A DNA stretch of 64,000 nucleotides from Tridacna crocea (Eukaryota > Mollusca > Bivalvia > Cardiida > Cardiidae). Where the stretch lies: the NCBI GenBank assembly GCA_943736015.1, contig OX031060.1, forward strand, positions 10,119,501-10,183,500, read 5' to 3'. Positions within the stretch are counted from its first letter, which is position 1, and the number at the start of each line of letters is the position of its first letter. Positions 1-64,000 of the stretch are shown piece by piece. The notes beneath the pieces are model-generated. The model was not told where the DNA came from, made no database searches, and saw only the letters and a program-made list of their open reading frames with translations. Position numbers and translations under genes: made by a program.

Positions 1-321
1 AACCCAAAAGTAGTCCCACTTGAAAATTTTATAGGTCTACCAAGCACTTTTGCCACAATGTTTTACAATGAAAGATAATAGGAAAGGTCCAAAACATGTT
101 TCTGAAGTTGATTTGATTATCTCAAATAAATAATTTTAAAGCAATGGATGCTTTTTTTTCCAGGACTATTTTTTGTGGGTGACCTTGCAAAAAGGCAAGG
201 TTTGTCACCAGTGAGGGCCCATGACGGACAGCGATTTTCTGAGGGTTGATAAATGAAGAGGAAAAGCTAAGAAGTTCATTGCTCATGATGTCATTTTCTG
301 CTGCTTTTCGTGTAAGACACT
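1..321. other. Unique AT-rich sequence, nothing recognised
   Basis: No repeat family or coding frame seen. Confidence 0.5.
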
Positions 322-404
322 ATCGTTGATTTCCTTCAAAAACCTTGTTACTACAGCTTGAAACAAGCTGTGGTTACAAGGTTTTTTAAAGTAAACTGAC
401 AATT
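322..404. repeat. Family E hairpin (diverged)
   Basis: CAAAAACCTTGTTACTACAG and its complement around CTTGAAACAAG; more substitutions than the other E copies. Confidence 0.7.
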
Positions 405-531
405 TAATATACTTAAGATAGAAAAACTGCAAAGCTCCCCCTTTGTCAGGGAATCAGCATCAGGTAGTCAAAGTTAGTTTTTGCTCTATTGTCAACAAGC
501 AAGACAGTTACCGGTATAATATAAGACCTGG

Positions 532-731
532 GTCCGTATTCACCAACCATTCTTGAGAATATTCTTAGTCTTACTCTCAAAGGTTTTCTAAATTTGTAAG
601 TAACACAACATCTGATTGGCAAAACTGAATGGTTTAGCCAATCAAAGGTTGTGTTACTTACAAGTGTAGAAAATTCTGGCGAATACTGGAGTTAGAACGT
701 TCTTAAGAATGGTTGGTGAAAATACGGGCCC
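532..731. repeat. 200-bp palindromic MITE (GGGTCCGTATTCACCAACCA ends)
   Basis: The left end GGGTCCGTATTCACCAACCA pairs with GGTTGGTGAAAATACGGGCC on the right, and inverted homology continues inward (AAGTAACACAACATCTGATT against TTGTGTTACTT). No coding capacity. Confidence 0.7.
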
Positions 732-759
732 TGATACATACAGTATTGAAGTCTCTTGC

Positions 760-1010
760 TTAACTCATTACCAAATTTTAAAAAAAATTAGGTTCGTCCA
801 AATCGAAAACATCTGCAGACGACAAAATGAAAGTGACTGAAATTATGAAATTTATTTTGTGAAGCATTTTCTTCTTTTCCAACAATGTTTTCCAAAGGCT
901 TCTTTCTCAGGGTCATCAAAAAAAGAGAATGTGTGGTAATGGGTTAACTCTTTACCACAATGTGAAAATCTTAGAAAAATCGAAATTGGAAGCATTTCCA
1001 ATGGACATAA
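760..1010 (+). repeat. Family A element plus an abutting 5' fragment
   Basis: A shortened A copy runs between TTAA at 760-763 and 944-947; its hairpin is reduced because the left arm is lost. The right TTAA also serves a second, heavily decayed copy (ACTCTTTACCACAATG...) that fades by about 1010. Confidence 0.7.
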
Positions 1011-1412
1011 TAGATGTGGCACAAGTTATGGGATTTGCCTGTGAAAGTTAAGATGATAATCTAACAAGTAACCACGATAGGGTTTTAATTACAGAAATAA
1101 CATTTGATGTATTGGAATATCAATACCAAAACTTAAAAAGAGACTATCAATTTGTAAGTGCATAATGCATTCAAACTCTGCAATGAGATAAACTGAACTG
1201 GCATATTGCCTTCTTGTTATTTGAAGTTTGGTGACATTGTCTTTGTTAAAAGTGCATGAATAATCATTGTCACATGACCAAGGTAATCAAGTTCTTTATT
1301 AGAGCACTCAGTTCCAAACCCTTTGTACCGAAACTGCAATATTTTGTTTCTAGCCAATATCTACCCGTATAATGCATGCGTCAAACCTTGCATTGTGATA
1401 CACTGCTGCCAT

Positions 1413-1455
1413 TTAACCCATTACCACACAATTTTCTCATGTGGTAAAGAGTTAA
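1413..1455. repeat. Micro-element: family A termini only
   Basis: TTAA, CCCATTACCACACAATTTTC, TCATGTGGTAAAGAG, TTAA: 43 bp containing both terminal repeats with the whole interior missing. Confidence 0.65.
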
Positions 1456-1969
1456 CCCTTTACAACTCAACCCTAAGTTTTAATGACCCAGAAGAAGAAG
1501 GCTTTTTAAAACATTGTAGGAAAAGGAGAAAATGCTGATACCAGCATTTTCTTTTTTTCCAACAATGTTTTCCACCCTGCTGGAAACAAATATCAATTTT
1601 TGAATTACATAAATTTTCTTGTCTGCAAATGCTTTCAATTTGGACAAGTCTAAAATTTTGTCATTTGGTAAAGAGTCAACCAACTAACCATTAACCATTA
1701 AATATGACCAAAGTATTCAGGCTTTGCCAGCTTTGTTCATCAACCCATTACCATACAATCCCTACTTTTGACGCCCCCAAGAAAGAAGCCTTTAGAAAAC
1801 ATTGTGGGAAAAGGAGAAAATGCTGGTAACCAGCATTTTCTCCTTTTCCCACAATGTTTTCTACCCCTCACAAAACAAATTTCAAATTTTCAGTCATTTT
1901 TATGTTGTCGTCTTCAAATGCTTTCAATTTGGACCAGTCTAAAATATTGTTGTTTGGTAATGGGCTAAA
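1452..1969 (-). repeat. Two family A elements (1452-1679 and 1740-1969)
   Basis: Both have the CCCTACTTTTGACG-type end on the left and the GACCAGTCTAAAAT end on the right. The first shares its left TTAA with the micro-element; its core is GCTGATACCAGC. The second keeps an excellent 35-bp-armed hairpin but has lost exact TTAA at the ends (TCAA, CTAA). Confidence 0.8.
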
Positions 1970-2154
1970 TCTTGTGCAATGTTAAGCACCATTTTTAACA
2001 TTATTACAGTAGTCAGTGCACTTATCCAAACTTTCCTGGAGTTTCTTTCACCAGCATTTCATACAGATTGCTGATGACAAAATTTTAGACTAGCCGAAAT
2101 TCAAAGCATTAAATTCATATGTTTTTCAAAACATGGAACTTGTCTTTGGTCTAT

Positions 2155-2636
2155 CCTAGAGAAGAAAACATTGTGGAAAAGGCATTTATTTTCTCCTTTT
2201 CCCTCATTGTTTTAACTCTTTACTGCATAATCCCGACTTTTAACGAGCCTGAGAAAGAGCCTTTTGAAAACATTGTGGGAAAAGGAGAAAATGCTGGCAA
2301 ACAGCATTTTCTCCTTTTCCCACAAAGTTTTCTAATCTATCAAGGACAAATTTTGCAATTTTAACCACGTTGAAATTGTTGTCTGCAAATGCTTTCAATT
2401 AGGACCAGTCTATTATTTTGTTGTGTGGTAAAGAGTTAACACTTTACCAAACAATTCTGGGTTTTCATGACTCTAAGAAAAAAGACTTGAAAATATTGCC
2501 TAAAAAGGAGAAGATGCTGGTAATTTTTTCTACCCTCAAAGAATAAGTTTCAATTTTTGAGTCACGTTAATTTTGTAATCTGCAAATGCTTTCAATTTGG
2601 ACCAGTCAAAACTTTTGTTGTTTGGTAAAGAGTTAA
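2155..2636 (-). repeat. A-element tandem: core fragment, 2212-2439 and 2436-2636
   Basis: A lone core (2155-2215) is followed by a complete copy and then a copy missing the right hairpin arm (AGATGCTGGTAATTTTTTC). The last two share one TTAA (2436-2439), so one was inserted at the edge of the other. Confidence 0.8.
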
Positions 2637-2809
2637 GCATTTTCCTTGGCATCTTTTAAAGTCAGAACTGTGTTGTAATTTTGGATTAAACACTAAAATG
2701 GAACCTTTTCACAGTTTCGCTCTCAGCACAAAATGTAAACAGGCCACGGTAACTCTTTTGTAATAAAACCAAGGCATGTCTTAATTTAAAGCATTTGCAA
2801 ATAACAAAT

Positions 2810-3184
2810 TAACCCTTTACAACACTATCTGCAAATGAAAACTTTACCCCATTTTGTTGGAAAAATAACTATGTGCTATTATAAAGAATAATTCCTCCTT
2901 TTCCCATATTTTTACCTACTCAGTTAAAGGCAGATTTCATCATTCAAGCAACCTTTAACCCTTTACCAAACAGCACAATTTTAGACTGGTCCAATTTGTA
3001 AGCATTTCAAGACGACAAAATTAAAGTGACTCAAAAATTGAAGTTTGTTTTGGAAAGGGTAGAAAACCTTGTGGGGAAAGGAGAAAATGCTGGTTACCAG
3101 CATTTTCTCCTTTTCCTACAATGTTTTCAAAAGGCCTCTTTTCTCAGGGACGTGAAAACCAGGGATTGTTCGGGAAAGGGTTAA
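2810..3184 (+). repeat. Decayed A fragment and complete A element (2955-3184)
   Basis: The complete copy has intact TTAA on both sides and a perfect GCTGGTTACCAGC core. The fragment at 2810-2935 retains CCCTTTACAACA and CTCCTTTTCCCAT only. Confidence 0.75.
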
Positions 3185-3345
3185 TTATTCATAGAACTTG
3201 GACAAGACTAAAATTTTATCCTATGATGAAGGATAAAATATGGCTTAAATGATAGAATTTGTCTTTGAAAAACTAGAAAGCATGGAAGTCTTTAAAGGAA
3301 TGGAGAAAATAATGGTAACTTGCATTTTGTCCTTTTCTCACAATT

Positions 3346-3472
3346 TTTTCATGCTTTCCGATAGGATATCGAGAAATAGCAGTGAAAATATTTTTCGATC
3401 TTACACTGGTCTCACCAGTGAAAATACCTATTTTCACGTTCTTGTTGCCAAGATTAATTGCGCATGCCTGAC
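3346..3472 (+). repeat. Family D element, left part (split by the 3.9-kb insertion)
   Basis: Matches the D copies at 20270 and 20750: GATATCGAGAAATAGCAG, then TTTTTCGATCTTACACTGGT and an ACCAGTGAAAATACC inverted partner. It breaks at GAC where the long-TIR element enters and resumes at 7395. Confidence 0.7.
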
Positions 3473-3959
3473 ACACGGTGGGTACACGTACACCGGATAT
3501 AGTAGAGTAATTGAGTAAATGTTTACAAATGGAAGAAATATTGCTCGCACCACAGGTAAGAATTCATATATTATACCAGTGTTTGTAACATTCGTGTGTC
3601 ATATAGTAATGATTTGATAAGCTAAATGGTTAATCAGTCCTGTACTATTGATGAATTACCAAAACTAGTTTTGTTACAACGTAAATTTGTCGTCCGAAAG
3701 TCATGCTCACGCATATTTTTGACCTGACAGGCCAAAATGATAGAATATTATCAGAACAGGGAATTTGATTGAAATTCTGAAGCGTGCCATTTTTGTGTAA
3801 TACATTAAGTATAATGTACATCAAAAATTTAGTTCCAAGAATTACTTATCATGTAGTTATACGTCACAGAAGATTACCATCGGTGTACCGAGGATAGTTC
3901 CTTGCTGTACCGAGGATAGCTGTATTTTAGAAATTTGTGTACTGAGGATAGTAGTATAA

Positions 3960-5870
3960 GATGCTACAAAGCGAATTGTAATTTCTTGCTCACTACTAGT
4001 TATTTGATGATATATGCCGCTCAGAAAGCCAAATATGTCAGATATTCCGAAATAACAATAAATGTGAAGAAATAAGGAAATTCTACTATTGGATGTTCAC
4101 AGCTGACAATATTTTTCTGTTCTTGACAATATAGGCTGCAATCAAAAGATACATGTGCATGTGTTCCGATCCCAGTTCTCATAATTCATCCAGATCAGAT
4201 TCAAAGTAATATTTTTCATCGTTTTGAAGTTTATTAAGATAGTGGCTTATAAGTAGAAGACAACCTAACCTTTATATTCTTTGTTATTTAACTGATTTAT
4301 AGATATGCACCACACTTTGAAGTGTTGAAAGATATTGTTGTGATCAGACAATAAAATGTGTCTTTTGATCTGATTTTATTACTTCATCGAACATGCTATG
4401 GATATAAGTTTATCATTTATGTGTGTAAATATGCTTTAACGTAGTTTTGGGTAATGAGTGTTATGGACTGTGTCAAGATGTTACAATTGCTTATTCGGAC
4501 CTTACCCCATATTTTTCATGTAACGTATTATTGAGTTCATGTACAAACGTGCCTAAACAGCCATTCTTGAACGATATTGGAATACCTGTAAACTATGTCT
4601 ATGTCGACTCATTGTCGCTTGTAATGAACGTAGGCAAGGTACTTAGACCACCAGCAATTCACTTTAACTTTGTAAACATGTAGACCGAGATCGCATAGCA
4701 TGTATGAGGCCACAAGAGTAGGTCAGGGCTAAAGAATAGTTAAACACACATAAAGCTTTGTTTCTCTGAAAATATCAATTATATAGAAAAAAAATATCTT
4801 GGTAAAATCTAAGATAAGATTAATATAACAGATTTATTCATGTTTTCCCGAAACTTAAAAAATACAGTGATATAATGAGTGCCTTTTGTATTGGATTAGA
4901 GACATGAACAAAATTAAAGATAAACATAGGTCCTAGCGGTAACTGAAAATAGTGTATCTTGTAAAACAGCTCTATTAAACTCACTGTGCTAAATGAAATG
5001 TTATCATTAAAGATCCGTCGTGACTTCTAGACTTCACACTTCGTGGATAATTTGTCCGAAAACTGTAGTTTGGAGTCCGAGCCGTTCAAACAGTACGACG
5101 TGTGAATTCTGAATTTCAAACTAGGAACTTATAATAAAGGAATAACTTCAGACTTCAAACGTCACACTTTCAACATGTCATAAAGCCTTTACCGGTATTT
5201 TAATAAAATCTGTAGTATTTCCATGATTGGCATACCGCGGACTCTCCGAACCTTAATCCTGACCCTGTTTTGTTAATTTTGGGTTATCCCAACTAAAAGC
5301 GTTTATATAAGGGAATAATAGACGTCTACAGACGGGTAATTAAAGCATAATATTAGGACATAGCAGAAAAAAATGTAAATTGAAAAAAAATGCTCGTTAC
5401 GTGGATTCCTCATTTTTTGCAACGTTTTCCAAGTCATCAGTTGTAGACGGGTTTAAGGCCATTTGCATTAACATAAAGGTTAAAGCACCTATGTGTGTAA
5501 CTTTTAACCACACATAATTAAACAATGGTTCAAACATTGTGAGAGAAGCTTGCTTAAAACACCATCGGAAAGTGGATTTGCGCGTAAATTTTGCTCATCT
5601 CCAGAAAATGTCCAAAGAGTATGTTTATTCTTGAGGCATAAAAACCACAGCGGAGACTACATGTACATACACTCCAGACTAAGTACAAGTACATATCCTT
5701 AGGTTCCTGCAGCACATACAAAATATGGTACAGTTATGCCAAAGTTTTAGAAGACAATGCGAAAAATCTTCCAATTAAGCTTTAACGAGGAGCGGCCACC
5801 GACAGTACTTTCATACCGGCGAAGCAACAAACGGTCTCAAAGTACATACTTCATAGTACATGTATTCACA
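3960..5870. other. Interior of the 3.9-kb element, no gene seen
   Basis: AT-rich with only short frames. A decayed A-like core (GCTCGTTACGTG near 5391) is recognisable. The 78-codon frame at 4447-4683 has no family resemblance. Confidence 0.5.
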
Positions 5871-5871
5871 G

Positions 5872-6416
5872 GCGCTATCTTCCGCTGGGGGGCATCCATC
5901 AAATGCACACCTATCTGATTTGGGCATTCTGGGTACAGAGCCGGATTACTTTTCAAAACGACGACAGTTAGTTTGAGTTTCAAATTAAACGTTTACTCAA
6001 TAAAACGCTACTTGGTACGATTCATTCAGCTATGGTAAGCTGGCTTGTAACCTATGCACCCACCATTTATAAAACCAGCCCCTACAGGCTTTGGTAATAG
6101 CTTCGGTATAAGCTGAGACACTTTTTGATTAGTTTGTTGAAAAAGCCTGCACGAATCCTGATTTCCCTGAAGTCTTTATTTAGAATGTGTATTCAAGGAT
6201 GTGCTATAAAACAAGAGTATTTGGGAAACCATTTCTTCCTTTTTGAAATAATTTGATTTTTAAGATATTTTGAGCGAAAAACAGGCTACATATTTTCCAT
6301 AGATGTATTTTTGATAGCCATTTTCTCCCTTGCTACTTTTTTATTTAAATCAGGTTATTCATATTTATCCTGTGCACGATCTAGTGCGGCGTCATAGCAA
6401 ACAGGTCGAATCGAGT
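5872..6416 (-). repeat. Family C element, diverged copy
   Basis: Recognised by CACCTATCTGATTTGGGCAT, TCAATAAAACGCTACTTGGT and the far end near CAGGTCGAATCGAGTG. Contains extra sequence relative to the 50.15-kb copy. Confidence 0.65.
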
Positions 6417-7394
6417 GAATACCGGTAACTTGGTCTAAGTAACAAGGAGACTGTCTTCAAAAGTAACCATAAATCGACCTAGAGAAAACCTTTGAATTGG
6501 ATTGTATAAGTACAGCTAGTATTACTTAGCTTATCTCTTTACAATAGGATTTATGGCCTCTATTAAGTTACCGCCATGAATATGCTTTCCTGCAACTGTC
6601 ACATATGCAAGGAGCGGCCTCATGCATTCCCTTTGTACAATATGCTAGCGCATCTTTACTTGATAATGTTAGTCTGCAATTTACGCAAGCAGGTTAGCTC
6701 TTGGCTAGTCTCTTTAAATGCATCTGGATTAGAAGAACAAATAGATGTGTGTCTTCGAAAAGACAATTTTTTTGTAATGTCCTCCTAAAACCTACAACAT
6801 GAGGATAGGAAATTTAGACACCAATCTAAGTGTTGCATACATAAATACATTCAGTGGTTTATCAATATAGGGTTCACATGACACTATAGAATGGAATATT
6901 ACTATCCCCGGTACACTATCTACTATCCCCGGTACAGTAAAATACTATCCTCCGTACAGTTCTTTCAAAACAATAGCTATCCTCGGTACACCATTGTTGA
7001 CAAATAACTTGTGTTTTCTGGCAATTTTCACCCGATACAGCAAAATTGCAATCATACAAAGAAATTAGACTAAAAAATCAAGAAATTTGTCGACTCAGAT
7101 TTTTATATTGTGAAAAGAACCAGCTTTGCAGATGAATTGTTTCTAGAAATCTCCGAAATCCGTCGTGAGCAGTCGACTTCTCTGACAATTTTTTCAGACT
7201 TTCCATAGCTAAAAGCAGCATTCGTTGTAGACCTTACAAACTCTAAACATCGTAGAATCTGGGTTGACAAGGCAATAGTATATTAAAAGCTGTTGTTAAG
7301 AAATAGTTGGAAATCTCTTACCTGCAGTCATACAACACACAGTTATTTTTACTCAATTTGAGGGCTATATCCGGTGTACGTGTACCCACCGTGT

Positions 7395-7745
7395 GACAAC
7401 CAGATGGGAAATATGACATCATATACCTTACATTTCTCGCGCTTGACGTAATACTGTAATGTGTTGCCTTGCGGGAGGGGTACGCCACGGGGAATAATGG
7501 AAAAGAACTGTACTGGATTTTGATAAAGCTCCTCCAAGAAAGGGTTAAAAGCATGAAATAAATAGAATTTTTTTTTTTTTCGGTGAAAGATCAAAATTTA
7601 TTTCATCTCGTGACCACCATCGATAATATTTTCACTTGTGGCTGCGCTACTCATGAAAATACACATGTATTACTAATGGTGTCCACTCGATGAAATAAAT
7701 TTCGATTTTTCACTGAAAAGAACAAATATGCTCTTTGTCTTCAAA
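7395..7745 (+). repeat. Family D element, right part
   Basis: Resumes with GACAACCAGATGGGAAATAT and continues through the CTCGCGCTTGACGTAAT segment to the terminal hairpin. The hairpin consists of arms around ATTTATTTCATCTCGTG and CACTCGATGAAATAAATTTC with TGGCTGCGCTACTCATG in the loop. Confidence 0.7.
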
Positions 7746-7915
7746 TTTATTTTTATTCTGAGTCATTGATACATAGGGTTTGTCAGGCAAAGGGTTAACA
7801 CGAGAATAAGGTTACTTATCTCATGTTTGACATGTGTTAATGTGGGTAATCACTTCCTGAAATCCTTACAGCATACCTTCCTCCTTTAGAAAAAATCAAC
7901 ACCTCAGGATAACAA

Positions 7916-8279
7916 ATCATTGACTCCCACTAGATGGCATTCCACTAACATACCTATCTAATTTAGGCATTCTGGGTACAGAACTGGATTAATTTTCTAC
8001 CCAACAACCGTTACTTTGAATTTCCAAATTTAATACATGTAAATGTTTTCCTAATAAAATGCTACCTGGTGTGATTTCGTTCAACTATGATCAGCAGTTT
8101 AGAGAAATCTGGAGCTGAAACAGGCCTGAATTCTCCTCTAACATATTGATAAATGCCATTTTCTCCACTTTGCTACTTTATACCACATATTACTACAATC
8201 CACCAATTTTAAGGTGAGTGATGCGTCATATATCAGTCAGGCCGAATCTTCAAAGAATATGACAAGCGCAGACAAGGGT
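7916..8279 (-). repeat. Family C element
   Basis: Starts CTCCCACTAGATGGCATTCC and ends with CCGAATCTTCAAAGAATATG and ACAAGCGCAGACAA, about 365 bp, co-linear with 50148-50510. Confidence 0.75.
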
Positions 8280-8334
8280 TAACAACTGTATTGGAGAGAA
8301 TTCTCTTTAGCTCAGTAGTTATGGTGTTGGTCTT

Positions 8335-8795
8335 TTAACCCATTAATTAATTACCACACAATCCCTACTTTTGACGCCCCTGAGAGAGAAGCCTCTTGAA
8401 AACACTGTGGGAAAAGGAGAAAATGCTGGTAACCAGCATTATCTCCTTTTCCCTAAGTGTTTTCTACCCTTCCCAGAATAAATTTCAATTTTTTAGTCAC
8501 CTTTATTTTGTCGTCTGCAAATGCTTTCAATTTGGACCAGTCTAAAATTTTCTTGTGTGGTAAAGAGTTAACTCTTTACCATACTGCAAAATTTAAGACA
8601 TGTCCAAATTGAAAACATTTGCAGACAACAAACTAAATGTCAATCAAAAATTGAAATTCGATTTGGGAAGGGTTAAAAAACAGTGAGAAAGGGAGAAAAT
8701 GCTGGTTACCAGCATTTTCTCTTTTTCCCACAATGTTTTCAAAAGCTTTCTTTCTCAAGGTCATTAAAAGTCGGTATTGTGTGGTAAAGAGTTAA
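8335..8795. repeat. Two family A elements in head-to-head array sharing one TTAA
   Basis: 8335-8571 (minus) and 8568-8795 (plus). The shared TTAA is at 8568-8571. The first has a small ATTAATTA expansion just inside its left end. Confidence 0.8.
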
Positions 8796-9017
8796 ACCTG
8801 GATACGACCAGGGTCTTGTCTGCACAGGTTTGAACCCTGCCAGGTGCAGTATCTATAAATAGCTATACATTTGTTGCGAACTTTCATGTTCGAAAGATAT
8901 GAAAGATCCAGCAGATAAAAATTAATCTTACAAGTTTTGATTCCGAAACATTTGAATTTAAATAATAAATATTATCTCTTAATTTTACTACTGGAACAAT
9001 GTGTAGCTGTTATCACT

Positions 9018-9748
9018 GAACTCTTTACCAAAGAACAAAATTTGAGACTGGTCCAAATTGAGAGCATTTGCAGTTGACAAAATAAATGTGAGTAAAAATT
9101 TTGAAATTTGTTCATGGAAGGGAAGAAAAAATTGTGGTAAAAAGGAGAAAATGCTCAATACCAGCATTTTCTCCTTTTTCTATATGTTTTCAAGAGGCTT
9201 CTTTCTCAGGGTCCTCAAAAGTAGGGATTAAACATGGGTAATTGGTTAACTCTTTACCACACAATCCCGAGCTTTGACGCCTTTAACCCATTACCACACA
9301 ATCCCTACTTTTGACGCCCCTGAGAAAGAAGCCTTTAGAAAACACTGTAGGAAAAGGAGAAAATGCTGGTAGCCAGCATTTTCTCCTTTTCCCACAGTGT
9401 TTTCTACCCTTCCCAGAACAAATTTCAACTTTTCAGTTACCTTTATTTTGTCATCTGCAAATGCCTTCAATTTGAACCAGTCTAAAATTTTGTCGTTTGG
9501 TAATGGGTTAAAGAAAAAAAAAATCTTTTGAAAACATTGTGAGAAAAGGAGAAATTGCTTGTTTACAGGAAGGGCAGAAAATATTGTGGGAAAAGGAGAA
9601 AATGCTGGCTACCAGCATTTTCTCCTTTTCCCACAACATTTACTACCTTTCCCAAAACAAATGTCATTTTTGGGGCAATATTTATTGTCGTCTGCAAATG
9701 CTTTGACTTTGGACCAGCCTAAATTTCTGTTCTTTGGTAAAGAGTTAA
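9018..9748. repeat. Cluster of A elements: 9018-9249, fragment 9246-9286, 9283-9511, 9525-9748
   Basis: A plus-strand copy, a 41-bp terminal stub, a complete minus-strand copy and a compound copy follow one another. Two TTAA sites are shared. The compound copy carries two cores; one reads GAAATTGCTTGTTTACAGG, a half of the CTTG-type variant. Confidence 0.8.
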
Positions 9749-9785
9749 AGAACCTTTCACAACTATAGTTGCTTTTGTAGCCAGA

Positions 9786-9841
9786 CTAGATCAAGATCAG
9801 ACTGCACAAAATGTGCAGTCTGATCTTTGATCTAGACTGTC
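9786..9841. repeat. Family F hairpin
   Basis: TAGATCAAGATCAGACTGCA, then CAAAATGTG, then the complementary arm ending GATCTAGAC. Confidence 0.8.
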
Positions 9842-9961
9842 TGCCTTGTTTAAACATAACAGACAAAAGGCACCCATTAAATTGCTATCACCTGGGACTT
9901 ATTTTAGAATGACAATGTCCATGGCGTTTATTTAGGTCAGCTGATTACAAAATCAGCATGA

Positions 9962-10192
9962 TTAACCCTTTACCCCCATATGGTATTTCTATGGTATCTC
10001 TAACTGATCCTAAATAACAGCAAGGATGAAGCCGTTTTTTTATGTGTATAGGACACCTTTTGATAGCATAAAAAACATTGTGACAAAAGGTGAAATTGCT
10101 CGTCACAAGCAATTTCACCTTTTGCAACAATGTTTTCCAAAGGCTCCTACAAGCAATGCGTAGAAACGAGTATCTATGGAGTAGAGGGTTAA
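9962..10192 (+). repeat. Family B element (sister of A)
   Basis: TTAA-flanked with CCCTTTACCCCCATATGG at the left and ATCTATGGAGTAGAGGG at the right. The hairpin differs from A (AAGGTGAAATTGCTCG) but keeps pairing. It is the inverse of 30127-30358, with which it shares ATGGTATCTCTAACTGATCC. Confidence 0.8.
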
Positions 10193-10269
10193 AAAATCCC
10201 TGGCACATCTGTAACATGTAATGTGTTCTTTAAATTCCTGTTTGACCAAGTGTCTCAATGAGTTAAAAC

Positions 10270-10640
10270 TTTAGTCTGAAGTAAATCAAGGGAGAAAAGT
10301 ACGCTCGACATGGGACTCAAACCCACGACCCCTAGAGCGTCAGTACAATAGCCCTAGCAACTGAGCTAGCATCTGGCATCTGGTTTTGAGTCCACCCAAC
10401 GTCATATAACCTCAACACCCCTCCCCCACCCGATTTTTTGGGAGTAACCAACTCGTCCTTTAGTCCCCATGGACTGCCAGTGCCACTTCCCATGTTCACA
10501 AATTGACCTCGTCACCAATGTAGTAAATCAAGGGCTGGACGTGGAACTCGAACCCACGACCCCCAGAAAGCTAGTACCACAGCTCTACCATCTGAGCTAG
10601 CTAAGCATCTGGCTGTGAGTCCAGCCAACATCATAAAATA
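10270..10640 (-). repeat. tRNA-derived SINE, dimeric
   Basis: On the minus strand two tRNA-like heads occur (near 10318-10385 and 10528-10610) with TAGCTCAG A-boxes and GGGTTTGAGTCCC / GGGTTCGAGTTCC B-boxes. No acceptor-stem pairing, so not functional tRNA genes. Both are preceded by GTAAATCAAGGG, so the unit is repeated. Confidence 0.65.
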
Positions 10641-10647
10641 TTATCAC

Positions 10648-11090
10648 AAATCTTTACCATGTGTACAACAAAATTATATAATTAAAGGACTGGTCCAAAT
10701 CAAAATCATTTGAAGACAACAAATTAAAGATGGCTAAAAAGCTGGAATTTGTCCTTGATAGAAAAGAAAACATTGTGGGAAAAAGTAGAAAATGCTGGTA
10801 ATCAGCACTTTCTCCTTTTTTTTTTCCACAATATTTTCAAAAGACTTTCTTCCAGCAGATGTTAGAACCAACAATTGTTTTGTAAAGCAGAGCTCCAGAT
10901 AAGAGGGTGTGATGGTATTCTAAAGTCATTATTTCTCTTCGAAACCCTATGTCTTGGGTACTCATCAGAATCGTCTCCATGAAACAATTTTAATGTGTAC
11001 CCACAGCATAGGGTTTAGTTAAGAATAATTCATTTTACATTCTGAAATCAAAATCACTCCTTCTATCTGGAGCTCTGGGTAATGGGTTAA
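10648..11090 (+). repeat. Family A element interrupted by a hAT-like MITE
   Basis: The A copy starts TCTTTACCATGTG and its terminal GGTAATGGGTTAA lies at 11078-11090, beyond the MITE. Its hairpin reads GCTGGTAATCAGC. Confidence 0.75.
10888..11077. repeat. hAT-like palindromic MITE nested in the A element
   Basis: Ends CAGAGCTCCAGATAAGAGGG and CTATCTGGAGCTCTG, with internal inverted GGGTACTCATCAGAATCGTC-type sequence. Same family as 58561-58729. CAGAG termini suggest hAT. Confidence 0.7.
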
Positions 11091-11204
11091 GGGGTTTGTT
11101 TGAATTTAAGTTGACTGAGGGTTCAGTAAATTAGAAAATAAAAAATATGGAAAAGAGTAATTTCTGTCAAATGGTAACTAAGTAGAGTTCAAGCAGTATG
11201 TTGT

Positions 11205-11440
11205 TTAACCTCTTATCACACAGCGAGAACTTTTAATGTCTTTGGGGAAGAAGCCTTTTGAAAACACTCTGAAAAAAGGAGAAAATGCTGTTAACCAATT
11301 AGCAGCATTTTCTCCTTTTTCCAAAATGTTTTCTAACCTATCAAGGAAAAATTGCACCATTTGAGTCGCACTATAATTGTCATCTGTAATTGCTTTCAAT
11401 TTGGACAAGGCTAAACATTTTTCTTCTTGTAATGGGTTAA
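11205..11440 (-). repeat. Family A element
   Basis: TTAA on both sides. The core has a 5-bp insertion breaking the loop (GCTGTTAACCAATTAGCAGC). Confidence 0.8.
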
Positions 11441-12334
11441 TACATCTTCAAATGACTTTCATTTGGTCTAATAACCGTTTTCACACAATAAAAACTGACA
11501 GCTTTATCAATGTTAAAAATAACTTCAAAATAAAAAAATGAAAAGTCATGTTGGAAAAATACAAGCTAAGGAAAATGAATTAAAGCTGTAGTAAACTGAA
11601 CAACTATGTTACCATCTTTTCTTTGACACCTCAGAGCAGTTCAATCTTCAAACAGTTTCTGGTACAAGATATAAAGAGCTGCTTTAAAAAAAGAAAACTT
11701 GATCGTCTATCTGTAAATCTTAACCTTAAGCTATTTGATGTGATTATTATTTTCAAGTGAATCAAGGATCCCAGTCTACGGGTAGGATGCCATATGAAAT
11801 TTTGGTTAAAAGCGGTAAAATAATAAACAACAAGGTGATACGAACGTCTGATTACGAATGACCCAGGGGCCGATAGCATACAAAATTAACTACCAGTGTT
11901 TTCATTTTTTCCAGCACAATCAGCAAAGATTAAACGTTACTTTTGTACTTACCTGAAAATTTTAATTAAACACTGAAATATCGAAGGCTGCCACTTCAGT
12001 TGTTGAATTGCAGTCAAACAGACAATCCAAATAGTCTCCCAGTCCCATGATTTAAATAATAGATCTAATTTTAGATTTGGGAAATCCCCAAAGTTTCGTT
12101 TTCACTGTAGTAAACAACTTCGGTTGGTGTTACCGGAAATTTCTAAATAGAGGGCCCACGGTTTCTGGATTTCTGATTATTTTTAAGGTCCACCATTCTA
12201 ATCTATATAGGTATTTAAACGTTACTATGGTCCTATTCACTTAAATAATGTACATAGATCAGGGATCATACACAACATATATGTTATATAGAATCCCTGC
12301 ATAGATGTAGGGGTTAATCAAGATCATATAATTT
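11441..12334. other. AT-rich sequence, no gene recognised
   Basis: A minus-strand 82-codon frame at 11631-11879 has no recognisable features. An imperfect palindrome around CATATATGTTATATAG lies at 12240-12300. Confidence 0.5.
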
Positions 12335-12920
12335 ATCAATCTCCGAGCAGAGTTGTCGTTCGTTACCTCACATACATCTCTGCGATGGGCTAAATGACAA
12401 GAATCTTGTCAAACCGAGGAAAAGATGTTTTGTTACTGTTTAGCTGTTTCATATGTAAAACTGTAAGTTAGACAAAGGAAATATGATTCTGGATACATTA
12501 TAGGTGCGTTCAAACTGATGAATTTACCTGTATAAAATAGAACTAATTTTTTCGAGCCTCTTCACTTTTAAGAATCTTACGCCGATTTTAACAAAAATGG
12601 CTGCGCCCATGAATGATGACAACTGATTTGACACACCGCTGGATCTAAGTTTGTACGATTAAAAATCAAGTTATCGTCCTTGAAAGATATTTAGGCTTTT
12701 CAGAAAATCCCTCTTTTGTTCATTTCCTATCACTAAGTCTGATTGGTCCCATGCTGTTTGAACAGCACACGAAAAAATCGATATTGGTCTTTCTTTTACC
12801 GGCGTTTGTGTAGCCATTTTGAGTTATGGTCATGTGACAAAAATATGTCGTAATGACGGGCTACTTTCTGAGCCCACTACAGAGGTAAATGTAATGATCC
12901 GGAGTGCAAGAGAGTGATAA
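12335..12920 (+). pseudogene. Split copy of the 48.4-kb exon-like fragment, interrupted by a 507-bp insertion
   Basis: The left part (CTCCGAGCAGAG..GTCGTTCGTTA) and right part (AATGATCCGGAGTGCAAGAGAG) are contiguous at 48420-48490 but separated here. The intervening 12378-12884 has imperfect inverted ends, CTCTGCGATGGGCT and AGCCCACTACAGAG, so it looks like a TIR transposon insertion. No reading frame survives across it. Confidence 0.45.
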
Positions 12921-12953
12921 TTTATGTCATGATGCAACACATATTTCAAAAAT

Positions 12954-14307
12954 CTTTACAACACAATTCTGAGTTTAAAAGACCCCGAGGCAGAAACATT
13001 TTGAAAAAAAAAACTTTGTTGGAAAAGGAGAAAATGCTGGTAACTAGCATTTTCTCCTCTTTCCAAATTGTTTTCTACCATTTCAAAGAAACTTGTACAT
13101 GTATATAGATGTTTAATAGATCAGATGATGCAATAACTTTTTCAGGATCTTAAGCCATTAACAACCGACAATATCTTAGGCTTGTCCAAATTGAGAGCAT
13201 TTGCAGACGACAAAATAAAAGTGACTGAAAATTTGAAACTTGTTTTGTGAAGGTTAGAAAACATTGTGGGAAAAGGAGAAAATGCTGGTTACCAGCATTT
13301 TCTCCTTTTCCCACAAGGTTTTCTAAAGGATTCTTTCTCAGGGGCGTCAAAAGGAGGGATTAAATAGTAATGGTAATGGGTTAAATATACATACGATCCC
13401 TGGATTTAACGACCGTGGGGAAAAGGTATATTGAAAACTTTGAGGGGAAAGGAGAGAATTCTGGTAACCAGCATTTTCTCCTTTTCCCACATTGTTTTCT
13501 ACCATTTAATCTAGATCATTTACATGTACTTAATGATGCAACACGTATAAAAATCTTTATCGCACAATTCTGAGTTTAAAAGACCCTGAGGCAGAAGCCT
13601 TTTGAAAAAAAAACTTTGTTGGAAAAGGAGAAAATGCTGGTAACTAGCATTTTCTCCTCTTTCCAAATTGTTTTCTACCATTTCAAAGAAACTTGTACAT
13701 ATAGATGTTTAATAGATCAGATGATGCAATAACTTTTTCAGGATCTTAAGCCATTAACAAACGACAATATCTTAGGCTTGTCCAAATTGAGAGCATTTGC
13801 AGACGACAAAATAAAAGTGACTGAAAATTTGAAACTTGTTTTGTGAAGGTTAGAAAACATTGTGGGAAAAGGAGAAAATGCTGGTTACCAGCATTTTCTC
13901 CTTTTCCCACAAGGTTTTCTAAAGGATTCTTTCTCAGGGGCGTCAAAAGGAGGGATTAAATGGTAATGGTAATGGGTTAAATATACATACGATCCCTGGA
14001 TTTAACGACCGTGGGGAAAAGGTATATTGAAAACTTTGAGGAGAAAGGAGAGAATTCTGGTAACCAGCATTTTCTCCTTTTCCCACATTATTTTCTACCA
14101 TATAATCTAGATCATTTACATGTACTTAATGATGCAACACGTATAAAAATCTTTATCGCACAATTCTGAGTTTAAAAGACCCTGAGGCAGAAGCCTTTTG
14201 AAAAAAAAAACTTTGTGGGAAAAGGAGAAAATGCTGGTAACTAGCATTTTCTCCTCTTTCCACATTGTTTTCTACCATTTCCAAGAAATTGTAGACCTAG
14301 AGGTTAA
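12954..14307. repeat. ~596-bp tandem duplication built of A elements, 2.3 copies
   Basis: Units start at about 12950, 13548 and 14145. Each contains a short A copy with CTAGCATTTTCTCC core, then a TTAA-flanked full A copy (13150-13384; 13746-13980), then another short A copy. The two full copies translate to identical 66-residue frames, so the duplication is recent. The third unit stops after its first short copy. Confidence 0.85.
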
Positions 14308-14525
14308 CCCTTTACCAATACAATTCCTGGTTTTTACGACCCAGAGGAGGAAGCCTTCTGAAAACATTGTGGGAAAAATAGAAATGTTCTCCTTTTCCCC
14401 ACATTGTTTTATACACTTCTAAAGTCAAGTTTCAACTTTTGAGTAAAGTTGGTTTTTTTTTTTGTCTTCTGCAAATGCTTTCAATTTGGACAAGCCTAAA
14501 ATTTTGTTATTTGGTAAAGAGTTAA
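14304..14525 (-). repeat. Family A element with collapsed hairpin
   Basis: TTAA on both sides; core reduced to GGGAAAAATAGAAATGTTCTC, lacking the GCTGG loop. Confidence 0.75.
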
Positions 14526-14714
14526 TAGATTAGATGATGCAATAATTTTTTCAGGATCTTAAATATACACATGATCCCTGGATTTAACGACCGTGAGAAA
14601 AAATGCCTTTAGAAAACTTTGTGGGGAAAGGAGAGAATGCTGGTAACCAGCATTTGCTCCTTTTCCCACATTGTTTTCTACCATTTAAAAGAAAAGTATA
14701 GATCCGGGGGTTAA
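14526..14714 (-). repeat. Short A copy with an empty TTAA site at 14559-14562
   Basis: The sequence TTCAGGATCTTAAATATACA is the uninserted counterpart of the junctions at 13150/13384 and 13746/13980. It is followed by a short A core (GCTGGTAACCAGC). Confidence 0.8.
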
Positions 14715-14935
14715 TAGATGACATGAAAGTGCAGCTTTGTTTCAGTCATTTCAGGGAAAAAGGCTGAAATACTGAGTCATCTCACAAAATGATTTAGGCT
14801 TGGTGAATGGGGTATTTCACGAAAATGGTGAAATATTTAGCCATTTCATATAGTCGGAAGCTGCCGAGATAGGCCGAATAACTTTTACGAAAACGTCGCT
14901 GCTACACGAGATTTACCGATCAGTTGGCAGTTTAC

Positions 14936-15021
14936 CCGCATTTTCTCCTTTTCCCATTATGTTTTCAAAAGGCTTCTACTTCAGGGTCGTCAGAAGTAGT
15001 CATGGTGTGGTAAAGGGTTAA
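14936..15021 (+). repeat. Right half of an A element
   Basis: Begins at GCATTTTCTCCTTTTCCCAT and ends GTGTGGTAAAGGGTTAA; left half absent. Confidence 0.7.
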
Positions 15022-15255
15022 GAAACATGGTCTAAAGTGGAGAAAATGCGTCAACCAACAGTTGACAATACTTAAAACAATCCACCAGGAATTATCAGTT
15101 GAGTCACCCACGGCGGGGAATCACGTGACACAACAACAACAACAATGACCGATATTTGAAAAAATTCCCCGACTTCAGGTAAGTAAATCTTCAATAATTC
15201 CGTTAATACATGACCGATTGGAATTTGGTTTGAAGCAGAGAAGGCGGAAGGACTC

Positions 15256-15410
15256 GAGGGATTTGCTTGATGTGTTAGATTTTTTAAACAGAACCCGATA
15301 AAAAAGTTATTGACGAGCAAACAAATTATCCAGGGTAAAAAAAATGTTTGCTCGTCAATAACTTTTTTATCAGGTGTTGTTTAAAAAATCTAACACATCA
15401 AGCAAATCCC
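15256..15410. repeat. Long near-perfect palindrome
   Basis: Arms of ~65 bp (GGGATTTGCTTGATGTGTTA ... AAAAAGTTATTGACGAGCAA and its complement) around a ~25-bp loop. Not one of the named families. Confidence 0.75.
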
Positions 15411-16297
15411 AAGAGATTAAAAACATGTCCACCCTGGTGAAAGTCAAACTGCAAGTGACAGAGCACTGATTTTGATATGTTAAGGGAGTAGGTTGCCTAG
15501 ATACGAAAGTCATGCGACATTTTCCATTCATTGTTCAGAGAGCATACCGCGACCGCTCTGAACGTTCAGGAAAGGTTCCGCGAATCTTCTGTATCTATTC
15601 CTCCTAGTGTCCGCAAGCTGTCCGCGTTGCTGAAACTTTCTGGAATATATGCGGAAGACTCAGGATGTCCTGACGATGTCCTGACGAAGTCATGACGACA
15701 ACGCGGACAAGATGCCGAAGGTGTAAGGAAATTCATTTCCACGTCCAAATTTTGCTCTCGATCAAAATTGCCGATCCGGAAGGCTCCGAATCGGGCTGAA
15801 GCATCTAGGACAACAATAAGAAGCCATCAGGAACATGCGGAAGCTTCGCCGAATATTAAATTCGTTGTCCGCATGCTATCCGCGTATTGTCCTGACCCTA
15901 GTGGACGCCAGGTCTTTCCAGGCAACGGTATTTTAGGCGTATCAAAATTGAAAACATCCGTTGACGACAAACTAAAAGTTAAATTTAGCAAAATGATGCT
16001 GTTTGTCTTCGAAAGAGTAAACAAAAATCTGTAGTTAATCGCCGACATTTTGTCTATTTTCGAACAATGCTTTTAAAGGCTTTAACGCGCTGACTCATGG
16101 CCTACTTCTTACTGTTAATAAAGAATGAATAGATGTTAATTTGTGATAGGTAAAAAATATGCACAAGTTTATTGGGCGGACCCTTGCTGCTAAATCTGAT
16201 AGACTATAGTTATGAAACCATTATTTACAAACATAAGTACGACTATTCAATACCGAGGTGCCTCAGTTCATACCACAGCGGATATGTCATAGAGAAT
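15411..16297. other. Degenerate repeat region, no gene recognised
   Basis: 15590-15910 has repeated CCGC/GCGGA words (TTGTCCGCATGC, ACAACGCGGACAAG) suggesting an old GC-rich inverted repeat. 15925-16085 is a decayed A element (AAATTGAAAACATCCG, GACGACAAACTAAAAG). Confidence 0.5.
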
Positions 16298-16525
16298 GAC
16301 CCTTTACCAAACGACAAAATATTAGACTGGTTCAAATTGAAAGCACTTGCAGACGACAAAATAAACGTAACTCAAAAAATGATTTTTTTTTCTACCAGGG
16401 TAGGAAACATTGTGGGAAAAGGAGAAAATGCTGATTACCAGCATTTTCTCCTTTTCCCACACTGTTTTTTAAAAGGCTTCTATCTCAGGGTCGTAAAAAC
16501 CAGGGATTGTTTGGTAAAGGGTTAA
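16298..16525 (+). repeat. Family A element
   Basis: CCCTTTACCAAACGACAAAA start, GGTAAAGGGTTAA end, core GCTGATTACCAGC. Confidence 0.85.
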
Positions 16526-17306
16526 TTCATTTCTTGTTTCATTTGAACAATTAATACTTTCATAAGCGTCATTAGTGACCCAATACTACTTTGCAACAAA
16601 ATCAAAAACGGTGAGGAACAAGAGGGAACTGCTCGCGAGGCTACTTTTCAATGTTTCACTTCATATTGAGTCGCAAGAGAGTTTCAATTTTCATACTCCA
16701 ATATCTTGTCCTGGATCGTTCAACACTGGATTGTGTATAAAAGGGTTTAAATTTATCTGTCATTTCGGTACATGGATACGTACCTGCTAACCCTTTAAGG
16801 TAAAACCTGTTTAATGGAAAACAGCTATTTTTTACTAAAATATCATCTTGCAAAATTAGCTATAATTACAAATGAGTATTATTGAACTACTTTTACCGTT
16901 TCATTTTTACTATTTTTTCCTTCTTTAAATTATCATTTATAAATTTAAAACCACTATATTCTCAATGCAAAAAGAAATAATAATTACCTCCCTTTTCAGA
17001 AAACTAACAAAAGTATCAAAAAATAATTTCAAGATAGACATAAACGGAATTTCTGATCCGTTAGAAATGCGCAAAAATATTATTTCTGCATAAATCCATA
17101 TTTATCCTTAATTATCAACCAATTAGAATTTTCACCGGAAGTGCATTACACAGGTCTTACCTTAATGGCCTACAAAATTTCGACTCGACTTTTGCATTCA
17201 TTTGCAGACGATAGGTAAACGTGACTTATCAGATATGAGCCCTGCTCTGTTAAAACGAGGCTTAAAACACTTAGGCTGCTAATGGTGACCCGCTGACCTT
17301 TTGCGG
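16526..17306. other. No gene recognised
   Basis: AT-rich; a 71-codon plus frame at 16575 and a 65-codon minus frame at 16656 show no features. Confidence 0.5.
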
Positions 17307-17372
17307 ATAGTGTAGATCATGATCAGACTGCACAGAATGTGCAGTCTGATCATGGATCTACACTGTCCGATA
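17307..17372. repeat. Family F hairpin
   Basis: GTAGATCATGATCAGACTGC arm, CACAGAATGTG loop, complementary arm ending GGATCTACACTGTCC. Confidence 0.8.
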
Positions 17373-17493
17373 AGAAGAAATTATTCCCCAAAAACACAAC
17401 TTTAAAATTACAATATTTGGGCTTTTACTATCGAATTGAAAATTTCAATTTAGTTATTCAGCAGGATATAGGCTAATATATTTGCGAAAAGCA

Positions 17494-17556
17494 TCGACTC
17501 GGGTCAGCTTGTGCAATCTGTGCAGGCTGACCTGAGCCGAAACTTTTCGCAGCTGG
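17494..17556. repeat. Family G hairpin
   Basis: GACTCGGGTCAGCTTGTGCA paired with TGTGCAGGCTGACCTGAGCC, followed by AACTTTTCGCAG. Confidence 0.75.
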
Positions 17557-17608
17557 TCAATTTTCTGTATGTCTAAGGACCAGTCTAGCTCATGACTTAG
17601 TCGGCTGT

Positions 17609-17890
17609 TTAACTCTTTACCAAACGACAAAAATTTAGACTAGTCCAAATTGAAAGCATTTGTAGACGACAAAATAAAGGTTGCTCCAAAATTGAAACTT
17701 GACCTTAGAAGAGTAGTAAACATTGTGCGAAAAGGAGAATATGCTGGTAACCAGCATTTTCTCCTTTTCCCACAATGTTTTCTATCCTTCACAAAACAAA
17801 TTTCAAATTTTCAATCACTTTTATTATGTTGTCTGCAAATGCTTTTGATTTGGACAAGCCTAAAATAATTGACGTTTGGTAACGAGTTAA
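17609..17890. repeat. Symmetric A element with two identical-type ends
   Basis: 282 bp between TTAA sites. Both halves carry the GACAAAAATTTAGACTAGTC / AAATTGAAAGCATTTG sequence, so the whole element folds on itself, unlike the usual asymmetric A. Confidence 0.85.
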
Positions 17891-17999
17891 TCTGCAAAGA
17901 GTATAATAAAGGAATGATTAATACAAGTACGTATGTATAATATACATGTAGATCTGTCTTTAGTAGAGTATAAAATATTTGGAATAGAACCACTATTTA

Positions 18000-18138
18000 C
18001 GTATTACATAATTTTCGACTTTTTCAAAAGAGGTAGTATTTGCAGACAACAAATTAAGTAAGGCTTAAAAGATCGAATTTTACTTTCAAGGGATAGAACA
18101 AAAATTGCGGTTAAAGGAGAAAATGCTGGTTATCAGCC
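18000..18138 (+). repeat. Decayed left half of an A element
   Basis: TTTGCAGACAACAAATTAAG and GGAGAAAATGCTGGTTATCAG; stops where the next MITE begins. Confidence 0.6.
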
Positions 18139-18147
18139 TTCATTCAA

Positions 18148-18317
18148 GAAATAATCATCTTTCTATAGTGGTTTATCTTTCGATAAACCACAGCTGTGAG
18201 TTATGAGGCACAACAAATAATCCACGAGGGTGATAGCCCGAGTGGTTTGTTCATTGCGCCTCATAATTTACAACGTGGTTTATTGAGTGCTAAACCGCGA
18301 TAGGAAGAAGGTTATTT
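18148..18317. repeat. 170-bp palindromic MITE
   Basis: Ends AAATAATCATCTTTCTATAG and ATAGGAAGAAGGTTATTT are inverted. Inside, TTATGAGGCACAACAAATAA pairs with TTTGTTCATTGCGCCTCATA, and GTGGTTTATC...GATAAACCAC forms a nested hairpin. Confidence 0.7.
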
Positions 18318-18510
18318 CGATTGTAGTTAACATGACCAACTCTTGATGAAAAGAAAACAAGATCATACTAAGAGTGAAAACGCGGATGAGGACTACGTGT
18401 ATATTTCATTGAATAACTCATTTACCTACTTACTTCCTTGCTTTAGACGGAACAAGTTCGATTTTTTAAAAAAGAAACCAGAAGAGGTCAGCATAAATGT
18501 TTTTAAGTAG

Positions 18511-18516
18511 TTTATT
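18511..18516 (-). promoter_or_regulatory. Candidate polyadenylation signal AATAAA
   Basis: AATAAA on the minus strand, about 75 nt downstream of the stop codon of the 18592-18711 exon, in the position expected for a short 3' UTR. Confidence 0.45.
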
Positions 18517-18591
18517 GGCTTACAATTTCAATATATTTTGGTACATGTAAACAAACAAGTAAAATAGACGCCGCGTAGAAACCTCATATGC

Positions 18592-18711
18592 TTACATGGC
18601 AGTAATTTGACCTTCTTGACGCGTTTTCAAGTTGCCTGTTCTTGTCCACCAGTCTTCTTTCTCTTTTTTAACAAAATTCTTCTTATTTTTTCTTCTGCTT
18701 GGAATATTTGC
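18592..18711 (-). CDS. 3' terminal exon of an unidentified gene (40 codons including stop)
   Basis: The acceptor GTAGTTTTCTTTATTAG on the minus strand opens a phase-0 frame of 39 residues and TAA. The peptide is strongly basic and ends with KEDWWTRTGNLKTRQEGQ and then ITAM, which reads like a genuine charged C-terminus. An AATAAA signal follows about 75 nt past the stop (TTTATT at 18511-18516 on the plus strand). The combination of acceptor, open frame, stop and polyadenylation signal is good evidence for a real gene end. I do not recognise the family. Upstream exons should lie at higher coordinates, but I could not identify one. Confidence 0.5.
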   Translation of the reverse strand, partial: ANIPSRRKNKKNFVKKEKEDWWTRTGNLKTRQEGQITAM

Positions 18712-18975
18712 CTAATAAAGAAAACTACAATTATTAGAGGGGTTATTTGCAGCCAAGGCAAATTACTAAATTAAATCTTTTCTGAAATTCGTCATTTATA
18801 AAAATGACGACACTCCAATGACGACACTCTACGCATATAAAATAACGTAGATTTTACCACCCGTCTAGTTCGTTTATAGTTCCGAATTCACGTGTCATGT
18901 TAGAACTTCCAATATAAAGTTTTTAACAGTTGTTTACAACGTTGTCTTAAAAAGTCAGGTTTGATAAAATGTAGG

Positions 18976-19085
18976 CCGAGGCTATCCGCACGACGGTCGC
19001 GCCTATAATGGAGGTTATCGGCACGACGGTCGTGCCAATAACCATTCTTATTCGCACGACAGTCGTGCTATTAAGCATCACTGTC
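18976..19085. repeat. GC palindrome cluster, left
   Basis: Three short palindromes built on CGCACGACGGTCG and TCGGCACGACGGTCGTGCC, about 35-40 bp apart, in AT-rich surroundings. Confidence 0.75.
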
Positions 19086-19639
19086 CGCATACCAGAAAAT
19101 GGACTACTGACAGTACTTTAACTATCGCGTTTGGGAAAAAAATATTCACTTTTTTTAAAGGGGGGATAGGGTTCAGGTACCGGAAATTTTGTTTGCCATA
19201 TTACAAAGCCGTCTTTTTTTCATTTTCGGCGGCCCTTCGATCCAGTTACTTTTTTTCTCAAAATTCTAAAGATATCACCGATTGTGCGGATAGTTGTGAC
19301 CATTGTGGGTAGGTGATCCGGCTAATTTTCCCCCTACTTTGACTGGGGCTGGGATCTTTTTTTTTCCAAGTTCCTCCTCCTCCTCTCCAATGAAACTCAA
19401 ACTCAAATGTTTCTTCCTTTACTGAATTTGTTCCACAACACTCCTGTACATATCGCTCCACTGGCTGATAGGCCTACGTAAGATCCCTTCACACCAAACA
19501 TTACAATGCTTGGGAATGGTTTAAAACATAAGACCCCTTAGGCCTAAGATAAGGCTAAAATGAATAGTAACAAGAAAATTTCACTATATAAACCCTTGGC
19601 AATAATTTGGACCCTAGGGCTATGATTTACACGGTCTTG
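19086..19639. other. Sequence between the two palindrome clusters, no gene
   Basis: The only frame (minus, 19258-19461) is low-complexity. The whole 18976-19775 interval may be one element whose ends are the palindrome clusters. Confidence 0.4.
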
Positions 19640-19775
19640 ATGAAGGCCAACGACCGTCGTGCGAATACCGGACCTTATCGGCACGACTCTCGTGCCGATA
19701 GACATTCCTTATCGGCACGACCGTCGTGCGAATAAGGGACCTTATCGGCACGACGGTCGTGCCGATAGACACTTC
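19640..19775. repeat. GC palindrome cluster, right
   Basis: Four palindromes, including TTATCGGCACGACTCTCGTG and TATCGGCACGACGGTCGTGC, at ~34-40-bp spacing. With the left cluster it brackets about 550 bp. Confidence 0.8.
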
Positions 19776-19957
19776 CTAAAATGTATTAGAAATCTAACAA
19801 AAAAAACCCTAAATACCTTTTTTTTTAACGGAAAGGTTCGTTTGGGTACATTCACGGTAAACCATTAATCTGTTCTTAGAAAACTAGGTAAGTATGACGT
19901 TGCAGGAAATGGTTCTACATTGTACTAAACAATACTGTGTTTTAACTCTATCATGTG

Positions 19958-20179
19958 ACCAAACGACAAAATTTTCGACTTGTCCAAACTCAAAGCTGTT
20001 ACAGGCGACAAGTTAAAGTGCGGCTCAACTCATAGGATTAGCATCTACAAGGGTAGAAAACATCGTGAAAAAAAAGAGAAAATTCTGGTTACCAGCATTT
20101 TCTCTTTTCTCTCACAATGTTTTCAGATTGCTTTCTTCTCATGGCCGTAAAAACCCTTGATTATTTGATAGAGGGTTAA
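19958..20179 (+). repeat. Family A element, followed by a core fragment to 20250
   Basis: CCAAACGACAAAATTTTCGA start, GATAGAGGGTTAA end. The fragment after it keeps GAATGCTAGTAACCAGCATT. Confidence 0.75.
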
Positions 20180-20261
20180 CTACTCAAGGGAAGAACGGTT
20201 TTTTCTAAAGATTGTGAGAATGCTAGTAACCAGCATTTCCTTCAAGGCGTTTTTCTCCTTT

Positions 20262-20735
20262 CGAAGACAAGTCTTTATTTCATGTTTTCCTGTAGGATAT
20301 CGAGAAATAGCAGTGAAAATATTTTTCGATCTTACACTAGTACAACCAGTGAAAATACCGATTTTTCACATTCTTGTTGCCTAGGTAAATTGCGCGTTCC
20401 TAACAACCAGATGGGAAATATGACGTCATTAGTACCTTACATTTCTCGCGCTTGATGTAATATTGTAATGCGTTGCTATGTGGGAGGGGTACGACACGGG
20501 GAATAACGGAAAAGAACTGTACTGGATTTTGATAAAGCTTCTCCAAGAAAGGATTAAAAGCATGAAATAAATAGTATATTTGCTTTTTTCGGTGAAAGAT
20601 CGAAATTTATTTCTTCTCGTGAACACCATCGGTAATATTTTCACGCGTGGCTGCGCCACTCGTGAAAATATTGCCGATGGTATCCACTCGATGAAATAAA
20701 TTTCGATCTTTCACCGAAAAAGACAAATATCCTCT
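20262..20735 (+). repeat. Family D element, full-length copy 1 of a tandem pair
   Basis: Runs from CCTGTAGGATATCGAGAAAT to the hairpin end. The last ~130 bp form a near-perfect inverted repeat: a GGTGAAAGATCGAAATTTAT arm, its complement ending TTTCACCGAAAAA, with a GTGGCTGCGCCACTC centre. It supplies the uninterrupted junction used to date the 3.9-kb insertion. Confidence 0.75.
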
Positions 20736-21196
20736 ATTTATTTCATGCTTTCCGGTAGGATATCGAGAAATAGCAGTGAAAATATTTTTCGATCTTACAC
20801 TTGTACCACCAGTAAAAATACCAATTTTCATGTTCTTGTTGCCTAGGTAAATTGCGTATGCCTCACAACCGGATGGGAAATATGACGTCATATACCTTAC
20901 ATTTCTCGCGCTTGACGTAATATTGTAATGCGTTGCTATGTGGGAGGGGTACGCCACGGGGAATAACGGAAAAGAACTGTACTGGATTTTGAAAAAGCTC
21001 CTCCTAGAAAGGGTTAAAAGCATGAAATGAATAGAACATTTTTTTGGGGGGTGAAAGATCGAAATTTATATCATCTTGTGAACACTATCGGTAGAAATTT
21101 CACTCCTGGCTGCGCCACTCGTGAAAATATTACCGATGCTGTTCACTCGATGAAATAAATTTCGATCTTTCACAGAAATAAAACAAATATCCTCAA
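20736..21196 (+). repeat. Family D element, copy 2 of the tandem pair
   Basis: A second copy lies immediately downstream in the same orientation, about 480 bp from the first. The Tandem arrangement suggests unequal exchange or insertion next to an existing copy. Confidence 0.75.
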
Positions 21197-21429
21197 AAAT
21201 CATCATTTGAGCTACATTGTTTTTTCTCGTCAGCAGTCTTTCATATTGACAGAATCTTACACCATGTCAACTTTGGTCAAGTTAGTAAACGAAAGTAATG
21301 TTCTAAACTTTGGTCCCAAAGTGTTTTTCCCTCTTTCGAAGACCACTTTACATAATTATTTTAGCTATATCTTATTTCTCGTCTGCCAAGTCTTTCATAT
21401 TGAGAGAATCTTACAATTAGCCAACTTTG

Positions 21430-21862
21430 GATGTAACATAAGTTCTTAACTTTGGTAGTGAGGAAACTTACGTTCTTAACTTTGGTAGCCTAGTAACATT
21501 TGTAACGTTTTTAACTTTGGTAGTAACATTTGTAACGTTCTTAACTTTGGTAGTGAGGAAAATTACGTTCTTAACTTTGGTAGTAACATACATAACGTTC
21601 TTAACTTTGGTAGTGACGAAACTTGCGTTCTTTACCTTGGTAGTAACGAATTTTACGTTCTTAACTTTGGTAGTAGCGTACGTAACATTCTTAACTTTGG
21701 TAGTGACAAACCTTAACTCATTACCAGACGACATTATTTTTAACTTTGGTTGTGATGTAACTTAGGTTGTCAACATTGGTAGTAACGAAACTAACGTTCT
21801 TAACTTTGGTAGTAACGAAACTAACGTTCTCAACTTTGGTAGTAACGAAACTTAGGTTCTTT
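21430..21862. repeat. 30-bp minisatellite (CTTAACTTTGGTAGTAACG)
   Basis: About 14 degenerate copies of a ~30-bp unit with TTCTTAACTTTGGTAGTRAC. Because 30 is a multiple of 3, long open frames arise on both strands; these are not genes. Confidence 0.9.
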
Positions 21863-21876
21863 TGACTAGAGGACAT

Positions 21877-22090
21877 AAACCTTTTTATGGTTCTTGTATA
21901 AATTCAAAGCATTTGCAGAAGACAAAGAGACTGTCGAAAAAATATTGGGTTTTGTCTGCGAAAGGGTTGGAAACATTCTGGGAAAAGGACTAAAGGCTGG
22001 CAACAAGCACTGTGTTATTTTTTTCCCAACAATAATATCAAAACTTGTTCCTTTCTTCCTGGTTGTGAAGTACAAGACTGGTTGTAATTT
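21877..22090 (+). repeat. Decayed A element
   Basis: AAATTCAAAGCATTTGCAGA, GGTTGGAAACATTCTGGGAA and GGCTGGCAACAAGCACTG mark the expected order of A segments. Confidence 0.6.
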
Positions 22091-22433
22091 TAAGGTTGAT
22101 ATATCAAGGGGTAATTGCAGGACCTTTGTAAGTGCATATACAGTGTATATGCACTTATAATAGTCTTGCACTTACCCACCGAATATTATGAGATCTGTCG
22201 GTACAATACGGTTCATTTCGGTATACGCACCTGCATTTGCAGACGACAGGTTGAATCAGGCTCTTCTGATATCATTTGTATTCTGTGTTTGGAAAAATAC
22301 AAAACATCTTGTGAAACGGAGAAAATATTGATTCATTATCATATAAGCGACTTTTAACCAGACGACAAAATTCGACTCTTCCATAATAATTTGCAGAGTA
22401 AATGTGGCTCATCCGATTTGTTCAACTCATGAT

Positions 22434-22517
22434 TCATTATCTCCCGCTAGATGACATTCAGTGGCTACTAATACAAATACGAATCTTCGAAGAATATGAC
22501 AGGCGCAGACAATGCAT
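22434..22517 (-). repeat. Family C micro-copy (ends only)
   Basis: TATCTCCCGCTAGATGACAT directly followed by CGAATCTTCGAAGAATATGA and CAGGCGCAGACAA; internal ~280 bp absent. Confidence 0.75.
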
Positions 22518-22524
22518 GTGATTA

Positions 22525-22700
22525 GCCTGAGTAGAAATATCGTGGGATAAGGGGAAAATACTGGAAACCAGCATTTTCTCCTTTTCCCACAACGTTTAAA
22601 CTTTTTTTTATCTTTCCTATTGTAAAATCATTTAGAATAGGAAACATGGTGGGAAAAAGAGAAAAAACTCCTTTTCGCAAAAACGTTTTCTTTCTTCCGG
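22525..22700 (-). repeat. Two decayed A cores
   Basis: 22528-22590 keeps ACTGGAAACCAGCATTTTCT; 22640-22700 keeps AACATGGTGGGAAAAAGAG with the loop deleted. Confidence 0.6.
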
Positions 22701-23635
22701 GTTGTACAATCACGTGGTCATTTTGGCACCGAGCCAATAAATGCACAACATTGAATTAGTCATCACCTTATCATGCGGGCGACTAATTTTGTCTATACAT
22801 AGATATGATTTGTTTGTATCAAGGTCACGGGGACGAACTCGCCTGTAGATCGCAATTTTTATTTCAAGTTCTAATTGATGACTCCAAGATTTGTCGCTAT
22901 GCGTCTGACTGGCTCAGATATTTTGAATCAGCTAATCGGTCGACCAGTATTAGACCTTTAATTATTAGAAAATATAAAGACAAAATTATAATTGAAGGTT
23001 AATACGGCCAAAGAACTCACACACAACATGAAGGTAGAGAAGGAGGGGAATGTGGATCACGTGGCTGGCCCAATGGTTCGTTTAGTGGAGATTATCATGG
23101 ACGGTGTTTGAGAGATTCCAGGTTCGAAATCGGTTCGGTGGCGTCATGTAGACTCTATCGCTCCTTCTGTCGCTGCTACATTTGCCACCCTGCCTTCATA
23201 GTTAGGATGTTATTAGGAGGGGGACAGAAGGGGGGGGGGGGCAAAAAACAAATAACAGTATCTTTTTTAAAAGATAAAAAGAGGTTGAAGTGATGTTCAT
23301 ATTTGCCGAAGGAGTTGTTGTCGTTGTTTTCGTTTGCTGATCGTTATCAGTGGTTGCCGATATTTGCAACGCCCCAGAAGACTGTTAGTTTGTAACAGAG
23401 GACAGCACAAGATAACCTACAGGACAAGACAGACAAAAATCCATTTTCCCTCGTGGGATCCCAAAGACATAAAACAAAAAAGCTTTCTTTCGGTAAACTA
23501 TTACACTGACTATTTGTTTAGTGTTTTACGTCGCTTTCAACATAATTTCAGTTAAATTAAGGCGATAGCTCACATAGTCATGTACATTTACTGTATGTCT
23601 TGGGTTACATCAATATTAGGCTATGGTTCTGAAGT
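22701..23635. other. Mostly unassigned; tRNA-like head and G-run
   Basis: A 65-codon plus frame at 22805-23002 is unrecognised. A tRNA-like SINE head with CCAGGTTCGAAATCGGTTCG lies at 23055-23150. An 11-G run sits at ~23232. 23334-23420 resembles the SINE body at 23720 (TGCCGATATTTGCAACGCCC). Confidence 0.45.
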
Positions 23636-23692
23636 TCGTTGTCTGCGCATGTCATGTATATTTGTAGAGTGCCATCTAGCAGGAGAAAATGT
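23636..23692 (+). repeat. Family C micro-copy
   Basis: TTGTCTGCGCATGTCATGTA then GTGCCATCTAGCAGGAGA; serves as the uninserted reference for the SINE insertion at 24053. Confidence 0.75.
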
Positions 23693-23714
23693 CTGAAGTG
23701 CGTTTGTTTGTTAT

Positions 23715-24003
23715 TTCCGTTTATTTATCGTCACTACCGGTTGCCCATCTGAGCGACGCCCCAAGAAGACGGTTAGTTGTTACAGGGGATAGTGCAAGGA
23801 TACAGGTCGAAACTACTGAGAGCTACGCCTGGTTCTTTAACGTGCTCGGCGTATAGCGCCGTTACACGGGACCTCGGTTCAATGTCTCATCCGAAAGACC
23901 ACTAGTATATTTAGTTGGCCAGCCAGGGATTCGAACCCACAGCCTGTAGTGACCCGAAACATTGTGTTCACGAGTCCTACGCTCTACCTACTGAGCTACT
24001 GTA
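23715..24003 (-). repeat. tRNA-derived SINE
   Basis: Minus-strand head GTAGCTCAGTAGGTAGAGCG and B-box GGGTTCGAATCCC, with an over-long middle that rules out a real tRNA. The body (AACCGTCTTCTTGGGGCGTC) recurs at 23335 and 56740. Confidence 0.7.
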
Positions 24004-24021
24004 TATCTGCTGGTTAAAGTG

Positions 24022-24595
24022 CGTTGTCTGCACATGTCACGTATATTCATAGATCCCCGTGGGGTCCCGGGGGTTTTTTACTTTATAGAATAGGACCTCG
24101 GCCTTTCTCTATGGCATGTCGTAGAAGGCGACTAAAATTAGAGACAAACGGCTGCTTTCCTCGTAATTCGTAGGATTGCAGCAGGCTGGGTAGTTCGTAT
24201 TCCAAATCCTATATTTTTTTTTCTTGATGTAAATAGGGTTTGGAGTGGGAATCAGTTGGCCTGTGGGACCCCGTGTGGTTTAATCGGGGGTATAAGAATA
24301 AACCACTGCAGTCCCGCGATCGTCACATCTGCCATTTCATCTGGCGGAACAAAAGTGACAGCATGCATGTCGTAAAAGGCGACAAAAGGGGCATCATTTT
24401 GTGTTTCATCCATTCCTCATTTATCATGTTTGTCTTATGTTGTTGCACATGTATGTTATTTTCACCTCGCATTATTGTTTACTAAGTAAGTGCGCCCAAT
24501 ATGACCTAAGTTGTCGACGGGCCATAAAACACTATTCATTCATTCATTCATATTCATAGAATGCCATCTAGCGGGAGATAATGTCTGAAGTGTGT
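24022..24595 (+). repeat. Family C micro-copy split by a SINE
   Basis: Left end TTGTCTGCACATGTCACG, right end GAATGCCATCTAGCGGGAGA; the insertion at 24053-24550 duplicates TATTCATAG. Confidence 0.8.
24053..24550 (+). mobile_element. SINE-type retroposon with CATT tail and 9-bp target duplication
   Basis: Direct repeats TATTCATAG at 24044-24052 and 24551-24559 flank it exactly. It contains two related halves (CCCCGTGGGGTCCC; GTGGGACCCCGTGTGG) and ends ATTCATTCATTCATTCA after TATGACCTAAGTTGTCGACG, as LINE-mobilised SINEs do. Confidence 0.8.
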
Positions 24596-24599
24596 TGTC

Positions 24600-25095
24600 A
24601 GTGGATACTTCCACGAAAAAGCTAGCCCTTCAAGGGAGGCTCAAACCCGGGGCTTCCAAGTTACAAGACTTATCATTTACCACTGAGTCACACCGGACCT
24701 TAAAGCGGCTAGAATATAAGCTTATTTGTATATTCGAGTTGTTCTCGGCGCCCTAACCTTGGGGAATACCCAACAGCATTTCATCATCGCACATCCGAGA
24801 TACGCCTGTCCTGTAAGTTCCTCAACAGTCGAATTTTGCACAAGATCTTGTAACCGAAATAGATAACGTAGGAAACACCCGTCGAGGAATCACGTAACCG
24901 AATGTACTCTTATAAAGTTAGCCAATCGTTACACACCCACATGATTACGAAGAAGGAATTTCTACTTCCTTCAGTTTAGATGTAATTTATTTCCGTCTTA
25001 TGGTATTTTTTAACCTTGGCTTTATAAATGGTGTCTTCCTTTATAAATATCCTTATCTTTTCACTTTTCACCATACGACATACTCTTAAGACTTG
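24600..25095. other. tRNA-like remnant, then unassigned sequence
   Basis: Minus-strand tRNA-like pattern at 24620-24700 (GTGACTCAGTGGTAAATG; GGGTTTGAGCCTCCC). No coding frame in the rest. Confidence 0.4.
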
Positions 25096-25309
25096 TTAAC
25101 CCTTTACCTAATAAAATCTGGTTTTAACGATTCCGAGAAGGAAGCCTGCTGAAAACACTTATCGTTGTCACCAGCACTTTCTCCTTTTCCCATAATGTTT
25201 TCTACTCTTCAAAAGCCAAGTTTTAATTTTTGAATCAATTTTATGTTACCGTCTGCAAATGCCTTCAATTTGGACAAGTCCAAGATTTTGTCCTTTGGTA
25301 AAAAGTTAA
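25096..25309 (-). repeat. Family A element with truncated left hairpin arm
   Basis: TTAA both sides; left arm reduced to AAAACACTTATCGTTG, right arm intact (CAGCACTTTCTCCTTTTCCC). Confidence 0.8.
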
Positions 25310-25417
25310 CCCTTATCCCGCTAAATAAATGAAATGAAGCTTCCATGCCGACAGTAAAAACCGAAGGATGCTATTTCAAGCCTTTTTTTTTAGAGAAAAA
25401 TATCTCATTATCGTACA

Positions 25418-25475
25418 GTGTAGATCCAAGATCAGACTACACGTTCTGTGCAGTCTGATCTTAATCTACACTGTA
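25418..25475. repeat. Family F hairpin
   Basis: GTAGATCCAAGATCAGACTA and its complement around CGTTCTGTG. Confidence 0.8.
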
Positions 25476-25511
25476 AGCAAAAGGTCAGTGAGTCGCCCTT
25501 ATCAGCCTAAG

Positions 25512-25710
25512 GGTTGAAATTGAACCCATTTGCAGATAACAAAATATAATTATCGGACTTAAAAAAATGGAAATTTGCTTGAGAAAGGTAGAAAACATTT
25601 TGGGGAAAGGAAAATGTGTTGGTGACCAGCAGTGTCTCCTTTTCCGACATTGTTTTCATAAGCTTTCTTTCAAAAGGTCCTAAAAAGACGCGTATCTGGT
25701 TAAGGTTTAA
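25512..25710 (+). repeat. Decayed A element
   Basis: TTTGCAGATAACAAAATATA, GGTAGAAAACATTTTGGGGA and GTTGGTGACCAGCAG; end mutated to TGGTTAAGG. Confidence 0.65.
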
Positions 25711-25794
25711 AGATGCAACCGAGAGACTTAATTGCAATCGTTGTTGTTGGGGTTGTTTATATTCTTATCTCTTGGCTACATAATATCATTAATT

Positions 25795-26335
25795 CATAAC
25801 TCAAATCTGTTATAATACCAAGAATTCATGACACTTTAGTGCATAAGACCCTATGGTGCATAATATCAAGAATTCATAACTCTGTCGTGCGTAATACCAA
25901 GAATTCATAACCCTGTGTTGCGTAATACCAAGAATATATAACCCTGTAGTGCGTCATACCAAGAATATCATAACACTGTAGAGCGTAATACCAAGAATTC
26001 GTAACCCTGTGGTGAGTAATACCAAGAATGCATGAGTCTGTGGTGCATAATACCAAGAATTCACAATCCTGTAATGCGCAATACCAAGAATTTATAACCC
26101 TGTAGTGCGTAATACCAAGAATGCAAGGCCTGTGGTGCATAATACCAAGAATTCATAACCCTGTAGTGCGCAATACCAAGAATTTATAACCCTGTGGTGC
26201 GTAATACCAAGAATGCAAGGCCTGTGGTGCATAATACCAAGAATTTATAACCCTGTAGTGCGCAATACCAAGAATGCATAATCCTGTGGTGCATAATACC
26301 AAGAATTCATAACCCTGTGGTGCGACGTAATCATA
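25795..26335. repeat. 30-bp minisatellite (ATACCAAGAATTCATAACCC)
   Basis: About 17 copies of ATACCAAGAATTCATAACCC + TGTGGTGCGTA. A short outlying patch of the same unit is at 29830-29925. Frames through it are artefacts of the period. Confidence 0.9.
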
Positions 26336-26861
26336 GCCAACTTTCACGGACATGCCTTATCAGCAGTCTCGCATATCAACGAATCGATGAAAATAATCGA
26401 TATCATACGTACAGGTTCGGGAGTTTCCGGATTTTGGCGAATTTAAAGCGTGTATACTTGTAATCGATCTATTCGATAGCCTGCAGCGATAAAAGATAAG
26501 AGAAACGTAATATTACGTAACAGTAGCCTGCTTCAAATTTACAGTCCTTGCCTAGAATTTGTATCTGCCCTGCTGTTTATTTTTTTTTTTTTCAGATTTG
26601 ACCCTAAACCCTTTGTCTGCTTCAGCATAGTGTGGCCCTTGAAGACCAGTATCAGACTGTATATAATGCGCACTCTCATTAGATTTGACAGCTTATTGGA
26701 TTTACACCGCCAGATAACGCGAGATTCTTTTTGAGAAAAAAACATTGAAATTGTTATATTTCAGCCCTATTAGTCGATTTGTAATTCATTTATCCTCGGA
26801 TTAAGGGTTCAGTTTTGATTCTCTGAGACATTAACTGATCCCTGTTGTTTGGGCCTCAACT
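26336..26861. other. Unassigned sequence
   Basis: No repeat family or credible frame recognised; a 14-T run at ~26580. Confidence 0.4.
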
Positions 26862-27077
26862 CTTTTCACATGACAAAAATATAGACCTGAGCATATTGAA
26901 AAACAGTTAAAGAGGACAAAAAGTTAACTCAAAAATTGATTTTTTTTAAATGGGTAGGAAACACTGTGGCAAAAAGTAGAACAATGTTGGTTTCCAGCAT
27001 TTTCCCCTATACCCATAATGTTTTCAAAAGGCCTTTTTCAGGGTTGTCAAAATTCGGGATTGTCTGGTAGAGAGTTG
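26862..27077 (+). repeat. Decayed A element
   Basis: CTCTTTTCACATGACAAAAA start, GTTTCCAGCATTTTCCCC core and CTGGTAGAGAGTTGAA end. Confidence 0.7.
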
Positions 27078-27294
27078 AACTGCTCTAGACAACTGCACTT
27101 TTTTGTGGTCTGATCTTGAAATCTAAACCGCACAAATGCACTTTTGCTAACATTGTAAACTTAAAACAGGCTGCACAAGACAAGCTGTCCGATCTTGGAC
27201 CTAATAGATTCTATAAGTCGAAAATTATTTGGGTTAAAAGAAAATCATGGATATTCATTCGGCGTTTGTTTTAAGAGTAGCAATTTAACACTAA

Positions 27295-27775
27295 AGCAAT
27301 CATAGTCTCGAATCTGACGGACCTGAAAGAAAAGGATTTTGAAAACTTTGTTGGAAAAGGAGTAGTTAAATTTTTTCCTACAATGTTTTCAAAGACAGAC
27401 ATTATCACTTGAGTTGCATTTAATTTGTTGTTAATTTGGTGATTTCAAAGATTTCGTCAACTGGTAACGTGTTTAAGTATATTGACAAGAAAATTTGCTT
27501 TATTTGGCATTTACATAACTATAGTCCTATGGTTTTACGACCCTGTGAAAGAAAGCTTTCGGAAACACACGTAAAAGAGAAAATACTTGCGATGGGCAAT
27601 TTGTCATTTTGCCAAAGGATTGTATATTACATGTTATCTGCGATCCCTATTTTCCCACAATGTTTTCTACCCTTTCAGAAACAAGTTTTATTATGTGTCG
27701 CTTTTGTCGTCTGCAAGTGCTTTCAACTTGAAAAAAAAATCCTAATATATTTTGTCGTTTAGTAAATAGCTAATG
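27295..27775 (-). repeat. Two decayed A elements
   Basis: 27300-27400 keeps AAAACTTTGTTGGAAAAGGA and CCTACAATGTTTTC; 27515-27773 keeps GGTTTTACGACCCTGTGAAA, CCCACAATGTTTTCTACCCT and GTCGTCTGCAAGTGCTTTCA with the core replaced. Confidence 0.65.
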
Positions 27776-28858
27776 GTTATATCTTGATTGAGCAATATTG
27801 TCTTTTGTGTGTGTGGTTCGATGGTTTTGATTTGTATAATTTTCACTTCCTGCGATATTTAAATAGTTGGGAAGGCGGAGGAATAAAACTGTTATAGCAA
27901 ATAAAATAATTTCAACGACTTTTCAGAATCATTAGAGTAAATGTACATGGTTTTATGCGCAAGAAAAGTTACAAATTCGTCTAATGAAAAAGCATCCATT
28001 CAAAGTGGGTTTTCATCGAACAAATAGGAGAAACTGGTTCGTTCCGAATACTCCATGAACTGTGTGGAACCGATTTGTATTTGGTAACGCTTTTGCCTGT
28101 ACATCATGAGTGATGTTGCCTTTTCTTACAATGTCTACCACTATTGATATATAGTTCTATTAAAACGTTTCCATTTTGAGTGAGTCTAAAAGCTGCATAC
28201 TTCGTTGTTTGGAATTACTTAGGTCAGAAAGTTATGAAAAAGTTCATGCTAAAAATATAACAGATCAGCACTCGTGAACTGATCCGATGCAACACTCTAG
28301 CGCCGCTTAAAGGCATTATAAGGATAAAAAAGGTATTTTTTCCTGTAGAAAAATTATGTATGACGCAGACAGTGTCATTTCAGCTAATCATCCATAGATT
28401 TCACCAGCAAGTTATGTTGTAACCGATTTCAAACCAAGATATATCACTCGTAATACCAGGTTGATTAAACACTATCTCTTGAAATTGATAAATAATAACT
28501 ATGCAGCAGCTAACTTTCTAAGTCATTGGTAAACAAGAAGTAGCTTGTATTATTCCCTTTTCCGTCTACATGCATAGTTTTTGCCATCTTTATCTTTTAT
28601 TCACTCTTTTAGCGTTTATGCTTTCTGCAGGTTGCGTCTTTTTAAAAATGGAAGAATCAACAGGGAGTCCCTCATTGTTTAGGCTAATTCTTTCAATGAA
28701 CAATTAAAATATCAAAGATGTTAAAGGGAGTACTTTTAAAATAAGGGAGAAACTGTTTCGATTGATGTAAAAAAAAAAGAGTTCTTTGGAAAAGTTGAGA
28801 CCAACTGTATGGTCGTCAGAAGCCGTATTTGTACAAGAATATATTAAATTTGTTCTAC
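27776..28858. other. Unassigned AT-rich sequence, no gene recognised
   Basis: No frame over 60 codons with coding character; no recognised repeat. Confidence 0.5.
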
Positions 28859-29070
28859 TGAACCCTTTATCAAACGACAAAGTTTTAGACTTGTCCAAAT
28901 TTAGATTTTTTCTTTCGTGACTAAAACGCCGAAATTTATCTCTAAAAGGATCAATTGCGAGAAAAAGGTTTAAATACAGGTTACCAGCATTTTCACCTTT
29001 TCTTACAATGTTTTCAAAAGCCCTCTACCTCAGGATCGTTAAATCTCGGGACTTTGTGGTACAAGGTTTA
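28859..29070 (+). repeat. Family A element, diverged
   Basis: CCCTTTATCAAACGACAAAG start; left arm diverged, right arm CAGCATTTTCACCTTTTCTT intact. Confidence 0.7.
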
Positions 29071-29965
29071 ATATTACCTTTCCCCACAGAGCAATTTCAA
29101 AACCATGCCATGGAAAAAATCTTATTACTATCAAACACTGGTCTTTTATTAGATAAATAAGATACATAATAAAATATCTTAAGGATACTGTCTTGATCAA
29201 ACAAACCGGGTATAAATTCCAGTTTATAATCATGTGGATACATGTATATCATAAACATAGCAGGGGGTCCGTTTGCCAATGTAACATTACGTAACCCAGT
29301 AAAGATACCCGGCTGGCTTATCTAACAGTAAGACTCGGCAAATTCCGACATAATCCGAACGTTTACGGAAAAAGAAAAAAATAGGATAGTGGCATTAAAA
29401 AACTGTAAAAAGGACCAAAAGTTTATTTTTCTAAATGGCTAAAACTTATGCCATTTGAAAGAGAAATGAATAAACTTAATGACTCCACTTGAGATAATTT
29501 TGACTTTCCAAGAGAAAGAAGGTAAATTAAACAAATATTACAGTTTTTTACTTCGGAAAATGCATTTTTCCTCTTTACTCTATATAAACCATACCTACAA
29601 TTTTCAAGTTAAAAAAGGACCAAAAGTTTCTTTTACGAAATTTTCAAAACTTAGTTCATTTGAAAGAGAATAAATTGAATTTTCTTACCCCACTTGAGAT
29701 AATTTTCAATTCTTAAAATTAATGAAGTTATAAGCGTTTATTTACCAAGGCCCTTCATAATTCTATATAAAAAAATACAGGTAAGATTGGCCGATATCGA
29801 TTTTTCCATGTCCGCGAAAGTTGGCTATGTCTAAGAATTCGTAACTCTGTGATGCGAAATACCAAGAATTCATAAATCTGTATTGCATAATACCAATAAT
29901 TCATAACTCAGTGATACATTGTACCGAGCAAGGTAATTATACAATTACAGATCCTTTGAATCTAC
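29071..29965. other. Unassigned; ends with a patch of the 25.8-kb minisatellite
   Basis: A ~195-bp direct repeat occurs: GACTCCACTTGAGATAATTT at 29479 and CCCCACTTGAGATAATTTTC at 29688, with AAAGGACCAAAAGTTT upstream of each. 29830-29925 carries three units of the CCAAGAATTCATAA repeat. Confidence 0.5.
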
Positions 29966-30563
29966 TCGTTATCTGCGCATGTCATATTCTTCGTCATGTC
30001 ACATTCTTCGTCATGTCATACTCTTCGAAGATTCGTCCTGTCTGCTACGACGCATCACCCATCCACTACATACCTGGGAAAAGCAAGGCTTTTATCGAAA
30101 CTATTAGCCTATTACCCGAACATGTTTTAACCCTTTACTCCATAGATACTTATTTCTACACATTGCTTGTAGGAGCCTATGGAAAACATTGTGGCAAAAG
30201 GTGAAATTGCTCGTGACGAGCAATTTCACCTTTTGTCACAATGTTTTCTATGCTATCAAAAGGTGTCATATACATATAATAAGAAACAGCTTCATCCTTG
30301 CTGTTATTTAGCATCAATTAGAGATACCATAGAAATGCCTCATGGAGTAAAGAGTTAATAAATGATCGGTGCATAGATTACATTCAAGCCGATTAAAGCT
30401 GAATAAATGGCACCAGGTTGAGTTTTGTCGAGTAAAAGTTTATTTCATTTGAAATTCAAAGTAACGGTTGCTTTATAAAAAATTACTCCGCTTCAGTAGC
30501 TAGAATGCCCAAATTAGATAGATGCATGTTTGTAGAAATGCCATCTAGCGGGAGATAACGAAG
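29966..30563 (+). repeat. Family C element carrying a nested B element
   Basis: TTATCTGCGCATGTCATATT start (with the CATGTCATATTCTTCG word tripled) and GCCATCTAGCGGGAGATAAC end. The B element sits inside at 30127-30358. Confidence 0.8.
30127..30358 (-). repeat. Family B element with TTAA target duplication
   Basis: CCCTTTACTCCATAGATACT at the left, GCCTCATGGAGTAAAGAG at the right, hairpin GGTGAAATTGCTCGTGACGA. Flanked by TTAA on both sides; the homologous empty site in another C copy is at 49226-49229. Confidence 0.85.
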
Positions 30564-30614
30564 CAAAGCTTTTATCTTTTGGCCCAAATGTATTTGTTGA
30601 TAAACGTGGCAGTA

Positions 30615-30657
30615 TATATGACCCCTAAAACCCAGAGATTGTTTGGGAAAGGGTTAA
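30615..30657 (+). repeat. Terminal stub of an A element
   Basis: CCCAGAGATTGTTTGGGAAAGGGTTAA pattern; only the right end is present. Confidence 0.6.
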
Positions 30658-30769
30658 GCCCTCTGTTCATGGACCATGGTTCACATGTATTTAGCTAGGA
30701 CAATATCTGTAACTTATACAGATCGAAATAAGATTATGTTCTGTTCTGTTCTGATGGGAGTGATAGCCC

Positions 30770-31015
30770 GCCCGGGTAGCTCAGTGGACGGCATATATGT
30801 CTTGTGATCTGGTGATTACGAGTTCGATACCCGGTCGAGGCAAACATTCATTCCGATGCACTATTGAGAAAAGTAGTCAATGATTTGGAAATAATAAGTA
30901 GTGTTGGTACTGGCATGAGAAATCCGGAAATATATGCGAAGGTGTACTTGCCGTCGTGATATGGCCTAAGCTGTTAAGGAGGCGTTATGACTAAACACCA
31001 ACAAAAATACAAATA
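30770..31015 (+). repeat. tRNA-derived SINE
   Basis: GCCCGGGTAGCTCAGTGGAC head with A-box, B-box GAGTTCGATACCCGG, body with GAAAAGTAGTCAATGATTTG and tail GATATGGCCTAAGCTGTTAA. Same family as 32705, 44209 and 53944. Confidence 0.8.
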
Positions 31016-31408
31016 AAGGGTGATATATGTAGATGTAGGTTATGAACCTGGAAAAGAAACTTCCGCAAAGTCTAAATATAGACAACCGTAAACCACGAGG
31101 AAATAATTTACAACATACTCAGGTTTTGGCATCTTGGAAAAAAAAGAAACAATGCAGAAAAAGTCACAAAGCTACTTAATTAGCCATTGATTCATTGCTA
31201 AACATATCGTCGGTTTACTTAAAAAACCTTAGTTTAATTAGTTTAAACATATTTTATTGCCATACATGTAGATATGTACAGGTCAACAAGAGCAAAACAT
31301 AAACACAATTTCTAGTACACGCAGTGACACAATGGTACATTGGCAAAGTGGTCTGGCCACAAGTTCTCACAACTTAGATTCGGCCATTCCTCTCCTCCAA
31401 TTACATGT
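31016..31408. other. Unassigned sequence
   Basis: No gene or repeat recognised. Confidence 0.4.
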
Positions 31409-31640
31409 TTAATTCATTACCAAACGACAAGATTTCAGACTGGTGCAAAATGAAAGCATTTGCAGACGACAAAATAAAAGTGACTAAAAATTTGAAATTT
31501 GTTTTTGTGAAGGGTAGAAAACATTGTGGGAAAAGGAGAAAATGCTGGTTACCAGCATTTTCCCTTTTTCACACAATGTTTTCTAAAGGCTTTTTTCTCA
31601 GGGTCGTCAAAAGTAGGGATTGTGTGGTAATGGGTTTTAA
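31409..31640 (+). repeat. Family A element
   Basis: TTAA start; GCTGGTTACCAGC core; end GTGTGGTAATGGGTTTTAA with a 2-bp expansion of the terminal TTAA. Confidence 0.85.
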
Positions 31641-31686
31641 GAAACAACGGTCTAAATGGCAGCTGAACTTTTTTCAAAAGCCTTGT

Positions 31687-31775
31687 AACAAATCGTCGGC
31701 TTACTTCAAAAACCTCGTAACTACAGCTTGTTTCAAGCTGTAGTTACGAGGTTCTTGAAGTAAAACGACGATATG
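31687..31775. repeat. Family E hairpin
   Basis: TCGTCGGCTTACTTCAAAAA outer arm, ACCTCGTAACTACAGCTTG, loop TTT, complementary arm ending AAAACGACGA. Confidence 0.85.
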
Positions 31776-31805
31776 CGAAATAGGAATTTTTGCGGACGTC
31801 ATAGA

Positions 31806-31860
31806 TCGAAATCAGACTGCACACTAGAACGGGGGGGGGGGGGTCTGATCTTGCCGGATT
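31806..31860. repeat. Family F hairpin disrupted by a poly-G run
   Basis: GATCGAAATCAGACTGCACA arm, then CTAGAAC and 13 G where the loop and arm would be, then TCTGATCTTG. Confidence 0.6.
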
Positions 31861-31981
31861 CATAGCTTCCGATTAGTGATCGAAGCTACAGCATATTAAC
31901 TCTGGCCGGAAAATAGGAAATTCTTTAGGTTTTGTTTTATTGCCGAAAAACTATCTTTTTCTTTTAAAATCTAGTGTTCCT

Positions 31982-32228
31982 TTTAACCCCTTTGCCGACG
32001 ATCCTAGTTTTCACAACAATGAGTGAACCTGCTTCCAAAAAAATCACAGGAAAGAGAAGATATCGTCGGTTAACTTCAAAAACCTCGTAACTACAGCTTG
32101 AAACAAGCTGTAGTTACGAGGTTTTTGAAGTAAACCGACGATATCGTTTCCAGCATCTTTTCCTTTTTTAACATTTTTTTTTTAATTTCAGTGCGGTTAA
32201 AGCAAGTCTTTGTTTGGTAAGGAGCTAA
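31982..32228 (-). repeat. Decayed A-like element with an E hairpin in its middle
   Basis: TTTTAACCCCTTTGCCGACG at left, TTTGTTTGGTAAGGAGCTAA at right. The E hairpin occupies 32064-32147, between GGAAAGAGAAGAT and TTTCCAGCATCTTTTCC, just where the A loop should be. Confidence 0.65.
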
Positions 32229-32446
32229 ATAGCTTGGATATCAATTACGGAGTCGTTTCCTTTTTTCTTATCTTCTCATTTTAAAAATATTTCTATTGTA
32301 CCGTTTCTATTTTGTTCACTCCCCCTTACATACACCCACCAGAATCTTTTACCACCCCCATCCTACCCCAGCCGGAAAAATTAAGTAGGCCTATATTTTA
32401 AACGCCCAAACAGAGAAAAGGGCCTGTCCACGGAGGAAATTTCGAA

Positions 32447-32675
32447 TTAACCCATTACCACACAATCCCTACTTTTGACGCCCCTGAGAAAGAATCTTTC
32501 TGAAAACATTGTGGGAAAAGGAGAAAATGCTGGTAACCAGCATTTTCTCCTTTTCCCACAATGTTTTCTACCCTTCTCTATACAAATTTCAAATTTTCAG
32601 CCACTTTTATTTTGTCGTCTGCAAATGCTTTCAATTTGGACCAGTCTAAAATATTGTCGTCTGGTAATGGGTTAA
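32447..32675 (-). repeat. Family A element, well preserved
   Basis: TTAA both sides, CCCATTACCACACAATCCCT left end, GTCTGGTAATGGG right end, hairpin arms of ~33 bp without mismatch. A 66-codon frame (MTPLRKNLSENIVGKGENAG...) runs through it as in many copies. Confidence 0.9.
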
Positions 32676-32704
32676 ACCAATATGTGCAGGAAATTAATGT
32701 ACAT

Positions 32705-32990
32705 GTCAAGCATTACTGAAAGAGACTGATCGGAGTTTAATGCCGTTTTAACAGCGTAGGACATCTCACAGCGGCCTGTGCACCGACGCTTGTGTTTCCT
32801 GGCTTTCTCATACAAGTACTTACACAACTTCCTTTCAAAGTCACCAACACTGATTAGTTTTTCCCATGCATCAGCGGTGAGACTCGAAAACGTCGTCGGA
32901 AAGACAGTTGACCTCAACCGTGTATGAACTCACAACCACCAGGTAGTCTCAATAATGAGACGCTCCGGTGATCTTTTCATATTTGGACAT
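32705..32990 (-). repeat. tRNA-derived SINE
   Basis: On the minus strand: ACCTGGTGGTTGTGAGTTCA head, GTCGGTGCACAGGCC and CTACGCTGTTAAAACGGCAT tail. Adjacent to the A element and the 2.65-kb element. Confidence 0.7.
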
Positions 32991-33887
32991 TTACTGTACA
33001 CTGTGGCGATCAGTCAAAAACACTGTATGGAAACTCTGTACGGGAAATTTCTTCGGTGAATTCAAGATGGCGGACACGTGTTATTGACAAAGTAAGTGTC
33101 GTTTAATTTTGGGCCCGAAACTTGTTTCAAATTGCATCCCCTACAACAAGTAAGGTACCAATCTATAGAGCTTTGATTGAATAATCAAGCGATAGTAGCT
33201 TATGAGAAAATGGGAGTGCCTCTTGTCCGTAATCCCGCGCTGAACATGATGTTTTGATGAAGTTGAAAAACTAAGCGGGAGACCGGAAGAAAACTGGCTT
33301 TATTTCATCGAATAGATAGCTAATGATAAAAGAATGTGCCTCGATCGAAGGGAAAATGTCATATTCTTACAACTGTACCAAAATACGTTGCTTATATTTA
33401 CTGATTTAGCTGTTATAAAGTTTTGAAATTTTGCATGGTGTACTCTTCGGTGCAAACCGAAACTAAACTACTATACGGTTGGGTGATCGGAATTTCTGTA
33501 CGCTTCGGTAACAAATATGAAGTCAAAAATCTGTACGCTTCGGTGAAACGATTCAGGGAGGAAAAAAGGAAATGTACGAACAATCTACATGGGTCATTTA
33601 CTTGATGTTTTTATGTTGAACTCAAAGAAACGTGATGTATAAATCCGCGACTTCGTACTCTAAGATGGCTCGTTATTGAGAAGTGGTGAGCAACATGAAC
33701 AGAAGCATCCTGTATACATGTATATATATATGGGCATTTCACATAAAAATAGTAAACTTAAGGTTTTTGTCTTGGTCTAACACCAAAAATGTAGAAGCCA
33801 TCCATAGTATAAACTTCAAAGACGAATTATATTAAATGTGAAAAGCAAAATATAGAACCGTACCTCCTCTCTCATCATTTATTGATC

Positions 33888-34205
33888 AGGGGTCCTCCGT
33901 GGCGCAGTGGGTAATGTAGATTTTTAGTAACTTTTTGTGGATGGTGTTGGTTAGAATTCCACAAAGGACACTGGTTATGTTTGTATATCTGTTTAGAGCC
34001 CAAGCCCAGTGTTGGTGAACACATGAAGCACTTTCAGAGCAAATTTTGTGTTGATCGGACCAGAACCAGTTGGAAAGCCATATAAAGCCCGAATCAAACA
34101 TTGGCACATATCTGAACTGTGGCTTGACTTTTCAAACACTAAGAACCGGCAATGAAAAATGCAATACAAAACTCCTTTGTGCAATGCCTTGTAGCTATAG
34201 CTCAT
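33888..34205 (+). repeat. SINE-like insertion inside the 2.65-kb element
   Basis: Begins TCCTCCGTGGCGCAGTGGGT, close to a tRNA A-box region. Its body has no coding character and no clear B-box. Boundaries and class are tentative. Confidence 0.35.
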
Positions 34206-35140
34206 TTTTAATTTACATTGATATCGCCTAAATGATCATTTGTTATTCTTGATACCTTAAGAGACCTTTTGAAAAAGATAATTGTTTGCCTGTTGTTAAA
34301 TTCATATTTAAGGGTTTTGCTTTAGCATAAATTATGCGTTTTTTCATTAATTGAAACCGTCAATTTTCATACATTGATAGAACTGAGAAATTCAGCCCAG
34401 AAGAACCTAGCTCTCTTTTCATTTATGGGAAAAAACAACACTAATCTCGATCTTAATTTTCAACGTATCAAATCCTTTAACTAGAAACTCTGGATGATTA
34501 TACAACACATTCAGGCAACTCTGTCTTCATTACATCGTTTTCTGGGTTAGAACCCCCTTATATCATCCTTTTGTAAGCATTTCCAAGGGACATTGTCCTT
34601 ATTCCGTAGCTTTCACTTTAAAGCTTTCATAAACTCCCACTTATATGTTTCAGTTACGCAGATAAGGAACTACTTTAGTGATTTTTTTTCTGCTTTCGGT
34701 GTTCTACTATAAGATTATATACATGGAACTTAAACTTTTTTTTGTTACATTCTCTTAATAACATATTTTTATTTTGTTACACTCCGGTATTTAGTATACC
34801 CGAATAAAAGGTCTTGATCAAGGTCACCTGAATACGGTGATACATTGTAGTTTTATCTGGGGATAAGTTGTTGTTGTTGTTTTTTTTAAATTCACACTAA
34901 TTTTAAACACTATTTTAAAGTGTCTCGTACTTTTCCTTTAGAAAATAGGAATAACAAAGAATTCTCTATCAAATCTTTACAAAGCTAGGAAACCCTGGCG
35001 TGACTCATTTTTGAGGCATTATAGGGTTTTAACATAATAAACAAGATATAGACACAAATTGGTTTCATGTATTTGTATAAGGAATTCTCGATGTGCGGGA
35101 AATACTAGTAGACTGCTCTAGCGTTTTTCTCCTTTAATGA
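34206..35140. other. AT-rich interior of the 2.65-kb element, no gene seen
   Basis: Low-complexity T- and A-rich stretches and a GTTGTTGTTGTT run. No ORF of note and no similarity to the other families here. Confidence 0.5.
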
Positions 35141-35669
35141 TTTTCACCGAAGCGTACAGATTTTTGACTTCATATTTGTTACCAAAGCGTACAGAAATTC
35201 CGATCACCCAACCGTACAGTAGTTTAGTTTCGGTTTGCACCGAAGAGTACACCATGCAAAATTTCAAAACTTTATAACAACTAAATCAGTAAATATAAGC
35301 AACGTATTTTGGTACAGTTGTAAGAATGTGACATTTTCCCTTCGATCGAGGCACAATCTTTTATCATTAGCTGTCTATTCGATGAAATAAAGCCAGTTTT
35401 CTTCCGGTCTCCCGCTTAGTTTTTCAACTTCATCAAAACATCATGTTCAGCGCTGGATTACGGACAAGAGGCACTCCCATTTTCTCATAAGCTACTATCG
35501 CTTGATTATTCAATCGAAGCTCTTTAGATTGGTACCTTACTTGTTGTAGGGGATGCAATTTAAAACAAGTTTCGGGCCCAAAATTAAACGACACTTACTT
35601 TGTCAATAACACGTGTCCGCCATCTTGAATTCACCGAAGAAATTCCCCGTACAGAGTTTCCATACAGTG

Positions 35670-35890
35670 AAAAAGTTACATCGCCTTTGGGGACAGTTAT
35701 CTGTACTAAACCACCAGGTTACGAGTTCGATGTGCTGACCCAATTCGGCATACCTCGGGTGATGGGAGCCATCAAATCCCTCAGCTGTATCTGGTGGATT
35801 GATATGAACCAGATCGGTATGTATAAAGACCACGTGATTCGCAGTTCAAATGGAAGCGACCCTTATACGGACGGGGTTAGATGTTTATTC
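35670..35890. other. Unassigned; shares a segment with 50110
   Basis: TTCGGCATACCTCGGGTGAT and GGAGCC recur at 50120-50145, so this is repetitive, not a gene. Confidence 0.45.
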
Positions 35891-36616
35891 CCAGTTCGCC
35901 CAATCCCATTTCGCCCATTCCCATTTCGCCAGAATTTTCCCGTTTCGCCCATTCTTTTTTTGCCCTTTCCAACTTCGCACTGTTCTCAATTCGCCAAATA
36001 TCTGTCCTGCCCTTTACCCGTTTTGCCCAAATTCATTTTCGCACACTTTTCATTTCGCCCAGAAGCCATCTCGCCCAACTTTCCCATTTCGCCAAAAGAC
36101 CATTTCGCCCTTTTCCCACAAGTCCCCTTCCCATTCTCGCCCAAACGCCATTTTTCTGATATCTGGGGCCAAAACTAAGGAAAAGTTCTCTAATAAGTTA
36201 ACTTCTCTATTTAATGACCTTATTTTGAGGGTTATTATGGCTTGCACAAATCACAGGTGAGGAGGACATATTGGTTACACAGTGTTTCCTTTATCAGTTT
36301 GGATCACGGGGAGGGGGGGATGAAATCCGCGGTGTCAAAGATGACATTGAAGTATGCCTAGAACATCAATGGGGCGAGCTGATAACTGGGCAAAATGGTA
36401 TTGGGCGAAGTGGTGAAGGGGCGAAATGATAAAGGTGCGAGATGGCATTGGGCGAATCGGCAAAGGGTGAATTGGCTAAAGGGCGAAACGGTAATTGGGC
36501 GAAAAGATGGTTGGGCGAGATGGCAATGGGTAGGGGACAAGACGGCAAAGAGCGAAAGGGAAAGAAAAGTTTGGCGAAATGGGAATAGGCGAAATGGAAT
36601 TGGGCGAACTGGGAAG
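35891..36616. repeat. Foldback repeat of GGGCGAAATGG words
   Basis: Left arm (35891-36165) is ~20 irregular copies of CCCATTTCGCC; right arm (36365-36616) is the inverse. Outer ends CCCAGTTCGCCCAAT and ATTGGGCGAACTGGG match. The ~200-bp spacer is unrelated. Frames rich in FRPFPF are by-products. Confidence 0.85.
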
Positions 36617-36718
36617 ACACCAGGTTAGATATCGATACGGTATCGATCGAGTTGTGACGAATGGCGCTTACCCTCGAGCTAAACAGGCGGGCGTGCGTAC
36701 ACATGGTGCACGTCCTGC

Positions 36719-36900
36719 TAAATCCTTTACCGGACAACAGCATTTTAGACTTGTCCAAAAAGAAAGCCTGTGTATGTGACAAGTTCATTCTAAACCACAC
36801 AATCTCGAGTTTTAACGACCCTGGGAAAAAGGACTTTTGATAGCATTATGAGAAAAGGAGAAAATGCTCGTAACTAGCATTTTCTCAATTCTTTTCTGGA
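36719..36900. repeat. Compound A element
   Basis: CCTTTACCGGACAACAGCAT, then CACACAATCTCGAGTTTTAA. Core GCTCGTAACTAGC, intermediate between A and B types; right part missing. Confidence 0.65.
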
Positions 36901-37660
36901 TATTCTTTTTTCCAGTACTTCTCATGAAATTCTTTCGAAGCCACTGGCTGCTGTCAGAATCGCTGTTGTCTATATGAGCCAGTGCGGCTCCTCAAATTTC
37001 CACTATGAGAATCTTTTTATCAGAACTCCCCACAAATTCTTTCCTAGCCACTGGCTACTTTCAAGTTTGCCGCTGTAAACAGGGTTTCAGTTATGTCACG
37101 GCGATCTGTGCGTCTTCTGGTATGTCCTCTATGAGTACTACACGCATTATTCTTTCAAAGCCGCTTTCCTGGAAAATCTTTTTACCAGTACTCCCTGCAA
37201 AATTATTTCCAGGCCACTGTCTGCTCTCAAGTTTGCTGTTGTAAACAAGATTTCAGTTATGTCGCGGCGATCAGTTCGTCTCCTTGTATGTCCTCTACCA
37301 ATATTACACACATTATTTTTTTAACCCTTTACCACACATTGGCAACTTTCAACGCCCCCGAGAATGAGGCCTTTTGAAAACATTTAAAAGGAGAAAATGC
37401 TGGTTACCAGCATTTTCTCCTTTTCCCATAACGTTTTCTACTCTTCACAAAACAAAATTCAAATTTTCAGTCACTGTTATTTTGTCGTCTGCAAATGCTT
37501 TCGATTTGGACCAGTCTAAAATTTTGTGGTTTGATACAGAGTTAAGGCCGCTTTCCTGGAAAATCCTTTTACCAGCACTACCCACAACATTTTTTCTAAG
37601 CCACTGGCTGCTTTCAGACTTGCCATTATCAACAGAATTTCAGCTATGGCCTTAGAGCTT
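36901..37660. repeat. ~155-180-bp tandem repeat interrupted by an A element
   Basis: Units share AAGCCACTGGCTGCT, CAGTTATGTCRCGGCGATC and GGTATGTCCTCTA; copies at ~36900, 37010, 37165 and 37546. Distant relatives at 2010 and 57520 (GTGCACTTATC...TTTCCT). Confidence 0.7.
37321..37545 (-). repeat. Family A element nested in the tandem repeat
   Basis: TTAA both sides; the uninserted relative at ~37150 reads CTTTCAAAGCCGCTTTCCTG against TTTTTAA...TTAAGGCCGCTTTCCTG here. Confidence 0.85.
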
Positions 37661-37839
37661 TAAAGTCTAACGCCCATTCTTTTGTCCTCAGGAGAGTATC
37701 TTGAACAATTTCGTCAGTGGCTTACGTCACTAGGAGGCCCGGGAATGTCGGTAACATCTGCGAGAAAACACATACAAGTCAGACGGTTCTAGGCGGAGAG
37801 TAGAATAAACAGTATTCCATTCCATGTTCATGACAGGTT

Positions 37840-38640
37840 GTGGCGCCAGAGAGAAACTACAGTGGTAGGGACACTAAAGTCCTGCATAACTCCGATTTAA
37901 AATTCTTAGACTTTTTGCAAGTGTTGGGGATTGAGGGGAGGTGGGATCAGCTGCCGATCACCATCCAATCGTTTTACAGGTCTCTCAGAAAGAAATCTGC
38001 AATTCGACGGGCAAGAGTATCGCGGCATGAGATTTGTCAGCACTTTCGTCTGTCAAAACGCGGTAGTAATCTTTTAACTCGGATTACTACAAGGACGTGT
38101 CTACACTCGACTAGATGACCATAAGAGAGACCGACAGACATGAACATCTCATTCGACTTATGGACGCCTGATATTGGAGGTACCGACAAATGGCTGCAGA
38201 CCAAGTGTCCTTACCAACCTGACTGTTAACACTCTGAACGTGGCCAAGGACACCGAAGGTGACGGAAGCACCTTGTACCCCATTCTGGTCCCGACGCACA
38301 AGACCTCAGCCACCGCGGGCGAGGCCATTGTCTCGATGACTGAGGCCTTGTACCGACAATCGAACACATTGGCCAAATTACTACAGATATTGTATCAAGA
38401 TGCATCCCAACTGTTTACAAACAAGGGGGAAGCAACTGCTAGTAGCTCATACGTGAACCGCTGTATTCAGCAGGCATGGGCTGCTAGTAGATGCTCTGCC
38501 CATGCACAGATCTTTTGCCCAAAAAACAGGAAAAGTCTTACCACCGAAATGCGTAAAAAAAACCCCAGACTGCGAACGACTTGGCCGAACATTTGTGCCA
38601 CAGACGTAGCCTACGACAGTGGACCTACAGACTGACTGAA
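37840..38640 (+). pseudogene. Decayed coding-like region, unidentified
   Basis: Two adjacent frames (37840-38118 and 38174-38635) have protein-like composition: one has SDLKFLDFLQVLG and a basic RRARVSRHEICQHF stretch; the other has NLTVNTLNVAKDTEGDGS and SMTEALYRQSNTLAKLLQ. They are in different frames and broken by stops, so this is not an intact gene. GC content is above the local average. I recognise no domain. It could be a decayed retroelement or an old gene. Confidence 0.3.
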
Positions 38641-40004
38641 AAAATGACGACTTCTGTACGGACAGTAAAAAAAAAATAAGGAAATATCAATTGGTCAAGA
38701 CAACTCTAACATAGACCGACACGACCAAAACATCGACCAATCCACAGATTTCGACACCGATTAATCCGATCCCGATTACCTCGACCTCCGACTTCTTCAC
38801 CTAACCTAGCATCTCGGAGAGAAGTATTTCCGCCGATTTGGAGGCAAACAAAGATGATCGGCTCTTTGACTTGGTGCGGCGTTAAATGTTAGTCTAAGCT
38901 GGAAAATCCCCGTTTTGTAAAAGGATCTGGCCCATAATGCCCGCTAATACTACTAGATAGAGTATATAGGTCAGCTCTGTATACAGATAGGGTACTCACT
39001 TTTATGACTCCTTTTTCAAGCTATTTCCCTCAAAATTTATAACCAAAAGAAAAATCAATATTAGTGGCAAGAAAAAGGGATCGTCTTAAAATAAAAAAAA
39101 AATCGTCTTCTAAAATGAGTACCAAAATTAATTCATCCATATGGCTGCTGGTCTATAAATTAAAATCATTCAAAATAACAGCTTATCTAAAGATAAACAA
39201 TACGTCATCCAAAATTTCCGCTGGTATAAATATAGTAACATCCTTATATGCAAATGAGTTACTAGTTATGGTAACTAGGTCATCCAATATTACGTCATCT
39301 ATGTTTGCCTCCAAACCGGCGGACATACTACTCCGGAGTCTCCCTATTCTCTCTCATCAGAAAGGGAGAATTGGAAGAGGCCGGGCTGTGCGAAGCCTTG
39401 CGTTCCAGACTAAATCTACTGGACGTACCTACCGACTTTAAGACAGTATTTCTGAAACTAGTGACCGATCTCGACATGACAAAACTTAGAACGAAAACAA
39501 AACAATTTGATGACGACAAGACAGTAAAAACACAAAGAATGAAAATGTAAGCACTGTACCTGACGGAATCACTACGATTTGCCCTTGAAAAGAAGTATGA
39601 TATCAATCTACTGGGACTAGTATCGACAATCACGGACATAACTTGCAAAGACATGACGCTACTGACGATACCGACAGCCCCTGCTCGCTAATGAGTTTGG
39701 GGCATACATGACGGACAAAAGACTCTCACTGACAAGCCCGGTCCCGTCGGTAGATAACCTCGTTCGGATCCACGGTCCCGGCCCGACACAAGAACAGGTT
39801 AGGTTTGGAGAAGAAATGAATCAGTTGGCCGAGAAAAGGAGATAAGCGGCAGGGTCGAAGATGGGAATGAGGCAATCACTTCACCAGATGAGACCGGGTA
39901 GACCGGGTAGATAGTTTATGACCAAAAAATTGACCGGCATAATTATCAAGACCGACTTTAATGCATATATGGCCTACAACACGCGAAAAAGGGCATTCGG
40001 ACAT
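38640..40004 (+). other. GAC-rich non-repetitive stretch with weak coding character
   Basis: GAC/CGAC triplets are unusually frequent. A frame at about 39310-39550 reads SLIRKGELEEAGLCEALRSR, then LNLLDVPTDFKTVFLKLV, then acidic/basic sequence to a stop. A ~30-bp inverted pair (GCCGATTTGGAGGCAAAC at ~38833 and its complement near 39305) brackets an AT-rich insert, which may be a small element inside the older sequence. Confidence 0.25.
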
Positions 40005-40203
40005 TTGCGTAAAGTTTCGTTTCGGATCAGCCTGCGCAGTCCGCGCAGGCTAATCCTAAACAATACTTTCCGTTTTTATGTAATTTTCTATTTTGCGCAA
40101 ATCTACGGTAACACAAAAAGTAATGCAGTCGTAAAGTGCCGTCTCGGATAAGCCTTCGCGGACTGCTCAGGCTGATCCGAGACGACACTTTACCAAATGT
40201 CCG
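40005..40203. repeat. Two family G hairpins
   Basis: 40005-40080: GATCAGCCTGCGCAGTCCGC and GCGCAGGCTAATCC. 40132-40203: GTAAAGTGCCGTCTCGGATA and TCCGAGACGACACTTTAC. Confidence 0.8.
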
Positions 40204-40394
40204 AATGTCCCTCTTCGCGTGTTGCAAGCCATATAGAATCCCGACATCCACCGACATTACGGACCGTAAGACTATAATTATATATCAACAGAAATCCGAC
40301 AAGATACGACAACCTGACACCGAAACAAATTGTTGACAAAATTGGAAACATTATTGAATATTTGCAAGTCAAAACAAGACTAAGAAATGTGTTA

Positions 40395-40840
40395 TGGGGT
40401 AGGAAGGGACTTTGACATGTAAAAAACAAGGCAATAAAATATGGTGGGGGGTTAGGGTTAGACTATGTTGGAACATTTGTCAAAACGAGACAAGAAATGT
40501 GTGTGTGTGGTACAGGGTAGGGAGGGACTTTGACATGTCAAAACAAGACACTAAAATGTGTGGTGGGGGCAGGGTTAGGCTATCAAAAAAAGTGTATTAT
40601 GGGGTAGGGAGGGACTTTGACATGTCAACACAAGACATTAAAATATGTGGTGGATTGAGGGGGGGGGGGGGTTGAAAGGGGGGCTAGGCAATGGTGGGAG
40701 ACGGGTCAAAAAAAGACAGTAGAATGTGTGGTTGGTGGGGAGATGGGCGAGGGTGGGACAATCGTCAAAACGAGACAAGAAAATGTGTGGTGGGGGGAGG
40801 AAGTTTTTTATCGATTGGGGTTCTTGGAGAAAAATAAGAT
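40395..40840. repeat. G-rich degenerate tandem repeat
   Basis: Irregular ~55-75-bp units of GGGTAGGGAGGGACTTTGAC, ATGTCAAAACAAGACA and AAATGTGTGGTGGG, followed by a weak inverted GATCAGACC/GTCTGATC pair at 40850-40890. Confidence 0.75.
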
Positions 40841-41029
40841 TATGCAAACAAACCCGAGATCAGACCCATTGGGTGCAAAGTCTGATCCCACTCTCCCCTC
40901 TTTGATAAGTACTGCAACTAATAAAAAAAAAAAACATTTGAAAGCTGACATTCTGTACTCTTTCAGTTGTGTTTGGGGTAAATTAAAGTTTGACAGTCTT
41001 TTTCATTTTGTTGCTTGATTGAGTCCCAG

Positions 41030-41237
41030 TCTACTCCACATTCAACAATAATTCGGTCCAACTACACCTTTAACCACAGAGCCATATTTCGACTTTTACT
41101 ACCACTGATACAGAGATGATAATTTCGGTAATGTCCAAGTCTGCAGGTATGTTGCATGATTGAGTCCCAGTCTACCCCACGTTCAACAGTATTTCAGTCA
41201 TACTATAACTTCATCAGAGTTCAGTCCACCTACACCT
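41030..41237. repeat. Direct repeat flanking an A element
   Basis: GTTGCATGATTGAGTCCCAG and ATACAGAGATGATAA-type segments occur here and again at 41480-41560, on the other side of the A element. Confidence 0.6.
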
Positions 41238-41467
41238 TTAACTCTCTACCAAACAACAAAAAATTAGACTAATCCAAATTGAAAGCACTAACAGTCGACA
41301 AAATAAATTTAACCGTCAAAAATTGATATTTGTTTCTAGCAGAGAAGAAAGCATTGTGGGAAAAGGAGAAAATGCTGGGTACCAGCATTTTCTCCTTTTC
41401 ACACAATGTTTCAAAAGGCTTCTATCTCCGGGTCGTTAAAACCAGGGCTTGTTTGGTAAAGGGTTAA
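41238..41467 (+). repeat. Family A element
   Basis: TTAA both sides; GCTGGGTACCAGC core, a symmetric variant of the loop. Confidence 0.85.
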
Positions 41468-41799
41468 CCACTGACCCATACTTCTTCTAATACTGATACA
41501 GAGATGATAACTTCGGCCATGTCCAAGTCTACATGAATGTTGCATGATTGAGTCCCAGTCTACCCTACTTTCCGGACAATATGCCGCTGCATTGTATAGG
41601 CCCTTTAATTATTTTACAACTAAACCCTAGCAGCGGCTCTGCTCTGAACCAACCATTAGACAGACATATCTAGGGATAAAGTCAAAAATAACGCCTTACC
41701 ATGCATTTTTTGCCGCAATCTTTTATGGCCTTACCTTACCTTTATTTTTGCCGCTAAAAACAGATGTTAGACCCATGTCCCCTCAGATTCGCCCTATCA

Positions 41800-42075
41800 G
41801 GACTATTGCCCCACGGACAATTGCCCCCCTGACAATTTCCCCCCTGAGGACAATTCCCTCCCGGACCATTGACCCCGAGAACAATCCCCCAGGACTATTG
41901 CCCCCCTGAGAACAATTCCCCCCGGACCATTGCCCCCGAGGACAAGGAATTGTCCTGGGGGGGGGGCAATAGTCCGGGGGGAAATGTCCTCGGTGGGCAA
42001 TACCCCGAGGAGATTGTCCGGAGGGGGGGGGGGAATTGTCCTCAGGGGGGCAATAGTGGGGGGTTGTCCTAGAAT
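41800..42075. repeat. Foldback repeat of GGGGGCAATNGTCC words
   Basis: Left C-rich half (GACAATTGCCCCCCTGA etc.) and right G-rich half are inverted. It is built like the 35.9-kb foldback but from different words. Confidence 0.85.
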
Positions 42076-42338
42076 TAGATTCGCATGGGTGGGGGTCAAA
42101 CCTATAGAAAAAAAAAAAAGAAAGAAGGTTCATTCATGATTTCCTGTTTCATAAACAAACTAAATGCCTCTTTTCCTTAATCTAACACAATTCATGGTAA
42201 TAATAACTCTTCTTCTTATCAAAACTGAACTGAAAAACCTACTTTTCTCAATTATTTCTAAATTCCACATGGCCAGTTCGAAACAAAATATTTACAGGTG
42301 CCTAAGTGGGGACTACGTGTAACCATATTGGTATTTTT

Positions 42339-42570
42339 TTAACTCCTTACCAAAGGACAATATTTTAGGCTTGTCTAAATCGAAAGCGTATGCAGATGAC
42401 AAAATAAAAGTGACTGAAAACTTTAAATTTGTTTTGAAAAGGGTAGAAAACATTGTTGGAAAAGGAGAAAATGCTGGTTATCAACATTTTCTCCTTTCCC
42501 CACAATGTTTTCTAAAGGCTTCTTTCTCAGGGTCGTCAAAAGTAGGGATTGTGTGGTAAGGGGGATTTAA
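42339..42570 (+). repeat. Family A element
   Basis: TTAA start and GTGTGGTAAGGGGGATTTAA end (2-bp change in the TTAA); loop GCTGGTTATCAAC. Confidence 0.85.
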
Positions 42571-43246
42571 AGAGGAATAACCATTGCAAAACCATATCAT
42601 CATTTGCTTTACGGTGTTATATCCCTTGATTTATTTCATATACATGTACCTATCAGTAAGTTGAAATCAATGACGCATTTAGTTTCCCGCCATAATTTCA
42701 TTTGTGCACGAGCTTTTCATGTGAGACAGTTTTCACCAAAGAAGTTCACTTCAAAGCGTCTTCATTTGAGTGTCTGGCTTAGCAGGCTGGAAAATTCACG
42801 AGTTTTGGCTTTGGATTAGTTTAATTTGAAGGAATAACTCAGTATCTACACTGTTTGGAAAGAAATTGAAACAAGAGAGTGACTGAGAGTTTAATTAGCT
42901 TGATCGTCAACTGGGCTATAAAATTTGTAACGAAAGAGATTGAGGAATCCAAAGCTTGCTGGCTTTATTTCGTCCGGTTACATTTGGGTTCCACCGTGGA
43001 AAAAAACATTGTGAAGAAAAGACGTAATGGCAACAAGAACAAGAACACTGTGGTTATGTGGACATTTTCTGTATGTCAACTTAAAGTGAACTGAATTGGA
43101 TTATTTTATTTCTAATTTTGTGTATGCAGGGATCCAAGTGACCAGCAGACTGTAAGTAGTAGTCTTAATTTCATAGCACATGAATAATTTGATTTTTTGA
43201 GGTCTTTAACCCCAAGGCTGCTAAGCGCTACTCAAGGACCTTTTGC
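42571..43246. other. Unassigned sequence, no gene recognised
   Basis: Two 71-codon plus frames (42604, 42879) have ordinary composition but no motifs, splice context or homology I can name. Confidence 0.4.
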
Positions 43247-43313
43247 GAACAATGTAGATCAAGATCAGACTGCACAGAACATGCAGTCTGATCTTGGATC
43301 TACACTGTTCGAT
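43247..43313. repeat. Family F hairpin, best preserved
   Basis: GTAGATCAAGATCAGACTGC, ACAGAACAT, then GCAGTCTGATCTTGGATCTA; 22-bp arms with one insertion. Confidence 0.85.
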
Positions 43314-43442
43314 AAGAGGATATCTTTCCTAAAAAAAAAGCAAAGTTTGTAGGGTAACTGGCAGCTTGAAAGTATCTTTCCATATATTTAGCAGTAAAGG
43401 GGTACAGAATGTTGTTTATTCAGTCCTTTGCTGTAATTTTTT

Positions 43443-43737
43443 TTAACTCTTTACCAAATGACAAAATTTTGGAGTTGTCCAAAATGAAAGCATTTGCAGA
43501 CGACAAAACTAACGTGACCCAAAAATTGAAATTTGTTCTGGGATGGAAGCAAAACTTGTGGGAAAAGGAGAAAAATGCTGGTTACCAACTTTGAGGAAGG
43601 AAGCTTTTGAAAACATTTTGGGAAAAGGAGAAAATGCTGGTACCCAGCATTTTCTCCTTTTCCCCTAAAGTTTTCTGTCCTTTTGATAACAAATTTCTTC
43701 AAGGGTCATTAAAAGTCTGGATTGTGTGATAAATGGT
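43443..43737 (+). repeat. Family A element with duplicated core
   Basis: Starts at TTAACTCTTTACCAAATGAC; contains two hairpin cores, the first half-deleted (GCTGGTTACCAACTTTG), the second GCTGGTACCCAGC; end reads GTGTGATAAATGG. Confidence 0.8.
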
Positions 43738-43770
43738 AAAAGAGTCTGCAGAATATATTACCCACTTCAT

Positions 43771-44208
43771 TTAACTCTTTACAAAACGACATTTTAGACT
43801 GGTCCAAATTGAAAGAATTTGCAGACGACAAAATGAATGTGAGCAAAGAATTGAAATTTGTTTTAGGAAGGGAAGAAAACATTGTTGGAAATGGAGAAAA
43901 TGCTGGTCAATTTTTCCCACAATGTTTTTAATACACTTCTTTCTCAGGCTCATTAAATGTAGGGACTGTGTAGTAATGGATTAACCCATTACCACACAGC
44001 AAAATTTTAGATCTATCCAAATTGAAGGCATTTTCAGACAACAATTTCAAAGTGACTCAGGTGGTGCAATTTTACTTTGATAGGGTAGAAGACTCTGTGG
44101 GAAAAGGAGAAAATGCTGTTTACCAGCATTTTCTCCTTTTCCCACAATGTTTTCAAAAGGCTTCTTCCTCAGGGGCGTTTAAAGTCATCATTTGTGGGAA
44201 AGGATTAA
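43771..44208 (+). repeat. Two A elements sharing one TTAA (43981-43984)
   Basis: The first (43771-43984) has lost the loop and the right stem (GCTGGTCAATTTTTCCC). The second is complete, with a GCTGTTTACCAGC loop. Confidence 0.85.
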
Positions 44209-44450
44209 CGTGCTTGCCAGGTGGCACGGTGGTTAGCATATCTGACTTGTGACCTACAGGTTGCAGGTTCAATACCTGGTTGCTGCAAACTTTTTTTCCA
44301 CATGATTTTTAACCGCTGACATCTGATGCATGTGAGAAAAGTAGTCAGTGGCTCTGTAAAGAAAGTTTTATCAGTACTTGTATGAGAAAATCAGGAAACA
44401 AAAAGGTGTGTTACCTATGGCCATGAGCTAAGCTGTTAAAATGGCACAAA
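44209..44450 (+). repeat. tRNA-derived SINE
   Basis: CAGGTGGCACGGTGGTTAGC head, B-box AGGTTCAATACCTGG, GAGAAAAGTAGTCAGTGGCT, tail GCCATGAGCTAAGCTGTTAA. It abuts the end of the A element. Confidence 0.75.
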
Positions 44451-44762
44451 CTCATTACCAAATGACAAAATTTTAGGTTTGTCCAAATTGAAAGCTGTGT
44501 TTGAATTGTAATAATTCTTCATGTGAAATCTGTTTAACTCTTTACCAAATGACAAAATTTTAGGTTTGTCCAAATTGAAAGCATTTGCAGATAACAAAAT
44601 CAGTGTGACTGAAAATTTGAAATTTGTTTTGTTAAGGGTAGAAAACATTGTGGGAAAAGGAGGAAATGCTGGTTACCAGCATTTTCTCCTTTTCCCACAA
44701 TGTTTTCTATAGGCGTCTTTCTGAGGGTCATCAAAAGTAGGGATTGTGTGGTAATGGGTTAA
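44448..44762 (+). repeat. A-element stub and complete A element (44533-44762)
   Basis: The stub (44448-44505) repeats the first ~50 bp of A. The complete copy has TTAA both sides and an unbroken hairpin apart from GGAGGAAATG. Confidence 0.85.
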
Positions 44763-44802
44763 ACCCAAACACAAACCAATCAATTTACCTACTCCATTCA
44801 AC

Positions 44803-45032
44803 CTGGGGGTCCTGCTTTGCTCGGTGATAAAGTGTAGGACTCACACTCTGGAGGCCACATGTTCGAGCCTCCCTGGAACCTCTGGGTTTTTGATGGGATT
44901 GTCTTTGGGCAAGCCACATCAGAGCCCCATCCCAGTATTATGTAAAACCCAGGAAATAAGTGCAGATGTGAGCTGTCATCGTGATAAGACTGAAATAATG
45001 TTGAAAGTAGCGTAAAACACCAATCATTCAAC
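44803..45032 (+). repeat. tRNA-derived SINE, second family
   Basis: GGTCCTGCTTTGCTCGGTGA head, CATGTTCGAGCCTCCCTGG B-box region, tail TGAGCTGTCATCGTGATAAG and AATAATGTTGAAAGTAGCGT. A tail fragment recurs at 56075-56172. Confidence 0.7.
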
Positions 45033-45154
45033 CTGATCCAGGTCAACATCATCTACATGAGTCAAAAACATTTTTTTTACTATCTGCATCGCACAGGAAT
45101 GCCTATGGCATATGTCTGGAATGGTCACAGAAATATTTCATATGGTATGTGTGA

Positions 45155-45807
45155 ATTAACTCTCTATCGCACAGGCCCGAGTTTTCATGACACTGAGTTC
45201 ACCTTTGAAAACATTACGGAAAAAGGAGAAAATGAAGGCAACTAGTATTTTCTCCTTTTCCCACAATGCTTTCTACTTTCCCAAATTTATATTTAAATTT
45301 ACTTTTAAATCTACTTTTACAAATTTCAGTTTATAAGCCACATTCAATTTGTTGAAAAATGCTTTGAATTTGGACCAGACTAAAATATTGTCATGTCTGC
45401 GCATGGCAAAATTTTTGACGAGTTTAAAATGAAAGCTCCCCCTCCCACAATTATTCCCGTTTTGTCTGTCTACCTAGGTAATTGAACCGAGACAGGCATT
45501 TCTGGGAAACAAACTCTTTGATTGATCAAATGATATGGCATTACAAAGGCTGAATTTCGGGATTTTCATTGGTAAGTGATGACTTTGGCACTGACCTTGT
45601 TCAGATGGAGCATAGTCGATAGATGTAAGAAGAACTAGTTAACCTATTACCTCACAATCCCTACTTTTGAGGACCATGAGAAAGAAGCTTTTAGAAAACA
45701 TTGTGGGAAAAGGAGAATATGCTGGTAACTAACATTTTTTTCCTTTTCCCACAATGTTTTCTCCCCTTCACAAAACAAATTTCAAATCTTCAGTCACTTT
45801 TATTTAT
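45155..45807 (-). repeat. Two A elements: 45155-45400 (diverged) and 45639-45807 (truncated right)
   Basis: The first has core GAAGGCAACTAG and an internal TTTAAATTTAC expansion. The second starts at TTAACCTATTACCTCAC and stops inside TCAGTCACTTTTATT. Confidence 0.75.
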
Positions 45808-45983
45808 ACTTAAATTCCATTACATAACAAACATGTAATAATTATTTTCAATAATGTCTTCCTCGGATGTTACGTTTGAATCCTTATCTGTGTTTTCCTG
45901 TATGTAAATGAGCAAATTGATCATCTAAAAATAGAATGTGTCTCCAGCCGGTGTCGACCTGGGCTGTAGCAAATCTCTAATTT

Positions 45984-46070
45984 CCCTTGTCTGCGCATGT
46001 CATATTCGCGCATGTCATATTCTTCGAAGATTCGAGTATTTATAGAATGCCATCTAGCGGGAGATAATGC
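45984..46070 (+). repeat. Family C micro-copy
   Basis: TTGTCTGCGCATGTCATATT, ATTCTTCGAAGATTCGAG and GAATGCCATCTAGCGGGAGA with the interior deleted. Confidence 0.75.
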
Positions 46071-46269
46071 TCTAATTTCTCGTGTTGCCGGACGGTGTTC
46101 GACTACTGGGGTTTTATGAATAAAATTAAAAGACTTTGGGAGTATTTATAAGGATGATTGTTTTGCACTTTTGTACAATTTTCGTCCCAAATTCTGAAGG
46201 GCCACCTTTAATTGACTGTATAGATGTATTCATGCCATGACCTCTTCGGTGTATTGTTATGGGTCACAG

Positions 46270-47330
46270 AGGTGCTCCCCTTTGCCAAAGCATGACCTTT
46301 AATATACTGTAGATAGTTGGGTTTAAAGGAGAAAGTGTTTGTGACCATCATTTTTTTTCCTTTTGCTCCAATGTTTTTGAAAATGGTTTGTTGCAAGATG
46401 CACAATATGCGTCTGAAACGGATGATAAATTGGACTCTTTACCAAATGACATATGTCTCTTTGTCATTTCGTCAATCTCACATCTCGGACCAGGAATTCC
46501 TTTGATGTCTGTCTTGAAATTATTTGTTGATGCTTTTGTAAGTTTCCAGAAAAGGGAGGTAATTAGATATTATATCCTCTTGTAATGAGAATATAGTGGT
46601 TTTAGATTTACAGATGATAATTCTAAGAAAGGCAAAAATAATCAAAGTACTGATAGTACTGAAGGCCAGGAAATTGAGGATACGAAACAACACATGAAGT
46701 CAATTTACAAACAGGTAGACGGACAGGGATACAAGCGGATTCCACTAAGCCCCTGGAATTCTTGGTTTTATCAGGAAATTTTGAACTGATACTAGAAAGC
46801 CAGAGCTAGGCATGTGCTCACAGTTATGGGGTGCTTGATAATGGCTTAGAATACTTAGTAATTTGTCGTGCTTGTAAACAATCCCAAGTCAAAATTGAAC
46901 CGTATTCAATCGGCGCAATACCAACTTTTGTTATCTAAATTTTTTGAGACATGTGATGTGTTGTAGACCTGAATGACTTTATTTTTTACATTTATGACGC
47001 AAAAACATATTTATTTTCATTGATTTCAATGAAATACATGTAAGATAGATATCAAGGTAAAATGTAATGAATAATAAAGATTGGAGTGATATGGCAGTTG
47101 GTCATGTTGTCTCTACCTTCCACAAGTCGATGAAATTTTGAACTGTTCATATTTGAAGGAAGTTGTAGATGAAAATCCAAAGTAGTTCTTCGTGTATATT
47201 GAAAAGTAAGATTTTGGGGAAATTGGGAGGAATTGCTTGTTACAAGCAAATTCTCTTTTAGCCAAAATATTTTCTCAATAAAATACTGTGAAAAGGTTGG
47301 ATTGTTTTAGGAAAACGATTAGGCTCGGTT
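46270..47330. other. Mostly unassigned, with decayed A and CTTG-core elements
   Basis: 46310-46400 keeps an A-like arm pair with a broken core. 47155-47320 contains GGGAGGAATTGCTTGTTACA and CAAGCAAATTCTC, a third symmetric hairpin type. Confidence 0.5.
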
Positions 47331-48370
47331 TTCCTATTTTACTTGCCTATTTTACGGACAAGTCACAGTGACTTGAGCTTCGATACTTATATCTACATAA
47401 TATAAAAAGACGTTAATCCTAATTCATAATCGTTGTCCAAAGACAACTTGTGTCAAGCCCGCGAACACTTGACTCTCAAGCTTGAGCTAGACCCTGGACC
47501 TGAATAAATGTTTCAAAGGGAACTTCTGCTCATGATGGAGAACAATGCATTATGCTAATTTATATCGGAATCTATCCAAAAATGTAAGAGTTATGGTTCG
47601 GACGAAAAATTGGCCTTCAATGTGGCCTTAATCTTGAAGTTACTTGAACAGATGTTTCAAATGCCACATCTAACCGTGATGGAGGTCAATTGTGCCAAAT
47701 TATTTTGAAATCCATCCACAACTGTAGAAGTTATGGACCGGAAATATTCGGATGCACACAAGTATTAGTCACAGGTATGTCATATGACACTAGTAGAGAG
47801 AGAGAGAGAGATGAAAAAAATACATTAAATGACAAGCGAACGACTGCAGAAAAAAATTATAAGCATTTATTTGGTTTCAAATCAAAGTCAATCAAAGACA
47901 TTTTTAAGAATCACACAGGTGTAATCTATTTGTGACAGGTGTAAAAGGTGTGAAATACATCCTATCAGTGTGAAATAGGCTGTATAAACAATGACAAAAC
48001 TACCAAATAACTCTTGGATAAAGGTAAATAATACACATAATGTACATACTAAAGACAACGAAATTTCAAAAATATTTTCATAGACAACTTGATTAACGAT
48101 ATGAAGGAAATTTGATGTTGGGGTCGATTTTTCTAAAATTCAATTTAGGGGCGATTTCACCGAAGAAATCGTCTCCGGGGGACGATTTCTCCGGAGTGAT
48201 AAACATAACACGGGCCAAGCAGTTTGGGGACGATTTCTCCAGGGGCCGATTTCTCCAGCATTCCGCTGAAGTACCCTAGATTTAGTCGATATACATAAGA
48301 AAAAGTGATAAACATAACACAGGCCAATATTCTATATGTAGTTTGCTTTATTTACAATCGCATTTTAGCG
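47331..48370. other. Diverged interspersed repeats
   Basis: 47470-47740 has two copies of a ~160-bp unit (GAACAGATGTTTCAAA / GTTATGG-CGGA, ATCCATCCA). 48150-48260 is a small foldback of GGGACGATTTCTCC words. GTGATAAACATAACACGGGC at 48196 recurs at 48305. Confidence 0.5.
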
Positions 48371-48511
48371 GAGACGTGTTTTGTGACACACATGTCCAAA
48401 TGTCAACACAACGTTATAGACAAACTCCGAGCAGAGTCGTCGTTCGTTAATCTCACCATACCTGAATGTGTGAATGATCCGGAGTGCAAGAGAGAGCGTT
48501 ATAGATATTAA
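48371..48511 (+). CDS. Exon-like ORF with a conserved Cys-containing segment, unidentified
   Basis: A pyrimidine-rich stretch ending in TTTTAG precedes a frame encoding ETCFVTHMSKCQHN, then VIDKLRAESSFVNL and PECVNDPECKRERYRY before a stop. Parts of it recur at about 12340-12376 and 12885-12915, where the DNA for LRAESSFV and NDPECKRE is conserved but split by a ~507-bp insertion. Recurrence suggests either a multicopy gene family or a repeat that once coded. There is no known domain I can name. Confidence 0.3.
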   Translation, partial: ETCFVTHMSKCQHNVIDKLRAESSFVNLTIPECVNDPECKRERYRY

Positions 48512-49097
48512 CCGTATATAGCGCGTAAGAATACACAACTGCCGGATAAAGCCAAGTTCATGAGGTTACGCCTTTATTAGGTTAGTGTTAATGACAAAAA
48601 CGGGATAAAAAACACACAGTCGTCAGTTATTAAAGGATTGTAATACCCTTGCAATTCCATGGCATTTTGCAGATGAAAGCTTTGAGGAAAGGAAAGCATT
48701 CACACCGTGTGATAACCAATCTCTGTATATACTTGGGAAACTAGTTGTTTTGGCGGACTCAGCGATATAGAGTGGACACACCGTCCAACATTTTTGTCTG
48801 AATAGGCAGCTTACGATCCCTATAGGCAAAGGAATCCCTTGAGAGGGATTCCCTGGCCTAAAAAGTGGCTCAGACTTTTGGTGAAAGTAGTACAATAATA
48901 CTCATTTTCAACCTTAGCAAATTTTGTAGGATAATATTACAGTGGAAATAGCTGTTTTCTATTCAAGTGTTGCCCATGATCCAAGAATGTGTCTTATTAT
49001 TTTGTGTGTCATGGAAAAAATGGCTAAGGTAATAGGTGTAGTTTGTTTTCAAAATTCTTTCCGTTCTCTGATTGTACTACTTCAGTGACGAGGTGCT
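48512..49097. other. Unassigned sequence
   Basis: A minus-strand 90-codon frame at 48623-48895 is unrecognised; it holds a short GGGATTCCCT/AAGGAATCCC inverted pair. Confidence 0.4.
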
Positions 49098-49415
49098 GGT
49101 CGTTGTCTGCGCATGTCATATTCTTCAAAGATTAGACCAGTCTCCTATGACGCATCACCGATACCATATGCTAGGGAAAAGTAGGGCTTCCACTGAAGCT
49201 ATTAACCAAGCCTCTAGGGGTTGTTTTAATAAATTACTGGTGCATAAGTTACATGATAGCTGATCATAGCTCATTGAATCACACCAGGTAGCGTTTTATT
49301 GAGTAAGTGTTTATTTTAGTTTGAAATTCAAAGTAACGGTTGTCGGGTAGGAAAGTAATCCGGTACTGCACCCAGAATGCCCAAATTAGATAGATGTGTA
49401 TTTGTGGGGGTATTT
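49098..49415 (+). repeat. Family C element with the empty TTAA site
   Basis: TTGTCTGCGCATGTCATATT start, CCCAAATTAGATAGATGTGT near the end. At 49226-49229 it has a single TTAA where the 29.97-kb copy carries the B element. Confidence 0.8.
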
Positions 49416-49765
49416 GTCAGCTTTTGGACAATTCTAGGCCGAACTGATCTTGATTTGTAGTCTGCAAATCTTTTCAATATGGATGGACCGAGTCTTGTTA
49501 GCACAGATAGTAACATACAGGGCTGGAGCCAAGCTCGGCTGGTTTCTGTGCAAGGATTGATGATAGTCGTTGCGACAAGATTCATTTGTCTCTCACAGCT
49601 GGTCATTGTTTTAATGATGGTTATGTGGGAAGAAGCTAGTTGCTTGCAGCAATATTGTGCGAAGTACCGGAACGCATTGATAGGTGCACTGGCCTCTGCT
49701 ATAAATAAGGTAAATAATGTTGAAAACGGCGAGCAACTGATTGTATGACGTTTAATAGTGGAATG

Positions 49766-49983
49766 TAAACTCTTTACCAAACGGCAAAATTTTCGACTTG
49801 TCCAAATTGAAAGCATTTGCAAACGACAAAATAAACCTGAATCAAAATTTGAAATTTGACTTTTAAGGGGTGGAAAACCTTGTGGGAAAAGGAGAAAATG
49901 CTGGTAAGCATTTTCTCCTTTTCCCACAAGGTTTTCAGAAGGCTTCTTCCTTTTGGTCGAAAATAACAGGAATTTGGTTCTAA
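49766..49983 (+). repeat. Family A element with shortened loop
   Basis: CTCTTTACCAAACGGCAAAA start; loop GCTGGTAAGC (deletion of CCA); arms otherwise perfect. Confidence 0.8.
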
Positions 49984-50147
49984 GCTGTCCGTTAAGGAGA
50001 TATTAAAACCAAAAACATAACATTGAAATAGCAATATTTCTACTCCCAAATTGAAAATCTTATTTTAGTTATTATTCAGTAGGATAAGGGTTAATATTTT
50101 ATCACGAGAAAATTCCATTCGGCATACCTCGGGTGATAGGAGCCACC

Positions 50148-50512
50148 ATATCCCATTATCTCCCGCTAGATGGCATTCTATAAATACTCATCTATCTAAT
50201 TTGGGCATCCTGGGTACAGAACCGAACCACTTTCCTACGCGACAACCATTACTTTGAATTTCAAACTAAAATAAACATTTACTCAATAAAACGCTACCTC
50301 GTGCAATTCAATCAGCTATGATCAGCAGTATAGAGGAATCCGGAACTAAAGCAGGTCTCATTTCTCCTCAAACGTATTGATAAAAGCTATTTTCTACATT
50401 GTTACTTTATAGAGCGTAATATTACAGTCAGCCCGCTTTTGGGGCTAGTGATGCGTCATATAAGACAGTCGAATCTTCGAAGAATATGACATGCGCAGAC
50501 AACGCACCATAT
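50148..50512 (-). repeat. Family C element, best reference copy
   Basis: ATTATCTCCCGCTAGATGGC start, GTCGAATCTTCGAAGAATAT and GACATGCGCAGACAAC end, ~365 bp, no coding capacity. Confidence 0.8.
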
Positions 50513-50747
50513 CCTTTAGATGTAGGTACGGAATCGGCCGAGTTGTGACGAGTGGAGAAAATACCCCGTTGAAGGGCTCTTGCTGGCATCCTGATGGTCT
50601 TCCTGCTGGATATCTCATCTAGCGTTGAGGCTGGTTAAACTTGAGGATTGTGGGAACCCAAAATTTTTTTCCAGGCACGGTGTGATAGAGAACATCGTGT
50701 GTATAAGTAGCTTTGGCAACATTCTGACCTGGGTGGTTCAGTACTTC

Positions 50748-50929
50748 TCAGTTATATGTATTGCAAGTTTCGATAACCAGTAAGACGAGAACGATTGCAG
50801 CCAGGATCCCTCCGACCCCTGTGAGGATCAAAGAATAAGGCAACAAAAAGGGACTCCTTGCCCCTAGAGTCGTATGTGCAGTTAAAACATAATTGCCGAA
50901 CTTACCGGAAGCTACACGCGCCATTACGC
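50748..50929 (-). CDS. Claudin-like four-TM protein, terminal exon (residues 152-211)
   Basis: The acceptor TTGCATTTCAG opens a 182-nt exon. Two nt complete Cys152, then 59 codons and TGA follow. It finishes TM3, gives a short second extracellular loop (GKFGNYVLTAHTTLGARS) and TM4 (about 180-204, with LPYSLILTGVGG) and ends in the polar tail ETCNTYN. A second GTAAGT lies inside it at 50901-50906; using it would remove TM4, so I read through it. I found no canonical AATAAA in the next few hundred bases. Intron 2 (50930-52425) holds two E hairpins and the ORFs described at 51330-51790. Confidence 0.68.
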
Positions 50930-51069
50930 CTGAAATGCAAAAGAAAAAATCACTAAAGAAAGTTACGGATGTATGTTGGCTGAAATAAGTTTTAGTATTT
51001 GCCTATACAACAATTTCTATACTTCCTTCTACTCAAGTATAAGCTTCATACGGAAATAAAATATCGAAT

Positions 51070-51208
51070 CGTCGGTTTACTTCAAAAACCTCGTAACTAT
51101 AGCTTGTAACAAGCTGTAGTTACGAGGTTTTTGAAGTAAACTAACGAAAACCTCGTAACTATAGCTTGTAAAAAGCTGTAGTTACGAGGTTTTTTTTTAA
51201 GTAAACCG
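51070..51208. repeat. Double family E hairpin
   Basis: Two hairpins share an outer TCGTCGGTTTACTTC / AAGTAAACCGACGA frame: one complete, then a second ACCTCGTAACTATAGCTTG unit. It lies in intron 2 of the claudin-like gene. Confidence 0.85.
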
Positions 51209-51417
51209 ACGAAATATTGTTCTAAATATGGTAAGATCCGGTATCCTTCGAGCAGAATATGTAATGGTTTGTGATTGGATTGGTCAGTACCTCATGCTAC
51301 TTCTAAAAACGAAGCATGTTACTGCCGATTCAACCAGTGTTTATTTCTATTATCATTTTCCAGTATGTAAATAATTGCAATATTTTGTGGACGAAAGTTC
51401 TAAGAATGATATAAAAA

Positions 51418-51760
51418 GGAATATTGCATTTAAGTAAACTATCCTTGCTTCTTACTGCGTGAGAGTGTTTTGACATCACACCCGGCTTTCGGTCTGGCGC
51501 GACTTCAAATTTTCTCACGCTGCTTGCAGCATATACAAGCACCAAGAATGTAACTGCGACATAACGGTACATTGGCTATGCGTGTAAAAAACCTTGTGAT
51601 ACAGAACTATCTTCCCCGCTGCTGCGACTGCAGTCTTCCTGGGATTCATTGGTGATTTGTAATTACATAATCTTGATTTGATCCCTTCTGTTGGCGCCGG
51701 TGGTATGTGAATACCCTTGGGTGAAATCGTATTCCACGTCAGTGAGACTGATGCTAAGGA
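51418..51760 (-). other. Possible extra exon or small secreted peptide within intron 2 of the claudin-like gene
   Basis: Two overlapping minus-strand frames look weakly coding. One starts at the ATG at 51572: MYRYVAVTFLVLVYAASS followed by a basic, polar stretch containing VAPDRKPGV and SHAVRSKDSLLK, resembling a signal peptide plus secreted peptide. The other, further upstream, follows a possible acceptor (CGGGCTTTTAG) and reads MVSLASVSLTWN followed by a Pro/Lys-rich stretch. Neither is needed to complete the four-TM gene, and joining either to exon 2 or exon 3 gives no better reading. It could be chance. Confidence 0.2.
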
Positions 51761-52425
51761 AACCATAACTAAAAGCCCGAAGACGGTCAAAGGTAAACAA
51801 TGCGAGTGTTCATATGCACTTGAATTTAAATGTTTTCATTGGGAATTGCAATTTTTGTGGAAGATGACAATTTGTTATTGAACGGTCGGTCAAAGTATTA
51901 GTCGCTGGTAAAACTAAAAAAAATTAAAGCTTAACAAAAATTTGCCAAGTCGGTCTATCGTTTATTTACTTTTTGTTTGAAATGAATTTTCCTGCCAGCA
52001 GAAATGGCAGTTAAATGGCGCGATTTAAATCTAAATTCAATTTAACAACCAGATTGTGTAACCTTTGTCCGTCTTCTTGCCTTTAATTAAGTTGTCCATC
52101 AATTGTGTGGTACCCATAAAAGTGCTATTGAACGTGGCATACTGATACATGTACCTCCCAGTTCAAAGAAACACGGCCGCTGAACCAACTTTAATTAACG
52201 TTCAGATTGCTTAGCACTTTTACGGAAGGTGTAGATCAATACCAAACTTTCAAAAATAGCAGTCTGAACTTGGAAACACTTTTCGATTAGGTAAGATTAT
52301 TTTTAACAAAGATACATGTAATTCTAAAATCTTCTGTCATGTACATGCATTTAGAATGCACATGATATCGACGTCCTTTGTTAAAAGTTCTTAGTTTGTC
52401 AAGATATAAAGAATTCTATACTTAC

Positions 52426-52587
52426 AACTAAGGAATGTACTAAAATTGGCTAAAACTAAAACAGACTTCCGGCTGCTATTTGTAGGATTTTTATGACAAA
52501 CCAGCATCAGAATGAAAACGATGGCTAGAAACATTGATATTATTCCTATAATCATCTCAGCTCTGTATTCGCTCATTGTTAGACTAA
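52426..52587 (-). CDS. Claudin-like four-TM protein, exon 2 (residues 98-151)
   Basis: A pyrimidine-rich acceptor (TTTTTTCCAG) opens the exon and the donor is TT|GTAAGTAT. Its length is 162 nt: 2 nt complete the codon split with exon 1, 53 codons follow, and 1 nt is left over. It encodes SLTMSEYRAE and then TM2 (residues 109-128, ending in Cys), a short polar loop with KNPTNSSRK, and the start of TM3 (about 139-151). The phases agree on both sides (1 in, 1 out). That is the main reason to believe the model, because the translated segment is too short to recognise by similarity alone. Confidence 0.68.
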
Positions 52588-52779
52588 CTGGAAAAAAAAG
52601 AAAGAAGTATAATTACCAGTTCTGGGCTGCTGCCCTGGATTGTCTTGCTTAAGGACACTAATATGAAAAGCTGAGTCGTTCGAACTGCTGCTACGCTGCT
52701 CTCTGAAGTTTACCAGCTCCCGAAAACAGAGACAACGAATATCAAAGAACAAAATCCCGGTATCAAGTGAAGTGTTCCG

Positions 52780-53135
52780 TTGTAAGCGCATGTCATATTC
52801 TCCGAAGATTCGACCTGTCTTATATGACGCGTCACTCCCCCCAATTTGTGGGGGGGGGGGGGGGATTGTAGTAATACGTGCTATAAAGTGGCAATGGAGA
52901 AAATGGCTTTTATTAATACGTTTGAGGCAAAATCATGCCTGTTTTAGCTCCAGATTTCCCTAAACTGCTGATCTTGGCTGAATGAATCGCCCCAGGTAGC
53001 GTTTTATTGAGTAAACGTTTATTTTAGTTTGAAAATCAAAATAGTGGTTGTCGCGTACAAAAGTAGTCCGGTTCTGTACCCAGCATCCCCAAATTAGATA
53101 GATCTGCATTTGTACAATGCCATCTAGCGCGAGTT
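52780..53135 (+). repeat. Family C element with a 17-G run
   Basis: GCATGTCATATTCTCCGAAG start, GCCATCTAGCGCGAGTTAAC end; the G-run at ~52848 replaces part of the left interior. Lies in intron 1 of the claudin-like gene. Confidence 0.75.
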
Positions 53136-53209
53136 AACGAGAAGTTTTCACCTGCAACCTGCGCAAAAACGCAGACTTTTGGGGACGGCACGGGGACCTT
53201 TCATTACAC

Positions 53210-53500
53210 AGTTGTAAAATGTAGGTTATTCACGAACAAAATTTGAGCAAGTTTTACGTAAAGTCTATAGTATATAGCACTTGGCATCAATCTGCCACCA
53301 GATACATGAAAACTTTCAAGTTTTACGTAACTAAAGTAAAATGGTATCATTCTGCGACGAGATACATAAAAAGTATCAAGTTTTACGTAACTATAGTATA
53401 ATGACATTAATCTGCAACGAGACACAATCCATCATGATAGTTTTCATGTATCTCGTAGCAGATTAATGCTACTATACTATAGTTACGTGAGACTTATGCA
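53210..53500. repeat. ~60-bp tandem repeat ending in a foldback
   Basis: Three units of AAGTTTTACGTAACTATAGT / ATTAATCTGCNACGAGATAC followed by an inverted unit (GTATCTCGTAGCAGATTAAT). Confidence 0.8.
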
Positions 53501-53807
53501 CATTTTGTTCGTAACTGCCTCGGTGAAACGGGGCCCTGGTTTCTAGCCTCAGATGACGACGCACTTGACCCGTAGGAGTGTCTGTGGGCAAAGGACTTTA
53601 AACCCTAGTCAAGTAGTAGTGAAATCCGGGATATACACAATATTGTTGTGACCTATCACGCAAAAACTGACCATCTGGGAATTCTGTACATCAATTAGGT
53701 GAAAACAGATCAACGATAGGGCAAGTCAGTTTAAGTTGCTGATTCGAAAATGATTGTACAACAAGGTACAATGACAACTCTTCATACAGAAAATTTCATT
53801 AAAGCGA

Positions 53808-53876
53808 AAAATGTGAACCCTGGTCAGCCTGCGCAATTCGCGCAGTCTAACCAGGTTTGACACTTTTCGCAGTTCC
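53808..53876. repeat. Family G hairpin
   Basis: ACCCTGGTCAGCCTGCGCAA / CGCGCAGTCTAACCAGG, flanked by AAAATGTG and CACTTTTCGCAG. Confidence 0.75.
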
Positions 53877-53943
53877 AAGAATATCCCCTTTTGGTTGATG
53901 GGTCACATGTGTATGTGAGCAATCACTGTGGTCTAACAGAAAT

Positions 53944-54215
53944 AAGCCCGCCCGGGTGGCTCAGTGGTGAGCTTGTTGGACTCATGACCTGGTGGTTGTG
54001 AGTTCGATACCCGGTTGAGGCGAACTTTCTTGCCGGCGTATTTTCGCCTCTCATCCCTGCTGAAACATGTGAGAAAAGTAGTCGGTGGCTTTGGAAAGAA
54101 AGTTGTGTTAGTACCGGTTTGAGTAAGCAAGGAGACACATGTGCGTCACCGACCGCCATGATATGACCTTAGCTGTTAAAGTGGCGTTAAACCCCAATAC
54201 AACCAACCAACTATC
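53944..54215 (+). repeat. tRNA-derived SINE, well preserved
   Basis: GCCCGGGTGGCTCAGTGGTG head, B-box GAGTTCGATACCCGG, GTGAGAAAAGTAGTCGGTGG, tail GATATGACCTTAGCTGTTAA and AACCCCAATACAACCAACCA. Confidence 0.85.
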
Positions 54216-54574
54216 AGAAATAATGATGAAAGCGGCTTTAAACACCATTCAATCGACCGATTGCTTACAGACGGATCCTCAAGAGGTAATCAAAATTTAA
54301 TAGCTCGCTGAAAACTTCTCCCATTCCCCTTTTTTACACAGAGATGAGATCAGAAAAATCTGTCACAGAGCACTTAATTTCCAACTGAGATAACATTGTA
54401 TTTGTTGTTGTTATTGTTGTTACGATAAAAAAAAAGCCAGGTCCCTTTAGTATGTTGTTTACAGTAATATCATGATTGTTTATAAAACCTAAGTTTTCGC
54501 ACAGACTTTTATCAATCAATCCGTTCGATTCATATTCTGGAACATCACGAGCAAAAAAAAAAACCAAATAAACG

Positions 54575-54800
54575 GGGAGACGAGCAAGAGAAAAAAGGCA
54601 AGGACGAAGAAAGAAAGAAAGAAAAGAAAGAGAGACGGACGGTGGGAGAGAGGGAGGAACGAAGGTTGCAAGCTAGAGAGCAAGGAAAGTATGGAGGTAG
54701 GAGGGAAAGAAGGGATTGTGGCGGGAAGGATGAAGGGAGGGAAGGAGAAAAAGGAAAGAGAAAAAGGAAGGGAAAAAAGACAGAAAGAAAAAATGGAAGA
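54575..54800. repeat. Purine tract (GGAA/GAAAG-rich)
   Basis: Over 200 bp of nearly pure A/G on the plus strand, starting right after the exon 1 donor of the claudin-like gene. Frames across it (F/S/L-rich or E/K/R-rich) are composition artefacts. Confidence 0.85.
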
Positions 54801-54806
54801 CCCTAC

Positions 54807-55098
54807 CTGTCGGCCCAAAAAATTCTTCGACAGAAAGCGTTTTACAAACATCGTTGATGCAAGATTTCACCCACCACAGCCCCACAGATCTGTGTACATG
54901 AATCTTGATCCCAACGATCCCGACCATCCAACCAGGGGTCACACATCCAACTATTTGAAATATAAAGGCTAAGATCCCTATGACAGTCGCAGGTATCAAC
55001 ATTCGGGTTGTAATTCCTCCAGATTCACGATCGGCCTCTGGCATGGTTGATACGTCAGTTAGCGTTTGATGACTGGTTAGATGTTTTCTACTATTCAT
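54807..55098 (-). CDS. Claudin-like four-TM protein, exon 1 (residues 1-97)
   Basis: The exon starts at a true ATG. It encodes a ~32-residue hydrophilic N-terminus, TM1 at about 33-53 and a first extracellular loop with W57, GLWW at 73-76 and cysteines 80 and 85. W...GLW...C...C is the first-loop signature of the PMP22/EMP/claudin superfamily. The exon is 292 nt and ends at ACAG|GTAGGG, leaving phase 1. The frame runs on into a purine-rich intron (a CT tract on this strand), giving a spurious F/S/L-rich tail if unspliced. Joined to exons 2 and 3 it gives a 211-residue protein, a typical length. Function (junctional, signalling or channel-accessory) cannot be assigned. A type A element at 55238-55458 lies just upstream of the start. 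Confidence 0.72.
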
Positions 55099-55237
55099 AG
55101 TATACTAGTCAAAATTTGCTATGGATCACCCTAAAACAATAACTCTAAATATATATGTGGCATGCATCATGTATGGTTTTACAACAAGTTACATTGCCAC
55201 ACTGAGCAATAAAATGACAGGTGGAAATGGATCTTTA

Positions 55238-55458
55238 AGCCTTTACCTCACAATGCCGACTGTTAAAGACACTGAGAAAGAAGCCTTTGGAAAACATTGT
55301 TGGAAAAGGAGAAAATGCTGGATACCAGCATTTTCTCCTTTTTCAACAATGTTTTCTACCCTATTACAGACAGTTTAGTGCACATTGCATTTAGTTTTTG
55401 GTCAGCAAATGCTTTCAACTTGGACAAATCTAGAGTTTTACAGTATGGTAAAAAGTTT
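55238..55458 (-). repeat. Family A element upstream of the claudin-like gene
   Basis: CCTTTACCTCACAATGCCGA start; core GCTGGATACCAGC; end TACAGTATGGTAAAAAG. Confidence 0.8.
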
Positions 55459-55726
55459 ATGCAGAACTGTTGTAACTTATAAACCCATACAGAAATATGT
55501 AAGTGATCCCTATCAAAGTTTGAGTAGTATATTTGTTTGGTTATACTTTGCATGTGTATTCATCTGTCACTTTCTTGCAAACGATTTATCTTTTTGCAAC
55601 TATTGAGTGATTGTGTAACGAATACATAGTCATTCATTCTTGTAGCTATATTCCAGTTTATCACAGATTTAAATATAGCATTTTTTTCTTACAAGCAAAA
55701 AACCACGATAGTGTAGCTCCTCAAAC

Positions 55727-55955
55727 TCAGCCCTTTACCACACAATCCCTACTTTTGACGACCCTGAGAAAGAAGCCTTTAGAAAACATTGTGCGAAAAG
55801 GAGAAAATGCTGGTAACCAACATTTTCTCCTTTTCCCACAATCTTTTCTACTCTTCACAAAATGAATTACAAAGTTTCAGTCACATTTATTTTGTGGTCT
55901 GAAAATGCTTTCAATTTGGACAGGCCTAAAACAATGTCGTTTCGTAGTGAATTAA
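55727..55955 (-). repeat. Family A element
   Basis: CCCTTTACCACACAATCCCT start, end TTCGTAGTGAATTAA; loop GCTGGTAACCAAC. Confidence 0.85.
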
Positions 55956-56735
55956 GGGTTTGCATGCGTGAATACCCTTTATAGTGTTGGATTATTTCAA
56001 AATGCATATGTGCAAAATTACATTGACGCTTTATACTCTTTACCTCTGAATTTTTCGTCGGAGTGTCCTTGGTCTAAGCATTTCAGAGCCTTAGCCTAGT
56101 AATGGTGAAATCAAAGACAGATACGAATACGTGAGCTGTCGCCATAATAGGAGTGGAATAATGTTGAAGGTGGACTGTCCAAGTTGGAAGCAACTGCATT
56201 CGATAGATCAAATAAGGCTCCAACGTTGATATTCGTAACTATTGAAAGGGTAAAAAATAGTTTTTGGCCTACGCTCTACCTCAGTATCACCATCTTCGCG
56301 AGCCCAGGTTACGATCACTACGTGGATCTTTACTTAGCTGATTGAGCCCGATTTCGAGCTTCCTACGATGCGCCCTCTATTGGATACTGGTTATTACCCC
56401 CCTTTACATCATATTTCTAAAAGCCAATGAAATATCGTTTTACAAATCGCATACGAATACACATGAAGCGATAAGCAGAAATCCGCGCGGGTTTCCATGT
56501 TTACCTTCTATTCGAAAGGTAGCGACCTTGTTCAATTTTTATCAAAGATGAAATGCTACGAGCGATTTTATTCGTTGCAGTTAGAGCTGGCTTCATCCAA
56601 TGAAAAGGCGTATCGGGGGATGTAAAAATCAAGCTTGATCCGCAAAGGTTAGCCTTGGCTTGCGAAGATGCAATACCATGGACACTACACAAAGTAATGT
56701 TACGGGAAAAGCGCAAGATTGACTGATTTTCCGTT
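55956..56735. other. SINE tail fragment and unassigned sequence
   Basis: 56075-56172 matches the 44.8-kb SINE tail. 56340-56716 has frames on both strands with no recognisable feature. Confidence 0.4.
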
Positions 56736-57300
56736 TACTTATCGTTGCCATCGGTGCCCATGTGCACAACACCATCTGAAGGCCGTTAATTATGTTACGA
56801 AGGGTAGTGGAAGACACAGGATGAAACCCATCCCAAGTCACGGCTGGTTCCTTAACATGATCGGAACATCGGTTAACCCTTTCCCAAATGGCAAATTTTG
56901 GACCAGACCAAATTGAAAGCATTTTGCCGATGACAAATTAACAGTTGCTAAAGAGATGATTATTTTTTATATATGATAGGGTAGAAAACATTGTGGGAAA
57001 AGGAGGAAATGCTGGTTACCAGCATTTTCTCCTTTTCCCACACAGTTTTCAAAAGGCTTCTATTCCTGACTCGTAAAAACCAGGGATTGTTTGGGAAAGG
57101 GTTAAACGTGCTCGGTCTATGGCATCGTCACACGGGACCTTGGTTCATCGGTTATAACGGCTAATCCGAAAGACTACTAGTAATTTTAGTTGACCAGCCG
57201 AAGGACTCGGACCGTTACCCTCAAGTGCCCCAAGACTTGACGTTTACAAGACCTTGGCTCTAGATACCACTTGAGCTATTGGGGCTGGTAGTTCAAGTTA
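56736..57300 (-). repeat. tRNA-derived SINE interrupted by an A element
   Basis: Same family as 23715-24003. The minus-strand head CAATAGCTCAAGTGGTATCT lies at the right. The A element occupies 56873-57105, at the point where the 23.8-kb copy reads TTCTTTAACGTGCTCGG. Confidence 0.75.
56873..57105 (+). repeat. Family A element nested in the SINE
   Basis: TTAACCCTTTCCCAAATGGC start, TTGGGAAAGGGTTAA end; ends use CCCTTTCCC/GGGAAAGGG instead of CCCTTTACC. Confidence 0.85.
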
Positions 57301-58365
57301 CTTTACAAAATGCATTTCTACACCTAAATTACTGCTTCAGGTTAGGATACGATGTACATGTATTTTAAACGGTTGATTCGTCAACTGTGAAGGTATGTAA
57401 AACACAGCAAGTTACTAAATGCTGTTTTTTTTTTTTTCAAACTTCCTTGTTTAAATAGTGTATAACGCGGCATCCAGTGCACTTATCAATGCTTTCCTAG
57501 AATTTTTTCACCATTACTTCACTATAATATTCCTTCCAAGCTACTGGCGGCTTTCTTTCCGAGATAACCATCGTTGAAACAATAAACGAACCACAACTAC
57601 CTTGCTGGTAGTCAAAATCTGATTAACCTGGCATATTCTACAGACTCTGAACTAAAGTATGATGCCAAATTTGTTGGTCTCCAGTAAAACATGCTACGAG
57701 AGATAAAAGAAAATGGAGTGCTCACTTATTTATGGAACTGAGTATAAATGTAATACTGATGTTTGCATTAAACCCATTTCCAAACGACTAAAATTTTAGG
57801 CTCTTCTATATTTGATGCGTTTGCAAACGTTAAACCAAAACCTGATATTCATGTATCAGAGTTCTTTGATGTGTCAGAAATCACTATGCGGAAAAGAGAA
57901 ATTGATGGTTGGCAGCAATTTATCCTTTTCACATCGATGTTGTCCACTGCATACGCATCATGCTAGGGGATAACCTGGTAAAGAAGAAAGAGTTATGTAG
58001 AGCCCCACGTTTTTGCATGTCTTTATGATACCACGGGACATAATTTTGGACTAGACCAATCTGAAAGCATCTGCATCTGAAAGAATGCTTTAGCTCAACG
58101 ATACGCCTGCCAGATAGAGCGCTTGTAATATAGCATGACTTTTTGTCCATAATTCCGTTGTTAGGTGATGTACATGAATAAAGGTGATTCACTTTGATTT
58201 TCAGTCCGATCTTGTGAAAGCGTAATTTTCGATTTTTGTGTCGCATATAATTCATGTAATTAATTGGCTTGATTCAAATACATTTTTCTTCATTCTGATG
58301 ATATTAAACGACCCGTTTTAAGTCTTGATTTATCAATTCTGCAGACATTGACAAGTGTGGCAGGA
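57301..58365. other. Unassigned, with decayed A copies
   Basis: 57768-57950 keeps CCCATTTCCAAACGAC, AAATTTTAGGCTCTTC and GGAAAAGAGAAATTGATGG. 58025-58080 keeps GACATAATTTTGGACTAGAC. A 12-T run at 57427. No gene recognised. Confidence 0.45.
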
Positions 58366-58369
58366 TCAA

Positions 58370-58505
58370 TTCTGTTGGGTGCTCACCGTTGTGGGGAAAG
58401 TAGAAAATGCTGGTTGCCAGCATTCTCTCTATTTTCAACAACATTCGTTCCACCACTTTTCTCCTTATGGTTGTTAAAAATCGAAATTGCATGGTAGGGG
58501 ATTAA
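58370..58505 (+). repeat. Right part of an A element
   Basis: AAAATGCTGGTTGCCAGCAT core, end GCATGGTAGGGGATTAA. Confidence 0.7.
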
Positions 58506-58560
58506 ATCTGTTTATCATATCCTTATCAGTGAATCACTGGAATTTCACAGTGAATAACAC

Positions 58561-58729
58561 AGAGCTCAAGATAGATTTAAAATATAAATTTTTCTCCGCT
58601 AAACCTTATGTTGTGGGTACTCATTAGAATCGTCTCATCGAGACGATTCTAATGAGTACCCACAACATTGGGTTTTGAATAGAAATAATGACTTTAGAAT
58701 AGCATTACTCCCTCTTATCTGGAGTTCTG
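58561..58729. repeat. hAT-like palindromic MITE
   Basis: CAGAGCTCAAGATAGA left end, TTATCTGGAGTTCTG right end, central perfect GGGTACTCATTAGAATCGTC palindrome around CATCG. Partner of 10888-11077. Confidence 0.75.
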
Positions 58730-59016
58730 ATAATATCACTAGTGATGATAGGTATGGAGTCATCACAAGTAATGATATATTTTTAGAATGCTTGACGGAA
58801 GTACTTTTTCGATAATTATTAGAATAGAAAAGGTAAATTGCGAGTAGGAATTATAATAAATAGCCTTGCGAGTAGGAATTATAATAAATAGCCTTAAGGT
58901 TTTTTTATTAACAGCATCACACCCCATGCTGGTGACAGGTTTCTAATATCATACAGAACCAGTTGAATATCCACCATTTATTTCACAGCGTTATCGAAAC
59001 ATGTTCTACGACTTAT

Positions 59017-59095
59017 CGTCGGTTTACCTAAAAAAAACCTCGTAACTACAGCTTGTTTCAAGCTGTAGTTACGAGGTTTTTGAAGTACACCGAAG
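59017..59095. repeat. Family E hairpin
   Basis: ATCGTCGGTTTACCTAAAAA arm, CTACAGCTTGTTTCAAGCTG centre, end AAGTACACCGAAG. Confidence 0.85.
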
Positions 59096-59223
59096 TTATA
59101 TTAATCACTGTCGATGACTGCTTCCAGCAAAAAGTCACCGGTAGGAGCACTTGCACCTTCATGTGAAAAGTTTTTTCTGACCCTTAAAACGTCTTTTACA
59201 ACTACAGTTGCTTTTTCGGCCAA

Positions 59224-59284
59224 TTTAGATCAAGATCAGGCTGCACAAAACTTGCAGCCTGATCTTTGATCTACACTGTCCGCT
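59224..59284. repeat. Family F hairpin
   Basis: TTAGATCAAGATCAGGCTGC / GCAGCCTGATCTTTGATCTA around ACAAAACTT. The change of A to G in one arm (CAGGCTG) is matched by T to C in the other (CAGCCTG). Confidence 0.85.
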
Positions 59285-59324
59285 TCGCTAAAACACTTTG
59301 CACTAGAGCAACCTTGAGGTGGTT

Positions 59325-59565
59325 ATTTTGGGTCTTATCTCTGTACTGAAAATATATCTTGTGTTTTATTTCCATGCTGAAAATATATTTTGGGTTTATT
59401 TCTATCTTGAAAATATATTCTGGGTTTATTTCTATATTGAAAATATATTGGGTTTATTTTTATGCCGAAAATATATTTCGGGTTTATTTCTATATTGAAA
59501 ATATATTATGGGTTTATTTCTAATCTGAAAATATATTTTTGGTCTATTCGTCTTTCCTGTTTTCG
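59325..59565. repeat. ~30-bp minisatellite (GGGTTTATTTCTATATTG)
   Basis: About seven copies of GGGTTTATTTCTATATTG AAAATATATT. Confidence 0.9.
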
Positions 59566-59817
59566 GCGTAGATGAACTTTCTGGCTTTTGACTTACTTTT
59601 TCGCATAATATCCGAATGAATAGATAGACATGCGTGATTTGTCAAAAATACTCTGGCAAAACAGGGCTTGATACATCTCCAAGATGCAATTTACCAAGCA
59701 AGTTATTACATAACCATAGACCTATAAAATCTATTTTGTCTAACAATCAACAAAATCATGAGACTGACTGGTACTTGGACATGATTGAAATTGACCTTTA
59801 CCAGTAGCAACGAGTTT

Positions 59818-59864
59818 CGTCCAAGGTCAGCCTCAACAGGCTGACCTGGGCCAAAACCTTTTGC
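59818..59864. repeat. Family G hairpin, loop-deleted
   Basis: CCAAGGTCAGCCTCAACAGG / CTGACCTGGGCCAAAACC. Confidence 0.65.
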
Positions 59865-59880
59865 AGGTGAACTAAGCCTC

Positions 59881-60108
59881 TTAACACATTACCAAACGAC
59901 AAAATTTCAGGTTTGTCCAAATCGACAGCATTTGCAGACGACAAAATAAAAGAGACAGAAAATTTGAAAATTGTTTTGTTAAGGGTAGTAGAAAACAATG
60001 TGGGAAAAGGAGAAAATGCTGGTTACCAGCATTTTCTCCTTTCCCCACGTTGTTTTCTAATGGCTTCTTTCTCAGGGTTGTCAAAAATAGGGATTGTTTG
60101 TAATGGGT
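59881..60108 (+). repeat. Family A element just downstream of the GT61 gene
   Basis: TTAACACATTACCAAACGAC start; core perfect; end TTGTTTGTAATGGGTAAA. Confidence 0.85.
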
Positions 60109-60373
60109 AAAAGAGCATGATTTAAATGAATTTTTTAGCCGTCAAGTAATGCATTGTACCAAGCTGAAAGATAATTATGCATCATCACATAATCATGGAT
60201 CCATAAAAGCAATTTTGTCTCACAAGTAAGGGAATCACGCGGTAGACAGGTCCTTCGACATGTATGAAATTGACCAGTAGCAAAAAGTTTTGGCCCAGGT
60301 CGAAAAAAGTAACAAGAAAAATAACTACGAATTTCGTTAAGATTCATATACTAACCACAAAAAGATAGCTATG

Positions 60374-61933
60374 CTAGTCTATGGAATATACAACATAACA
60401 GTAACAGGTGCGTAATGCAGGGTCAAGTGTGACTTTTTTCAGAGAAAATAAAAAAAGAATGCATTTTATATTTGTAGGGAAAATAATGTTGAATAAGAAA
60501 AAATGCTGGTTACCAGCATTCTGTAGTTTTCCAACAACGATTTCGAGAGTAGGGATATACACTGTACAGGCAGTAAGATTCGTCTTCGATCCAAAAATCT
60601 CTGTGATTAATCTTACTGTATGTGCTGAGCAATAGAAATCTATCAGGGTCCGTCCAAAAAAGTCGAGTAGATACATTTTGCGCTGAAAGAGTTCCAGCTT
60701 CCTTTTTCCATCTACTGTATCAAGTAAAACAGATAAAATCTTTATATCCACTGTCATATCCTTCTGTTCACCAGGCGGTAAGCACACCCTCCAGTAGTCA
60801 TGATACAAAACGTTGGCAATTTTCCAGAATATCTGGTGACTTGGTATATCAGTATTACCATCCTCTTTGGTTGGCATGAATTCTATCACAGTTGTTCCCT
60901 GTGGCGCGAAATTCATATTATACAAACCGCCGCCATGAGGACCTAGAATAATCCGAGAGTTTCCGAATATTTCTAAGCTTGCATCAAGCGTATAGGGACC
61001 CTTGAAAACTTTTATGACGTCATTTTCGTAGCGTTTTTCTAACATTGTAATAACTTCCTTCCAGTTCAAAATGTGTCTTCCACATTTGAAGCATCCATCT
61101 CGTGTTACTATAACAACATAAGCGTGTTTGTATCGAACGCTGAGCAAGTTTGGGACACCTAAAAGACGACGGGCTTCTCGCCACAATGTTGGGTGAAGTC
61201 TATCTCTGATACACGAGTGTATCATCAAATCTGCCCCATATTGCTCTTTCCGATGCCAAAATATTAACTGATCCCTTGATATACCTAATCTTTTCAGATA
61301 ATCGTATAGAATTGAGTCACGTGGCCTTTCCATTAACAATTTAACGGTTTTATTTTGTATGAGAGGCAGTATCTGTACAATTTGGTGCAGGGTACCATCA
61401 GTGAAATGCTGAACTGAAAATCCGTCACGACTCAGTAGTGGAACTAAAACCGGGTACCAGTTCTTTATCTTTTCCGTCTTTGCTTGAGTAATCCAATCTT
61501 CAGCTCCTTTATAGCCACAAAATTTATCTGTGCCATAGGTACCATTGCGCAGAAATAGAACTTCCGTGAAATAATCCTTCATCGGCTGAGCTTCCATAAA
61601 TTCCTTGTTTTCGTCGTTTTTGTTCCATAAGGTTAGACTGTGTTCGTCTGGAAATGAGGGGCACCGAAAAGTGAAGTCAGACAAATTATGTCTCACCCAT
61701 AGACGGTCTACGTCTTTTGAAAGTTTGGCAAAGGATATGTTGACAAATTGGAAGTCTTCAAAAGGGGTTTTGTTTGCTGCCATGCCGTACTTTATACTAC
61801 ACCATGATTTTATTCTGGACGTTCTTGTACTCATCCAATAGTACTGTAGCAAACTGAAAATCAGGATGAGAAACATGGAGGCAAACGCTACCTTTTTTAA
61901 AAATTTATAAATCGCCATCATTATAAAAGTCAT
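60374..61933 (-). CDS. GT61-family glycosyltransferase, single exon, with a repeat-derived C-terminus
   Basis: This is an uninterrupted 519-codon frame. Residues 1-11 are short and cytosolic, and about 15-32 form a hydrophobic signal anchor, so the protein looks like a type II Golgi/ER membrane enzyme. The luminal part carries the GT61 (DUF563) signature: a basic Cys-containing stretch before an NWKEV segment, then DASLEIFGNSRIILGPHGGG with GPHGGG at 331-336, followed by NMNFAPQGTTVIEF. That family includes EOGT, POMGNT2 and plant xylosyltransferases and uses nucleotide sugars. The substrate cannot be told from sequence. Family homology seems to end near residue 455. From about residue 460 (IPTLEIVVGKLQ, then NAGNQH at 472-477) the frame reads through a type A element, so the tail is transposon-derived. 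Met1, Met5 and Met6 are alternative starts; Met6 has A at -3 and G at +4. The domain is well supported. Whether the tail is translated in vivo is inferred. Confidence 0.85.
   Translation of the reverse strand: MTFIMMAIYKFLKKVAFASMFLILIFSLLQYYWMSTRTSRIKSWCSIKYGMAANKTPFEDFQFVNISFAKLSKDVDRLWVRHNLSDFTFRCPSFPDEHSLTLWNKNDENKEFMEAQPMKDYFTEVLFLRNGTYGTDKFCGYKGAEDWITQAKTEKIKNWYPVLVPLLSRDGFSVQHFTDGTLHQIVQILPLIQNKTVKLLMERPRDSILYDYLKRLGISRDQLIFWHRKEQYGADLMIHSCIRDRLHPTLWREARRLLGVPNLLSVRYKHAYVVIVTRDGCFKCGRHILNWKEVITMLEKRYENDVIKVFKGPYTLDASLEIFGNSRIILGPHGGGLYNMNFAPQGTTVIEFMPTKEDGNTDIPSHQIFWKIANVLYHDYWRVCLPPGEQKDMTVDIKILSVLLDTVDGKRKLELFQRKMYLLDFFGRTLIDFYCSAHTVRLITEIFGSKTNLTACTVYIPTLEIVVGKLQNAGNQHFFLFNIIFPTNIKCILFLFSLKKVTLDPALRTCYCYVVYSID
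60447..60558 (-). repeat. A-type element forming the GT61 C-terminal codons
   Basis: Keeps AAATGCTGGTTACCAGCATT, TTTTCCAACAACG and AGTAGGGAT in the normal A order with internal deletions; no TTAA ends. It is the only A copy overlapping a conserved gene here. Confidence 0.75.
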
Positions 61934-62054
61934 TTAAAATCAGCACAGGAACTTTACTTTATGGGTGTATCTTCTCGTGACAATCCATAAATGTATCCAG
62001 AGTTATTTACACTTATTTAGAGATCCTATTTATCTGAACATTGCGGAATATCCC

Positions 62055-62282
62055 TTAACCCTTTCCACAATAAGCCCTTGTTTTTACTTGTCTGCAGTAC
62101 AAGTCTTTTGAAAACATTGTGGGAAAAGGAGAAATTGCTCGTTACGAGCAATTTCTCCTTTTCCCACAGTGTTTTTTACCCATTTGGAGAACTTTCTGTC
62201 ATTTTTATCAAATTTGAAATTGTCGTCTGCAAACTCTTTGAGTTTGGAAGAGTCCAAAATTTGTCGTTTGGGAAAGGGTTAA
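62055..62282 (-). repeat. A/B hybrid element upstream of GT61
   Basis: TTAA both sides, ends CCCTTTCC / GGGAAAGGG. Outer hairpin arms are A-type (GGGAAAAGGAGAAA) while the centre is B-type (TTGCTCGTTACGAGCAA), all perfectly paired. Confidence 0.85.
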
Positions 62283-62324
62283 CTACCATTCAACATCGAA
62301 ACTTATCTTCAGAAACACGCTGCT

Positions 62325-63245
62325 AGAGTTGGGGCTGCAATGGCTCTACCTGGCGAGAGCTGAACTTGGCAAACTTGCGTTAACGTGGCGAGTGTTGAAC
62401 GTGGTGATTGCTGAACCTAGAGAGACTAGGAGACGAGTGTTAGACGTGGTGGGACTAGCACTTAGCGAGTGTTAGACGTGGCTAGTGTTGAACGTGGCGA
62501 TTGCTGAACCTATAGCGACTAGGAATTGGACGAATGTTAGACAGGGCGAAACTTACACGTGGCGAGTGTTGAACGCGGCGAGACTAACGTTTGGTGAGAC
62601 TAGCACATGGTGAGTGTTGGACGAAGCGATTGCTGAACCTGGCAAGACTAGGACGTGTAGAATGTTAAACGTATCGACTATCGAGACTAGAACGTGAAAA
62701 GTTTTAATGTGGCTAGCGCTGGAAGTTGTAACACTAAGACGTGGTGAGTGTTAGACTTGGCAAGACTTGGACGTAGCAAGTGCTGGACGTTGTGACTCTA
62801 GGAATTGGCGAGTGGTAGACTTGGCGAGACTTGGACGTGGCGAGTGTTGCATGTAGCTGGCTTTGGACGTGACAATTGCTGAACCTGGTGAGACTTTGAC
62901 GTGGTGATGTTAGACTTGGAGAGACTTGGACACAGCAAGGTTTTATACTTTGCTATTGCTGAACCCGGTAATACTTTGACGTGACATGTGTTTGACGTGG
63001 CAAGGTTTGCTGTTGGCTGTAGCTGAACCCGGTGATACTCGGACGTGACCAGTGTTTGACGTGGCGAGGTTTTGCACGTGGATGTTACTGAACCCGATGA
63101 TACTTGAACGTGACGAGTGTTTGACGTGGCGAGGTTTTACACGTGGCTGTTGCTGAACCCGATGTACTTAGACGTGGCAAGTGTTTGATGTGGCGAGACT
63201 TGGACGTTGCGAGTGCTAGGCGTAGCGAGTGTTGAATGTGTAAAG
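62325..63245. repeat. Degenerate minisatellite (GACGTGGCGAGTGTTGAACG)
   Basis: Over 900 bp of irregular ~24-48-bp units built from CGTGGCGAGTGTT, GAACGTGGCGATTGCTGAAC and CTAGCGAGACTAG. High G on the plus strand; no stable reading frame. Confidence 0.85.
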
Positions 63246-63320
63246 AAAAGTAAAAAAACATCAAGGGTTAGAATAGTTCAGTACATGTAAACACGAAAAA
63301 CTTATTAGTGTGTCGTCGTC

Positions 63321-63430
63321 TACCCTTTACCACTCATTCAAAGTTTTAACAACTGTAAATGAGAAGGCTTTTGAAAACATTGTAGAAAAAAGAGAAAATG
63401 CTGGTCTCTTTCCCAGTATATTTTCCACTC
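63321..63430 (-). repeat. Truncated A element
   Basis: CCCTTTACCACTCATTCAAA start; core GAGAAAATGCTGGTCTC lacks the right arm; ends at TATATTTTCC. Confidence 0.7.
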
Positions 63431-64000
63431 CGTCAAAGATCATAGTTTAGTAGACCATCAGTTAGAGTCTGTTTCTTTGTAAATGAAGGCTAACAGTCAA
63501 CAATACAATATTTCAAATGCAATCGTTATAATGAACAACAAAGATTTGGAAATATATAACAGCTACTACAAAATATTATCACATAATAATTATCCTTTAA
63601 TAATTTAATATCAGTTGTTTTCATGCAAATTGGCGAGTTCTGATTGGCTGAAAAATTTCTTTCATAGCTCCATGAAAAACATTTTTTAGCAGAGCCGGAA
63701 CTACTTTTACTTTGCCGGTTCTACACACTGCTTTGCTCCTTTACTTTCATTCTATTGGTTAACTTTCAGTATTGGGGATCTGAAAACTGCTTCCTTGTTA
63801 CATTCTTGTGCCATACAAATATGATGGAAGGAACTTTAAAAACGCCGACATTAGATTTGGAATTAAAGAAAATGAATGCAGTTTGAGTTATTTCTGCAGG
63901 GGGATGTTGTCTGTAATATCAAATTATAAGGAATGAAGAGAATTTTATTTTTTTTCATGGAGGTATGAAAAAGAAAACCTAATCACACTTTTGTATGAAA
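63431..64000. other. AT-rich end of the window, nothing recognised
   Basis: No coding frame or listed repeat seen. CTGATTGGCTGAAAAATT at 63640 is ordinary. Confidence 0.4.

What the first reader, a model, noticed from the sequence alone, without database searches (positions are those of the whole stretch)
62055..62282. Symmetric changes in the hairpin: A, B, hybrid and CTTG cores
Loop types GCTGG/CCAGC (A), GCTCG/CGAGC (B, 30.2 kb), GCTTG/CAAGC (47.23 kb) and GCTGGGTACCAGC (41.37 kb) differ at both arms together, so pairing is kept while sequence changes. The 62-kb copy is intermediate: A-type outer arms with a B-type centre. That implies either selection for the folded form or arm-to-arm correction (hairpin templating or gene conversion), and suggests stepwise evolution from loop outward.
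Basis: partly seen in the sequence, partly recalled or inferred. Interest (0 to 1): 0.8.

Follow-up and report, generated by a model that had tools for sequence, protein, structure and literature searches.

The report
Mobile element keeps its hairpin paired
A very abundant small mobile DNA element carries a 67-base mirror-image hairpin that stays matched when new families arise, even though individual dead copies decay one arm at a time, which makes it a natural test bed for how DNA hairpins evolve.

Summary
The feature is real. 62055-62282 is one complete TTAA-bounded element, a piggyBac-type MITE, in an unnamed 1.05-Gb genome. Its centre is a 67-bp palindrome (33-bp arms). Copies and fragments occur about once per kb and cover about 16% of a 200-kb sample. 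The 62-kb copy belongs to its own family (H), whose consensus is a perfect palindrome differing from type A at pairs 8, 26 and 31; type B differs at 14, 21, 26 and 31; all are two-sided. Two further perfect types were read (L079, L080). Within families decay is one-sided: 40 H copies have 58 single-arm and 0 paired changes. With family-defining pairs removed, the paired excess shrinks to 66 against 52. Genome-wide, sampled double changes at pair 31 fit independent decay, except C-G. So covariation mostly separates hairpin types; it is not correction in resident copies. Two more signs: the centre base is flipped to its complement in 4 of 40 H and 4 of 40 B copies, apparently independently, and private mutations are about 2.6-fold depleted in the inner stem. 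Against: half-paired states are inherited (pair 13 in B). 'Loop outward' is not supported. Best reading: selection for a foldable inner hairpin in source copies, with occasional arm-to-arm template switching.

The parts
62055..62282 (+). Complete piggyBac-type MITE of family H, TTAA to TTAA
   Evidence: sequence; 39 further full-length copies at 94-96% among the 40 scored of 2554 candidates; TTAA at both ends in 35 of 40 H copies with no longer flank repeat
62110..62176 (+). Central 67-bp palindrome, 33-bp arms, centre 62143; one mismatch at pair 8 (left arm T where the family has C)
62143..62143 (+). Centre base T: complement of the H consensus A, one of 4 flipped copies of 40
62055..62071 (+). 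Left terminal inverted repeat TTAACCCTTTCC...
62266..62282 (-). Right terminal inverted repeat (reverse complement TTAACCCTTTCCC...)
30182..30248 (+). B-type hairpin (pairs 14, 21, 26, 31 changed on both arms; G.T mismatch at pair 13)
10071..10137 (-). Second B-type hairpin in the window, decayed
32447..32675 (+). Representative type-A element with A hairpin (seed of the searches)
9282..9512 (+). Type-A subfamily C8 element: pair 8 is C-G, pair 12 carries the A.C half-state
41347..41413 (+). Type-A hairpin with loop change only (GGGTACC)
47208..47274 (+). Degenerate copy with GCTTG/CAAGC centre, probably CpG decay of a CTCG type
   Evidence: inference

Best explanation
The hairpin is the conserved core of a very large group of piggyBac-type MITE families. 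Copies that act as sources for new insertions keep the inner stem (about pairs 14-33) able to fold, by selection on mobilisation, so lineages that found families carry two-sided changes. Ordinary copies decay arm by arm after insertion. The arms do occasionally exchange strands: short template switches or inversions around the loop flip the centre base. Such an event can turn a one-arm mutation into a two-sided one in a single step; slower two-step routes through tolerated mismatches (the G.T at pair 13) also occur. Shown: element anatomy, two-sided differences between hairpin types, one-sided decay, inherited half-states, centre flips, depleted private changes in the inner stem. Inferred: that selection acts on transposition, and that template switching makes the paired changes.
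For: H consensus is a perfect 67-bp palindrome differing from A at 3 pairs with no one-sided difference; 6 random stem changes would pair so with probability 2e-6. B differs from A at 4 pairs. Two single copies with other flanks are perfect 33-bp palindromes differing from A at pairs 7, 13, 19, 31 (L079) and 1, 9, 14, 19, 31 (L080); only pairs 20-33 had been selected for in finding them. Stem identity between family consensuses is 0.88-0.91, flanks 0.60-0.79 where shuffled sequence gives 0.53-0.57. Within H: 58 single-arm, 0 paired; within the 40 fetched B copies outside pair 13: 17 single, 0 paired. Double changes at pair 31 in A centres: of the first 50 listed of 644 (all on contig C1), the 42 A/T-type sites fit independence of the arms (Fisher p 0.73), but C-G occurs 19 times genome-wide where about 0.6 are expected from an A count scaled from 47 sites in 240 kb. 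Private non-CpG changes in the inner stem of H+B: 18 of 2879 letters, flanks 199 of 11998, p 8e-6. Centre flips: H 4 of 40 (flank A>T 5 of 1480 letters, p 5e-5), B 4 of 40 (flank G>C 6 of 1159, p 2e-4); each flipped copy is nearest to an unflipped one. Terminal repeats also covary (positions 8 and 11: 28 paired against 13 expected, 8 against 1.2, in 114 alignments), as expected if mobilisation selects both ends.
Against: A flank tree of 161 mostly A copies with parsimony on stem pairs puts 4 paired against 25 single (7 more restoring, 2 double non-matching) on branches with 3 or more descendants, 7 against 60 on branches with two, 37 against 526 on terminal ones: the paired share rises only from 6% to about 10%, so in the A group single-arm changes dominate even on inferred source branches, unless the tree is too saturated to trust, as I think. 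Half-paired states spread: pair 13 is G.T in 25 of 40 B copies, pair 12 is A.C in 5 of 14 C8 copies, pair 1 is changed on the right arm in 11 of 40 H copies; terminal position 6 is mismatched in the commonest form, 55 of 114. So pairing is not strictly required, at least in the outer stem. The inner-stem depletion could partly reflect low mutability of A-tracts: in H only A/T sites are depleted, G/C sites are not. H and B copies were the 40 best-scoring hits, not random ones. The number of independent type-level pair changes is small. No transposition, transcription or folding data were available.
Confidence: 0.5

Rival explanations
1. Birth by fold-back copying: each new family starts when one arm is copied onto the other (snap-back or template-switch synthesis during excision repair or replication), so founders are perfect palindromes without any selection on the hairpin.
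For: H consensus, L079 and L080 are perfect palindromes. Centre flips suggest that arms exchange strands. Template switching is reported to make compensatory changes and loop inversions (PMC8794818, passages).
Against: Does not by itself explain why the hairpin is more conserved than the flanks between families or depleted in private changes. The majority form of the fetched B copies carries a mismatch at pair 13. The four A/B pair changes all swap the pair (G-C/C-G, A-T/T-A), although such point changes are 62 of 284 in young copies; L079 and L080 follow this less (pairs 1, 9, 14, 31 swap; 7, 13, 19 do not).
Confidence: 0.2
2. Selection alone: compensatory evolution by two successive single mutations through tolerated mismatches, with no strand exchange between arms.
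For: Inherited half-states exist (pair 13 in B, pair 12 in C8). One of 40 B copies has A-T at pair 13, which would complete G-C > G.T > A-T. One-arm C at pair 31 exists in 679 otherwise exact A centres. The flank tree infers many one-sided changes on internal branches.
Against: Does not explain complement flips of the centre base in 8 of 80 copies. The 679 half-31 sites are only about 0.17% per arm of an estimated 205,000 A centres, so they look like decay and not a lineage; but only two of them were fetched (L091, L092).
Confidence: 0.2
3. Continual arm-to-arm correction (gene conversion) in resident copies.
For: Overall excess of paired changes (157 against 47; 103 against 60 true-register double changes in the reduced set, where slid registers give 55-74 against 46-53); centre flips.
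Against: 0 paired of 59 changed cells in H gives a 95% upper bound of 5%; the age-matched excess is small outside family-defining pairs; sampled A/T double changes at pair 31 are independent.
Confidence: 0.05
4. No constraint: the pairs are founder accidents plus CpG decay at symmetric CpGs.
For: The 47-kb GCTTG/CAAGC variant and one B copy paired at 32 (L016) fit symmetric CpGs.
Against: The A>H and A>B changes are not CpG transitions; 3 of 3 and 4 of 4 matching pairs have chance 2e-6 and 9e-8.
Confidence: 0.05

Closest known systems
Coral CMITEs (piggyBac-type MITEs of Acropora; PMC2872659, abstract and sections 10, 11 and 14 read)
   Same: TTAA duplication, CCCTTT-type ends, several families with different terminal repeats but a strongly conserved internal region (75 bp there, 67 bp here); piggyBac transposases in the genome.
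   Different: The sections read report about 100-bp elements in about 1600 copies and do not describe the internal region as a palindrome; here elements are about 228 bp at about 1 per kb, and the conserved core is a hairpin with two-sided changes between types. Sequence relation not tested (their alignment is a figure).
Repetitive hairpin-forming elements of sponge mitochondrial DNA (PMC2800124, passages read)
   [quoted passage not shown] stems conserved.
   Different: Mitochondrial, 15-18 bp arms; the passages seen mention no terminal repeats or TTAA.
Template-switch mutation in hairpins (PMC8794818, passages read)
   Same: Predicts one-step compensatory changes and loop inversions.
   Different: Studied in RNA genes; here a DNA transposon, where centre flips are seen but one-step paired changes within families are not.
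Made1 / mir-548 MITEs (PMC1784062, passages read)
   Same: MITE that is a near-perfect palindrome.
   Different: There the palindrome is the two terminal repeats themselves; here it is internal and separate from the ends.
piggyBac and piggyBat end palindromes bound by the transposase cysteine-rich domains (PMC11707139, passages read)
   Same: Palindromes inside piggyBac-type ends matter for transposase binding.
   Different: Those are short and near the tips; this one is 67 bp and central.

Membership tests
piggyBac-type MITE | TTAA target-site duplication | tested here: met
   35 of 40 H copies have TTAA at both ends; the adjoining base matches in 9 of these 35, two bases in 1, more in 0; most full A and B copies listed are also TTAA-bounded
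piggyBac-type MITE | terminal inverted repeats starting CC[C/T]T | tested here: met
   H and B begin CCCT at both ends; A is CCCT or CCCA, and its commonest right end reads CTC. The motif is from PMC2872659, whose table also lists a piggyBac with CCCA
piggyBac-type MITE | short and non-autonomous | tested here: met
   consensus 228-229 bp, too short for a transposase
piggyBac-type MITE | autonomous partner with the same ends in the genome | tested here: inconclusive
   118 DDE_Tnp_1_7 matches, the 22 best without stops; the one element read (L132:922-3687) has ends TTAACCCTTTATATAC, sharing about 10 bases, and no hairpin inside; the others were not read
CMITE (coral) | internal region more conserved between families than the rest | tested here: met
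   stem identity 0.88-0.91, flanks including ends 0.60-0.79
CMITE (coral) | same internal sequence as the coral elements | not testable with these tools
   the published alignment is a figure and its letters are not held
Hairpin evolving by template switching | inversion of the loop | tested here: met
   complement flips of the centre base in 8 of 80 copies, separate backgrounds; a one-base loop cannot tell inversion from substitution in any single copy
Hairpin evolving by template switching | paired changes arising in one step within a lineage | tested here: inconclusive
   none in 40 H copies; in 40 fetched B copies one, at pair 13 where the right base was already changed in most; 19 pair-31 C-G sites in varied flanks
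RNA precursor (small-RNA hairpin) | transcription and processing | not testable with these tools
   no expression data; no Rfam match at gathering threshold in the window

The most novel reading that the evidence does not exclude
A 67-bp internal DNA hairpin acts as a selected amplification signal shared by many piggyBac-type MITE families. It physically folds and flips in the germline, so its arms exchange strands by template switching, and this both renews the palindrome in source copies and drives the origin of new families.
Probability: 0.3. Interest if true: 0.7.

Novelty: new variant of a known kind. Interest (0 to 1): 0.5.

Why it matters
Two long-standing questions meet here: why some MITEs reach extreme copy number, and how long perfect palindromes evolve. 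This genome offers an estimated 200,000 exact copies of one 29-base hairpin centre (scaled from 47 in 240 kb), so paired against single changes, loop inversions and source-lineage changes can be counted with rare precision. If the inner hairpin proves to be needed for mobilisation, it would suggest a function for the conserved internal region that was left unexplained in coral CMITEs.

Tried and rejected
Flank tree of 161 copies with parsimony on stem pairs: single-arm changes dominate on all branch classes (3+ descendants: 4 paired, 25 single, 7 restoring, 2 double non-matching). I judge the flanks too saturated, but this result goes against my reading and is listed there. Louvain clustering of flanks of 274 cores: of 11 clusters of 4 or more, H, B and several A clusters came out; one cluster of 8 (which includes tandem copies of L011) showed weak differences, no further clear hairpin type. 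Search for the hairpin in other collections: 0 exact matches in genome contigs and 0 in viral contigs, A centre only, so no relative from another species. Rfam: no match. CpG explanation for pairs 8, 14, 21, 26, 31: rejected, they are not CpG transitions. The swap pattern of the A/B pairs is post hoc and weaker once L079 and L080 are counted; kept only as a remark. Idea that hairpin arms repeat a terminal motif (CACAAT): noticed by eye, not tested. In one search an ungapped reading gave single copies with other pair combinations (for example 8+26); one search aligns that copy otherwise, so I dropped them.

Never obtained: the genome-wide count of the exact A centre and of pair-26 forms; the 205,000 is scaled from 47 sites in 240 kb of evenly spaced stretches. 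Papers searched for paired changes in a piggyBac-type MITE hairpin or near it; I saw none in those listings, which is no proof of absence.

Full report
WHAT IS THERE. The finding's interval is exactly one element, from TTAA at 62055-62058 to TTAA at 62279-62282. Similar elements were collected from the window and 24 evenly spaced 10-kb stretches. In the first 20 of these stretches hits, fragments included, occur at 0.995 per kb and cover 16.5%. A full element is about 228 bp, with short terminal inverted repeats and a central 67-bp palindrome of 33-bp arms and one centre base. In H, 35 of 40 copies have TTAA at both ends and the flanks share no longer repeat, so TTAA is the target-site duplication. 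The genome holds 118 matches to the piggyBac transposase family, the 22 best without stops. One that I read (L132:922-3687) is a 2.8-kb element with ends TTAACCCTTTATATAC and no hairpin inside; it appears to sit within an A-type MITE whose ends are near 829 and 3816, and A-type hairpins lie at 507-572 and 3695-3761, outside it. The elements are therefore piggyBac-type MITEs. The autonomous parent of A, B or H was not identified.

FAMILIES. Type A is the old, large family. C8 is an A subfamily with C-G at pair 8: 14 copies chosen by that pair, most sharing flank markers. H, the 62-kb family, is young: the 40 copies read are about 3% diverged, and the consensus is a perfect palindrome differing from A at pairs 8, 26 and 31. 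B differs from A at pairs 14, 21, 26 and 31 and has largely different flanks. Pair 31 alone is changed in an otherwise A centre at 19 sites, and three of these, L075, L085 and L090, also have pair 8. The 19 lie in varied flanks: five A-like at 83-90%, two H-like at 86-89%, the rest more diverged or partial, so they are not one lineage. Two of them are perfect 33-bp palindromes of new types: L079 differs from A at pairs 7, 13, 19 and 31, L080 at 1, 9, 14, 19 and 31, each with no one-sided difference. The search had required an exact centre (pairs 20-33), so their outer three and four paired changes are unselected. The 62-kb copy is thus not a lone intermediate but a member of a real family.

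PAIRED AGAINST SINGLE CHANGES. In 234 aligned copies, single-arm changes number 1104, paired complementary 157 (47 expected by independence) and both-changed non-complementary 81. Copies differ in age, which alone produces double hits: in the reduced A set, partners slid by 1 to 3 bases give 55-74 double changes against 46-53 expected, and the true register 103 against 60. I therefore shuffled right arms among copies of similar decay. All 215 copies (at least 55 core letters, one copy kept of the L011 tandem array): 146 against 80.5. Without 14 B copies: 92 against 62.1. Without B, C8 and pair-26 copies (181 copies): 66 against 51.7+-6.2, reached by 15 of 1000 shuffles, with 904 single-arm changes. 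Most of the covariation is therefore between families. In H, 58 single-arm and 0 paired changes were seen, 0.65 expected by chance. In the 40 fetched B copies, 42 single-arm and 1 paired, of which 25 single and the 1 paired are at pair 13. In the 13 B copies of the first sample, 25 single and 2 paired, one at pair 13 and one at the CpG pair 32. Genome-wide, in an otherwise exact A centre, one arm carries C at pair 31 in 317+362 sites, both arms carry complementary C-G in 19, and both arms are changed in any way at 644. Of the first 50 of those 644 listed, all on contig C1, 28 are complementary and 22 not. Among the 42 A/T-type sites the two arms are independent (p 0.73); C-G is about 34 times above expectation, using an A count scaled from 47 sites in 240 kb.

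AGAINST MY READING. A flank tree of 161 copies with parsimony puts mostly single-arm changes on internal branches too: 4 paired, 25 single, 7 restoring and 2 double non-matching on branches with three or more descendants. I think the tree is saturated, but it does not show the source-branch pairing that the family consensuses show. Mismatched stems can found lineages: pair 13 is G.T in 25 of 40 and G-C in 14 of 40 B copies; pair 12 is A.C in 5 of 14 C8 copies; pair 1 is changed on the right arm in 11 of 40 H copies. These three lie in the outer stem. In the inner stem (pairs 14-33), changes shared by three or more copies were seen only at CpG letters in H and not at all in B.

TWO UNEXPECTED SIGNS. 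First, the centre base is replaced by its complement far more often than point mutation predicts: A>T in 4 of 40 H copies, against 5 of 1480 flank A letters; G>C in 4 of 40 B copies, against 6 of 1159 flank G letters. Flipped copies are each closer to an unflipped than to any other flipped copy. In 105 young A copies, 6 have T, 2 C and 1 G at the centre, where A>T elsewhere in the core is 21 of 2100. This is what inversion of the loop by strand exchange between arms would leave, although with a one-base loop no single case can be told from a substitution. None of the 40 B copies shows the A.C state that inversion of the whole stem would give at pair 13, so the exchanged segment would have to be short. 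Second, private non-CpG changes are depleted in the inner stem: 18 of 2879 letters, flanks 199 of 11998. Symmetric correction would have left paired changes too, and none was seen in the inner stem of these copies. Low mutability of A-tracts is a possible alternative, since in H the G/C sites are not depleted.

THE ENDS COVARY TOO. Across 114 alignments with both ends (not screened for duplicates, no age control), terminal position 8 (T-A or A-T) is paired-changed in 28 (13 expected) and position 11 in 8 (1.2 expected); position 6 is mismatched in its commonest form, 55 of 114. These arms are some 200 bp apart, so local hairpin copying is not needed there; shared recognition at mobilisation is the usual reason. 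This favours selection on source copies as a common cause.

READING. I hold that source copies are selected for a foldable inner hairpin and matched ends, that dead copies decay freely, and that occasional template switching around the loop supplies two-sided changes. The first part is inferred from type-level pairing, the conservation contrast and the depletion; the second is shown; the third is supported by the flips but not demonstrated for stem pairs.

KNOWN KIND. Coral CMITEs (PMC2872659; abstract and sections 10, 11 and 14 read) are piggyBac-type MITE families with divergent ends and an unexplained conserved internal region. The present elements match that description, and their internal region is a palindrome. 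Sponge mitochondrial hairpin elements also have types that differ by complementary substitutions (PMC2800124, passages). One-step paired change and loop inversion by template switching are published for RNA genes (PMC8794818, passages). I rate this a new variant of a known kind.

Noticed in passing
evenly spaced genome sample, L009-L028: One MITE group at about 1 hit per kb and 16.5% of 200 kb, implying of the order of a million copies and fragments genome-wide.
   Followed up: partly
window 31692-31772, 32059-32145, 51075-51141, 59033-59081: A second hairpin family, unlike this one in sequence (AAAAACCTCGTAACTACAGCTTG... and its complement), also in L030.
   Followed up: no
window 9793-9827, 17318-17354, 43260-43296; L010, L012, L016, L024: A third short hairpin repeat (about GATCAGACTGCA...TGCAGTCTGATC) with variable loop.
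   Followed up: no
window 584-673; L019:8774-8842; L025:7944-8033: A fourth hairpin family (about CTGATTGGCTAAAC...GTTTAGCCAATCAG).
   Followed up: no
window 33021-33548 and 35142-35669: 528-bp inverted repeat, 98% complementary, 1593 bp apart: looks like a recent fold-back element.
   Followed up: no
window 60374-61933, minus strand: 519-codon open frame; its first 416 residues match glycosyltransferase 61 (PF04577, E 4e-14). A decayed MITE hairpin lies in the frame near 60462-60548.
   Followed up: partly
L011 (G000:C1:25000001-25010000): A tandem array of about 1.67-kb units, each carrying the same MITE copy: six hits of identical score in 10 kb.
   Followed up: no
G000, e.g. C18:30428954, C3:66851558, C4:69349889: Uninterrupted piggyBac transposase frames; several with identical score and a 624-residue open frame, suggesting recent activity. 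The one read (L132) lies inside an A-type MITE.
   Followed up: partly
L036, L041, L057, L071: H copies appear to sit in the TTAA at the end of another MITE, making head-to-tail chains.
   Followed up: no
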